From Actinomycetota bacterium (lineage in GTDB: Bacteria > Actinomycetota > Acidimicrobiia > Spongiisociales > UBA5794), in assembly GCA_013151445.1 (NCBI GenBank), contig JAADIG010000014.1, positions 1-45,837 on the forward strand: a DNA stretch of 45,837 nucleotides. Direction: 5' to 3'. Each line of letters begins with the position of its first letter. Position 1 is the first letter of the stretch. Both the position numbers and the translations under genes were made by a program. Below the pieces are notes generated by a model. It searched no databases. It was not told the DNA's origin and was given only the letters and a program-made list of their open reading frames with translations. This document shows positions 1-45,837 of this stretch, in pieces.

Positions 1-2
1 GT

Positions 3-392
3 ATCGATATCGTGATGCTCCCTCTCGATGTAACCCACAAGGCGTTGGTGACCACCGATGAAACCAAGCGGTTCGCCGATCTGGGCAACCGGTGCGGGGC
101 TGCCGTTGCTGGCATGATCGGGTTCTACGAACGATACGACATCGAGAAGCTCGGTTCGAAGGGTGCCCCGATTCACGATCCCAACGTCATTGCCTACCTG
201 TTGAAACCGGAACTGTACGGGGGGCGACGCTGTCACGTTGTGATCGAGACCGCTACCGGCCCATCCTTGGGCGCCACCCAGGTCGACTGGTGGGGTATCA
301 CGGGTTGTGAACCGAACGCGCTGGTCCTCCAGGATGTTGATTCGGACGGGTTCTTCGACTTGCTGGTCGAGGGGATTGCACGCCTTCCGTGA
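3..392 (+). CDS. Inosine-uridine preferring nucleoside hydrolase, 3' part (5' end outside window)
   Basis: The open frame continues to the left edge, so this is the C-terminal ~130 residues of a longer (~310-residue) enzyme. The text around PLDVTHKAL, the stretch GAPIHDPNVIAYLL and the closing block with VVIETATGPSLG match the C-terminal half of inosine-uridine/pyrimidine ribonucleoside hydrolases (IunH/RihA family), which split ribonucleosides into ribose and free base in the cytoplasm for salvage. In that family the Asp in the HDP segment helps bind the catalytic Ca2+. The N-terminal DxDxxxDD metal site is not in the window. The GTG and ATG near the left edge are internal codons, not starts. 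Base specificity cannot be told from this part. Confidence 0.8.
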   Translation: MDIVMLPLDVTHKALVTTDETKRFADLGNRCGAAVAGMIGFYERYDIEKLGSKGAPIHDPNVIAYLLKPELYGGRRCHVVIETATGPSLGATQVDWWGITGCEPNALVLQDVDSDGFFDLLVEGIARLP

Positions 393-422
393 CGATGAGG
401 CATACCGCCTTTCGGGTGGTTC

Positions 423-460
423 GTGATCTCTGCTCACTCTCAGCAGATCACACCGTGATC
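423..460. promoter_or_regulatory. Three GTGATC half-sites, operator-like, before the racemase gene
   Basis: GTGATCT (423-429), AGATCAC (445-451) and GTGATC (455-460) form two overlapping inverted repeats. The inner pair, GATCAC-acc-GTGATC, is a perfect 15-bp palindrome ending 6 bp before a -10-like hexamer. The spacing suits a repressor dimer blocking the promoter. The cognate regulator is not identifiable here. Confidence 0.4.
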
Positions 461-466
461 GAGCAG

Positions 467-472
467 TAGGAT
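467..472 (+). promoter_or_regulatory. -10-like hexamer TAGGAT, probable leaderless promoter
   Basis: TAGGAT lies six nucleotides before the ATG at 479 and there is no Shine-Dalgarno sequence. The same TAGGNT-N6-start layout occurs before three other genes in the window. Confidence 0.5.
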
Positions 473-478
473 CGCGCC

Positions 479-1615
479 ATGGGAACGTTGTCCGGCATTC
501 GTGTAATCGAGCTCGGCGGTATTGGGCCAGTGCCGTTCTGTGGAATGCTGCTCGCCGAGATGGGTGCGGAGGTGGTGCGAGTCGACCGTCCGAGTGAGGT
601 CGCTCACGGCCTCAATCCCTTGAGGCTGATGGTCGGCCGCTCGAAAAGAGCGATCGGCCTTAACCTGAAGTCCGCGGATGGTATGGCAGTGCTGCACCGC
701 CTGCTCGAGTCTGCCGATGTTCTCCTAGAGGGGTTCCGGCCCGGTGTCTTGGAGCGAATCGGGGTCGGGCCGGATGTGCTCGAGTCGAGGCATCCGAGTC
801 TTGTCGTGGGTCGGATGACCGGCTGGGGCCAGACCGGCCCGTATTCGGAGATGGCGGGCCACGACATCAATTACATCGCAATGTCCGGTGCCCTGGGTTC
901 TATAGGTCGCACCGGCGAACGTCCCGTACCGCCGCTGAACCTTGTCGGTGACTACGGCGGCGGTGCCCTCTATCTCGCAGTCGGAGTACTTGCGGCACTC
1001 GTCGAGCGGCAAGGCTCTGGTAGAGGACAGGTAATCGACGGAGCCATGATCGACGGGGCGGCGTCGCTGATGACGCCGATCTATCAGATGTTCGGGATGG
1101 GGCACTGGGTTGAGGGGCGCGAAAGTAATCTGCTCGACGGAGCGGCCCCGTTCTACGACACATACGAGACCGCGGACGGTAAAGCAGTGGCAGTGGGGCC
1201 GCTCGAGGAGCCGTTCTATGTGACGATGCTCGAAGGGCTTGGCCTCGACCAGCAAGACCTCCCCGACAGGAATGACGTGTCAACATGGCCGGAGCTCAAG
1301 GAGCGTTTCGGGGATGTGTTTAGGACAAGAACCCGCGCCGAGTGGGAAAGAATCTTCTTTGGCACCGACGCGTGTGTGACGCCCGTGCTCACAATCGCCG
1401 AGGCTCAAGCCCACCGGGTCAACACGGAGCGTGAAGTCTTTGTTGCCGCCGACGGCATCGCTCAGCCCGGACCTGCACCCAGGTTCTCGCGGACGCCGTC
1501 GTCGGTCAAGGGAGACACCCCGGGACCCGGACAGCACACGGATGCGGTTCTCGATGAGTTGGGATACAGCCCCGCTGAGGTCCAACGGTTGCGCGACGGC
1601 GGCGCAGTCGCATGA
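479..1615 (+). CDS. Alpha-methylacyl-CoA racemase-like CoA-transferase family III (CaiB/BaiF) protein
   Basis: A 378-residue protein of the CaiB/BaiF family. The N-terminal LSGIRVIELGGIGPVPF block and absence of the formyl-CoA transferase style Asp point to the alpha-methylacyl-CoA racemase (AMACR/MCR) branch, which interconverts the R and S forms of 2-methyl-branched acyl-CoAs before beta-oxidation. The expected catalytic pair is visible: His128 in GHDINY and Asp158 in GDYGGGA, with the usual ~30-residue spacing of mycobacterial MCR. Full length for the family. The start is set by an apparently leaderless promoter. Upstream GTGATC palindromes suggest its own repressor. Substrate is not readable; bile-acid, sterol or branched-fatty-acid CoAs are all possible. 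Confidence 0.85.
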   Translation: MGTLSGIRVIELGGIGPVPFCGMLLAEMGAEVVRVDRPSEVAHGLNPLRLMVGRSKRAIGLNLKSADGMAVLHRLLESADVLLEGFRPGVLERIGVGPDVLESRHPSLVVGRMTGWGQTGPYSEMAGHDINYIAMSGALGSIGRTGERPVPPLNLVGDYGGGALYLAVGVLAALVERQGSGRGQVIDGAMIDGAASLMTPIYQMFGMGHWVEGRESNLLDGAAPFYDTYETADGKAVAVGPLEEPFYVTMLEGLGLDQQDLPDRNDVSTWPELKERFGDVFRTRTRAEWERIFFGTDACVTPVLTIAEAQAHRVNTEREVFVAADGIAQPGPAPRFSRTPSSVKGDTPGPGQHTDAVLDELGYSPAEVQRLRDGGAVA

Positions 1616-1631
1616 ATGATCACTGCAACCC

Positions 1632-2150
1632 ATGGTCCTAGCGGCGGTCTCGGCTTCCTTCGGATTCGTGCTGTTCGCGAGTGGTGTCGTGAAGCTGAGG
1701 ACACCCGACCCAACACAAGTAGCGCTGGCTGCGTTTCGCATGCCGTCGACGCGGTGGGCGGCACAGGTTCTCGGGGGTGTCGAGGTGCTTGTCGGGACCT
1801 TGGTCCTGTTCTTCGGCGGAGTCGTTCAGCTTGCCGGCGGTGCTCTCTACGTTGGGTTCACTGCGGCCGTGGCGCCGATAGTGCTGGGTCGTATCGATCT
1901 TGCTTCCTGTGGCTGTTTCGGTGCCCGATCGACCAAACCCGGGTATATCCATCTGGTAGTGAACGGCGCTGGCGCGGTCGTATTCTTCTGGATGTACATA
2001 GGCGCCTTCGATCCGTTCGTGGTCGCGGGGCGGGGTTCCGGCACCGCCGCGGGCCTTGGGTGGAGCCTTGCGGTTCTCCTGTACGCGCTGGCGATCATGA
2101 TCATGTTGACTCGGGGGGCGATTCTGGAGCGACGCACCGATAGTTCATGA
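1632..2150 (+). CDS. MauE/DoxX-like four-helix membrane protein
   Basis: A 172-residue hydrophobic protein with about four transmembrane helices and, between helices 3 and 4, the SCGCFG motif (Cys93, Cys95) typical of MauE-domain proteins. MauE of methylamine utilisation takes part in maturation or disulfide formation of periplasmic partners; distant relatives in actinobacteria are uncharacterised. No other mau gene is nearby, so a methylamine role is not supported. The gene follows the racemase by 16 nt and may be co-transcribed. No clear ribosome-binding site precedes the ATG. A general thiol-redox or membrane-maturation role is the safest reading. Confidence 0.65.
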   Translation: MVLAAVSASFGFVLFASGVVKLRTPDPTQVALAAFRMPSTRWAAQVLGGVEVLVGTLVLFFGGVVQLAGGALYVGFTAAVAPIVLGRIDLASCGCFGARSTKPGYIHLVVNGAGAVVFFWMYIGAFDPFVVAGRGSGTAAGLGWSLAVLLYALAIMIMLTRGAILERRTDSS

Positions 2151-2213
2151 CGACCGGTGTATCGTCAAGGTGTGCATCCAATGCACCGCCCTTACCCGAA
2201 TCTCTGGAGCGCG

Positions 2214-3656
2214 ATGAAGATCATCCTCGTTGGAGCCGGTGCGACGACGCGCGAAGTGCTGCGCCGTCTGGGAGACCAATGGGAGGTAGCGGTCGTTGAT
2301 ACGGACCTGCGCCGGTTTGACCGAATCGGTGCGATCCGTGAATTCGAAGCGATCGTGGGTGATGGGAGCTCCGAACTGGTTCTTGCACGGGCCGGGTTGG
2401 ACCAGGCTCACGCAGTTGTTGCCGCCACAGGTTATGACGATGTCAATCTTGCGTGTGTCAAGATCGCGGTGGAGGCAGGAGTCATCCGTATCGTTGGGAT
2501 GGCCATCGATCCCTCGCGGTCCGACGAGTACACCGATGCAGGTGCCCACGTTGTTGCCCCGTCCGCTCTCGCAGCGCGACAGGTCGAGATCAGCCTGGAA
2601 CCACGTCGGGTTGCCTCGACGGCATTTGCCGGTGGCAAGGCGGAGGCCATCGAGTTCTACATCGGGCCAGATACACCCGTCGCGGGGAAGCGGCTTCGGG
2701 ACCTCCACAGCGAGACCTGGGTGATCGCCGCGGTGTTGCGGGGTGATCATTTGATCGTTCCCCATGGTGGCACACAAATCTTGGCCGGCGACCGGGTCAC
2801 CGTTGTCGGTTCGGCGGCTGATTTTGCGGCAATCGTTGCAACGTTTACGTCAGGGGAGTCTCGTTTCCCCGAGGGGTATGGTCGGAGGGTGGCGGTCGCA
2901 CTGAGTTCGGAAGCAGATGTTGTGTCGACCGGTCTCACTGCCGTGGACATGGTGCGCTCAACACGAGCCGACTCCCTGCTGGTCGTCCAACCGGAAACGG
3001 GCCGCGACACTGATCGGCAGGCCGAACTCGATGCGCTCGTCGGGTCGCTCATAGATGCCGCCGAGGGCATTGATGTAGAGGTTCGCAGCACCCGCGATAA
3101 GTCGCTCGCGAGAGGACTTGCGGCCGTTGCCCGCGAGGAGAGTGTCGGCCTCATAGTTGCCCATCCCCCACGTCGCAGGGGGTTCTTCGGGCGTTTCCAG
3201 GCCGTTCGTGCCATAAATAATCTCGGATCGGCTGGTGTCCCAGTCTTGTTCGTTTCCGAGGTGCCGGCATGGGAAGGGACCTACGTGTTATCGACGCGTT
3301 CGCTCGGTGGCGAGACGACCGCCCGTGTCGCGATCGATCTTGCGAAAGCGCTGGGCACGGAGCTGACGGGTGTCGGTGTTGTACCCCCGACGTTCGTGAC
3401 GGGGGTCGACGAGATCGGAGAGGCGCGTGCGGCAGCAGCTTGGTTGCGTGAAGAGGCGTCCGTGCAGGGAGTTTCGGTCCATCGCAAGATCCGCCGCGGG
3501 AATCCGGTTCGCGTGATCGAAGACCTTGTTGGTTCCGAGGATCTCGTGGTCCTGCCAATGCCCGCTATCCCGGTGCGCTTGAGCCGCAGTGCGATTGCGG
3601 TGTATCTATTGGGGCGGATCCCTGCCCCGCTGCTTATCGTGCCTCCCCCGACATGA
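2214..3656 (+). CDS. TrkA-type RCK regulator fused to tandem USP-like domains
   Basis: A 480-residue cytoplasmic protein. Residues 1-~120 form an RCK_N/TrkA-N Rossmann fold (IILVGAGATTREVLRRL, then an acidic VVDTD end of strand 2) that binds NAD(H) or nucleotides and gates K+ channels or transporters. Residues ~130-205 form an RCK_C lobe (HSETWVIAAVLRGD, ending GDRVTVVGS). The last ~260 residues resemble two universal-stress-protein folds, each ending in a hydrophobic strand (VPVLFVSEV; PAPLLIVPPP). The start is placed at the ATG with GGAGC four bases upstream rather than at an in-frame GTG 57 nt earlier. No TrkH/KtrB partner is adjacent. It probably links K+ or ion flux to nucleotide or stress signals; the transporter it controls is unknown. 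Confidence 0.7.
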   Translation: MKIILVGAGATTREVLRRLGDQWEVAVVDTDLRRFDRIGAIREFEAIVGDGSSELVLARAGLDQAHAVVAATGYDDVNLACVKIAVEAGVIRIVGMAIDPSRSDEYTDAGAHVVAPSALAARQVEISLEPRRVASTAFAGGKAEAIEFYIGPDTPVAGKRLRDLHSETWVIAAVLRGDHLIVPHGGTQILAGDRVTVVGSAADFAAIVATFTSGESRFPEGYGRRVAVALSSEADVVSTGLTAVDMVRSTRADSLLVVQPETGRDTDRQAELDALVGSLIDAAEGIDVEVRSTRDKSLARGLAAVAREESVGLIVAHPPRRRGFFGRFQAVRAINNLGSAGVPVLFVSEVPAWEGTYVLSTRSLGGETTARVAIDLAKALGTELTGVGVVPPTFVTGVDEIGEARAAAAWLREEASVQGVSVHRKIRRGNPVRVIEDLVGSEDLVVLPMPAIPVRLSRSAIAVYLLGRIPAPLLIVPPPT

Positions 3657-3707
3657 GCCCAGCCCGGCCCTGAAGACGCGGTGTGCCACTGATCGGCGGC
3701 CGTCTGG

Positions 3708-3713
3708 CATACT
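3708..3713 (+). promoter_or_regulatory. -10-like hexamer CATACT, possible leaderless promoter
   Basis: CATACT, preceded by TGG (an extended -10 look), lies eight nucleotides before the ATG at 3722. No Shine-Dalgarno sequence is visible. Confidence 0.3.
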
Positions 3714-3721
3714 GCACCGCT

Positions 3722-4231
3722 ATGCGTGAATCACTCTCTGATGCCATCCGTTCCCTCCCGCTACCCGACGAGGTTCTTGTCGTGTTGCTGGCGATGGTCC
3801 CCATCATCGAACTCCGAGGCGCTATCCCCCTCGCCCTGGGTGTGTTCGAGTTCGGCAGATTCGAGGCGTACCTATTGGCCGTTGCTGGAAACCTGATACC
3901 GGTGCCCATCATCCTGTGGGCGTTCCCACCGTTCCTTCGTTTCACCGAACGGCGCATGAAGTGGTTGTTCCGTTTGCTCACCCGGCTCCAGCATTCGACC
4001 GAACGGAGGCACACACGGCGGTTCGAGCGGTGGCGTGCAGCGGCGCTTGTGAGCTTTGTTGCCATCCCGCTACCTATTACGGGGGCGTGGAGCGGATCTC
4101 TCGCCGCTATCGTCTTCAATGTCCCCAAAAAGAAGGCTCTGCCCCTGATTGGGTTGGGTGTCCTGATCGCGGGTGTCGTCGTGTTGTTGTTCTCCCAGGC
4201 TCTCGGGTTAGCCGTCACTACGGAGGGCTGA
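3722..4231 (+). CDS. Small multi-drug export family membrane protein
   Basis: A 169-residue integral membrane protein starting MRESLSD. The block [13 protein letters not shown] followed by a glycine/proline-rich helix, and the late PITGAWSG motif, are hallmarks of the 'Sm_multidrug_ex' family (COG2426), whose members are called putative small multidrug export proteins although transport has rarely been shown. About four helices are visible, with a basic loop near residues 75-105. The ATG is preferred over an in-frame codon 39 nt upstream because a -10-like element sits just before it. It overlaps the next gene by one base (TGATG), so the two are translationally coupled. Confidence 0.7.
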
Positions 4232-4686
4232 TGCGGGTCGTAGTACAACGTGTCTCGTCGGCCTCGGTGACCGTTGCTGCCGAGCTCGTCGCAACTATCG
4301 AGAGGGGGCTGCTCGTACTTGTCGGGGTCGGCCATGACGATACCGCTAAGGATGCCGAGGCGCTTGTGGACAAGATCGTCGGACTACGAATCTTCTCCCA
4401 GGATGGTCGGATGGATCTCTCCGTGGCGGATGTTGGTGGTTCGGTGCTCGTCGTCAGCCAGTTTACGTTGCTCGGGTCGGTGAAAAAGGGCAGGCGTCCC
4501 TCGTTCTCCGATGCAGCATCCCCGGAGGTCGCAGCACCGCTCGTCGACGTGTTCATGGCAAGAGTCGCCTGGCATGGGGTCGCGGTGGCAGGTGGTCGTT
4601 TTGGCGCGATGATGGACGTCGCCCTTGTCAATGACGGGCCAGTCACCTTCGTGATCGATGCCATCGACGGTGTCGTGCTTCGTTAG
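4231..4686 (+). CDS. dtd: D-aminoacyl-tRNA deacylase
   Basis: A 151-residue protein matching the family's normal length. It begins [13 protein letters not shown] and carries both signature motifs: SQFTL (76-80), where the Thr region acts in hydrolysis, and NDGPVT (134-139), whose cross-subunit Gly-cisPro gate rejects L-amino acids. DTD homodimers remove D-amino acids, and glycine from tRNA-Ala, in the cytoplasm. The ATG overlaps the stop of the upstream membrane protein gene, and an in-frame extension far upstream is only antisense or shadow sequence. The 3' end meets the end of the convergent adnB gene, overlapping by 4 bp. Confidence 0.92.
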
Positions 4687-7600
4687 GGGCAGGCCTTGCC
4701 TGCGTTATCGGTCGCGACGAACGCAGAACCGGCATCGCAGAATCTCTGAAAGTCGCAATAGTGACACGACGGGGACGTTCGCGTAGCGAAATCGGGCCCC
4801 GTAGCCTGTTCCATGAGGTGTTCAATGGCTTCTCGTTTCGCCTCCAACCATTGCGTCGTAACCTCGATCTTGTCGTGGACGAGTTGACCGCCGCCGAGGT
4901 AAAGAAAACTCGCCGATAGATGTTCCGGAGGGGTCCCGAGGGCACCGGCGCGAATCGCCAGGGCGTAGGCCCCGAGTTGTAGAAACCGTGTGTCGTCCGT
5001 CTTGGGTTTGCCCGATTTGTAGTCGACGATCTCCCAGGAGTCTTCGTCAAACGCATACACCGCATCGATTCGACCCCGTACCCGCCCATTTTCAAGCCGC
5101 ACGTCGATTGCGACTTCTGTGAAAATCGGTGTTGTTGTTCCGAACCGTGAGTTCTCGAATGCTGTGAATGCTCCCGTACCGCGCTCGTAGTCGATAGATT
5201 CGGCATCGAGCACGTCCGGGATCACGGCGTCGTCGAACCCAATGGTGCCCCGGTTGTGGAGTTCAATGCGGCGGTGAAGAGCGGTACCGGCGGCCATTGC
5301 GCCAGTTCTACGCCGCGGCAACGGGTCGACGTGGCTCCAGTAGTACCGCTTCGGGCAGTCACCGAGGGTTACCAGGCTGGTCACCGATAGATCGGGTGCG
5401 GGCATCGCGGCGATCTCGGACGGCAGGTCAGGGAGACCGTCGAGGTGGAGTCCTAGTTGTTTCACAGCGGCATCGTAGGCGGCGCGTGTCGCGGGTTCGT
5501 CGGGGCGCAGCGACTCGCCGCGGGTGGCGGAGCGCAACGCGTCCTGCCATCCGTCAGGAAAATGGGGGTCCGGGGATGGACCCTGATCGGAGAGGGTGAG
5601 CCGCTTCGGCTGGTCGCCAAACTCCCCATCGGGGAAGACGGTGACACCTGGCACGGCCACGATGGTTTCATAGAGGATCGATGGTTTCTTGGGGCGGGTC
5701 CCAAGATGCCAGTGGGCCCCGGTGGCGTACAGGCGGCGCCGGGCACGGGTAACGGCCACATACGCCGTCCGCCATTCCTGCGCGGCGTGCAAGGTCTGGA
5801 GTGCCAACTTGTCGTCCTTTGCGTCTCCCGAAAGCGTTGGCAAGCTGCCAGCATCAAGACGCATGTCATAGGGAAGGCATTGCGCTCTCTCCATTGGGTT
5901 GTCGTACCCGGCAGACCGCGAGGGGAACACGCCGGTGTCCAAGGAGGGGAGAAAGACTGTGTCCCACTCAAGGCCCTTGGAACGGTGCACGGTGAGAAGG
6001 TGGACGGCGTCGTCGGTCGAGGGTCTCGCGGTATCGAGTTCCTCGGCGGCGGATTCATCTGACAGAATCTCAAGATAGGCAACAAACTCCTCCAACGAAG
6101 GGCGACCCTCAAGTGGCGACCAGTCGTCCGCCAGGTCGAGAAACCTGTAGATGTTGAGTCGTGCCGAAAGCGCCGCAGAAGGCGTCAGTGCGTCTACTTC
6201 TAGCCATACGGCCATTTCAGAGAGGACGTTGCGACACAGTGTGGCCAGCGGGTTGGACTGTGCATCCACGAGCAGCCTGCGGTACATGGACCGGAACTCA
6301 CCGACACGGGTCGCCGCCTCAGTCGAAAGATCATTGATCTCCTCCAACGAGTCCGCAGCCTCCACAAGAGAGATGGCTGCGGTTTCATGTCCCGGGGTGG
6401 TGATACGTTTTCTCGACCACCGCGTCAGCGTTGCAAGGTCGCCAAGACCCAGTCGAAAGCGGTATCCGAGCAGAATCCTCGCAAACGCAACGGAGTCGGT
6501 GGGGTCGGCGAGCAATCGAAGCCATGCATGCAGATCGGCAATGATCGGGATCGAGAGAAGACCGCCGATTGAAGCAACATCGACCGGAATGTCGGCGTCT
6601 TCGAGCGCCTGGCGCAGCAAGCCAATCGAACGATTCTTCCTCACGAGGATTGCGATGTCGCTTCTGGAAACGCTCTCCTCATCGACAAGACGTTCGATCT
6701 CGGTCGCGATCCAGGTTGCCTCCTCGTAGAGCGACAAGAACCGGCGCGCCGCGACCGTGGCCGTTGGTGCGTCGGTGGCAGGCACCAGACGGTCGAAGTC
6801 ATCCTCGTGGAGGTGGCTGCGAATCGCATTGGCAACCTCAAGCACCAGTTCACCGGACCGGCGATTGACGGTGAGTGGCAGTGTTGGTGCGCCCGCACCG
6901 GATGATTGGGGGAAGTGGTGTGAGAAACCCTCAAAGTTGTCGAGCGATGCACCGCGCCACTCGTAGATAGTTTGGTCGCCATCGCCGACCGCAGTCAGGG
7001 GGAATCCGTCACCGAAGATAACCTGGAGCAGTTTGCGTTGCGCCGGATCGGTGTCCTGATACTCGTCGAGCAACGCCGTGTCGTAGCGATCTCTGATGGT
7101 CTTGGCGACCTCCGGGAACGTGGTCACAAGTTCATAGGACTTCGCAATGAGGTCGCTGTAGTCGAGCACCCCAAGGCCATCCTTGATTGTCTGGTATCTC
7201 TGCACAATGCTCGCCAGTTCGTACCGTTTTGCGACAACCTCGTCTGTGCCGGAAGGAATTGTGGCTGGATTGACGAGGTTGCCGGCGAGTTGCTGGCCGA
7301 GTTGTGTTGCCTCCCGGACCCGGCTCATGGGCGCGGTAAGGTCGAGGACGGAGTATGTCCCGGTTCGTACGGCCCGATCGTAGAGGCTGATCGTGAAACC
7401 GGGACCGATAATCCGGGCATCCCTCTCAACGTTGACGAGGGCTCCAAACTCTCGGAGGATGTTGTAGGCAAACCCGTGGTAGGTACTCACTTCCACGTCA
7501 CGTCCCTCGGCCACGAACTCCGGAAGACGCTCACGGAGCTTGCCGGTCAGCTCCTCGGATGCCTTGTTGGAGAAGGTCAGGCCGAGGGTTCGCTCCGGGA

Positions 7601-7739
7601 CAATGCCGTCGTTGATGAGACGCACGAGCCGTTCCACGATCGTGGTTGTCTTCCCAGTACCGGCACCCGCGGCGACCCTCAGCGGGGAAAGTGGGGCATG
7701 GATGATCGCGAGCTGCTCCGGGCTTGGCACAAACGTCAT
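4683..7739 (-). CDS. adnB: UvrD-like helicase fused to RecB-type nuclease, AdnB-like subunit
   Basis: A 1018-residue superfamily 1A helicase. Walker [10 protein letters not shown] lies at 23-31, Walker [10 protein letters not shown] near 240, and motif V/VI text includes [15 protein letters not shown]. The C-terminal ~250 residues are a PD-(D/E)XK nuclease (GRIDAV ... EIVDYKSGK) with cysteines CPKRYYW upstream and [10 protein letters not shown] at the end, the pattern of an AddB/AdnB-type 4Fe-4S clasp. AdnA-AdnB heterodimers resect double-strand breaks in mycobacteria and other actinobacteria. The ATG overlaps the adnA stop (ATGA), fixing the start 63 nt inside the longest open frame. Both nuclease and motor motifs look intact. 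Confidence 0.85.
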
Positions 7740-10723
7740 ATGAACGTGTCCGTTCCCTCGGGAAACTCCGGACACACCGGGCGGACGGGACACGACTCGC
7801 ACGGGGGACCCGGTTCCGGCGGAAATTCTTCTGCGACAATCCCCGCCGTGATCCTCCGGATTTCAGCTTCGACATCATTGGCCAGTGCCGGATCGAATGC
7901 CCGAGTCGCAAACTTCGTCTTCAGTGATTGGGATGGATACCAGAACTCGCCCGCCACGGGTTCGCCTTCGTTCGCCAATCGAGGTTGCTGTCGGGCGGCA
8001 AGGAAATAGAAACCGAGTTGGAGCGACGCCGCTGCCTCCTTCTGGGTGGGGGAGGTTGAAGATGTCTTGTAGTCGACGATACGAAGACCGCCCTCGATGC
8101 GATCGATGCGGTCGGCCACGCCGCGCCACCGAGTGCCGTCGACCTCCATTGTGAGCCCCTGCTCAAGTCCGACGGGTTCGTGGCGGAGCATGTTCCACTC
8201 GTACATGCGAGAAATCGTATCAACTGCCCTGTTGTGCCAGCTTCGCGCAAAGGGTTCGCCGCCAAAGTCGATCGGGGAGAACATCTCGTCGAGATACTCC
8301 AGGGCTTCGTTCACGGTCGACGACCGTCCGTGGGAGTCCCACGCGACACGCTCAACGTATTCGAGGATGCTGTGCACCATCGTGCCGAATGTGGCGTAAA
8401 GAGATGTGGAGTCGCCAATGTGGAGCCGTCGTTCGAGGGCGTATCGACGCGGGCAACGTGCGTACGACTCGGCCTGGGAGGGTGAGAGGGAGACCGGGTG
8501 AGTGATGACTCCGGTGTCGGGTCCGCGTACGCGCATGCCTGCGAAGTCGTCGACGCTCCTCAGATTCCACTGTTCTCCCGTCGCCAGAAGTGTGAGCGCA
8601 GCCCTGCGTTCGGCCGCGGCGACTCCGGGGTCCGCCGCCTTGCGCCGCAACCATGCCTCGGCCTCGTTTGGGGTCACCGGGAGACGATCAACATCGGCGA
8701 GTGTTGTGGCCGTGACAACCGGGTCGGGGCCCGCCACGAGCGCCATGAACCGCGATGGGACACCAGCACCGACAACCTCTCCGGTCGACGTTGCGGTCCA
8801 AATGACGGCACTTCGGGCCCTGGTCATTGCGGTGTAGGCAAGACGGCGCTCCTCCTGGAGGCGAAAAGAACGGTAATCAAGCGTATCAACCGGGAGGTGG
8901 GGCATGAGATATCGAACCCCGAGATATGAGTCGTTGGGACGTAGATCCGGGAACACTCCCTCAACCGCGTCGGCAACAAACACCACCTCGAACTCGAGTC
9001 CCTTTGCCTGGTGCAGCGTTGCGACGACCACACGATCTTCCGCGGGAGCACGATACGAAAGCAGCGGCTGCGCTTCGAAGTCCTCATTGTCGACCAGGGT
9101 GCGATAGTCCCGCAGGGTGGCGTCCGGGTTCCGCTCATTCCATCGGGCGAGGACCTGGCTGAATGATGTCCACGCGGCGCGCTCTGCTCCGCGTCCGGGA
9201 TCCGAGACGAGCCGCTGGATCGACGGCAAGTTGGACCAGATGTGCCACAGACCATCGGACGCCGGCATGTCCGTGGCCCAGGTCGTTTCCGTGAGGAGCA
9301 CTCGTAGGGATTCCCCATCGGGCAACTGATCAGCAATGACCGACGAGGTTGGGACGTTGCTCAAAGCGACGGCCCTTTCGATTTCCCGGATCTGGCCGAT
9401 GGTTGCCTCAACCATCGGACCGGCAAGAACGCGCCGAATGGAGCGGCGCCCCTCGATGCCGCCGTTCGTGGCGGCAGTGAGCAGGTCGAGTATGAACCTG
9501 ACCGCCGGCTGGTCGGCGAGCCGACTGTCGGGTACGTCGTGGGCGATGCCGCGACGATCAAGACCCCGGGAAAACTCGCGCAGGAACCGCTGCTTCGACC
9601 TCACGAACACGCCTATCTGGTTGAGTGGCACGTTCTGCTCGAGGTGGAGACGTTGGATCTCTCGCGCTATCCATTCGGCCTCCTGGGTCTCCTGCTCGAA
9701 AACGAGGCACTCGACGCGTCCACCCTGTCGCGCCGGCACGACACGGCCCGCCAGTCCCTCGACCTCGTGGGCGGTCACGCGCTCCGCGGCGCTGAGGACG
9801 ATTGATGGCACACGAAACGACGTGCTCAAGGTGTGCCGGATGGGGATGGGCGCGGTTGTACTAGTGGGAGTTGATGCGTCTGGGAAGTCGTCACCAAAGC
9901 TGGCGACATGGCGAGCTGTAGAACCTCGAAACGAGAAGATTGACTGGTAGGGATCGGCGACCGCAGTGAGGTGCTCCGTCCGTTTTGCAAGGGCTTGGAG
10001 CAATCCGACTTGTGCACGGGTCGTGTCCTGGTACTCGTCCACGAGGATGTAGTCGACGAATGGTGCTTCAAGAGGGTCAGTGTGCAACACCGTGATGGCC
10101 TTGGCGATAAGCATCGAGTAGTCGATCTTTCCATTCGCGACGAGATAATCCCGGTAGCGGCGCATGAAAGAAGGAAATGCTGCCCAGTCTCGACGCGTAG
10201 CGGCAAGGCGCTCAACGTCGTCCGGCGTGAGGAGCTGATCGGAGGCGCGCAACACGAAGTCAGTTGCCTCTCGTGCAAAGGTCGCCGACCCGAGGAGTCC
10301 CCGGACTGCGAACGGCCAATCAGCTGGGGATTCGTCGCCGAGCAGCGCCCGGATCACTGCCGTCTGCTCCGGTCCCGTCAGGATCACCGGTGGGGACTCC
10401 CACCCGGCTTGATTCGGCCATCGTTCGACGATCCGGGCGGCCAATGAGTGGTACGTCGACACATCGAGCTCGCCAATCGACTGCTCGCTCCGGCTGCGCA
10501 ACCTTCGCAGGATGTCGTCGGTGCCGCGGCGCGAAAAACCGATGACAAGGATGCGATCCGGGGGGGTGATCCCTTTCTCGAGAAGGTACGATATTCGGCG
10601 GACGAGGAACTCCGTCTTGCCGGTCCCCGGACCACCGATGATCAGTTGCTTTCCATCGGCTGTGGCGACGGCGTTGGCCCAATCGTTTGGTGTCAGTTCC
10701 ATCCCAGCCATCCTTGCAGTCAC
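7736..10723 (-). CDS. adnA: UvrD-like helicase fused to RecB-type nuclease, AdnA-like subunit
   Basis: A 995-residue partner of the downstream AdnB-like protein. Walker A is GGPGTGKT (30-37), Walker B ILVDEYQDTT, and VATLHQAKGLEFEVV is the helicase motif V region. The nuclease end has SPSQAESYARCPRRY, RIVDYKTSS and CESCPVRPVC, so an Fe-S-clasped PD-(D/E)XK domain is present. In mycobacteria the upstream gene of this pair is adnA, and order and size agree. A GTG start is chosen because TAGGGT lies exactly six bases before it, the leaderless layout seen at other genes here. ATGs 12 and 21 nt downstream, the second with AAGGA at good spacing, are alternatives. Confidence 0.85.
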   Translation of the reverse strand: MTARMAGMELTPNDWANAVATADGKQLIIGGPGTGKTEFLVRRISYLLEKGITPPDRILVIGFSRRGTDDILRRLRSRSEQSIGELDVSTYHSLAARIVERWPNQAGWESPPVILTGPEQTAVIRALLGDESPADWPFAVRGLLGSATFAREATDFVLRASDQLLTPDDVERLAATRRDWAAFPSFMRRYRDYLVANGKIDYSMLIAKAITVLHTDPLEAPFVDYILVDEYQDTTRAQVGLLQALAKRTEHLTAVADPYQSIFSFRGSTARHVASFGDDFPDASTPTSTTAPIPIRHTLSTSFRVPSIVLSAAERVTAHEVEGLAGRVVPARQGGRVECLVFEQETQEAEWIAREIQRLHLEQNVPLNQIGVFVRSKQRFLREFSRGLDRRGIAHDVPDSRLADQPAVRFILDLLTAATNGGIEGRRSIRRVLAGPMVEATIGQIREIERAVALSNVPTSSVIADQLPDGESLRVLLTETTWATDMPASDGLWHIWSNLPSIQRLVSDPGRGAERAAWTSFSQVLARWNERNPDATLRDYRTLVDNEDFEAQPLLSYRAPAEDRVVVATLHQAKGLEFEVVFVADAVEGVFPDLRPNDSYLGVRYLMPHLPVDTLDYRSFRLQEERRLAYTAMTRARSAVIWTATSTGEVVGAGVPSRFMALVAGPDPVVTATTLADVDRLPVTPNEAEAWLRRKAADPGVAAAERRAALTLLATGEQWNLRSVDDFAGMRVRGPDTGVITHPVSLSPSQAESYARCPRRYALERRLHIGDSTSLYATFGTMVHSILEYVERVAWDSHGRSSTVNEALEYLDEMFSPIDFGGEPFARSWHNRAVDTISRMYEWNMLRHEPVGLEQGLTMEVDGTRWRGVADRIDRIEGGLRIVDYKTSSTSPTQKEAAASLQLGFYFLAARQQPRLANEGEPVAGEFWYPSQSLKTKFATRAFDPALANDVEAEIRRITAGIVAEEFPPEPGPPCESCPVRPVCPEFPEGTDTFI

Positions 10724-10729
10724 TGAAAT

Positions 10730-10735
10730 ACCCTA
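10730..10735 (-). promoter_or_regulatory. -10-like hexamer TAGGGT, probable leaderless promoter for adnAB
   Basis: On the minus strand TAGGGT is followed by six nucleotides and then the GTG start of the AdnA-like gene. It matches the TAGGNT-N6-start pattern seen at 467, 15437 and 17341. Confidence 0.5.
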
Positions 10736-10795
10736 CCGACCGCATACGACACGAAGTCGATGGTTGAATTCCCTCCCCAGATGCCGATGAGTTAG

Positions 10796-10801
10796 TAGGC
10801 T
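10796..10801 (+). promoter_or_regulatory. -10-like hexamer TAGGCT for glutamate dehydrogenase
   Basis: TAGGCT sits 28 nt before the gdh start. Unlike the leaderless genes, this one then has a GGAGGA ribosome-binding site at 10823-10828. No convincing -35 hexamer is seen. Confidence 0.35.
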
Positions 10802-10832
10802 CTCAGCCGAACCGTCAGAATCGGAGGAGATG

Positions 10833-12116
10833 ATGGTGCTATCGCCGCAGATTGGCTTAACGAACGAGTGGGACTCACCAATGTTCCGCGAGGCCGTCAA
10901 ACAGTTCGAACACGTCGCAGAGGTCATGAATCTCGATGACAACATTCGTGAGCGTTTGTCAGTGCCACAGCGAAGTTTGATTGTGTCTTTTCCGTTCCGT
11001 CGGGATGCATACGACACCGTCGACACCGTACTCGGGTACCGCGTGCAACATCTGCTCACGATGGGGCCGACCAAGGGTGGGATCCGATACGCCGAGGACG
11101 TCAACCTCGGTGAGGTCGCCGCTCTTGCGATGCTGATGACGTGGAAATGTGCGATCGTCGGTCTGCCGTTCGGTGGCGCAAAGGGCGGGGTCTGCGTTAA
11201 TCCCCGAGAGCTAAGTCGTTCCGAGACACAGCGTCTCACCCGCCGCTACACGATGGAGATCATCAAGTTCATCGGACCGGACCAAGATATTCCAGCGCCA
11301 GACATGGGCACGAACGAACATACCATGGGCTGGATCATGGACACCTATTCAACCCATGTAGGGCATGCCGAGCCTGGTGTTGTTACCGGAAAACCTCCCG
11401 CGCTTGGTGGTTCGGTGGCACGTCGTGAGGCGACGGGTCGTGGCCTCGTGAGTTTGATTCCCCCGACTGCCCACCATCTCGGTATCCAGGTTGAGGGGTC
11501 CCGAGTCGCCGTCCACGGTTTCGGGAACGTTGGCCAGTACGCCGCGTTAGCCGCCTCCGAGATGGGCGCAAAAGTCATTGCACTCGCCGATATCACGGGT
11601 GCGATCCACAACGACTCCGGGTTCGACATCGAAGCCGTCATGGAATACGTGAACCGCACCGGCGGTGTCGTCGGTTTCCCCGATTCGGACGTTCTTGAAC
11701 CATCGCTGATTTTCGAACTCGACTGCGAATTCCTCATCCCGGCCGCAATCCAGGGCGTGATAACTGAAGAGAATGCTCCCCGGGTCAAAGCAAAGGTCAT
11801 TCTCGAAGGTGCCAACGGGCCAACGACGCAAAAGGCCGATGCGATGCTGCAGGAGATGGGGGTCTTCATCGTGCCGGACGTGCTGGCGAATGCCGGTGGT
11901 GTGACCGCTTCTTACTTTGAGTGGGTACAGGACTTACAGAACTACTTCTGGTCCGAGAGCGAAATAGTCGGAAGACTTCGCGAGATCCTCAACCGGGCGT
12001 TTAGCGAAGTGCTGGACGTTGCGCTCCGCGAGAAAGTTGACCTGCGAACAGCATGTCTCATCAAGGGAATTCGCCGAGTCGAAGCAGCAAAACTTGCTCG
12101 TGGGGTATACCCGTAG
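10833..12116 (+). CDS. gdhA: Glutamate dehydrogenase (Glu/Leu/Phe/Val dehydrogenase family)
   Basis: A 427-residue hexameric-type dehydrogenase, cytoplasmic, interconverting glutamate and 2-oxoglutarate plus ammonia. The family core is clear: MGPTKGGIRY, the catalytic-lysine block PFGGAKGGV, the NAD(P) dinucleotide fold VAVHGFGNVGQYAA, and the C-terminal PDVLANAGGV. Length and motifs fit the small (~420-residue) NAD-type enzymes. Two ATGs are adjacent; the second is chosen because GGAGGA would be too close to the first. Divergent from adnAB and convergent with a RecB-type nuclease gene. Coenzyme preference is not settled by sequence reading. Confidence 0.9.
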   Translation: MVLSPQIGLTNEWDSPMFREAVKQFEHVAEVMNLDDNIRERLSVPQRSLIVSFPFRRDAYDTVDTVLGYRVQHLLTMGPTKGGIRYAEDVNLGEVAALAMLMTWKCAIVGLPFGGAKGGVCVNPRELSRSETQRLTRRYTMEIIKFIGPDQDIPAPDMGTNEHTMGWIMDTYSTHVGHAEPGVVTGKPPALGGSVARREATGRGLVSLIPPTAHHLGIQVEGSRVAVHGFGNVGQYAALAASEMGAKVIALADITGAIHNDSGFDIEAVMEYVNRTGGVVGFPDSDVLEPSLIFELDCEFLIPAAIQGVITEENAPRVKAKVILEGANGPTTQKADAMLQEMGVFIVPDVLANAGGVTASYFEWVQDLQNYFWSESEIVGRLREILNRAFSEVLDVALREKVDLRTACLIKGIRRVEAAKLARGVYP

Positions 12117-12176
12117 ATCGAGTTCAACACTGCTCGAGCTGATTCGGCGCAGACCGGTCGGCCTCGTGGTTGTGCT

Positions 12177-13004
12177 CTACGAAGGCTCCGGATCATCCGT
12201 TGCGAACGCCGGGCAGATGTCCTGATAGGAACACCAGTCACATAGCCTCGAAGTCTGGGTCGGGAAGCTGTCCGTCGTGATGGCTGTATTGATGGTGTCC
12301 CAGAGTTCTCTTAGCTGCGTATCCATGGAGTCGAGCTGCTCGTCATCAACCGGGACCTGGTACACCGTTGGTCCGGTGAGATAGATCAACTTCAGCCCAT
12401 CCGGTGTGACCCCGGTCCGGTGGCGGATCAGCAATGCGTATATTCGGAGCGCAAAGAATGCCTTGTCGGCGAACCGCTCGGGTGGTGCCTTGCCGGTTTT
12501 GTAGTCGGTGATGATGAGCCCGTCGGTGGTCTCTTCCATCCGGTCGAGGATGCCGCGAATGACGATCCCATCGAGATCTTCAAGCATGTCAAGCTCTCGA
12601 TCGAGCGGTTCCAGCGAGCGTGGGTCCTCGACCGAGAAGTAGTTTGCGAGCACATTGAGGCTCTCGATCCCCCAGGCCCGTTCGTCATCAACGGACTCGA
12701 AAAGAGTGGGGTACTCCTCTTCCTTGAGTTCCATCCACGCCGCCCGGAACAAGTCATACAAACGCTGCGGCTCGCGCTCCGGGCCCGGGAGATCAAAGAG
12801 GCGTTGCAGGGCAAGGTGGGCGGTTGTTCCCCGCGCCTGGTAAACGGTCGGCGGTGACTCGATCTTGTCGATCGATTTGAACTTGAACATCTGCGGGCAC
12901 TGCTTGAAATCGCTCGCACGACTCGGGGAGAGCGTGGCGAGCAGCCGCGCTTCTTTCGGTCGATCGAGGTTCGTGTCTGTTGATGTGGTGGTCACTGGCT
13001 CCAT
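12177..13004 (-). CDS. Lone RecB-family PD-(D/E)XK nuclease with Fe-S motif
   Basis: A 275-residue protein beginning MEPVTTTSTDTN. It has SPSRASDFKQCPQMFKFK, GTTAHLALQRLF, the nuclease core RGILDRMEE ... LIITDYKTGK, and a closing CDWCSYQDICP, giving the four-cysteine arrangement of Cas4/AddB-like 4Fe-4S nucleases. There is no helicase domain and no CRISPR array or cas gene nearby, so a Cas4 role is not supported. It resembles the C-terminal part of the neighbouring AdnAB proteins and may act in DNA end processing. The ATG is preferred to a GTG 9 nt upstream because that GTG falls inside a -10-like TATAGT. Confidence 0.8.
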   Translation of the reverse strand: MEPVTTTSTDTNLDRPKEARLLATLSPSRASDFKQCPQMFKFKSIDKIESPPTVYQARGTTAHLALQRLFDLPGPEREPQRLYDLFRAAWMELKEEEYPTLFESVDDERAWGIESLNVLANYFSVEDPRSLEPLDRELDMLEDLDGIVIRGILDRMEETTDGLIITDYKTGKAPPERFADKAFFALRIYALLIRHRTGVTPDGLKLIYLTGPTVYQVPVDDEQLDSMDTQLRELWDTINTAITTDSFPTQTSRLCDWCSYQDICPAFATDDPEPS

Positions 13005-13011
13005 AGTCGGC

Positions 13012-13017
13012 ACTATA
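13012..13017 (-). promoter_or_regulatory. -10-like hexamer TATAGT, probable leaderless promoter
   Basis: On the minus strand TATAGT is seven nucleotides before the ATG of the RecB-type nuclease gene, with no Shine-Dalgarno sequence between. Confidence 0.4.
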
Positions 13018-13643
13018 CGGTGTCGCTGGGACAGGAATGATCGCCCGGTGGCGAGAACTCAACGTATCGGGCGACAATCGACCACTTGTAGTAGTGCGCG
13101 AAACATTCGCAAGCATTTCTGTTGACGACGCCACCACGCCCTCCCTACGGTTGTTTGCGTTCCTACTGGTCGACCCAGATCGGCAGGGATGGTGAAACAT
13201 CACTCTGGAGTATGTGGACGGACCCACCGGTTCGACGCGGCGCCTCAGACAGCCACAAGGGCTGACGTACGACGGCGTCTCATCGGAGTCCGGGTCCGCA
13301 CCGACATCTCCGGTCAAGTGTTCACCAGCTGCGAAGCGTTCGGTGGCGTGCCGGCTTCGCCGCACTCGGCCATACAAGCCGCCGCACAGTGTGCGGCATG
13401 TGGGGGTGGAAGCACGGGGGCTCCATCCAGCCGGGAAGCTCGGAAGGCTGCCGCCTTCCCAAGCGCACATATCCAACGGTGCGTACCGAAGGGTGGGGCG
13501 AGACAGTCCCACCCTTCGGCCTTTCTACGATGCGAGAACGTCCAGAAACCTACCGAGGCACACCGATTGGGCCCCAGCTGGGTGATGCGGCCCCGTTGGG
13601 CGGTAATGTCCGGTGCGGACGACCCGAACCGAGGAGGTAGTTT
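13018..13643. other. Gene-free divergent interval with two hairpins
   Basis: About 630 bp lie between the divergent nuclease and LLM-oxidoreductase genes. Open frames here have no start signals, no recognisable protein content and run into the LLM gene in another frame. Besides the hairpins at 13442-13459 (7-bp stem GGAAGGC/GCCTTCC) and 13486-13519 I see no RNA family I can name. A GAGGAGG ribosome-binding site for the next gene sits at its right end. Confidence 0.6.
13486..13519 (+). terminator. Perfect 12-bp stem-loop, terminator- or attenuator-like
   Basis: CCGAAGGGTGGG pairs perfectly with CCCACCCTTCGG across a 10-nt loop, followed by CCTTTCT. It lies ~125 nt upstream of the LLM oxidoreductase start and downstream of no plus-strand gene, so it could end a short RNA or act as a leader attenuator. 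Confidence 0.5.
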
Positions 13644-14630
13644 ATGGATTTTGGAGCGTTCGTTCCCCAGGGGTGGCGGATGGACCTTGTTGGTATCGAA
13701 GACCGCGACCACTGGGAGACGATTAGGGCTGTCGCGACCCGGATAGAGGACGCCGGGTACCGGTCACTGTGGGTGTACGACCATTTTCACACCGTTCCCG
13801 AGCCGACCCAGGAAGCCACCTACGAGGCATTCACGCTGCTCGCAGCCCTCGCCGGCGTAACCTCTCGTGTGCGCCTCGGCCAGATGTGTACCTGCCACGC
13901 GTACCGTCCACCCGCGATGCTCGCCAAGATTTCCGCCAACATTGACGTGATCTCTGGTGGCCGCCTGGACCTAGGAATTGGTGCAGGTTGGTACCAGCAG
14001 GAGTTCGAGGCATACAACTATTCGTTCCCCAAACCTTCGGTGCGGATCGCAGAATTGCGCGAAGCGGTGGAAATCATCGAGAAGATGTGGGTTGAGGACG
14101 AAGTCAACTACGACGGGACCTACTACCGCGTCAACGGGGCCATCAACCGTCCAAAACCACTCCAAGAACCTCGTCCCCCACTTTGGATCGCGGGTGGTGG
14201 CGAGAAACTCACTCTTCGGCTGGTGGCAGAAAAGGCCGACTACGCAAACTTTGCTGCCAACCCTGCAACATTCGCCAGGAAGTCGGCGATCCTCGACCAA
14301 CATTGCGACAATATCGGACGAGACCCGGGCGAGATCGTCCGCAGCGTCCACCTCGAGGTGCTTGTCGGCGAAACGGATGCTGAGGTCCACACGATCGCAG
14401 AACGGGCAGGGGAGCAACGATCGATATCAGGCGAGGAATATGCGTCGAGGTTCACCGTCGGAACCGTTGATCAGGTGATTGAGAGGCTCGACGAATATGC
14501 TGCCGTCGGCTGCGGATATGTGATCGCGTACTTCCCAGATGCCGTCTGGGGGCGGTCATTGGAGCTGTTTGCCGACCGAGTTATCCCACACTTCTTGCCC
14601 CCAATCCCAGTTCGCGAATCAAAACCTTGA
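13644..14630 (+). CDS. LLM-class F420-dependent oxidoreductase
   Basis: A 328-residue TIM-barrel protein of the luciferase-like monooxygenase family. Seen are the N-terminal strand MDFGAFVPQG, YRSLWVYDHFHT, the VRLGQMCTCHAYRPPAMLAK block and DVISGGRLDLGIGAGWYQQEF, which is diagnostic for the F420-dependent branch common in actinobacteria. The physiological reaction is a hydride transfer to or from coenzyme F420; the substrate is not predictable. GAGGAGG stands eight bases before the ATG. It appears monocistronic, followed by the 818-nt gene-free interval. Confidence 0.85.
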   Translation: MDFGAFVPQGWRMDLVGIEDRDHWETIRAVATRIEDAGYRSLWVYDHFHTVPEPTQEATYEAFTLLAALAGVTSRVRLGQMCTCHAYRPPAMLAKISANIDVISGGRLDLGIGAGWYQQEFEAYNYSFPKPSVRIAELREAVEIIEKMWVEDEVNYDGTYYRVNGAINRPKPLQEPRPPLWIAGGGEKLTLRLVAEKADYANFAANPATFARKSAILDQHCDNIGRDPGEIVRSVHLEVLVGETDAEVHTIAERAGEQRSISGEEYASRFTVGTVDQVIERLDEYAAVGCGYVIAYFPDAVWGRSLELFADRVIPHFLPPIPVRESKP

Positions 14631-14657
14631 GTCGCGAAAACTAACTATCATTTTGAC

Positions 14658-14686
14658 TTGCGAATCGTCTAGTCAGGTCGTATGTT
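14658..14686 (+). promoter_or_regulatory. Promoter for structured-RNA candidate: TTGCGA-N17-TATGTT
   Basis: TTGCGA (14658-14663) and TATGTT (14681-14686) are 17 bp apart. Transcription would begin about 14692, immediately before the first hairpin, which supports an independent RNA. Confidence 0.45.
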
Positions 14687-14691
14687 GTGCT

Positions 14692-15010
14692 TGTCGATGC
14701 GGGAAACCACATCGATGAATCTCTCGAAAGAGAGTGGCAACCGCCTCCTCGGAGGTGGAAGTCGGAGAACCCTTCGGGGAACTTCAGGAGAATCCTTCGG
14801 GAAACTCCGCTGGGAAGGCCTTCGGGACGACCCAGTCGTCCAAACGGACGACCGCTCATTGAGCGGCCGGTGTACCGCTTCGGTGGCGCAACGGCTAGAG
14901 GGCTTTCGGGTCCAAAGGTTGAAAGAGCGGACACGGTAGGTATTTCGGTACCCACCAGTGAGAACACCCCGAGAGGGCAGAGGTTTCGGCCAAAGCTTCC
15001 TCGGGGTTTC
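14692..15010 (+). ncRNA. Candidate structured non-coding RNA (~320 nt) with serial tetraloop hairpins
   Basis: Serial stems, all with stable loops in plus-strand sense: TCGATG/CATCGA (14694-14715) with an inner GG-GAAA-CC; CTCTC-GAAA-GAGAG (14721-14734); CCGCCTC-CTCG-GAGGTGG (14741-14758). Three tandem look-alike hairpins with UUCG caps and purine-rich symmetric internal loops follow (14764-14785, 14787-14808, 14810-14835). Then GTCGTCC/GGACGAC (14835-14852), CCGCTC/GAGCGG (14852-14866), CCGC-UUCG-GUGG (14875-14886), and GGT-GGTA/TACC-ACC (14935-14956). It ends with CCCCGAG/CTCGGGG. UUCG and GNRA loops would be lost on the other strand. I tested it against RNase P, tmRNA, SRP RNA and tRNA signatures and none fits. 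Confidence 0.5.
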
Positions 15011-15018
15011 TCCGCGTT
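14967..15018 (+). terminator. Terminator-like stem at the end of the RNA candidate
   Basis: CCCCGAG (14967-14973) pairs perfectly with CTCGGGG (15000-15006) around a 26-nt loop and is followed by TTTCTCCGCGTTTT. The poly-U is interrupted, so termination is likely but not certain. The trailing GGTTTCTCCGCGTT recurs in both downstream repeats. Confidence 0.45.
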
Positions 15019-15074
15019 TTGAGTTACTGTGCTCGGTTCACCGCTGCCGTCGAGTCCTATTCGTCCTCGACGTT

Positions 15075-15177
15075 GCTACCGGGATCGTTTGTGTTCCCCG
15101 AGTCGCGTCTTTGTGGTGTCAGTGGGCGAGGGTTGGTGAGGGGGAGTCGTGGGCGCGTTCTTGGTTTCTCCGCGTTC
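15075..15177 (+). repeat. Direct repeat copy 1 (~103 bp) with G-quadruplex-capable core
   Basis: Begins GCTACCGGGATCGTTTGTGT and ends TTTCTCCGCGTTC. It contains four G-runs at 15124-15126, 15130-15132, 15140-15144 and 15151-15153 with loops of 3, 7 and 6 nt. The second copy starts 215 bp downstream in the same orientation. Confidence 0.8.
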
Positions 15178-15289
15178 AGACCCGGTGTGATGTTGTTCTT
15201 GCGGGTTTCGGGTTCGTCCTAGAACCCGTAAGCAACGGAGCCTGCGACGTTGCCGTTCTAGCAACGAACCGAGCTTTGCGAGGTTCGCA

Positions 15290-15391
15290 GCTACCGGGAT
15301 CGTTTGTGTTCCCGCGGCGCGTCTTGGTGGTGCCGGTGGGTGAGGGTTGGTGAGGGGGAGTCGTGGGCGCGTTCCTGGTTTCTCCGCGTTC
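15290..15391 (+). repeat. Direct repeat copy 2 (~102 bp) with the same G-rich core
   Basis: Nearly identical to copy 1. Its G-runs (15338-15340, 15344-15346, 15354-15358, 15365-15367) and the last two loop sequences are unchanged, while divergence concentrates in the segment before them. It ends ~45 bp before the -10 element of the PH-SHOCT gene. Confidence 0.8.
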
Positions 15392-15436
15392 GGGGCCCAG
15401 CGTGCGCCACGCCACGAGAACGAGGCTCTCACCCGC

Positions 15437-15442
15437 TAGGCT
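15437..15442 (+). promoter_or_regulatory. -10-like hexamer TAGGCT, probable leaderless promoter
   Basis: TAGGCT, six nucleotides, then the ATG at 15449. No ribosome-binding site is present. Confidence 0.5.
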
Positions 15443-15448
15443 TGAAAC

Positions 15449-16081
15449 ATGGCGTATCCAGAACGATTACTCACCGAAGACGAGACCATCATTTCGCAGT
15501 TCCGTCCGCATTGGCGGATGCTGCTCATTCCGGTGCTGTGGGTCGTCGCCGGGATCGTTGCGGTGTGGCTCATCTACCGGGTTCCACCGGACGACCGCAC
15601 AATTGACCTGATCACCACGGGGATCGTGGCCATCGCACTCATTCCTGCGGCGATTATCCCGTTCGTGTCCTGGTGGTTCACCGGGTACATCCTGACGTCG
15701 GAGCGGCTCATCACCCGCAACGGGATCCTCTCGCGCAGCGGAATCGAAATCCCGCTGGAGAACATCAACGACGTCATGTTCAGCCAAAACATCTTCGAAC
15801 GGGTCCTCAAATCGGGTGATCTGTTGATCGAATCCGCAGGGGAGAGTGGGCAGAGCCGGTTCTCCGATATCCCTCACCCGGAGGATTTTCAGTCGCTGCT
15901 CTACAAGACCCGAGAGCTGCGAACCCGCGGAGGGTCCAAGAATTCCCCGACCGCCCCGATCGTTTCAAGAGACACCGATCCCATGGACAAACTTGAACGG
16001 CTTACCCAGCTCCACAGAGATGGTGTCATTTCCGACGAAGAGTTTGCCGGCAAACGCCAACAGTTCCTCGACGAGCTCTGA
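15449..16081 (+). CDS. Bacterial PH-domain (YdbS-like) membrane protein with SHOCT tail
   Basis: A 210-residue protein. Two transmembrane helices (about 24-43 and 54-75) precede a bacterial PH-like domain recognised by GYILTSERLITRNGIL and IPLENINDVMFSQNIFERVL. After a Ser/Pro linker, residues ~178-210 form a SHOCT motif (DKLERLTQLHRDGVISDEEF), a short helical hairpin thought to mediate oligomerisation or nucleic-acid contacts. Family members are membrane-associated and functionally undefined. A leaderless promoter sets the start. It converges with the RNA methyltransferase gene 20 bp away, leaving no room for a dedicated terminator. Confidence 0.75.
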   Translation: MAYPERLLTEDETIISQFRPHWRMLLIPVLWVVAGIVAVWLIYRVPPDDRTIDLITTGIVAIALIPAAIIPFVSWWFTGYILTSERLITRNGILSRSGIEIPLENINDVMFSQNIFERVLKSGDLLIESAGESGQSRFSDIPHPEDFQSLLYKTRELRTRGGSKNSPTAPIVSRDTDPMDKLERLTQLHRDGVISDEEFAGKRQQFLDEL

Positions 16082-16101
16082 ATTCGCCACTCCGACAGCG
16101 T

Positions 16102-17334
16102 TCAATCGGTGTCAGAGTCGGTGCCATCTTTGAGCACGAAACTAGCAACAGACTCAATGTGGAACGTCTGCGGGAACATGTCGACCGGCGTGCAGTGCTC
16201 CAGTGTGTACCCATACTCGTCGAGCAACTTCGCATCGCGCGCCAGGCTCGCCGGGTCACAGGACACGTAGGCGATCCGGCTCGGAGTAGCTGCGGTCACC
16301 GCCGCAACCCCGTCGGCGCCAAGACCGGTTCTGGGTGGATCGACAATCGCTTTTGTCCAATACTCGTCGAGCGATTCGACCCGGTCCTCAACCGTCCCGC
16401 GGACGACCTCGCCAGCGTCACCGAGGTGCCGTTTGAGGTTGCGGCGCAGATCCCGTACCGCTAGCGGATGTGATTCGATGGCGAGGACCCGTTCGGCCGG
16501 TTGCCCCACGGTCGCCGCAAAAAGGCCACCGCCGGCGTAGGCATCAAGCAACGTGTCGGTCTCATCGATCTCCAGGATCTCGGTCACGAGCGAAACCATG
16601 ACCTCGGCACCGAGTGTGTTGTTCTGGAAAAAAGCATCACCGCTGATCCTGAGGTCGACGTCACCGATGCGTTCGATCATGGTGCAATCTCCGATGACGG
16701 GCGAAAATTCGCGCCGGTCACGATGCCCGACGTCGACCTGCCACTCTCCCGCATGGGCAGGGACCCTCCCCCTTATGACGACGACGATGTCATCGGTGGC
16801 GTGTGATACCCGGAGGGTGATCTGCTGCACACCATCGAGCGGGCCGAGTCTTGCGGCGAGCTCAGCAATCCGTGGGGCACTGATGTGACAGGAATCGATC
16901 GGGGTGAGGTCGCGGCTTCGTCGTTTTGTCAACGCCAGCCGACCATTGAGTACCTTGAAATCCATGCGGTTGCGGTAGTGGTATCCCTCGCTGGGTGCGA
17001 TCGCGGGTCGAACAACCGCCGGGTCGATGCCGCCGATGTGGGAGAGCTGGCCAGCGAGGATCTCCTGTTTCCAGCCGAGTTGAAGCGCGTGGGGAGCGAA
17101 CTGCCACTGGCAACCGCCACATACTCCATGGTGCGGGCACGGTGGATCAATTCGATCGGGTGAAGGCTGACGTACCTCAACGAGGTCGGCGCGTGCCCAC
17201 GACCCCTTGTCTCGGACCACGCTGGCGAGCACCACCTCCCCCGGGAGAGCCCCTGCGACGAAGTGTGTTTTGCCATTCAAACGGGCGATGGCTTCACCGC
17301 CGTGGGCGATGTCAGTAGTAGTGAGCTCAATCAT
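16102..17334 (-). CDS. TRAM-domain class I SAM-dependent RNA uracil-C5 methyltransferase (TrmA/RlmCD family)
   Basis: A 410-residue enzyme. Residues 1-~55 are a TRAM RNA-binding domain. Cys66, Cys72 and Cys75 (CPHHGVCGGC) are ligands of the RumA-type 4Fe-4S cluster, with a later Cys in PIDSCH as fourth candidate. The C-terminal Rossmann domain has LLDAYAGGGLFAA for SAM, DPPRTGLG, and YVSCDPASLARD with the nucleophilic Cys. Members make m5U in tRNA or 23S rRNA; the exact position cannot be assigned from motifs. The minus-strand promoter TAGGTT-N6-ATG fixes the start. Confidence 0.85.
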   Translation of the reverse strand: MIELTTTDIAHGGEAIARLNGKTHFVAGALPGEVVLASVVRDKGSWARADLVEVRQPSPDRIDPPCPHHGVCGGCQWQFAPHALQLGWKQEILAGQLSHIGGIDPAVVRPAIAPSEGYHYRNRMDFKVLNGRLALTKRRSRDLTPIDSCHISAPRIAELAARLGPLDGVQQITLRVSHATDDIVVVIRGRVPAHAGEWQVDVGHRDRREFSPVIGDCTMIERIGDVDLRISGDAFFQNNTLGAEVMVSLVTEILEIDETDTLLDAYAGGGLFAATVGQPAERVLAIESHPLAVRDLRRNLKRHLGDAGEVVRGTVEDRVESLDEYWTKAIVDPPRTGLGADGVAAVTAATPSRIAYVSCDPASLARDAKLLDEYGYTLEHCTPVDMFPQTFHIESVASFVLKDGTDSDTD

Positions 17335-17340
17335 GGCAAT

Positions 17341-17346
17341 AACCTA
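17341..17346 (-). promoter_or_regulatory. -10-like hexamer TAGGTT, probable leaderless promoter
   Basis: On the minus strand TAGGTT is followed by ATTGCC and the ATG of the RNA methyltransferase. Confidence 0.5.
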
Positions 17347-17436
17347 ACTGATCCCAGCGAACTGCCGTTCCAACCCCACCAGCAAGCGACGGCAACGCGA
17401 GATAAGGTGTTGCGCACCCGTAGTTGAGGAGTCACC

Positions 17437-18990
17437 ATGTCGATCGTTTTCCGCAGTCCCGAACCGGACGTAGTGTTCGGCGATGTGACGGTCACCGAGG
17501 CAGCCTTCGCCAAAGCTGGCGAACTCGGCGAGAAGCCGTATCTGATCGACGGCACAACCGGAGATGTACTGACGTACGCCGGGGCGATCGATGGTATCTA
17601 CCGTGTCGCCGGGGGTCTCATCGCCGCTGGCCTACCCGCGAACGGTGTGGTCGCGGTGATCGCCGCCAACTCCCCGGATTACGCCCTCGCTTTTCATGGG
17701 ACCGTAACAGCCGGGGGTACGGTCACCACGCTCAACCCGACCTACACGGTCGAGGAGATCTCGCACCAGCTGAACGACTCGGGCGCATCGATGATCATCT
17801 GCGACGCCATGTTCGTCGAAACCTCTGCGGCGGCAGCTGCCGCGTCCGGAATTGAGACTATCTACACGATCGGTGACGTGCCGGGTTTTACATCGTTTGA
17901 GGCACTCAAAACAAGCGATCCCATCGCAGCACCGGTGGCCGTCGACCCGGCGACCCACGTCGCGGTGCTGCCGTATTCATCGGGAACGACGGGTTTGTCC
18001 AAGGGCGTCGAACTCACCCACCGGAATCTGGTAGCTAACTTGGCACAAGCGCAGCCCGTGTTTGGGTCCGTGGGCGATGCGGTTGCCGTTGCTGTGCTGC
18101 CCTTCTTCCACATATATGGCATGCAGGTCCTGATGAACGGGATCGCCATGGGTGGATCCACAGCAGTAACGATGCCCCGGTTCGACCTTGTCCACTTCCT
18201 GGAGATCCTCCAGGATTACAAAGTGACCCATGCGTACTTGGTTCCGCCGATCATTCTTGCACTGGCGAAACATCCACTTGTTGACAACTACGACCTGTCG
18301 GCGTTGCAGCGTGTGGTGTCGGGTGCGGCCCCTCTCGGTGCCGACCTCGCCGAGGAAGCGGCCCGCCGGATCGAAGCCGATGTCGTGCAGGGGTACGGAC
18401 TCACGGAAGTATCACCGGTGAGCCACGGCACGTTGCCCGGTGATTATCGGCCGGGCTCCATTGGTGTGCTCGTTCCCAACACCGAAGCACGAATCGTCGA
18501 CCCCGAGACCGGTGAGGATTGCGGAATCGACACCGACGGTGAACTGTGGCTCCGGGGACCGCAAGTAATGAAGGGTTATCTCAACAATCCGGAAGCAACC
18601 GTGGACTGCATCGATTCGGACGGATGGTTCCACACCGGTGACATTGCCCGGGTAGACGAACACAATCATTTCTACATCGTCGACCGGCTCAAGGAACTCA
18701 TCAAATACAAGGGGTTCCAAGTTCCGCCGGCGGAACTTGAAGCACTGCTCATCTCACATCCCGGTATTGCAGACGTGGCGGTGGTACCGGTTCCCGACGT
18801 CGGGGCGGGTGAGCTCCCCAAGGCATTCGTCGTCCGGACTCCAGGGAGTGAAGTGACCGACCAGGAGGTGAAGGACTTTGTCGCGCAAAGAGTTGCGACC
18901 TACAAGCAGGTCCGCCTTGTTGAATTCATTGACGAGATCCCGAAATCCGCATCCGGCAAGATTCTCCGGCGTCTCCTGCGCGACCGATAG
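17437..18990 (+). CDS. AMP-forming acyl-CoA ligase, 4-coumarate-CoA-ligase-like
   Basis: A 517-residue member of the adenylate-forming (ANL) superfamily. The A3 P-loop YSSGTTGLSKGVELTHRN lies near residue 182, then GYGLTEVSP (A5), GDIARVDEHNHFYIVDRLKELIKYKG (A7-A8 hinge region) and the catalytic-lysine tail KSASGKILRRLLR. The protein activates a carboxylic acid as an acyl-AMP and transfers it to CoA in the cytoplasm. The 4CL-like sequence suggests an aromatic or medium/long-chain acid; specificity is not readable. GAGGAG lies ahead of the ATG. Transcribed separately from the methyltransferase on the other side of a ~100-bp divergent gap. Confidence 0.88.
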   Translation: MSIVFRSPEPDVVFGDVTVTEAAFAKAGELGEKPYLIDGTTGDVLTYAGAIDGIYRVAGGLIAAGLPANGVVAVIAANSPDYALAFHGTVTAGGTVTTLNPTYTVEEISHQLNDSGASMIICDAMFVETSAAAAAASGIETIYTIGDVPGFTSFEALKTSDPIAAPVAVDPATHVAVLPYSSGTTGLSKGVELTHRNLVANLAQAQPVFGSVGDAVAVAVLPFFHIYGMQVLMNGIAMGGSTAVTMPRFDLVHFLEILQDYKVTHAYLVPPIILALAKHPLVDNYDLSALQRVVSGAAPLGADLAEEAARRIEADVVQGYGLTEVSPVSHGTLPGDYRPGSIGVLVPNTEARIVDPETGEDCGIDTDGELWLRGPQVMKGYLNNPEATVDCIDSDGWFHTGDIARVDEHNHFYIVDRLKELIKYKGFQVPPAELEALLISHPGIADVAVVPVPDVGAGELPKAFVVRTPGSEVTDQEVKDFVAQRVATYKQVRLVEFIDEIPKSASGKILRRLLRDR

Positions 18991-19043
18991 GGAGACAAAT
19001 CGACCCAGCGCTGGCCGGTGTGGTTGCTTGCCGACAACGGGGC

Positions 19044-19049
19044 TAGTCT
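19044..19049 (+). promoter_or_regulatory. -10-like hexamer TAGTCT, possible leaderless promoter
   Basis: TAGTCT is seven nucleotides before the ATG at 19057; no ribosome-binding site lies between. Confidence 0.35.
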
Positions 19050-19056
19050 CGTCTCC

Positions 19057-19413
19057 ATGCGTAGCTTTCATGCAAATTGGTTCTATGTGACCGTTGTGAC
19101 CACCGGACTGGTTGGTGTTTGGGGACTCGGCCTGGCGTTCGCAAAAAGGACACCGGGTCGAGCGTTTGGTGTTGCCCGCGGGTTAGCGATCGCGGCGGTG
19201 CTGATCCAGGTCGGGGCCGGCGTGATCTTGTTCAATTCGGGAATCGTTCCCGGCAACGCATTCCACATGTTCTATGGCATTGTTGCTTCGATTACGCTCG
19301 CAATTGCCTACGTCTATCGAGCCCAGATGGCCCGCAAACCCGCACTGTCCTATGGTTTGCTTCTGTTATTTGTGATGGGCCTGGGATTTCGCGCATGGGC
19401 GAATGTCAACTAA
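19057..19413 (+). CDS. Small four-helix membrane protein, function unknown
   Basis: A 118-residue protein starting MRSFHANWFYVTV with about four transmembrane helices, a basic loop (AFAKRTPGRAFGVAR) after the first, and an NSGIVPGNAFHMFYG turn containing a conserved-looking His in the third. I do not recognise the family with confidence. An in-frame GTG/TTG region upstream is rejected because the -10-like TAGTCT lies inside it. It ends 22 nt before the InhA-like gene and may be co-transcribed. Confidence 0.6.
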   Translation: MRSFHANWFYVTVVTTGLVGVWGLGLAFAKRTPGRAFGVARGLAIAAVLIQVGAGVILFNSGIVPGNAFHMFYGIVASITLAIAYVYRAQMARKPALSYGLLLLFVMGLGFRAWANVN

Positions 19414-19435
19414 GGCCTAAAGAGGAGATCAACTG

Positions 19436-20269
19436 ATGCTGCTTGAGGGGAAACGTCTGCTTATAACAGGGGTGCTCACTGACGATTCCATCGCGTGGCA
19501 CGCCGCAAGGGTTGCCCAGGAAGAAGGCGCCGAAGTCGTGCTCACCGGGTTTGGCCGCGGTCTGCGTCTCACCCAGCGCTCGGCGCGCCGTCTGCCCAAC
19601 GAGGCCGAGGTGATCGAACTCGATATCAACAACCAGGAACAGGTCGACGCAATGGTTGCTCGCCTGGATGCAAAGTGGGGTGGCGTTGACGGCGCCCTGC
19701 ATGCGATCGCGTTTGCACCAGCGGATGCACTCGGGGGTAGTTTCCTGGAAGCGCCGGCGGAGAGCGCCGCGACGGCGTTCGTAACGTCGGCGTTCTCCTA
19801 CAAGACGATGACCGTGGCACTGCGACCGCTGTTTGTGAAAGCCGGAGGTGGCGCCGTCGTCGCACTCGACTTCGATAATAGCCAAGCGTTCCCAATGTAC
19901 GACTGGATGGGTGTCGCCAAGATGGCCCTGCAGTCAGTGAACCGATATTTGGCGTTCTACCTGGGGGATGATCGAATCCGCGCCAACCTGGTTGCGGCGG
20001 GTCCGCTCGGTACGGTTGCCGCAAAGTCGATTCCACACTTTGATCTGTTCGATATTGCATGGCGCGACCAGGCACCGCTCGGGTGGAACGTTTTCGACCC
20101 GGACCCGGTGGCCCGCATGATCTGTGTTCTGCTCTCGGACTGGTCGATGGCGACGACTGGCGAAATCGTACACGTCGATGGCGGCTTCCATGCGGTGTCG
20201 ATGGGAACGGGAGCCATATATATCGAGCAGCAGGAAGCCGAGCGGCGTCGCGCCGAAGAGCAGCAATAG
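19436..20269 (+). CDS. inhA: Enoyl-[acyl-carrier-protein] reductase, InhA/FabI type
   Basis: A 277-residue short-chain dehydrogenase of the FabI/InhA family, reducing the trans-2-enoyl-ACP double bond with NADH in the last step of fatty-acid elongation. It opens LLEGKRLLITGVLTDDSIAWHAA, the atypical FabI nucleotide loop. The catalytic Tyr155 and Lys162 lie in YDWMGVAK, seven residues apart as in InhA Tyr158/Lys165. The residue matching InhA Ser94 is Ala90. The C-terminal ~15 residues are charged and extend past the typical fold. GAGGAG precedes the ATG at good spacing. Confidence 0.88.
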   Translation: MLLEGKRLLITGVLTDDSIAWHAARVAQEEGAEVVLTGFGRGLRLTQRSARRLPNEAEVIELDINNQEQVDAMVARLDAKWGGVDGALHAIAFAPADALGGSFLEAPAESAATAFVTSAFSYKTMTVALRPLFVKAGGGAVVALDFDNSQAFPMYDWMGVAKMALQSVNRYLAFYLGDDRIRANLVAAGPLGTVAAKSIPHFDLFDIAWRDQAPLGWNVFDPDPVARMICVLLSDWSMATTGEIVHVDGGFHAVSMGTGAIYIEQQEAERRRAEEQQ

Positions 20270-20444
20270 GAGCCGTGCGACGCCAACTGAGCCGTCCCCT
20301 TCTGGCATTTCGAATGGCGAACCCTTGTGTAATCCGGCGGCTCTAGTGGTCGCTGGGTGACGTCGGAACGGTGATGTTTTGCGATGCCGACCAGGCGAGA
20401 GTTCCGGGGAATGAGCCGTGTGAGTAGCCCGGTGTCGTCTCGGG

Positions 20445-20473
20445 TTGACAAACAGACCTGTCATCGGCAGTAT
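20445..20473 (+). promoter_or_regulatory. Promoter with operator-like inverted repeat before the bc-complex operon
   Basis: A consensus -35 TTGACA (20445-20450) is followed 17 bp later by the weak -10-like CAGTAT; TATCGA at 20471 is an alternative. TGACA (20446-20450) and TGTCA (20459-20463) form a perfect inverted repeat with an 8-bp spacer overlapping the -35, a likely repressor or redox-sensor site. Confidence 0.45.
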
Positions 20474-20507
20474 CGATGTAACGAAGGCAATCGAGGGGTA
20501 GTGGCTC

Positions 20508-20729
20508 GTGGGTAGGAATGAGACTCGATCGATGGTGTGGCTGAAGAGCGCGGGCATCTTCCTATATTTTGCGCTCGCCACCATGTGGTTGCCGTCGTGG
20601 TTACTCACCGGCCCGCTGCGGATGAGCGACCCCCTCATCCAGGACATTGGTGCGGTTGGTACTTGGGGCGTTGCGCTCCTCTTCGGAATGTGGGCACTCC
20701 GTAACGCTCAGCGTCGCGGGCTGATCTGA
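20508..20729 (+). CDS. Small two-helix membrane protein of the bc-complex operon
   Basis: A 73-residue protein with a GTG start (GAGGGGT about nine bases upstream) and two predicted membrane helices (about 12-33 and 47-65) followed by a short basic end RNAQRRGLI. Its stop overlaps the next ATG by one base (TGATG), so it is translationally coupled to the flavoprotein gene. That coupling suggests a small subunit or assembly factor of the cytochrome complex, perhaps a membrane anchor for the soluble flavoprotein. I do not recognise the family; an in-frame ATG 24 nt downstream is possible. Confidence 0.65.
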   Translation: MGRNETRSMVWLKSAGIFLYFALATMWLPSWLLTGPLRMSDPLIQDIGAVGTWGVALLFGMWALRNAQRRGLI

Positions 20730-22558
20730 TGGGGATACAGGACCTCGAATTTTTCGATGTCAACATCCCGTGCCTGGCGGCATGCCCGGTACATACCAAT
20801 GCAGGCCTGTACGTCGCCGCTATCGCCGACGGTGACGACGAGGGCGCCTACCTCACCGCAAGACTTCCGAACCCTTTTGCTTCCGTGTGCGCACGTGTCT
20901 GTGCTGCCCCGTGTGAGGACGCCTGTCGCCGCGGAACTCTCGACGCACCGATCGCCATCAGGGCACTCAAACGATTTGTCACTGAGCAGTTCGGTATCGA
21001 GGCTGGCGATGCTTCTCTTGTCAGCCAGGTCGCTTCCGCTCCGCAGTTTGAGCGCGACCAGAGCATCGGAATCATTGGCGGCGGTCCCTGTGGGCTTTCG
21101 GCCGCACATGACCTTCGCAAGCTCGGGTACTCCGTCACCATCTACGAGGCTACGGACACCCTCGGTGGCATGATGGTTATGGGAATCCCCGAGTATCGGC
21201 TTCCCCGTGACCTCATCGCAAAGGAGATCCAGTCGATCATCGACATGGGTGTCGAGGTGCAGACGAATGTGAAACTCGGCACCGATGTCACGTTTGCGGA
21301 GATCAAGGATCGTCACGATGCGGTCCTCGTCGCTATCGGCGCAACCTTAGGGCGGGGGCTCAATCTCGAGGGTCACGAGGCCGACGGTGTGCTGCGCGCC
21401 ATCGAATTCCTCATCAACGTCAACCGCGGCTTCTCGGTCGATGTCGGTGAACGAGTGGTGGTCATTGGTGGTGGTGACGTTGCAATGGATGCAGCAAGAA
21501 CCGCACTACGGACCGATGCGTACGAGGCGAAGGCATCGGATCCGGGTTCCGATAGGTCCACGATGACCGCTGCTCTCGACGCCGCCCGAACCGCGGCACG
21601 GTCGGGGGCACGGCACGTTACGGTCGTATCGCTTGAGTCGAAGAAGGAAATGCCGGCCGACGAATTCGAGCTTGAAGAGGCGATCAAGGAGAACATCGAC
21701 TTCATTCACCGCCGCGGCCCTGCGCGCATCCTTGCCAAAGATGGCAAAGTGGTCGGTCTTGAAACCATTGGTGTGCGGTCGGTGTTCGACGACGATGGCC
21801 GGTTTGCGCCGGTGTTTGACAAGGACGATGTCTCGACCATCGATGTGGACACGGTCATCCTCGCGATCGGTCAAGCGGTCGATGTGGCAGCCATCGGTGA
21901 CGACGGTCCCGAGATCACTGAGCGCAAAACGATTCGGGTCGGCGACAACGACCTGGCGACATCCGTGCCCATGGTGTGGGCCGGTGGTGACGCCGCACAT
22001 GGGCCCCGTAGCCTGATCGACGCTATCGCAGATGGCCGGAAGGCCGCCTCCCAGATCCATGAGGCGTTCGGCGGTGACGCGGAGAAGCGGCCCAAGGGCC
22101 AGATGGTAAAACTCCAGCAGTTCCATCGTTTCGACGACCTTTATGACGAGATCGACCGTGCGGTTGTACCGACGATTCCAACCGATCGCCGCATCGGGTT
22201 AACCGAAGTCGAAATCGGTCTCACCCCGGACCAAGCTCGCTGCGAGGCACAGCGGTGTTTGCGCTGTTTCGCCAACATCCTGCTTGAGCCAGAGAAGTGT
22301 GTGCTCTGTGCGTTGTGTGTCGATGTGTGTCCCGTCAAGGTTATCTCTATCGTTCCGGGACCCGAGGTCGAGCCGGAACGGGTCGGAGTATCGGCACTCC
22401 TGCTTGACGAAACGGCGTGTATCAGGTGCGCTCTCTGCATTGAGCGGTGCCCAACAAATGCCTTGTCCATGGGGGTATGGTCGGGGGTCGGCGTACCAGA
22501 TGGTGTGTCGATGCCGATAGATTTGAAGATGCCAATACCCGTGGGAGGTAGCGCGTGA
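20729..22558 (+). CDS. GltD-like FAD/Fe-S NAD(P)H oxidoreductase with two C-terminal 4Fe-4S clusters
   Basis: A 609-residue cytoplasmic flavoprotein. The N-terminal cysteine domain (PCLAACPVHTNAG; CARVCAAPCEDACRRG) and the FAD fold GIIGGGPCGLSAAHDL are those of glutamate synthase small subunits and NfnB. The NAD(P) fold VVVIGGGDVAMDAART and a GGDAAHGPRSLIDAI FAD-closing motif follow. The C-terminus adds two ferredoxin clusters, CVLCALCVDVCP and CIRCALCIERCP. No GltB partner is present. Instead it overlaps the cytochrome b gene (GTGA), so it probably exchanges electrons between NAD(P)(H) and the quinone or b-haem pool of the bc complex. NAD(P)-oxidoreductase subunits have been reported in bc-type complexes of anammox bacteria, from memory. 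Confidence 0.8.
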   Translation: MGIQDLEFFDVNIPCLAACPVHTNAGLYVAAIADGDDEGAYLTARLPNPFASVCARVCAAPCEDACRRGTLDAPIAIRALKRFVTEQFGIEAGDASLVSQVASAPQFERDQSIGIIGGGPCGLSAAHDLRKLGYSVTIYEATDTLGGMMVMGIPEYRLPRDLIAKEIQSIIDMGVEVQTNVKLGTDVTFAEIKDRHDAVLVAIGATLGRGLNLEGHEADGVLRAIEFLINVNRGFSVDVGERVVVIGGGDVAMDAARTALRTDAYEAKASDPGSDRSTMTAALDAARTAARSGARHVTVVSLESKKEMPADEFELEEAIKENIDFIHRRGPARILAKDGKVVGLETIGVRSVFDDDGRFAPVFDKDDVSTIDVDTVILAIGQAVDVAAIGDDGPEITERKTIRVGDNDLATSVPMVWAGGDAAHGPRSLIDAIADGRKAASQIHEAFGGDAEKRPKGQMVKLQQFHRFDDLYDEIDRAVVPTIPTDRRIGLTEVEIGLTPDQARCEAQRCLRCFANILLEPEKCVLCALCVDVCPVKVISIVPGPEVEPERVGVSALLLDETACIRCALCIERCPTNALSMGVWSGVGVPDGVSMPIDLKMPIPVGGSA

Positions 22559-23280
22559 GTCTGATGGATACGATACGCAAATCAGCGCCGGGTCGTGCCA
22601 TTTGGCGCACACCGCGGCGTGTCACCGACCGTGACCGCGCCGCGGCACATTGGGGTAGTTTCCTGCTCCACATCTATCCGGTGAGGATGCGCCGCGAGCA
22701 GATCAGCTTCCGCTGGTCCTGGTTCCTTGGAGTTGCCTCGATGGTGCTCTTCGGGTCGCTGATCGCATCCGGCATCTACCTCATGTTCTTCTATGTCCCA
22801 TCTCCCTCGACGGCATACGGGGACATCATCTTCCTCCAGACCAAGGTCGCTTTCGGCCAATACATTCGCAACATCCACCGCTGGTCGGCACACCTCATGG
22901 TGCTCGCCGTTGCGGCACACATGGCGAGGATGTTCTACCGGGGTGCCTACAAACCTCCACGCGAGTTCAACTGGATCGTGGGTGTCGTTCTGCTGGTCCT
23001 CACGTTGCTGCTTTCCTTCACCGGGTATCTGTTGCCCTGGGACCAGTTGGCGTACTGGGCAGTCACGATTGGAACGTCGATGACCGAGTTCGTCCCATTC
23101 ATTGGCGGAACCGTCGGTGGGATGTTGCTTGGCGGGACCGAGGTAGGGGCGCAAACACTGCTGCGGTTCTATGTGCTCCACGTAGCGGTGTTGCCAACAT
23201 TGCTCGTGGGGATCATCATGATCCACCTGTGGCGCTGGCGTAAAGACTCGATGCTCGACATGGAGGTTGCCAGTGAGTGA
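22555..23280 (+). CDS. Cytochrome b (b6-like N-terminal half) of a split bc complex
   Basis: A 241-residue protein with four membrane helices. The paired b-haem histidines are in RNIHRWSAHLMVLAVAAHMAR and YVLHVAVLPTLLVGIIMIHLWR. It ends after helix 4, the split organisation of b6f and of many Gram-positive bc complexes. It has no cysteine at all, so the covalent haem c(i) found in b6 is not possible. GGGAGG precedes a GTG start overlapping the previous stop. It binds quinol/quinone together with the following subunit. Confidence 0.88.
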   Translation: MSLMDTIRKSAPGRAIWRTPRRVTDRDRAAAHWGSFLLHIYPVRMRREQISFRWSWFLGVASMVLFGSLIASGIYLMFFYVPSPSTAYGDIIFLQTKVAFGQYIRNIHRWSAHLMVLAVAAHMARMFYRGAYKPPREFNWIVGVVLLVLTLLLSFTGYLLPWDQLAYWAVTIGTSMTEFVPFIGGTVGGMLLGGTEVGAQTLLRFYVLHVAVLPTLLVGIIMIHLWRWRKDSMLDMEVASE

Positions 23281-23794
23281 CGACAAACCGACCCAGCCCA
23301 GCAACGTCAGAGTATTGGGCTTCGTTGAGGGTAAACCCCTAGTCGGCGATCGAAAGGTCCCCGAAGAAGAAGACTCCGTCATGGTCTGGCCTCACCTGCT
23401 CATCCGCCACGGAGTGGTGGCCTTGGCAGTGATGGTGTTCGTTCTGGGTATCTCGCTCTTCTTCAATGCGCCGCTCAAGGAGATGGCGAACCCATCCGTC
23501 ACACCGAACCCGGAAAAAGCTCCGTGGTACTTTGCGGCCCTCCAGGAACTGCTCTCCCGCTTCCATCCGCTGGTCGCAGGTGTGCTTGTCCCCGGGGCAA
23601 TTATCGTGGGCCTGCTCGCACTGCCATTCATCGACCGCAATCCCGACACGCGTATGAGAAACCGCAGGATCGCCGTCGCAACGTTCACCATCTTCATGGT
23701 GGCCTGGATTATCTTGACACTGATCGGATTCGCCTTCCGCGGCCCGAACTGGGGCTGGGTGTGGCCATGGCAAGAATGGTATGGAGAGCTATGA
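23273..23794 (+). CDS. Cytochrome b C-terminal subunit (subunit IV-like) with altered Qo motif
   Basis: A 173-residue protein with three membrane helices after a charged N-terminal tail. GGAGG lies six bases before the GTG start, which overlaps the end of the cytochrome b gene; a TTG codon 6 nt upstream is less likely. The expected Qo-site PEWY is read as APWY in the segment [15 protein letters not shown]. The Glu that accepts a quinol proton in PEWY-type complexes is therefore missing, though a Glu sits four residues earlier. Together with the preceding gene it makes the quinol-oxidising core. Confidence 0.82.
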
Positions 23795-24297
23795 GTGAAG
23801 ACCTAGACCGACGACATTTTCTTGCACGTCTATGGACGTGGGGCCTCGGAGTCATGGCCGGTGCTGCGGCCTGGACTTCATGGGACTTCCTACAGCCGGT
23901 TGCTGGGCAGTCTGGCGGGCCGGTAGCGACCGTCAGCCCGGATAAGATCCCGACGGACTCAGTGCTTGAGATACCGGCAATGCGCGGGTACCTCACAGAG
24001 ATCGAGGGTGCGACCGAGGCGATATGGTGGAAATGCCCGCATCTCGGCTGCAAAGTGCCGTGGTGTGAGACATCGGGTCAGTTCGAATGTCCCTGCCACG
24101 GGTCGGTATACAACCGTAAGGGAGAGTACCGCCGTGGTCCCGCACCGCGGGGAATGGATCGCTTTGAGTTCACCATCATCAATGGCGTCGTGGTCCCGGA
24201 TACTTCGAAGATTATCCGCGGTGCCCCGGCGGGCTCACCCGAAACGATCAACGAACCTCCGAAGGGGCCCGAGTGCCTCGATCCGACGGCAGGGTAG
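23791..24297 (+). CDS. Rieske [2Fe-2S] subunit
   Basis: A 168-residue membrane-anchored protein. The N-terminus [21 protein letters not shown] resembles a Tat-type signal anchor with a double arginine. The cluster boxes are CPHLGC and CPCHGS, with two Cys and two His ligands. The ATG overlaps the previous stop (ATGA) with GGAGAG upstream. It carries electrons from quinol at the Qo site to cytochrome c outside the membrane. Confidence 0.9.
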
Positions 24298-24306
24298 GAG
24301 CAACGA

Positions 24307-25023
24307 ATGCCATCTAAGGACACACAACTTGAGCACCGCACCAACTCCTGGATGATCGCCGGGCTTGTCCTGATGGTCATTGGGTTGTTGGCATTCCCGA
24401 TCTATCGGTTCTCCGAACCGGCTGCCCGTGCGGCCGCCGACGAGACAGCCCAATCCAACCTCGCGCTTGCTGGTGAGGCCCTGTGGTCAGCGACGTGCGC
24501 CTCATGCCACGGTTCGTATGGGCAGGGCGTCGATGCTCCTGCTCTCAACTCAACCCAGTTTCTTACGATCGTTAGCGATGAGCAGATTTTTTCAATCGCA
24601 AGTTCGGGTATCCCCGGCACCGAAATGTCGGCCTACTCACAGCAGTTCGGGGGTCCACTCACGGAGGAGCAGATAGCTTCACTTGTCGCCTGCGTGCGAT
24701 CGTGGGAGAAGACGGCTCCCGACAGGCCGGACTGGCGTGACATGCTGAACGTCCCCGCCGGAGCACACAACGACAGTACTGACGCGCCTGCCGGGCACGA
24801 CGAAGCACCTGCGGATCACGACGAAGACGGTGCCGAAGATCATGATGAGGCAGCGACGACCGACGGACCCGCCGCATGCGGTCCGGGATACGATATTGCT
24901 GCGTTCGCCGATCACGATGCGGATGGCACCGCGGACCACGCCGAGGACGCCACCCCCGGCGACCATGCCGAGGATGGCGATCCCGATGCCGATGGACACG
25001 ACGAAACTACGGCCACCCACTAG
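24307..25023 (+). CDS. Membrane-anchored monohaem cytochrome c with Asp/His-rich tail
   Basis: A 238-residue protein: one membrane helix (about 15-35), then a class I cytochrome c domain with CASCH (Cys64, Cys67, His68) and a likely axial Met in GTEMSAY. From about residue 150 the sequence becomes low-complexity and strongly acidic with nine His, including DHDADGTADH, which resembles a Ca2+-binding DxDxDG loop, and two cysteines in common with none of the haem ligands (one in AACGPG). The tail is probably a metal-binding or docking extension on the outer face. It closes the bc operon and would accept electrons from the Rieske protein. Confidence 0.85.
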   Translation: MPSKDTQLEHRTNSWMIAGLVLMVIGLLAFPIYRFSEPAARAAADETAQSNLALAGEALWSATCASCHGSYGQGVDAPALNSTQFLTIVSDEQIFSIASSGIPGTEMSAYSQQFGGPLTEEQIASLVACVRSWEKTAPDRPDWRDMLNVPAGAHNDSTDAPAGHDEAPADHDEDGAEDHDEAATTDGPAACGPGYDIAAFADHDADGTADHAEDATPGDHAEDGDPDADGHDETTATH

Positions 25024-25172
25024 GGATCGTTCGGGGGCGTTTGTCGGGGGACTTGCCCGGTCGCGCTCGCTCGTGTTGCAACGGGGTGAACGCGCACGAC
25101 GATGAACTCCGCGGCTCTACACGAGTGGTTCAGTTTGCGGGTTGCGGGTCGCCTGGCTGGTTTCGACCCGGG

Positions 25173-25511
25173 TCAGGGAGACGTCGTTGGACGCGCCGCT
25201 ACCCCTACGGACAGCTGGAGTTGTTCTGCCATGACCTCGCGCAAGAGGTCCAATGCCTCGTTGATCTTCGGTGACGTGACTGAGTAGAACACGCGTTGGC
25301 CCTCGCGCCGGTTGGTTACGAGCCCCTTGCTTTTGAGGATCGAAAGATGCTGAGAGGCGTTCGACTGGGAGATCCCCGTCGTCTCGCACAGGTCGGAGAC
25401 CGATCGTTCGCCGTCCCGCAACGCGTTAATAAGTATGAGCCTCTTGGGATCTGCGAACCCCTTGCAGACGCTCGCGTGGAGCTGGTTGAGCTCGTCTCTG
25501 ATTTGTGACAT
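25173..25511 (-). CDS. ArsR-family winged-helix regulator (sHdrR/SoxR-like position)
   Basis: A 112-residue helix-turn-helix protein. The core VSDLCETTGISQSNASQHLSILKSKGLVTNRREGQRVFYSV is a typical ArsR/SmtB recognition domain. Cys16 and Cys42 are its only cysteines and could act as a thiol or sulfane-sulfur switch, as in ArsR-type regulators of sulfur-oxidation genes. The arrangement, divergent from tusA by 266 bp, matches sHdrR-type regulators in other sulfur oxidisers. A CATAGT hexamer seven bases before the ATG suggests a leaderless transcript. Repression of the sulfur operon is inferred, not shown. Confidence 0.82.
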   Translation of the reverse strand: MSQIRDELNQLHASVCKGFADPKRLILINALRDGERSVSDLCETTGISQSNASQHLSILKSKGLVTNRREGQRVFYSVTSPKINEALDLLREVMAEQLQLSVGVAARPTTSP

Positions 25512-25518
25512 GGCGGAA

Positions 25519-25524
25519 ACTATG
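25519..25524 (-). promoter_or_regulatory. -10-like hexamer CATAGT, possible leaderless promoter
   Basis: On the minus strand CATAGT lies seven nucleotides before the ATG of the ArsR-type regulator. Confidence 0.35.
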
Positions 25525-25665
25525 GCACGAATTCGGTGATTTGGCTACCCCGTAGCCCCGAAAACTTGCGGTCAAAGCATCGTGGGTTCGTGTGTCATGC
25601 CTCCGTTTCAGGCTCCGGGCGTCACCGACTGGGGCATCAGGATCTGGCGCGTTTTCGGAAACTGT

Positions 25666-25695
25666 TTGCATCGACGACAGTCAATGTTTCATAAT
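25666..25695 (+). promoter_or_regulatory. Promoter for the tusA-sHdr operon: TTGCAT-N18-CATAAT
   Basis: The hexamers are 18 bp apart and would give a ~75-nt leader to tusA. Just downstream two ATGCG words (25707 and 25715) are eight bp apart and could belong to a regulator site. No other strong promoter is seen until the end of the sulfur cluster. Confidence 0.4.
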
Positions 25696-25777
25696 GCCAT
25701 CGACATATGCGCAAATGCGAATGTACGGAGACATGATTCCGACACAGGTCGGGCACTCTCCGCACGAGGAGGATGCC

Positions 25778-26014
25778 ATGACTATTGCCTCTGACGAGCT
25801 GCTCGATTGCACAGGACTCCTGTGCCCGATTCCCGTTGTCAAGACGTCGAAAGCGATCAAGACGATCGACGTCGGACAAGTGCTTGAAATGGTTGCCACC
25901 GACCCTGGCGCCCCACCAGACATGGAGGCATGGGCTCGGCAAACCGGTCACGAACTCATCGAACAAACCGCCGGAGATGGTGAATACCGCTTCTGGTTCC
26001 GCCGTACGAAATGA
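25778..26014 (+). CDS. tusA: TusA-family sulfur carrier protein
   Basis: A 78-residue protein of normal TusA length. The motif LDCTGLLCPIPVVKT carries Cys16 of the CPxP sulfur-binding site. TusA takes persulfide sulfur and passes it on within the cytoplasm; beside dsrE and hdr-like genes it feeds dissimilatory sulfur oxidation rather than tRNA thiolation. GAGGAGG is placed well before the ATG. An in-frame open extension of ~186 nt upstream is ignored because the promoter lies in it. Confidence 0.93.
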   Translation: MTIASDELLDCTGLLCPIPVVKTSKAIKTIDVGQVLEMVATDPGAPPDMEAWARQTGHELIEQTAGDGEYRFWFRRTK

Positions 26015-26027
26015 TGGAGGGCGAACA

Positions 26028-26573
26028 ATGACATCCCCAGGTGAGAAGCCTTTTACGCTCGAAGAGCCGGACCCCGATGCCGGACAAAAGTCGAAGAGGA
26101 TGGCGCTCGTCGCCTCAAAGGGTGGGCTTGATGAGGTCTACCCGATCCTGATCATGGCAACTACCGCCGCCGCCCTGGAGTGGGAGGTCGGTATCTTCTG
26201 CACCTTCTACGGCCTCGACATGGTGAATACCAAGCGTATGCATTCCCTGAAGGTGTCGCCTCTCGGCAATGCTGCGGCACCGCCGCCACTCAAGGGGAAG
26301 GAATTCGGAGTTCCGAACTTCATCTCGATGCTGCCGGGCATGACGACAGTCGCAACGAAGATGATGCGGGGTTGGATGAAGGATTCGAACATCCCGGACT
26401 TCGACGAGATGATGGAGCTGTGCCTCGAAAGTGGCGTCGAGTTCTATGCGTGCGCAACCACGATGGGCGTCATGAACGTCAAGCAGGAAGACATCATGCC
26501 CCAGGCGACATGTCTCGGCGCCGCGGCCTTTCTTGACTTCGCCGCCGACGCTGACCTCGCCCTGTTCATCTGA
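26028..26573 (+). CDS. dsrE2: DsrE2-like peroxiredoxin-fold sulfurtransferase
   Basis: A 181-residue DsrE/DsrF-like protein. The fold begins KRMALVASKGGLDEVYPIL. Cys142 (EFYACATTMGVM) and Cys162 (MPQATCLGAA) match the two cysteines usually conserved in DsrE2 proteins, which sit with TusA in sulfur oxidisers and exchange sulfur with it. DsrE2A proteins often carry membrane helices; none is convincing here, and the methionine-rich middle (SMLPGMTTVATKMMRGWM) is at most amphipathic. GGAGG is placed seven or eight bases ahead of the ATG. Confidence 0.8.
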   Translation: MTSPGEKPFTLEEPDPDAGQKSKRMALVASKGGLDEVYPILIMATTAAALEWEVGIFCTFYGLDMVNTKRMHSLKVSPLGNAAAPPPLKGKEFGVPNFISMLPGMTTVATKMMRGWMKDSNIPDFDEMMELCLESGVEFYACATTMGVMNVKQEDIMPQATCLGAAAFLDFAADADLALFI

Positions 26574-26611
26574 CCAACGAGACTGGATCCATACAAGAAA
26601 AGGAGGCCCGA

Positions 26612-26980
26612 GTGGATGACGATCCGAAGATTCTCTACGTACAGACGCACGGGATCGATGAGGCATCAAAGGCAGCGACACCCTTCTACCTGGCTACCGC
26701 AGCGGCCGCCATGGACATGGAAGTGTCGATCTACTTCACGATGCACGGCCCCACACTGCTGCGCAAGGACAGCCGTGATCTGACGGTGAAAGAGGGCGGC
26801 GCACCGTTGTCGAGCTTTATCGACCTTGCCGTGGAGACGGGTGTAAACCTTCTCGTATGTCAACCGTCGCTCGATCTCAACGATCTCGCAATGGAGGATC
26901 TTATGGACGGTGTCCAGATGATCGGTGGTGCGGCGTTCAATGACATGGCCGCTGAAGCCGATGCGGTGATCAGCTTCTGA
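26612..26980 (+). CDS. DsrE3-like sulfurtransferase
   Basis: A 122-residue soluble DsrE-family protein with GTG start and a strong AGGAGG. The presumed active cysteine is Cys83 in NLLVCQPSLDLNDL, in the position used by DsrE-type sulfur carriers; there is no second cysteine. The GGAAFNDMAAEADAVI end resembles the end of the preceding DsrE2-like protein, suggesting an old duplication. The stop overlaps the shdrC1 start (TGATG). Probably moves persulfide between TusA and the sHdr/LbpA system. Confidence 0.78.
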   Translation: MDDDPKILYVQTHGIDEASKAATPFYLATAAAAMDMEVSIYFTMHGPTLLRKDSRDLTVKEGGAPLSSFIDLAVETGVNLLVCQPSLDLNDLAMEDLMDGVQMIGGAAFNDMAAEADAVISF

Positions 26981-27714
26981 TGTCAGTCACTGCACCTCCA
27001 GCACGCTTCACCGCCGATCCCGGAGCGACACTCTCGCCACACAGTTACCTCGACGTCGCCTACGAGGACAAGCTGGCCCTGTGGGAAGAAGTGAAGGCAG
27101 ACGATCGGTTCGCCGACTACCTGTACGGCTGTTACGAGTGCGGTATCTGTGTCGCGGCCTGTCCGTCGGCGAAGTTCTACGATTTTTCGCCACGCAAGAT
27201 TGCTCAGGCTGCCGCGCGTGAGGATGTCGAGCTCATCTACGAACAGATGAATGACGATGTGTGGAACTGCTCGCAGTGTTTCTCCTGCAACCGGTGCCCT
27301 CGAGAGAATTCGCCCGGAGGTTTAATAACGTTGCTTCGCGAGGTCGCCGTCCGCAACGGGCTGGGCACGGCAAAGGAAGCTCTCGAAGGATACGGCCGTG
27401 TGGTGTACAAGATCATGACGACCGGTACCCAGATATCGCCGGACATGCTCCAACCCGATGCGTTTCCAGACTGGGGTCCCGACGTTGAGAAGACGTCCGA
27501 CAACCTCGAGCTGTGGCGTCGAGCGCTGCCACCGGAGACCTTGCACACGACGGAGATGAGCTGGCAGGTGTCCAACGAAACGCTCATTGAGCTCTACCTG
27601 ATATGGCTCCACTCGGACGTCATGGACATGATTGCGGAGGCAGACGAGGGGCTACACATGATCATTCTTGACGTGATGGAAGAAACCCTCGAGGACGCAG
27701 GCTACGAAGTTTAG
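26980..27714 (+). CDS. shdrC1: sHdrC1-like Fe-S protein of the sulfur-oxidising heterodisulfide-reductase-like complex
   Basis: A 244-residue HdrC-type protein. The first cluster motif is CYECGICVAACPS (51-61). The second reads WNCSQCFSCNRCPRE (97-106) with two, not three, residues before the last Cys. The C-terminal half is helical and matches the longer sHdrC1 subunits rather than methanogen HdrC. In the family it links sHdrA flavin electrons to sHdrB1. Translationally coupled to the DsrE gene upstream and 11 nt from shdrB1. Confidence 0.85.
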   Translation: MSVTAPPARFTADPGATLSPHSYLDVAYEDKLALWEEVKADDRFADYLYGCYECGICVAACPSAKFYDFSPRKIAQAAAREDVELIYEQMNDDVWNCSQCFSCNRCPRENSPGGLITLLREVAVRNGLGTAKEALEGYGRVVYKIMTTGTQISPDMLQPDAFPDWGPDVEKTSDNLELWRRALPPETLHTTEMSWQVSNETLIELYLIWLHSDVMDMIAEADEGLHMIILDVMEETLEDAGYEV

Positions 27715-27725
27715 GAGCGAGATCA

Positions 27726-28922
27726 ATGATTGAATCAACATCCATCCCCTTGTCTGCGATACGGAAGCCTCCGCTTCCGAACCCGGCGGACGCACCAACT
27801 GAGGACATCCGCGAGCAGCTCTACGAGCTCGAAGAGGCCGGCGAGCTAATTGTGCAGCGCGTGCCGGGGCCGTACATCGAGGTGATGACCAAGTACGGTC
27901 GAACGAAGAAGATCCCCGAGCAGATGACCTGGCATCACAAGTCGTGCGGTCAATGCGGTCACATTCCGGGTTATTCGACATCAATCTTCTGGCTCAACCG
28001 ACAGTTCGGCATGAACTACGTCGATCCAACGGACCAGACCTCGTGCACGGCGTGGAACTACTACGCGTCCGCGACCTCGAACGCCGTTGCTCAAGCCGCG
28101 GTTGCGTCGAGGAACTTTGCGGCGGCGTATGAGACCGGCTATTTCCCGATGATCCACTGCGGTACGTCGTACGGGCATTACAAGGAGACCCGCCAGGAGA
28201 TCGTTCACCATCCGGAGCTGCGGCGAAAAGTTCGCGACATCATGGCGAAGCTCAACAAACCGCTGGTGGTTCCAGAGGAGATCGTCCACTACTCGGAGTG
28301 GATTCACGCCATGCGAGACCGGATCGCGAAGAAACAGGTACGGGACTTCTCCTCGATCACTGCGTCCATCCACCCCGCCTGCCACTACTACAAGCTCGTC
28401 ACCGAGGACGCCATCTACGACCCTGATATCTATGGGGGACAGCGAACCGCGACGGTTACCGGCATTGTCGAAGCGCTTGGTTCCACGGTCGGTGACTACA
28501 GCACGTTCTTCGATTGCTGTGGGTTCGGGTTCCGCCACATTCTCGTGCAAAGAGACTTCAGTCGTTCGTTCGCGACTCAGCGAAAGATCGAGATCATGAA
28601 AGAAGAGGCGAACCCGGACGTCGTCATTACTCACGACACGGGGTGCGTCACGACGCTCGACAAGAGCCAATTTGCTGCCAGGGCACACCAGCGCAACGTT
28701 GGTGTGCCGGTGCTATCGGACGCACAGTATGCGGCACTCGCAATGGGCGCCCATCCGTATCGAATTGTCCAGCTTCATTGGCACGCCACGGACTACACGG
28801 CGCTGCTGGAGAAGATGGGGATCGATTGGGAGAAAGCCTGGGTCGAGTTCGAGGGGGATCTAAAGCGCCTTGAAAGCGGCGAAATCGAGTACCTCAGTTG
28901 GGAGGACGCAGATGCCAAGTGA
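27726..28922 (+). CDS. shdrB1: sHdrB1-like CCG-domain protein
   Basis: A 398-residue HdrB-like subunit. Cysteines fall in two sets: Cys74, Cys77, Cys107 and Cys145, and Cys219, Cys264-Cys265 (DCCGFGF) and Cys307. The second set matches a CCG-type site for a non-cubane 4Fe-4S cluster, where the methanogen enzyme handles heterodisulfides; in sHdr the likely substrate is lipoate-bound sulfur on LbpA. Shorter cysteine conservation in the first set is usual for sHdrB1 as I know it. The start has GGAGCG nearby and follows shdrC1 by 11 nt. Confidence 0.85.
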   Translation: MIESTSIPLSAIRKPPLPNPADAPTEDIREQLYELEEAGELIVQRVPGPYIEVMTKYGRTKKIPEQMTWHHKSCGQCGHIPGYSTSIFWLNRQFGMNYVDPTDQTSCTAWNYYASATSNAVAQAAVASRNFAAAYETGYFPMIHCGTSYGHYKETRQEIVHHPELRRKVRDIMAKLNKPLVVPEEIVHYSEWIHAMRDRIAKKQVRDFSSITASIHPACHYYKLVTEDAIYDPDIYGGQRTATVTGIVEALGSTVGDYSTFFDCCGFGFRHILVQRDFSRSFATQRKIEIMKEEANPDVVITHDTGCVTTLDKSQFAARAHQRNVGVPVLSDAQYAALAMGAHPYRIVQLHWHATDYTALLEKMGIDWEKAWVEFEGDLKRLESGEIEYLSWEDADAK

Positions 28923-29970
28923 TCGTGTCGTGGTGATTGGGGCTGGCCCGGCCGGGCTTGAGGCGGCGCGCCTCGCGGCGGAGCTGGGAAGCCCGGTGAC
29001 GCTTGTCGAAAAGATGGGGGTCGCCGGTGGTATGCCAGTTCATTCCGACTACGCGGCGCTGACGCACCACTTTCGTTCTGCGTCGGATGCCATGGGGGAG
29101 ATGGTTGGCGCGGTGACATCCAACGAGCTCATCGAAATGCGCGTCGGAACGGAGGTGACCTCGGTTGAAGGGGAGTTGGGGGACTTCGCCGTGACACTGA
29201 CGTCAGATGGGGCCGAAGAGTCGATTTCCGCTGGAGCGATCATTCTCGCCACCGGTTTCAAGCACTTCGATCCGGGCCGTGAGACCCAGCAGTACCAGTA
29301 CTACGAGCTTCCCGACGTCATCACGATCGCGGAAGCCGAGAAGATGTTGAAGGACGAAAACTTCGTCACACCATCGACGGGCAAACCGCCCGAGCGCGTC
29401 GCATTCATTCAATGCGTGGGATCGCGGGATCGCCAGATCGGCAACGAGTACTGCTCAAAGGTGTGTTGCGGGATTTCGTCGAAACAGGCAATTGAGATCC
29501 GGGAGATGGTCCCCGATGCACGCGTCTTCATCTTCTACATCGACATGCGCATGTACGGATACTGGGAGAACGAGATTTACTGGCCGGCCCAGGAACAGCA
29601 CAAGGTCAACTACGTCAAGGGGATCATTACCGAGATTCTCCCGAAGAATGGCCGCCTTGTCGTACGGGGCGAGGACACCACCATGGGACGCCCAATGGAG
29701 GTCCCGATGGACATGGTGATCCTCGCTGTTGGCATGGAGCCGAGCGCCGGGACTACCGCAATGTCAGGCATCCTCAACCTGCCCACCAACAAGTATGGGT
29801 TTGTCGAGACAGCGCATGACATTCTTGATACGGTCACGACGACCGTACCCGGGATTTTTGCTACCGGAGCCGCAACGGGTCCAGCCGACCTTGACGACTC
29901 GATCTCGTCTGCGGGTGCGGCAGCAGCGAAGGCGGTTGCTCTCCTGCGATCAGTGGCGGTACCGGTGTGA
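28912..29970 (+). CDS. shdrA: sHdrA-like FAD/Fe-S protein
   Basis: A 352-residue short HdrA. The Rossmann motif VVVIGAGPAGLEAARLA binds FAD. Cys168, Cys181 and Cys185-Cys186 (CVGSRD ... YCSKVCC) form the HdrA-type 4Fe-4S site. Unlike methanogen HdrA there are no added ferredoxin inserts, as expected for sHdrA (~350 residues). The ATG with GGAGG six bases upstream overlaps the end of shdrB1 by 11 nt; an in-frame codon 42 nt earlier is disregarded. Confidence 0.88.
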   Translation: MPSDRVVVIGAGPAGLEAARLAAELGSPVTLVEKMGVAGGMPVHSDYAALTHHFRSASDAMGEMVGAVTSNELIEMRVGTEVTSVEGELGDFAVTLTSDGAEESISAGAIILATGFKHFDPGRETQQYQYYELPDVITIAEAEKMLKDENFVTPSTGKPPERVAFIQCVGSRDRQIGNEYCSKVCCGISSKQAIEIREMVPDARVFIFYIDMRMYGYWENEIYWPAQEQHKVNYVKGIITEILPKNGRLVVRGEDTTMGRPMEVPMDMVILAVGMEPSAGTTAMSGILNLPTNKYGFVETAHDILDTVTTTVPGIFATGAATGPADLDDSISSAGAAAAKAVALLRSVAVPV

Positions 29971-30746
29971 AGACCGACCCGATACTCAACGGGCAGGTTA
30001 TCGATACGCCGACTGCGCAGGAGTTCACGCGCATGGCGTTAGAGAAGGTGTCCGCACATGACCTTGGGGACATTGCGGGTCGCCTGGAGGCAAAGTCCGA
30101 GTTCTTTCGCGAGGCGCTTGCGGTGGATGCCATTGGATCTCTCGGCGAGGCCACTGCGACGGCGATTCTGCGGCTTGTATTTTCCACCCGGCGCAAGGCG
30201 AACCTTATTCTCAACACGTTGACTCTGGAAGGTTTCAGGCGCAGCGTGCGTGGATTGCTGTATGCGGACATGTCACCCGGTGCGCGCCTTGAGGAGTTCG
30301 CTTCTTTGATCGACAACATCGGCCGGAACCTACCGCCGGGAACCGGTCATGATCTCGGATCGGAGTTGCTGCACTTCACCGATCCGGACCGATACTGGCT
30401 TTGGACACGCTGGATGTGGAATCCCCAGACTGCCACAGGTGCTTTACCGCTGGTTGTGATGGAAGAGGTCGATTTGAATGGTGGTTCGATAGCCGAGACC
30501 TACCGACGGATCGGTATCGCCATGGCATTCCTCGACGGTGTTGGTGAAGCTGCGGGCTTCCGCACGGAGGGACACGGTGTGTTCGGAACAGATGTGTTCC
30601 TTGCCGCGGTGTATTCGGTGTACATGTACACGACGCTGCGGATGCGAATGACCCAGGAGTTCAACAGGATCGTTCCCGAACTTGGTGACCTGGTACGTCG
30701 CCTGCACGGAGTCAACAGATTCCCCCTGATTGCGGAGGTTGCGTAA
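29967..30746 (+). CDS. Conserved 'hyp' protein of sHdr clusters
   Basis: A 259-residue protein without cysteines or a known catalytic motif, placed exactly where shdr clusters carry their conserved hypothetical gene, between shdrA and the second Fe-S protein gene. It is largely helical, with LLHFTDPDRYWLWTRWMWNP as a striking aromatic segment. GTG start overlaps the shdrA stop. Probably a structural or assembly part of the complex; biochemical function is unknown. Confidence 0.75.
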   Translation: MKTDPILNGQVIDTPTAQEFTRMALEKVSAHDLGDIAGRLEAKSEFFREALAVDAIGSLGEATATAILRLVFSTRRKANLILNTLTLEGFRRSVRGLLYADMSPGARLEEFASLIDNIGRNLPPGTGHDLGSELLHFTDPDRYWLWTRWMWNPQTATGALPLVVMEEVDLNGGSIAETYRRIGIAMAFLDGVGEAAGFRTEGHGVFGTDVFLAAVYSVYMYTTLRMRMTQEFNRIVPELGDLVRRLHGVNRFPLIAEVA

Positions 30747-32038
30747 TGGGAAGAGACGTCAGTCCCAAGATTGACCCATCGCGGGTCCGCGAGCATGAGA
30801 CATTCGAACTTGACGGTGTCGACATCTCCGGGCATTGGAACCGGATGTTCGAGCAGCGAGTCATTTTCGACTACGACGTCGCCCAACTCGATCGGGTGAC
30901 GGACCTCGACGGTGGCGAGTCGATGGGGTGGTGCTACCAGTGCTCACAGTGTATTGGGGTCTGCCCGGTTGATCACGTAGGTGACTACGGGCCGCGCAAG
31001 ATCTTCCGAAAACTTCAAGTTGGAATGGACTTTTTCACGAGCGATGATCTGTGGTTGTGCACGACGTGTGCCAACTGTCTGCGGGTATGTCCGAAGGAAG
31101 TGGACATGCTCCAGATCATGCCCGCGGCACGCAAGGAAGCAGTCCTCGAGGGTGCTGTGCCAGCTGAGTTGCAGGATGTCTTCGAGAAAACAGCACGGTA
31201 CGGGAATCCGCTCGGAAAGAACCCCAAGCGGCGGATCGCCTGGACCAAGGGTCTCGAAGTGGACGTGCCACTTGTCTCGGAACTCGGACGAAAGGTTGAT
31301 GTGCTTTGGTGGGTCAGCGACTACCCGTCGTATCACCCCAGGGGCATGGAGGCTTCAAGGAGTCTTGCGCGCGTGCTCACGAAACTTGGGATCGACTTTG
31401 CGATCCTCGGAGCCGAGGAACGCCACGACGGAGATTCGATGTTGCGCGCCGGCGAGCAAGGGCTTTTCGAGATGCTTGCTGATCAGAACATCGAGGCGTT
31501 GAACAGCTACGAATTTGATGTATTGCTCACGACAGATCCGCATGCATACAACGCGTTCGTTCACGAATACCCGGAACGCGGAGGGAACTACAACGTCGAG
31601 CACTACGCCCGGTTCCTTGCGGACCGGATCGGCGATCTGAACCTATCGGAGGACGTACTCAGCACGGTGACCTTCCACGATCCTTGTTACCTCGGGCGTC
31701 ACAACGGCGAATACGACGCACCGCGCGATCTCATCGAAGCACTGCCAGGTGCGAACTTCGTCGAAATGTGGCGAAACAAACAGAACGGCTATTGCTGCGG
31801 CGGAGGTGGGGGAGGGATGTGGCTTGATGGCCTCGCCGCGGAACACCAATCGATGCGGTTGTCCGAGAAACGTGTCCTCGAAGCGGTTGAGACAGGGGCG
31901 GACACGTTGTGTGTCGTGTGCCCGTATGAAGTGTCTCGCTTTGAGGATGCGGTGAAGTCCACCAACAACGATGGAGCGCTCGTGGTGCGTGACATTTCGG
32001 AGTTGCTGGCCGAGGCGATGGGTTTGTCAACAGCGTGA
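30746..32038 (+). CDS. Fused HdrC/HdrB-like protein (sHdrB3-like)
   Basis: A 430-residue HdrD-like fusion. Two cubane clusters: CYQCSQCIGVCP (63-73) and CTTCANCLRVCP (105-115). The C-terminal half has one CCG site (FHDPCYLG, YCCGGGGGG, VVCPYE). Clusters of the first sHdr kind have separate shdrC2 and shdrB2 here; a single fused gene followed by etfBA matches what I recall as the second kind (sHdrB3). The C-terminal ~280 residues are clearly related to the end of the Emo-like protein downstream. Its stop is 16 nt before etfB. Confidence 0.8.
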   Translation: MGRDVSPKIDPSRVREHETFELDGVDISGHWNRMFEQRVIFDYDVAQLDRVTDLDGGESMGWCYQCSQCIGVCPVDHVGDYGPRKIFRKLQVGMDFFTSDDLWLCTTCANCLRVCPKEVDMLQIMPAARKEAVLEGAVPAELQDVFEKTARYGNPLGKNPKRRIAWTKGLEVDVPLVSELGRKVDVLWWVSDYPSYHPRGMEASRSLARVLTKLGIDFAILGAEERHDGDSMLRAGEQGLFEMLADQNIEALNSYEFDVLLTTDPHAYNAFVHEYPERGGNYNVEHYARFLADRIGDLNLSEDVLSTVTFHDPCYLGRHNGEYDAPRDLIEALPGANFVEMWRNKQNGYCCGGGGGGMWLDGLAAEHQSMRLSEKRVLEAVETGADTLCVVCPYEVSRFEDAVKSTNNDGALVVRDISELLAEAMGLSTA

Positions 32039-32054
32039 AGAAACAGGAGACGGA

Positions 32055-32813
32055 ATGAAGATTGCTGTGTTGATGCGGGCCGTACCGGACCCGGTCGAGG
32101 AGCTCGAACTGGACGGAGCGGACCTCGACAGGGACTTCCTCGGATACGTGCTCAACGAGTTCGACGACCATGCCCTCGAAGAGGGGCTGCTCCTCAAGGA
32201 AGAGAGCGGCGGCACGCTCACGGCGTTCGCCCTTGGTTCTGCGGACGAGGTTGAACAGATGCTGCACACTGCAATTGCGAAGGGTGCCGACACCGCCCAG
32301 AAACTTGGCGACGACCTAGATCCTGTCGATGCGCATGCCCAAGCAGCAACCTTCGTGTCCGCGATTGGTGACGGTGGATACGATCTCATCCTCTCCGGAG
32401 TCCAGGCGTCGGATGAAATCGACGGCCAGGTAGCGATGCTGGTTGCCGCCAGCCTCGGACTGCCGCATGTCTCTGTGGTTGTTGGCACCACCATCGGGGA
32501 CGGTTCCCTGCGGGTCACGAAAGAGTACTGGGCTGGGATCACTGCCGACTACGACGTCGTGCTGCCAGCCGTTCTTGGGATACAGACGGCTCGAGAAGCG
32601 CCGCGTTATGTCGCGGTCGCCCGCATCCGCCAGGCCCAGGAGTCAGGAGCTCTTGAGGAAGTCGAGATTGACCAGCCGGAGAATTCCTCCGGTGTCACGA
32701 TCACCGGTATGCGCCTGCCCGAAGCTGGGGAAGGTGCGGAGATGATCGATGGTGACGAGGGGGCGGCAGCGGGCCGTGTCCTGGAGATTCTGCAAGCCGC
32801 AGGGGTGAGGTAG
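32055..32813 (+). CDS. etfB: Electron transfer flavoprotein beta subunit
   Basis: A 252-residue EtfB: MKIAVLMRAVPDPVEELEL, NEFDDHALEEGLLLKEE, and LILSGVQASDEIDGQVAMLVAASLGLP are the family landmarks that hold AMP or a second flavin. CAGGAG precedes the ATG at 32055; an in-frame codon 84 nt upstream lies within the previous gene. Next to an sHdrB3-like gene and an Emo-like gene it most likely takes electrons from the sHdr complex, not from acyl-CoA dehydrogenases. Whether it bifurcates cannot be read by eye. Confidence 0.9.
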   Translation: MKIAVLMRAVPDPVEELELDGADLDRDFLGYVLNEFDDHALEEGLLLKEESGGTLTAFALGSADEVEQMLHTAIAKGADTAQKLGDDLDPVDAHAQAATFVSAIGDGGYDLILSGVQASDEIDGQVAMLVAASLGLPHVSVVVGTTIGDGSLRVTKEYWAGITADYDVVLPAVLGIQTAREAPRYVAVARIRQAQESGALEEVEIDQPENSSGVTITGMRLPEAGEGAEMIDGDEGAAAGRVLEILQAAGVR

Positions 32814-32821
32814 GAGACACC

Positions 32822-33781
32822 ATGTCAAACGATATTCTTGTTTTTGTCGAACATCTCAACGGGGAAGTAACCGATGCCACGTACGAACTCCTTGCGACCG
32901 CTCGCACGCTCGCCGCGCAAACCGGCGGCAGCGTCGAAGCCGCGGTGATTGGTGCCGGTGCGACAGGTCTTGCCGCGTCCCTTGGTGGAGCCGATCGGGT
33001 GCTGGTAGCGGATACCGATGCGCTCGGGGCGTTTAACCCACAGGGCCACGCTGCCGTCTTCTCGGGGCTCGTGGCCTCTCGCGAGCCGGCCCTCGTGCTC
33101 GTCCCGTACACGTCCGTCGGTATGGAGATTGGCAACCAGGTCGCGGTCGCGAACAGCCTGCCCTTGGTGTCGTACTGCCTCAGCGTCGATGCGTCGACGG
33201 GACTGTCGGCAACGTGCCAGCTGTACTCGGGGAAGGTCGAGGCTGATGTCGTCGTTGATGGCGAACGAGCGGTGTTCGCCATGCTCGCCGGAGCTGCGTC
33301 CGCAGACGACGGGCGCTCCGGTGGCGCCGCAGTGGCCGAGGACGTCGACGTCACGATCCCGGACCTCGCCGTGTCCTTTGTCGGCATTGCTGAGCCCGAG
33401 GGCGGTGATGTTGACATCACCGCGGGTGAAGTACTTGTAGCGATCGGTAGAGGCATCGAGTCGGAGGACAATATCGAAGAAGCCCAGGAGCTCGCAGATG
33501 CGCTGGGTGCCCCCCTCGCAGCTTCGCGTCCCATCATCGACCAGGGCTGGCTCCCGAAGACACGCCAGGTCGGCAAATCGGGACTCACAGTGAAACCCAA
33601 GGTGTATCTTGCGTTGGGTATCTCCGGTGCCCCCGAGCATCTTGAGGGCATGCGGGACTCGGCGACCATTATTGCCGTCAACTCCGACCCGCAGGCGCCG
33701 ATCTTTGGTGTTGCACACTACGGGTGGGTGGGGGACCTGTTCGATTTCATCCCTGAACTCACAGAGCGTTTGGACGGCTGA
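32822..33781 (+). CDS. etfA: Electron transfer flavoprotein alpha subunit
   Basis: A 319-residue EtfA. The C-terminal FAD domain is complete: ASRPIIDQGWLPKTRQVG, ALGISGAPEHLEGM and IIAVNSDPQAPIFGVAHYG. The N-terminal domain is of standard size with no added ferredoxin module. It sits 8 nt after etfB and overlaps the Emo-like gene by one base (TGATG), so the three products are made together. Confidence 0.92.
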   Translation: MSNDILVFVEHLNGEVTDATYELLATARTLAAQTGGSVEAAVIGAGATGLAASLGGADRVLVADTDALGAFNPQGHAAVFSGLVASREPALVLVPYTSVGMEIGNQVAVANSLPLVSYCLSVDASTGLSATCQLYSGKVEADVVVDGERAVFAMLAGAASADDGRSGGAAVAEDVDVTIPDLAVSFVGIAEPEGGDVDITAGEVLVAIGRGIESEDNIEEAQELADALGAPLAASRPIIDQGWLPKTRQVGKSGLTVKPKVYLALGISGAPEHLEGMRDSATIIAVNSDPQAPIFGVAHYGWVGDLFDFIPELTERLDG

Positions 33782-35871
33782 TGATCGGCATGTTGCTAGC
33801 CGTCGAAACTCCCGGCCGGGAGATCTTCCTCAACTTCGGTACCAGTACAAAGATTCTGTTCTATGTACTCGCGACCGCATCGATCGGGATTTTCACGTGG
33901 GGGTTTTACGCCAGGATACGGAAGTACCGTCGCGGGCGACCCCTCGCCCGCCTTGACTTTGGTCGGTTCATCCGGGCACTCGGTGACATCAGTTCCAATC
34001 GCACGATCGCCAAGCGCAATCGGGTCGTGGGTGTCGCCCACTTCTTCGTGTTCTGGGGGTTCGTTGTACTCCTCATTGGGACGACCATCATCGCGATCGA
34101 TGTGGACATCATCGGGATCATCCTCAACAAACCGGAATGGCAGTTCTGGAACGGTGTGTTCTACAGCTCCTACGCACTGATTCTGGATGTGTTCGGTATC
34201 GGTTTCGTCGGCGGACTCCTAGTGCTCGCCCGCGTCCGCAGCAACGCCCCCGATCGGCTCGACTACAGCAGGGTCGATGATGTCGAGACGGATCGCCGCG
34301 GGTATCAACTCGACGATCGGGCGTTTCTCGGGATCTTGCTGTTTCTTGGTATTTCGGGGTTTCTGCTCGAGGGATTCCGGATCGCAGCGACCAACTATCC
34401 AGACTTTGAGGTGGTATCGATCGCGGGTTGGACGATCGCGTGGATCACGGGTCCACTCGGACAGGTAGGAAATGACCTGGCGCGAACGTTCACGTGGTGG
34501 GCCCATGGACTCGCCGCGCTTGCTTTTGTCGCGTACCTGCCCTATTCCAAAGGTATGCACGTCATCAACGACGCCGCCGATCTTGCATTTACCGAACCCC
34601 GATCCGCCGCAGTTCTTGCCGGGGTGGAAAACCCAACGTCGCCCGGATATCAAACGATCGATGACTTCACGTGGAAGGACCTGCTTGACCTTGATGCCTG
34701 CACAAAATGTGGTCGCTGCCACGAGGTGTGCCCGGCACGGGCCGCCGGGTCTCCGCTGTCCCCACGCGATCTGATTCTCGACTTACGCGAGCACGCAGAC
34801 GCACGCTCCGGCCTGCGGATGTGGTTTGGCGCTGGGATCGAACCACGCCACCAAGACGCGACCGAGGTCGCGGGCACAGTCATCAAGAGCGACACGCTGT
34901 GGGCTTGCACCACCTGTATGGCGTGCATGGAGGTTTGCCCGGTCGGTATCGAGCACATTCCGATGATCGTCCAACTTCGGCGAAGACTTGTCGATGTTGG
35001 AGGCGTTGAGTCCGGTCTACAAAACGCGTTCCAGTCGCTGGCGCGCGGAGGCAACAGTTTCGGGAAGTCAGCGAAACAGCGCGCCCGCTGGACCAAGGGG
35101 CTCGAGTTCAAGATCAAGGACGTCCGGAAAGAGGCTGCCGAGTATCTCTGGTTCGTCGGGGACCACGCCGCATTCGATCCGAGAGCAACCGAGGTCTCAC
35201 AGGCAGTCGCACGACTACTCAACGGTGCCGATGTTGACTTTGGGATTCTCTACGACGGCGAGCGCAACGCTGGCAACGATGTTCGTCGCGCCGGCGAGGA
35301 GGGCCTGTTCGAGATGCTGCGTGACTCCAACGTCGAAGCATTTGAGTCGGCATCGTACGACCGCATGTTCACGACGGATCCTCACTCCTTGAACACCCTA
35401 CGCGGGGAATACCCGACCGACGATGACGTCCTGCACTACACCGCCCTGCTCGACGATCTGATTGGTGCGGGCAAGATCACTCTGGGGACCTTGAGTGGCA
35501 AGGCGACCTACCACGACCCGTGTTACCTCGGTCGGTACCAGGATGAGTACGAAGCGCCGAGACGCCTGATACGAGCAACCGGTCTCGAGGTTGTCGAGAT
35601 GGGAAGGTGTCGGGAGAACAGTCTGTGCTGCGGTGCCGGAGGGGGTCGGATCTGGATGGATGACTCGGGTCTCGACGAGCGTCCCTCCGAGAACAGAATC
35701 CGCGAAGCTGTCGCTCTCGGCGAGGACGTGCGGTTCTTTGTCGTCTCGTGCCCTAAGGACATGATCATGTACTCGGACGCGGTCAAGACAACGGGCAACG
35801 AGGGCCGGATAGAGGTCATCGATATCGCTCAGTTGGTGGAGAGGGCTAAGGAGCTGGTTCTGGTTGGGTGA
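33781..35871 (+). CDS. emo: Membrane EtfAB:quinone oxidoreductase, HdrDE/Emo-like
   Basis: A 696-residue fusion. The first ~260 residues hold five membrane helices of a NarI/HdrE-like cytochrome b, with candidate haem histidines in GVAHFFVFW and WWAHGLAAL. Two cubane motifs follow, Cys307-317 (CTKCGRCHEVCP) and Cys376-386 (CTTCMACMEVCP). The end is an HdrD-like CCG region (YHDPCYLG, LCCGAGGG, SCPKD). This is the layout of EMO, which passes EtfAB electrons to menaquinone. Coupled to etfA by a one-base overlap. A second ATG nine bases downstream is also possible. Confidence 0.85.
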   Translation: MIGMLLAVETPGREIFLNFGTSTKILFYVLATASIGIFTWGFYARIRKYRRGRPLARLDFGRFIRALGDISSNRTIAKRNRVVGVAHFFVFWGFVVLLIGTTIIAIDVDIIGIILNKPEWQFWNGVFYSSYALILDVFGIGFVGGLLVLARVRSNAPDRLDYSRVDDVETDRRGYQLDDRAFLGILLFLGISGFLLEGFRIAATNYPDFEVVSIAGWTIAWITGPLGQVGNDLARTFTWWAHGLAALAFVAYLPYSKGMHVINDAADLAFTEPRSAAVLAGVENPTSPGYQTIDDFTWKDLLDLDACTKCGRCHEVCPARAAGSPLSPRDLILDLREHADARSGLRMWFGAGIEPRHQDATEVAGTVIKSDTLWACTTCMACMEVCPVGIEHIPMIVQLRRRLVDVGGVESGLQNAFQSLARGGNSFGKSAKQRARWTKGLEFKIKDVRKEAAEYLWFVGDHAAFDPRATEVSQAVARLLNGADVDFGILYDGERNAGNDVRRAGEEGLFEMLRDSNVEAFESASYDRMFTTDPHSLNTLRGEYPTDDDVLHYTALLDDLIGAGKITLGTLSGKATYHDPCYLGRYQDEYEAPRRLIRATGLEVVEMGRCRENSLCCGAGGGRIWMDDSGLDERPSENRIREAVALGEDVRFFVVSCPKDMIMYSDAVKTTGNEGRIEVIDIAQLVERAKELVLVG

Positions 35872-36355
35872 ATCGGTTCTTCCCCTTCCGGAGCGCATCG
35901 ACACTCCTCCCGAGGAGCATCTCGTTGCGCGAGCCATAGGTCTCGATGTCGCTGCAGTACTTCGTTACCAGATCGCGGTTCTTGATCGCGAGGATCGACT
36001 CGAGTCCGGCTCGGGAGCGTGGAAGACTTCGTTCACGGCGGATCGGGCCGCCCGCAACGATGCCGTCCGCCAGTCCGTTCTTCGGACCCTTCAGATGGCA
36101 GTCGACGGAAGCTATTTCCCGATCCTCGCGGCTCTCGCCACCGAGGGGCACCTACGGACAGGTGACCTCGCTGGGCAGTGTGGTCTCGGCCAGCTGACAC
36201 TCCAAGAGCGCGTAGCCGACCTCGTATCGGCGGGGCTCGCGACCAAGGTTCCCGAAGCGGATCAGGTGGCGATCACCGGGGCGGGAGCGGCGGTCGTCGA
36301 CCTCGTCGGTAGCGCGGTTGGTGTCGCGGTGCGCCATGTCGGTGAACCATCGTGA
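35864..36355 (+). CDS. Unknown protein with C-terminal winged-helix-like domain, within the sulfur operon
   Basis: A 163-residue protein with TTG start, AAGGAG about ten bases upstream, overlapping the Emo-like stop by 8 nt. Residues ~85-150 look like a winged helix (GHLRTGDLAGQCGLGQLTLQ, then ERVADLVSAGLATKVPEADQ). Its lone cysteine, in AGQCGLGQ, lies in the recognition-helix region. The N-terminal ~80 residues are helical and unrecognised. It may be a second regulator or a partner-binding domain borrowed from one. No family assigned. Confidence 0.6.
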   Translation: MGESVLPLPERIDTPPEEHLVARAIGLDVAAVLRYQIAVLDREDRLESGSGAWKTSFTADRAARNDAVRQSVLRTLQMAVDGSYFPILAALATEGHLRTGDLAGQCGLGQLTLQERVADLVSAGLATKVPEADQVAITGAGAAVVDLVGSAVGVAVRHVGEPS

Positions 36356-36633
36356 GATGTCCCTATTGCGAAGAGTCGGGATCACGGCCCGAGATGCACG
36401 CCCACCTCACCGACGACCATCCCGATAAGGTTGTTACCGAAACCTCGTGGGGCAGACGGTTCATGGAACTGCAGTGTCCCGAATGCGACGAGTCGCACCG
36501 CACAGAAGTGAAACCGAGAAACACCGATCCAACTTTCCTCGATGAGCACTATCGGGCGATACGACTTGTCGCGTTCGACATGTTCCTTTACCACTGGCAA
36601 GCCCAACACGATCAGGAGACGAAGAATGAGTGA
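36352..36633 (+). CDS. Small zinc-finger-like protein of the sulfur operon
   Basis: A 93-residue protein with GTG start overlapping the previous stop (GTGA). CPYC near the N-terminus followed by HAHLTDDH gives a C2H2-like finger, and CPECDESH adds a second CxxC. The rest is charged. It overlaps lbpA by 8 nt. A metal-binding, nucleic-acid-binding or protein-contact role is possible. I do not know the family; coupling to the HTH protein on one side and LbpA on the other suggests work in the same pathway. Confidence 0.6.
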   Translation: MRCPYCEESGSRPEMHAHLTDDHPDKVVTETSWGRRFMELQCPECDESHRTEVKPRNTDPTFLDEHYRAIRLVAFDMFLYHWQAQHDQETKNE

Positions 36634-37063
36634 GGTACGCGGCTGCAACCTACCGGAAGACTTGTATTACTGGCCGGAGAAACATGTCTGGGTAGCACCC
36701 CAGGATGATGGATCCGTCATCGTCGGTGTCACAGACGTCGCCCAAAGTCTTGCGCACGCGATCATCTCGGCGCTGCCGAAGAAAGTTGGTAGGGCCGCCA
36801 AGAAGGCACGTTCGCTTGGAACAATCGAGAGCGGAAAGTGGGTCGGCCCCGTCACTGCACCGGTTTCGGGAGAGATCCTCGAGACCAACCCGTTGCTCGC
36901 GACGAACCCCGGCATCATCAACACCGACCCTTACGGTGAGGGTTGGTACATGAAGCTCATGCCGTCGGACTGGGATACTGATGCGCAGGACCTTGTCACC
37001 GGCGCCGACGGGATCGCCGCCTACCAAGCGTTCCTGGAGGCCGAAGGGATCGAATGCGAGTGA
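36626..37063 (+). CDS. lbpA1: Lipoate-binding GcvH-like protein LbpA (copy 1)
   Basis: A 145-residue GcvH-fold protein starting MSEVRGCNLPEDLYYWPEKH. The lipoyl lysine is Lys71 in TIESGKWVGPV. The ESGKWVGP context, and a C-terminal helix ending GIAAYQAFLEAEG, match sulfur-oxidation LbpA proteins instead of glycine-cleavage H protein, whose motif is ESVKAASD. No gcvT or gcvP is present. LbpA carries sulfur substrates for sHdr on the lipoyl dithiol. AGGAG seven bases before the ATG. Confidence 0.88.
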   Translation: MSEVRGCNLPEDLYYWPEKHVWVAPQDDGSVIVGVTDVAQSLAHAIISALPKKVGRAAKKARSLGTIESGKWVGPVTAPVSGEILETNPLLATNPGIINTDPYGEGWYMKLMPSDWDTDAQDLVTGADGIAAYQAFLEAEGIECE

Positions 37064-37067
37064 CGGC

Positions 37068-37517
37068 GTGATCGTTCACCGCGGGTGTGCCATCCCGAGT
37101 GGGTATTCCTACGATGTGCCTGGGGACCTCTGGGTTCGGTTCGAGGGTGACGTCGCACGTCTTGGTATCACCGATGTGGCACAGACCCGAATGGGCAAGA
37201 TGGTGTCGATACGGTTCAAACGGGTCGGCAAACATGTGATTGCGGGGAAGTCGATTGCGACGGTCGAGTCCGCAAAATGGGTGGGCCCGATCCATTCGCC
37301 ATTCGATGGAGAGGTGCTCGAGGTCAACGAAGAGGGATTCGCCAGAGACATTCTTGTTGCGAACAAGGACCCGTACGAGGCTGGGTGGATCTCGGTGGTG
37401 AGACCGGATGTCCTGGGAAGTGCAGCGACGGGATTGCTTAGCGATGAAGCTGCGGTCGAGGCGTACCGCAGGCGGATCGACGAACTAGAGATCAGCTGTA
37501 TTCGGTGCGCCGACTGA
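37068..37517 (+). CDS. lbpA2: Lipoate-binding GcvH-like protein LbpA (copy 2)
   Basis: A 149-residue paralogue of the preceding protein with lipoyl Lys70 in TVESAKWVGPIHSPFDGEV. A GTG four bases after the lbpA1 stop is taken as start; there is no strong ribosome-binding site, consistent with coupled reinitiation. It differs from copy 1 in an N-terminal HRGCAIP segment and a C-terminal CIRCAD with two Cys. Two distinct LbpA forms in tandem are known from other shdr clusters, where they are thought to serve different steps. Confidence 0.85.
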   Translation: MIVHRGCAIPSGYSYDVPGDLWVRFEGDVARLGITDVAQTRMGKMVSIRFKRVGKHVIAGKSIATVESAKWVGPIHSPFDGEVLEVNEEGFARDILVANKDPYEAGWISVVRPDVLGSAATGLLSDEAAVEAYRRRIDELEISCIRCAD

Positions 37518-37536
37518 TGATCACGGAAGGAAATGT

Positions 37537-38604
37537 ATGACTATTCGACTTCTTGACTTTGGGCAGGTCGGTTCGCTCCGTTCGCTCGCCATCTTTCACG
37601 GTGTCGGGTATGCCATGAGCGAAGACACCCCCGATACGATCACTATCACGCGGCCAAGCGACCCGTTCGTCAGCATCGGGCATCACCAGGATGCCAAAAC
37701 CGAGGTTGACCTCGACTATTGCGACCAAGCGGGCGTTCCCGTTTATCGCCGGGAAATCGGCGGTGGTGCCGTGTACCTCGATGAGGGCCAGACCTTTTGG
37801 CACACGATTTTCCACCAATCACGGGTACCTACCCGGCTCGCAGATGTGTACACCCAGTTCCTCGCTGGACCAGTGCTTGCGCTCAACCGAATGGGGATTC
37901 CGGCGGTGCACCGTCCGGTCAACGACCTTCAGGTCGGCGGCCGCAAGATTGGCGGCACTGGAGCCGCAACTGTTGGCGAATCGATGATTGTCGCCGGCAG
38001 CTTGATGTTTGACTTCAACTATGAACTCATGGTTCGGGTTCTCCGGGTTCCCTCCGAGAAGTTCCGCGACAAGATGTATTCCACGATGCGTGAATATCTC
38101 ACAACCATCAACAGACAGCTCGGCGATGATGCCCCGTCGCGAGAGGACGGGGTGCGGCTCCTGCTGGAATGTTTCTCCGAGACACTCGAAACCGAGCTTG
38201 TTCGCGACGAACCTCGCCCCGATGAGCTTGCCGCCATTGCCGAGCAGGAGGAACGGATCGCATCGGCGGATTGGTTACACCTCGACGGCCTGCCGGCGTC
38301 GGGTGACATCGTGAAGATCGCCGAAGGCGTGAACGTCATCGAAGGGGTGCACAAGGCGCCCGGGGGGTTGGTGCGTGCGACTGTTGCGGTCCGCGACGGT
38401 GTGGTTGACGGGCTCGTACTGTCGGGAGACTTCTTCATGGAGCCTGCCGAAGCGCTCGGTGAACTTCAGGATGCCCTGGTCGGCGTCCGGCATGAACCCG
38501 ATCCGGTTCTCGGCGTCGTCAAGGATCGACTCGTCAACGTCGACGCCCCCGGCCTTGACGCGGCGGACATCGTAGCCGCCGTGATGGCCGTGCCGCAGGA
38601 GTAG
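37537..38604 (+). CDS. slpl: Lipoate-protein ligase with fused accessory domain, sLpl(AB)-like
   Basis: A 355-residue LplA-type ligase. Motifs: VPVYRREIGGGAVYLDEGQ for lipoyl-AMP, and VGGRKIGGTGAA with the adenylate-contacting Lys. The C-terminal ~100 residues (GDIVKIAEGVNVIEGVHKAPGG onward) are the accessory domain fused in sLpl(AB) proteins of sulfur oxidisers, which load lipoate or octanoate on LbpA. GGAAGG is placed before the ATG. No lipS1/lipS2 synthase genes are in the window, so sulfur insertion must be supplied from elsewhere or from free lipoate. Confidence 0.85.
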   Translation: MTIRLLDFGQVGSLRSLAIFHGVGYAMSEDTPDTITITRPSDPFVSIGHHQDAKTEVDLDYCDQAGVPVYRREIGGGAVYLDEGQTFWHTIFHQSRVPTRLADVYTQFLAGPVLALNRMGIPAVHRPVNDLQVGGRKIGGTGAATVGESMIVAGSLMFDFNYELMVRVLRVPSEKFRDKMYSTMREYLTTINRQLGDDAPSREDGVRLLLECFSETLETELVRDEPRPDELAAIAEQEERIASADWLHLDGLPASGDIVKIAEGVNVIEGVHKAPGGLVRATVAVRDGVVDGLVLSGDFFMEPAEALGELQDALVGVRHEPDPVLGVVKDRLVNVDAPGLDAADIVAAVMAVPQE

Positions 38605-38626
38605 CAACATGCCAAACTCGGTTTCC

Positions 38627-38640
38627 AGGAGGTAGTTCTG
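38627..38640 (+). promoter_or_regulatory. Strong AGGAGG ribosome-binding site serving a CTG start codon
   Basis: AGGAGG (38627-38632) is followed by GTAGTT without T overlap, leaving five bases to CTG at 38638. CTG is the only plausible start between the upstream in-frame TAG (38602) and a GTG 81 nt downstream. Confidence 0.7.
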
Positions 38641-40242
38641 CGTTACGGATTCGTCATCGACCAAACGACGTGCATTGGATGCCACGCGTGCACAGTTGCG
38701 TGCAAGACGGAGCATCAGGTGCCACTCGGGGTGAACCGTACGTGGGTGAAATACGTCGAGCAGGGGACGTGGCCCGATACGAAACGTTCGTTCTCGGTGA
38801 TGCGGTGCAATCACTGCACCGATGCGCCTTGTGTGACTATCTGCCCAACGTCTGCGCTGTACAAGCGGTCCGATGGCATCGTCGACTTTGATACAAACAT
38901 CTGCATCGGGTGTAAATCCTGCATGCAGGCCTGTCCGTACGACGCGCTGTACATCGATCCGAACGACCATACAGCACAGAAGTGCAACTACTGCGTCCAC
39001 CGTATCGAGATCGGCCTGGAACCCGCATGTGTCGTCGTGTGCCCCGAGCAAGCCATTGTTGCCGGTGACCTCGACAATCCGAGCAGCAAGATTGCACGAC
39101 TCGTCGCTGAAGGGACCCTTACCCAGCGCGCCGTTGAGCGGGGTACCAAGCCGAATCTTTGGTACAAGGGCGTTGAACATGTGAATGTTGAACCGCTCGC
39201 TGCCTCCCGCTCCGATGACGGTGGCATCTGGCGAGACCCTGTTGGTATCGAAAAGTCGTGGCTCGCCATCGATCTCACCGACGGACCGAACACCAACAAG
39301 ACACCGTCACGCGCGGTGAGCGACGATGCCGGACACGCCCGCGTCGTGTACGCAAACGAGTTCCCGATGCCGTGGGGATGGCGGGTGTCCGCATACTTCC
39401 TGACCAAGGCGATATCGGCGGGCATCGCCATTGCAGCGCTCGTCGCCCTCGTGTTCGGCGCCGGGCTGGATTCGGCATGGATGGACACGGTTGCTCCACT
39501 CGTCGGGGGCCTGTTCCTGGCGCTGACTGGCGTGCTGCTCGTGATGGACCTGAAACGTCCCGACCGGTTCTACTACCTGCTGACCAAGGGCAACCCGTCG
39601 TCATGGTTGGTTCGGGGCGCATGGATTCTCACGGTGCAGGCCGCCTTGTTTGGTGTGTGGTTCCTCGCCGGAGTCATGAATCAGGAGAGCGTTGCTCGCA
39701 TCGCTATCTGGCTTGCCGCTCTCACGGGCCTGGCAACCGCCGGTTACACGGCACTCCTGTTTGGGCAGGCCAAGGGCAGAACCCTGTGGAACAGCCCGGT
39801 ACTTGTATGGCACATGATCGCGGCGGCGTTCACCGTCGGCGGGGGAATATCGTTGCTTGCGTCCCTCGTTTCCGACGTCGACCGGGCCGCACCGTCGGGA
39901 GCAGCATTGTCCAGCGGAGGGATTTCGGTTGGGGTGGGTGCGTTTGCACTCACCATGCTGGTGGGGGCGACGGGGCTTGGTATCACGGCACTGCTCGAGT
40001 CCCGTACGAACCACGGACCCGACGCGGCTGCGGCGTACCACCACCTCACCGAGGGAGCGTTCGCCCGCGAATATCGCCTCGGGTTAATCCTGGCAACCCT
40101 GGTGCCGGCAGCTTGCGCGGTGGCAGTTCTCGGCGGCTTGCCCGTGGCCATCGGTGCGGCGGGTGGCGTTGTTGGCGCGATCGGCGTCGGGTTCACCGAC
40201 GACGCATTCGTAAAGGCCGGACAAAGCGTTCCTTTGACATGA
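38638..40242 (+). CDS. Fused four-cluster ferredoxin / NrfD-like membrane subunit (SoeB-SoeC-like), CTG start
   Basis: A 534-residue fusion. Cysteine groups at 12-22 (CIGCHACTVAC), 57-69, 89-99 and 116-135 make four 4Fe-4S clusters as in SoeB/PsrB/NrfC; residues ~240-534 hold about eight membrane helices like NrfD/SoeC, the quinone-binding anchor. The usual MRYGFVID opening of such subunits appears here as LRYGFVID, its first codon CTG five bases after AGGAGG. Starting at the GTG 81 nt later would delete the first cluster's cysteines. It hands electrons between the next gene's molybdoenzyme and quinone. Confidence 0.82.
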   Translation: MRYGFVIDQTTCIGCHACTVACKTEHQVPLGVNRTWVKYVEQGTWPDTKRSFSVMRCNHCTDAPCVTICPTSALYKRSDGIVDFDTNICIGCKSCMQACPYDALYIDPNDHTAQKCNYCVHRIEIGLEPACVVVCPEQAIVAGDLDNPSSKIARLVAEGTLTQRAVERGTKPNLWYKGVEHVNVEPLAASRSDDGGIWRDPVGIEKSWLAIDLTDGPNTNKTPSRAVSDDAGHARVVYANEFPMPWGWRVSAYFLTKAISAGIAIAALVALVFGAGLDSAWMDTVAPLVGGLFLALTGVLLVMDLKRPDRFYYLLTKGNPSSWLVRGAWILTVQAALFGVWFLAGVMNQESVARIAIWLAALTGLATAGYTALLFGQAKGRTLWNSPVLVWHMIAAAFTVGGGISLLASLVSDVDRAAPSGAALSSGGISVGVGAFALTMLVGATGLGITALLESRTNHGPDAAAAYHHLTEGAFAREYRLGLILATLVPAACAVAVLGGLPVAIGAAGGVVGAIGVGFTDDAFVKAGQSVPLT

Positions 40243-40249
40243 GGTGCTC

Positions 40250-43021
40250 ATGACGACAGACAACCCCATCCCACGTCTCATGCCCGACGGTGAGCTCACC
40301 AACTATCCACCAGTTGAACGCTGGGACGACTGGGAAGAGTACGACGCCACCGCCTGGCCGGAGAAGGTGAAGCATTCCTACCGTTTGGTCCCGACGACCT
40401 GTTTCAACTGCGAATCGGCGTGTGGTCTGTTGGCATACATCGACAAGGATTCCGGGAAGATTCGCCGCTTCGAAGGGAATCCGGAGCATCCCGGGTCTCG
40501 CGGGAGGAACTGTGCGAAGGGTCCGGCGACGATCAACCAGGTCGATGACCCCGAACGTATCCTCTATCCGCTCAAACGAGTCGGGGAGCGCGGCAGCGGA
40601 GAGTGGGAACGAGTTTCATGGGAGGACGCCCTCGCCGATATCGGTGGTCGGATGGGTAAGGCCATCCGTGAGGACCGCCATGACGAAATCATGTATCACG
40701 TCGGTCGCCCCGGCGAAGACGGCTTCATGGACCGCACGCTCAAGGCATGGGGAGTCGATGGTCACAACAGCCACACCAACATCTGTTCGTCCGGTGCTCG
40801 GGTCGGGTATGCGCTGTGGTCGGGGTACGACCGCCCGTCGTCCGACTTTGCGAACGCCAAGTTCATCCTGTTGCTGTCGGCGCATCTCGAAACCGGTCAC
40901 TATTTCAACCCGCACGCTCAGCGCATCATGGAAGCCAAGACCGCAGGCTGCAAGATCGGGACGGTCGACCCCCGGCTCTCGAACACCGCCTCAATGTCCG
41001 ACTTCTGGTTGTCGTGCTGGCCAGGCACCGAACCCGCAATGCTGCTCGCCATTGCCCGACTGTTGCTTGAGTGGGACGAGGTCGATCACGAGTTCATGAG
41101 ACGATGGGTGAACTGGGAAGACTCGCTGGCGACCCGCTACCCGGACCGACCCCGGACGTATGAAGCGTTCGTTGGGGTGCTCAAGGAAGAGTACGCCGAG
41201 TACACCCCCGAGTGGGCGACCGAGGAATGCGGGCTCCAACCGGGTCAGATCGAAGCCGTTGCACGCGAGATCGCCAGCGCCGGACATGCCTTCTCTTCCC
41301 ACACGTGGCGGTCCGTGGGGTCCGGCAACCTCAGCGGATGGCAGGGGGCCCGGACATTGCAGTTCCTCCACGTCCTTACCGGATCGGTCGGAACCAAGGG
41401 TGGTTTGTCGCCGTCGGGGTGGGTGAAGTTCAAACCCGCCCACTGGAATATGCCACCGACGCACAGCCGCTGGAACGAGATGCTGTGGCCACAGGAGTAC
41501 CCGCTCAGCCATCACGAGATGAGCATCCTGCTGCCCCATTTCTTGAAGGAAGGCAGGGGCAAGCTCGACGTGTACTTCACCCGGGTCTACAACCCCGTGT
41601 GGACAAACCCCGATGGGTTCACCTGGCTTGAGGTCCTCAAGGACGAGTCCAAGGTCGGCCTGCACGTGGCTCTCACACCGACCTGGTCCGAGACCGCATG
41701 GTTTGCGGACTACGTGCTTCCGATGGGTGTCGCTGCGGAGCGTCATGACACCCACAGTTACGAGACCCACGCGGCGAAATGGCTCGGCTTTCGCCAGCCG
41801 GTGTTGCGGGTCGCGGCCGAGCGCGACGGTCGCACCATCAACCGCACCTACGAAACCAACCCGGGGGAGGTGTGGGAAGAGACCGAGTTCTGGATCGACC
41901 TCTCCTGGCAGGTCGACCCAGACGGCTCCCTCGGCATCAGGAAGTGGTTCGAGTCACCGAACGACCCGAGTCGCCCGGTGTCGGTCGATGAGTACTACGG
42001 ATGGATGTTTGAGAACTCGGTGCCCGGGCTCCCCGAGAAGGCTGCGGAGCGGGGTCTCACGCCCCTGGAGTACATGCGGCGCTTCGGTGCTGTCGAGGTC
42101 GAACGTGATGTGTACAAGGTGAACGAGCGTCCAGTGGATGGTGTCGTGCCCGATGACGATGGAATTGCACGTCAGAACGGAACTGCCGTCGGTGTGTCGA
42201 TCGGAGATGCCGTTGTCCAGGGATTCAAGTCGCCGAGCCGCAAGCTTGAGTGGTACTCCAAGACGATGGACGAATGGGGATGGAGCGATGAGGCGATCCC
42301 CGGGTATCAGAAGACCCATGTGTACTGGCGCGACATGGACATGGCGGGGACCGAACGTATCTTGGTCCCGATCTTCCGACTGCCGACGCTGATTCACACC
42401 CGGTCGGGGAACGCCAAATACCTCTACGAGATCAGCCACGGGCACCCGCTGTGGATCAACGCAAACGATGCCGAGGAGCTCGGTTTCGTGACCGCGGACC
42501 TGGTCCGTATCGAAACCGATTCCGGGCATTTCGTGATGCGGGCATGGCCAACCGAGGGGATCCGCCCCGGTGTGGTTGCGGCGTCGCATCACCTGGGTCG
42601 GTGGCGCCTCGACGACGAGAGCGGGAATGAGCGCTGGTCGTCTGCGCTCGTCAACGTCGAGCAGCTTGAGGACGGCAAGTGGCGGTTGCGCCAGTTGAAA
42701 GGGATCGAACCGTTCAAGTCCGATGATCCAGATTCCGAGCGGATCTGGTGGAAGGATCCGGGTGTGAACCAGAACCTGGCGTTCCCGGTTCATCCCGATC
42801 CGATCTCGGGCATGCATGCCTGGCATCAGCGGGTCCGTGTGGTGAAGGCCGAGCCGGGGGACCGCTACGGCGACGTCGTGGTCGATACCACCAGGAGCCA
42901 CGAGATCTACAAGGAATGGCTCGCCAAGACAAAACCGGGTCCCGGTCCGGGCGGTCTGCGTCGCCCCCTCTGGTTCGACCGCCCCATCAAACCAACCCCC
43001 GACGCCTACCGGACCTGGTGA
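40250..43021 (+). CDS. Cytoplasmic molybdopterin oxidoreductase, SoeA-like (probable sulfite dehydrogenase)
   Basis: A 923-residue member of the DMSO-reductase family. The N-terminal cluster is Cys51, Cys54, Cys58, Cys88. Cys179 in HTNICSSGARVGY is the candidate Mo ligand. There is no Tat or Sec signal, so it works in the cytoplasm, as SoeA does. The C-terminal MopB domain ends GLRRPLWFDRPIKPTPDAYR. Eight bases after the Fe-S/NrfD gene, with GAGGTG ahead of the ATG. Sulfite to sulfate with quinone reduction is the best guess from context; a polysulfide or thiosulfate reductase cannot be ruled out. Confidence 0.8.
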   Translation: MTTDNPIPRLMPDGELTNYPPVERWDDWEEYDATAWPEKVKHSYRLVPTTCFNCESACGLLAYIDKDSGKIRRFEGNPEHPGSRGRNCAKGPATINQVDDPERILYPLKRVGERGSGEWERVSWEDALADIGGRMGKAIREDRHDEIMYHVGRPGEDGFMDRTLKAWGVDGHNSHTNICSSGARVGYALWSGYDRPSSDFANAKFILLLSAHLETGHYFNPHAQRIMEAKTAGCKIGTVDPRLSNTASMSDFWLSCWPGTEPAMLLAIARLLLEWDEVDHEFMRRWVNWEDSLATRYPDRPRTYEAFVGVLKEEYAEYTPEWATEECGLQPGQIEAVAREIASAGHAFSSHTWRSVGSGNLSGWQGARTLQFLHVLTGSVGTKGGLSPSGWVKFKPAHWNMPPTHSRWNEMLWPQEYPLSHHEMSILLPHFLKEGRGKLDVYFTRVYNPVWTNPDGFTWLEVLKDESKVGLHVALTPTWSETAWFADYVLPMGVAAERHDTHSYETHAAKWLGFRQPVLRVAAERDGRTINRTYETNPGEVWEETEFWIDLSWQVDPDGSLGIRKWFESPNDPSRPVSVDEYYGWMFENSVPGLPEKAAERGLTPLEYMRRFGAVEVERDVYKVNERPVDGVVPDDDGIARQNGTAVGVSIGDAVVQGFKSPSRKLEWYSKTMDEWGWSDEAIPGYQKTHVYWRDMDMAGTERILVPIFRLPTLIHTRSGNAKYLYEISHGHPLWINANDAEELGFVTADLVRIETDSGHFVMRAWPTEGIRPGVVAASHHLGRWRLDDESGNERWSSALVNVEQLEDGKWRLRQLKGIEPFKSDDPDSERIWWKDPGVNQNLAFPVHPDPISGMHAWHQRVRVVKAEPGDRYGDVVVDTTRSHEIYKEWLAKTKPGPGPGGLRRPLWFDRPIKPTPDAYRTW
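42800..43014 (+). repeat. Parental segment of a duplicated 215-bp block
   Basis: This 3' part of the molybdoenzyme gene is ~94% identical (13 differences by eye) to 45551-45765 in the same orientation. Confidence 0.9.
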
Positions 43022-43200
43022 TCCACAGGAACTTTGGCAATCGTCCTCGCTTCGGGTGCGACGTGGATGGGAACCGTGATCTGAAGAAGTAGTCCGAAAC
43101 CGTCGGCAGAGGTATTCCTTGGAGAAAATGTAACTGACTCACGGGAGGGTTCCGCAATCCCGCCCGCCGGCCTTGCGCTTCGCGGGCACTCCGTGGCTTC

Positions 43201-43229
43201 TTGACGGGTTGAATGCCGGCCAGTACGGT
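43201..43229 (+). promoter_or_regulatory. Promoter TTGACG-N17-TACGGT for the lipoprotein-matrixin pair
   Basis: Near-consensus hexamers 17 bp apart predict a start near 43236 and a ~30-nt leader containing GGGAGGGA. The 245-bp gap before it holds nothing else recognised apart from a CCCGC/GCGGG stem near 43160-43190. Confidence 0.5.
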
Positions 43230-43266
43230 ACTAGTCGAGGAATCGGATTCCAGATGGGAGGGACGC

Positions 43267-44055
43267 GTGGATCGGACTGAGGGACGAATTGGGCGGTACG
43301 CCGCGGTTGCGCTAGTCATGTTCGTCGTAACTGCAGCGTGCGGATCGCCGTCAACGACGGGGGATAATCCACCGTCGGCATCTGAGGTCGGCGAGGTCGA
43401 GCGAAGGCCGGCGGAGGATACATCTGGGCAACAGTTCGAGGTCGCGACAAGACCGCCACTTCCGATTGACGCGCTTCTTTACGCCGCGGGATCTGTTCTC
43501 CGAGGGACTGTCGACGGACCGTTCTGGAATCAAGCCGATGGTCAGCGTTGGGAACTCACGGAAAGCGATTTTACGCCTCCAGATTTGTATCGGGAGGTTC
43601 AGTTCGACGTGACAGAGGTTCTCAGGGATGACGTCGGAGTGGAGCCAGGCCGGATAGTGATTCGCGTGCGCGGCGGGGGTTCCGGAGCTGAGACAACGGA
43701 TAGTGCACCGTTCGGGGGGACCTTCATCCCCGGCGAAGACGTGTACATCCTCGTGACCCTCTCGGCATACTTTATGCGCGAAGGGCCGATCGACGTGTTT
43801 CAGCCTCTGGATCAGTCGGGCGGCGTGTTTCACGCCTCCGTGAGCGGTGTGTTGGATCGTGACCTATTCAGCGGTGGCAGTGAGACTATTGATGAGAGTG
43901 AATTCCTTAGGATGCTGCAGGTTTCACGTGTTGAGGATCGCCCAGAGTGGGATCGGTATCGGTTCCCACTTACAGCTGCTATTGCACGAGAGAGGATCGA
44001 TCGGGACCTGTCGGGCGAGGCTACGCGAGACGACGAGCCGGGGGGAGAGCAGTGA
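43267..44055 (+). CDS. Putative secreted lipoprotein, function unknown
   Basis: A 262-residue protein. The GTG start has GGGAGGGA just upstream and gives a short basic N-region, a hydrophobic stretch and VTAACGSPS, so Cys25 may be lipidated; Thr at -3 makes the lipobox weak. After a Ser/Pro/Glu-rich linker comes a beta-rich domain of ~200 residues (VLRGTVDGPFW, REVQFDVTEVLRDD, IPGEDVYILVTLS). I recognise no enzyme motif. Its stop overlaps the GTG of the metalloprotease-like gene, so they are a unit; it may be a surface partner or inhibitor of that protein. Confidence 0.65.
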   Translation: MDRTEGRIGRYAAVALVMFVVTAACGSPSTTGDNPPSASEVGEVERRPAEDTSGQQFEVATRPPLPIDALLYAAGSVLRGTVDGPFWNQADGQRWELTESDFTPPDLYREVQFDVTEVLRDDVGVEPGRIVIRVRGGGSGAETTDSAPFGGTFIPGEDVYILVTLSAYFMREGPIDVFQPLDQSGGVFHASVSGVLDRDLFSGGSETIDESEFLRMLQVSRVEDRPEWDRYRFPLTAAIARERIDRDLSGEATRDDEPGGEQ

Positions 44056-45167
44056 GGTGGCGCGCGTCCATCGCAGTGGTGGGTGTTGCTGTGGCGGTGG
44101 GCGCTTACGTTTCGGATGCCGATCCGGCAGGGGCAACTGAGACGGGCATGACCTCGGAAGGCTATAGCTACACGGGTACTCATCCAGATGCCGCGCCCAC
44201 CTACAGATACTTCGACAATTGGCAGAAGTTCGATACTCCGTATTCGACTCGAACCTACAACGCCCGACAGACGTGGAACAACGACTCGGACGCTAGTTTC
44301 TCGATCGTCTACTCGACGGCTTCGAACAACCGCGTTGGTTGGCTATACCTAACGGATCCTGCAATCGGTTTGGCGTCTTGGCCGTGCACGGAAAACGATT
44401 CTGCCCCTGTACCGTGGTGTACGCTCTACATGGACCGCGGCGTTTTCTGGGATGGTAACTGGTACACTGGCACCGGGACCACCCCGAGCGGCCAGTACGA
44501 CTTTCAGGGTGTCATTACTCAGGAATTTGGTCATTGGCTCGGGCTAGGGCACAAGTCGTGTTCGTCGATGTATGAGGTGCCACCCGATCTTGAGATCACG
44601 ACGCTCTGCCCCACAGACCTCGACGAGAAGATGCGGTCATTGTCTCAGGACGATCTCCAGGGTGTCGAGATCTGGTTCGACGCTACGTTTGCTGTCAACC
44701 GTGGCTTCGAAGACTGCTGCGATGGTGTAAACGTTGCGAAGTACTGGTCCGTCACGCCTGGTGCCAACAAAGTTCTTTGGTGCAGTGGCGGTGCCCACTC
44801 CGGTTCATGCCTCATGGGCCTCAACGATAACCCCAGCGTTCCGTATCCCGAGCTGTATCAGTTTGCCAGTGGCCCGGATATCGACGTTGATAACGACGGG
44901 CGATTCATGATCCGGGCGTGGGTCAAAGCGGTCCACAACGCCGTGACGCCTCGCGCTGTGGTCTTCATAAGGCATTGGCACGGGAGCTACAGCGCCGGCT
45001 ACGCCAATCACGAGCAGAAATGCGACTCCGGGACGCTCACCGTCGGCGTGTGGACCAAAGTTCAATGCACCTTCACGCTGGGCTCCTACACCCAGCAGAC
45101 GTTCCAATATGGTGTAAGGGTTACTGAGAAGATCGATATCGACGACGTTTGGTATCAAGACAACTAG
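44052..45167 (+). CDS. Secreted matrixin-like metalloprotease with altered zinc motif
   Basis: A 371-residue protein with a signal peptide (hydrophobic 6-20, likely cut after GATE or nearby). The catalytic helix reads TQEFGHWLGLGHKS: the metzincin HExxHxxGxxH has Gln157 instead of the first His, while Glu158, His161, Gly164 and His167 are kept. SSMYE (Met173) looks like the Met-turn. Residues ~205-371 form a beta-sandwich like a carbohydrate-binding or discoidin-like module with paired Cys. The codon is CAG; one base change would restore His. Possible inactive binder or a variant protease. Confidence 0.75.
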   Translation: MRWRASIAVVGVAVAVGAYVSDADPAGATETGMTSEGYSYTGTHPDAAPTYRYFDNWQKFDTPYSTRTYNARQTWNNDSDASFSIVYSTASNNRVGWLYLTDPAIGLASWPCTENDSAPVPWCTLYMDRGVFWDGNWYTGTGTTPSGQYDFQGVITQEFGHWLGLGHKSCSSMYEVPPDLEITTLCPTDLDEKMRSLSQDDLQGVEIWFDATFAVNRGFEDCCDGVNVAKYWSVTPGANKVLWCSGGAHSGSCLMGLNDNPSVPYPELYQFASGPDIDVDNDGRFMIRAWVKAVHNAVTPRAVVFIRHWHGSYSAGYANHEQKCDSGTLTVGVWTKVQCTFTLGSYTQQTFQYGVRVTEKIDIDDVWYQDN

Positions 45168-45535
45168 GTGTGTGAACCTGCTGATCCGTCGGCCGCTCCC
45201 ATCTGTGCCCTTTCGTTTTCAGCAATCAGATTGCGGCAGGCCACAACGCGTACTTCAGGATATCGGTTGTACGGCTTGCTGGACGCTCGACTCGTTCTTG
45301 ATGGCCCGTCCATTTGGCCCTGAGGACCGGCCGCGGGACGGATGCTCTTGACGTGAGCTGCAAATAGGTGTTTCCGCTGTGGATATCCGCGCTCTGGAAG
45401 CGGGAGGAAGACCACATGATGAGGTTTCGACGTGTAACTTGGCGGGCTGCGTAAGAGCTGTTCGAGAGGGTGTGCGTGCTCCGTGAAGGCATGGAACCGC
45501 GAATGTTCCGAGGCAAGTTGAGATAGATAAACTGA
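45168..45535. other. Gene-free interval between matrixin gene and molybdoenzyme remnant
   Basis: No credible gene, transposase, inverted terminal repeat or RNA is recognised. Minus-strand open frames crossing it are antisense to the remnant. Base composition is slightly less GC-rich than the sulfur cluster. Confidence 0.5.
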
Positions 45536-45550
45536 TGCGAAAGAGAGGTC

Positions 45551-45772
45551 CCGATCTCGGGCATGCATGCCTGGCACCAACGGGTCCGGGTCGTGAAGGC
45601 CGAGCCGGGGGACCGCTACGGCGACGTCGTGGTTGATACGAACCGGAGCCACGAGATCTACAAGGAGTGGCTCGCCAAGACCAAACCGGGTCCCGGTCCG
45701 GGTGGTCTGCGTCGCCCCCTCTGGTTCGACCGCCCCGTAAAACCAACCCCCGACGCCTACCGGACGACATAA
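45551..45772 (+). pseudogene. 3' remnant of a second molybdopterin oxidoreductase gene
   Basis: Encodes the last ~70 residues of a SoeA-like protein, MHAWHQRVRVVKAEPGD to the terminal DAYRTT, in frame and ending in TAA. Its homology to the intact gene starts abruptly after an unrelated upstream sequence, so it lacks start, cofactor sites and >90% of the protein. About ten of thirteen differences from the intact copy are synonymous. It probably marks a recombination or insertion junction and is not expressed as a working enzyme. Confidence 0.85.
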
Positions 45773-45787
45773 CACCCACCACCTCAG

Positions 45788-45837
45788 GCTTCTTGCGCTG
45801 ATCTGAGCCATATATGGCTCAGATCAGCGCAAGAAGC
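45788..45837. terminator. Perfect 50-bp palindrome at the window's right end
   Basis: Two 25-bp arms (GCTTCTTGCGCTGATC... and its exact complement) meet without a spacer around ATAT at 45811-45814. It could be a transcription terminator for the plus-strand genes but lacks a visible T-run because the sequence ends there. A fold-back assembly artefact at a contig end is equally possible. Confidence 0.4.

Follow-up and report, generated by a model that had tools for sequence, protein, structure and literature searches.

Most free-standing bacterial sRNAs act by pairing, and the CsrB/RsmZ-type decoy RNAs carry GGA in loops for CsrA/RsmE. In Actinobacteria, the closest described RNAs are Ms1 and CoRP. 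Ms1 of Mycobacterium/Streptomyces (PMC4191392, PMC9130861) is a free-standing, structured RNA of about 300 nt that was found by synteny; its fold opens into a central bubble, and its neighbour is a HAD-hydrolase gene (PMC9130861). CoRP of Corynebacterium is also long, structured and lineage-restricted; it has a length of 516 nt, is flanked by tRNA genes and binds RNA polymerase, and dnaA is unmentioned in the text of the paper (PMC11077062). Ms1-like RNAs of Actinobacteria cannot be aligned from one group to another (PMC9130861, PMC11077062). For the class Acidimicrobiia, our literature searches found no described lineage-specific regulatory RNA.

We analysed a DNA stretch of 45,837 nt from a member of the Acidimicrobiia (GenBank assembly GCA_013151445.1, contig JAADIG010000014.1), hereafter called the window, in which an original prediction had placed a new structured RNA at positions 14658-15018. 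The features of the locus are listed in Table 1. As judged from the sequence, positions 14693-15012 very probably form a genuine gene whose RNA folds stably; the transcript start was inferred from the -10 element to within 2 nt on either side, and the end was inferred from the terminator. By comparison with relatives, the RNA has its own promoter and terminator, is intergenic and is non-coding, as a free-standing sRNA gene should be. Between the RNA and the PH-domain gene, in the window at 15075-15391, there are two direct repeats of about 81 nt, which are 91% identical and 214 nt apart. The sequence GGTTTCTCCGCGTT occurs three times in this area, its first copy being the tail of the RNA terminator.

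Table 1. Features of the RNA locus, in window coordinates
Feature	Position	Strand	Sequence or structure	Basis or remark
PD-(D/E)XK nuclease gene, syntenic upstream neighbour	12177..13013	-		Pfam, synteny
Luciferase-like monooxygenase gene	13644-14630			between the nuclease gene and the RNA in the window
Putative two-box operator	14613..14640	+	CGCGAATC (14613-14620) and CGCGAAAA (14633-14640), start-to-start 20 bp	sequence, pair in almost all order relatives
Core promoter, sigma-70-type	14658..14686	+	-35 TTGCGA (14658-14663), spacer 17 nt, -10 TATGTT (14681-14686)	comparison
Structured RNA, predicted transcript of about 320 nt	14693..15012	+		fold, identity in two same-genus genomes, non-coding
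Hairpin P1, 5' end	14694..14715	+	GAAA loop (GG-GAAA-CC)	fold
Hairpin P2	14721..14734	+	CUCUC-GAAA-GAGAG	fold, one compensated pair in L003
Hairpin P3	14736..14763	+	GGC-AA-CCGCCUC-CUCG-GAGGUGG-AA-GUC	fold
Hairpin P4	14764..14785	+	GGAG-AA-CCC-UUCG-GGG-AA-CUUC	fold; within the zone of the 23-nt gaps in L002, L003
Hairpin P5	14787..14808	+	GGAG-AA-UCC-UUCG-GGA-AA-CUCC	fold, same-genus comparison
Terminator hairpin	14967..15006	+	CCCCGAGAGGGCAGAGGUUUCGGCCAAAGCUUCCUCGGGG, then UUUCUC able to pair with GAGAA (14960-14964)	R1 match of 67.6 bits, covariation, fold
bPH_2 domain + weak SHOCT protein gene, syntenic downstream neighbour, outside the RNA	15449..16081	+		Pfam, synteny in many loci

The folding energy of 14658-15018 was -160.2 kcal/mol (z = -4.47), and none of 100 dinucleotide shuffles was equally stable. 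High fold stability by itself would also fit an RNA of little sequence-specific function. At least ten local stems had been predicted, and the minimum free energy (MFE) fold of the likely transcript contains 13 hairpin loops, including five UUCG and two GAAA; unpaired runs of at least 5 nt occur only twice in the 321 nt of the window RNA. The claim that three successive hairpins share one design holds in its main part: P3 to P5, all at 14736-14808, each have a 2x2 AA/AA internal loop. Their caps, however, are CUCG, UUCG and UUCG, and not UUCG in all three. Internal loops of the repeated hairpins are often symmetric, and the 2x2 loops are about 86% purine. The number of hairpins differs between species, while the terminator and the 5' GNRA hairpin stay, a short hairpin of the latter kind being found inside the first 45 nt in 47 of the 73 family members. 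The distance from the boxes to the terminator ranges from 127 to about 890 nt among the family copies, the longest of which may include a second gene copy.

Compensatory changes among relatives, one of the checks that the original prediction had proposed, were found both in the terminator and in the full-length RNA of a sister subfamily. In 40 distinct terminator sequences, 98.4% of the cells are paired, compared with 35-66% when the partners were slid, and 27 cells carry double changes versus 4.6 +/- 4.1 in shuffles. The terminator-like stem of the original prediction is thus borne out by covariation. For the seven sister-subfamily sequences, the corresponding values were 98.1% and 37-55%, and 13 of 96 pairs are changed on both sides versus 6.2 in shuffles; since one and the same alignment served both to derive and to score the structure, a bias in its favour, more weight attaches to the comparison of double changes with shuffles. 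The window's own genus offers three sequences only, which show compensatory change in some stems, for example at 14721-14734 (UA to CG). In the terminator alignment A3 (columns 3-14 and 31-42), the 5' strand (CCCCGAGAGGG) is almost invariant and the partner strand is variable, one G-U pair being retained in 40 of 40 sequences. The terminator segment CCC-GAGA-GGG can form a GNRA hairpin of its own, a possible alternative fold.

The original prediction had also taken the plus-sense bias of UUCG and GAAA loops as a sign of a transcribed RNA. Over the 73 box-bearing copies of the family, we counted 190 UUCG hairpins where 8.1 were expected (23-fold above shuffles) and 355 GNRA hairpins where 60 were expected (6-fold), and the reverse-complement loops stayed at the null level, with 8 versus 7.5 for UUCG and 39 versus 41 for GNRA. 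This sense-only excess establishes the plus strand as the RNA strand. For the window alone the numbers are small: three UUCG and two GNRA hairpins have stems of 3 bp or more, where the null model gives means of 0.14 and 0.82, and one CGAA hairpin, which is UUCG in the opposite sense, was counted too.

To place the RNA among known families, Rfam 15 was searched, and no match at the gathering score was obtained in the window or in 20 related loci, nor any at E<=0.1 in 11 related loci. With relaxed thresholds, the window stretch gave only two chance-level matches; the best was RAGATH-32 (RF02922), which resembles the window RNA in its adjacent short hairpins with a UUCG cap and scored 15.2 bits (gathering score 41.8, E 0.93), the level of chance. 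The original prediction could not match the RNA to RNase P, tmRNA or 6S RNA, and our searches agree. Covariance models located tmRNA and RNase P elsewhere in the window's genome (C120:31828-32184 and C4:2615-2995, respectively), and 6S RNA (RF00013) had no match in this genome, where it should be noted that the model also matches only 5 of 14 control genomes. The RNA family matches no known RNA family, and this result and the compensatory changes support the claim of a new structured RNA. It resembles Ms1 in being actinobacterial, free-standing, structured and of similar length, and CoRP in being actinobacterial, long, structured and lineage-restricted. The long closed stem with a central open bubble of 6S/Ms1 was not seen in the MFE, centroid or alignment folds, all of which consist of successive short hairpins, and in place of the HAD hydrolase of Ms1 synteny the neighbours are PD-(D/E)XK nuclease and bPH_2 genes. 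Compared with Ms1, the new RNA is thus a row of tetraloop hairpins between these two genes, with a two-box promoter in common with nrdJ. With the CsrB/RsmZ-type decoys it shares many small repeated hairpins whose number varies, as would suit the multivalent binding of a protein; however, it lacks their GGA-in-loop repeat, its loops being UUCG/GNRA and its repeated feature the purine-rich internal loop.

The distribution of the RNA was examined by DNA search and by R1, a covariance model built from the terminator hairpin. The whole element is present in two same-genus genomes, with identities of 77% and 71%, and its last 55 nt or so, the terminator hairpin, were found by DNA search in 39 of 60 relatives. 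R1 matched 77 of the 86 sampled genomes of the order, most of them metagenome-assembled, as well as 13 of 160 other class members, weakly (about 40 bits or less), and a single genome outside the class in the phylum sample (32.5 bits). By these matches, the family is probably confined to one order of Acidimicrobiia, and outside the class it is next to absent from the phylum sample. The weak R1 matches in family f23, from another part of the class, were left out of the membership, because they appear to belong to another hairpin RNA, which has a locus of its own and no boxes. This f23 locus (L198-L200) is RNA-like, with tandem hairpins and its own conserved terminator (CCCCGAGGGGCUGG...GGUCACUCGGGG), has no box pair, and lies on a different contig from the PD-(D/E)XK gene. 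The window's genome has a single copy of the RNA; in many loci two or three copies occur close together, mostly between the nuclease gene and the PH-domain gene. Apart from tetraloop hairpins, no sequence motif is common to the whole family. In the short RNAs of the f2 subgroup (L009, L011, L060, L064, L067, L070 and L071), an invariant GGGGGCCCGCUUUCCC-type stretch precedes the terminator and is a candidate interaction site.

The promoter-like element of the original prediction is substantiated by its fixed geometry. In 66 of the 73 family copies, box 2 and the downstream -35 hexamer begin exactly 25 nt apart, and the -35/-10 spacer is 17 or 18 nt in 69 of the 73; the family hexamers are mostly TTGACG/TTGACC and TACNTT. 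A generic sigma-70 scan of the window called neither this promoter nor the terminator hairpin, and the comparative evidence therefore matters. The two upstream boxes, which the original prediction had missed, are CGCGAAA-type and 20-21 bp apart across copies.

The exact pair CGCGAAAA-N11-13-CGCGAAA was found in 38 of 41 relatives, with 74 sites among the matches listed and none in the backwards control. In the window's genome the pair marks dnaA, nrdJ and the structured RNA. Twenty box-pair sites outside RNA loci were fetched, of which nine lie upstream of dnaA, eight upstream of nrdJ and one upstream of ftsK, and two were unassigned; seven examples, including DnaA and NrdJ of the window's own genome, FtsK and further DnaA/NrdJ, were confirmed by HMM, and the remaining dnaA/nrdJ assignments rest on the look of the protein start. 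The ftsK site (L118, G013:C83) has its box pair about 90 nt upstream of the gene and suggests that the regulon may reach chromosome segregation. At the nrdJ promoters, TTG stands at the same +25 position in six of eight; in the other two, whose boxes are more closely spaced, it is displaced by about one base. The dnaA sites are without the promoter geometry of the nrdJ and RNA sites, so the boxes may act differently there. That one regulator would bind all these boxes, and the sign of its control as well, we infer from the sequence. FtsR was considered and rejected, as its published motif, AACCCTAAAGTAAAGGTTGAGGGTA (PMC6683498), is unlike the boxes. Literature searches on the box sequence and on RNAs in Acidimicrobiia returned nothing relevant.

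With a longer box pattern, pairs outside the order were confined to family f12, which has AT-rich genomes of about 1 Mb and is probably Actinomarinales, plus one other genome; in the phylum sample, no box pair was found outside the order. The inspected f12 sites (L120-L137, exact CGCGAAAA pairs) lie upstream of a dnaA-like gene, verified by Pfam for L127. Because box pairs at dnaA also occur in this family outside the order, the use of the boxes at dnaA is probably older than the order, and the RNA probably joined the same control. At L127 an rnpA-like ORF lies on the other side of the box pair. The f12 pairs make a candidate dnaA operator whose conservation extends outside the order. Genus g40 (L183-L197; genomes G158, G202 and G244) has several CGCGAAAA box pairs per genome. 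They sit within an intergenic element that recurs in partly similar form ahead of genes of various kinds, some of them enoyl-CoA hydratase-like and some acyl-CoA dehydrogenase-like. The R1 search found no RNA terminator in this genus, and box and RNA can thus be uncoupled.

From these comparisons we consider it probable that the family consists of free-standing, stable small RNAs with their own promoter and terminator, coupled by the boxes to replication or growth and binding protein multivalently. A regulator bound to the box pair would tie the making of the RNA to DNA replication or to growth. With less confidence, the RNA may act as a multivalent decoy or scaffold that binds a protein by means of its short repeated hairpins, which are built of a tetraloop, a purine-rich symmetric internal loop and an outer stem. 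More tentatively, the RNA might be replication-coupled under the nrdJ/dnaA regulator and titrate or scaffold a protein in time with the replication cycle. To our knowledge, no case of RNA-based, replication-coupled protein titration or scaffolding has been described in Actinobacteria. The multivalent protein-binding role is favoured over pairing with mRNAs such as dnaA or nrdJ in trans. Such antisense action is the usual mode of free-standing sRNAs, and the box pair common to the RNA, dnaA and nrdJ as well as the invariant stretch of the f2 subgroup would accord with it. It is nevertheless unlikely, since nearly every base of the window RNA is paired, no seed sequence is common across subfamilies and hairpin number varies freely between species, all of which suit multivalent protein binding better; in a small test, the unpaired runs paired with the start regions of the genome's own nrdJ and dnaA no better than with eight unrelated genes. 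The main rival is an RNA that binds RNA polymerase and so corresponds in function to Ms1, CoRP or 6S, in a group for which no such RNA is described. The length of about 320 nt is close to that of Ms1, RNAs of this kind in Actinobacteria defy alignment between groups, and 6S is unmatched in the genome. We regard it as doubtful, because neither structure nor synteny favours it: a row of short hairpins takes the place of the Ms1/6S central open bubble, and the PD-(D/E)XK and PH-domain neighbours correspond neither to the HAD hydrolase of Ms1 nor to the tRNA genes of CoRP (PMC9130861, PMC11077062).

The remaining explanations fit the locus less well. A cis-acting leader or attenuator of the PH-domain gene is suggested by the position of this gene, next downstream in the same direction in many loci, but is improbable given the conserved terminator followed by about 430 nt to the PH gene in the window, the common tandem copies, and the copies beside the nuclease gene for which no PH gene was detected in the fetched stretch. 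The variable hairpin number and the tandem copies might also point to a repeated palindrome or mobile-element remnant devoid of RNA function. The fixed synteny and promoter geometry, the compensatory changes and the sense-only tetraloops, however, make this very improbable; the window's genome has one copy only, and the covariation and promoter data already contradict it. Finally, three ORFs (85, 111 and 108 aa) overlap with the RNA region, but a short protein-coding gene on either strand is hardly conceivable: all three ORFs have in-frame stops or frame breaks in the same-genus homologues (L002/L003), in which the alignment gaps are 23, 23, 20 and 4 nt. A coding function was thus ruled out, in line with the non-coding character originally predicted.

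The upstream two-box operator, the order-wide conservation and the species-variable hairpin number are new beyond the original prediction. With this RNA, a class whose members are mostly uncultured actinobacteria gains a family that spans an order. The common operator links a non-coding RNA directly, and testably, with genes that initiate replication or supply deoxynucleotides. It also delimits, purely by sequence, a candidate replication regulon of the Acidimicrobiia, the dnaA part of which extends to a second group with genomes of about 1 Mb outside the order. Since the same box signal also fronts genes for DNA copying, the RNA may tie RNA-based control to the cell cycle in these bacteria.
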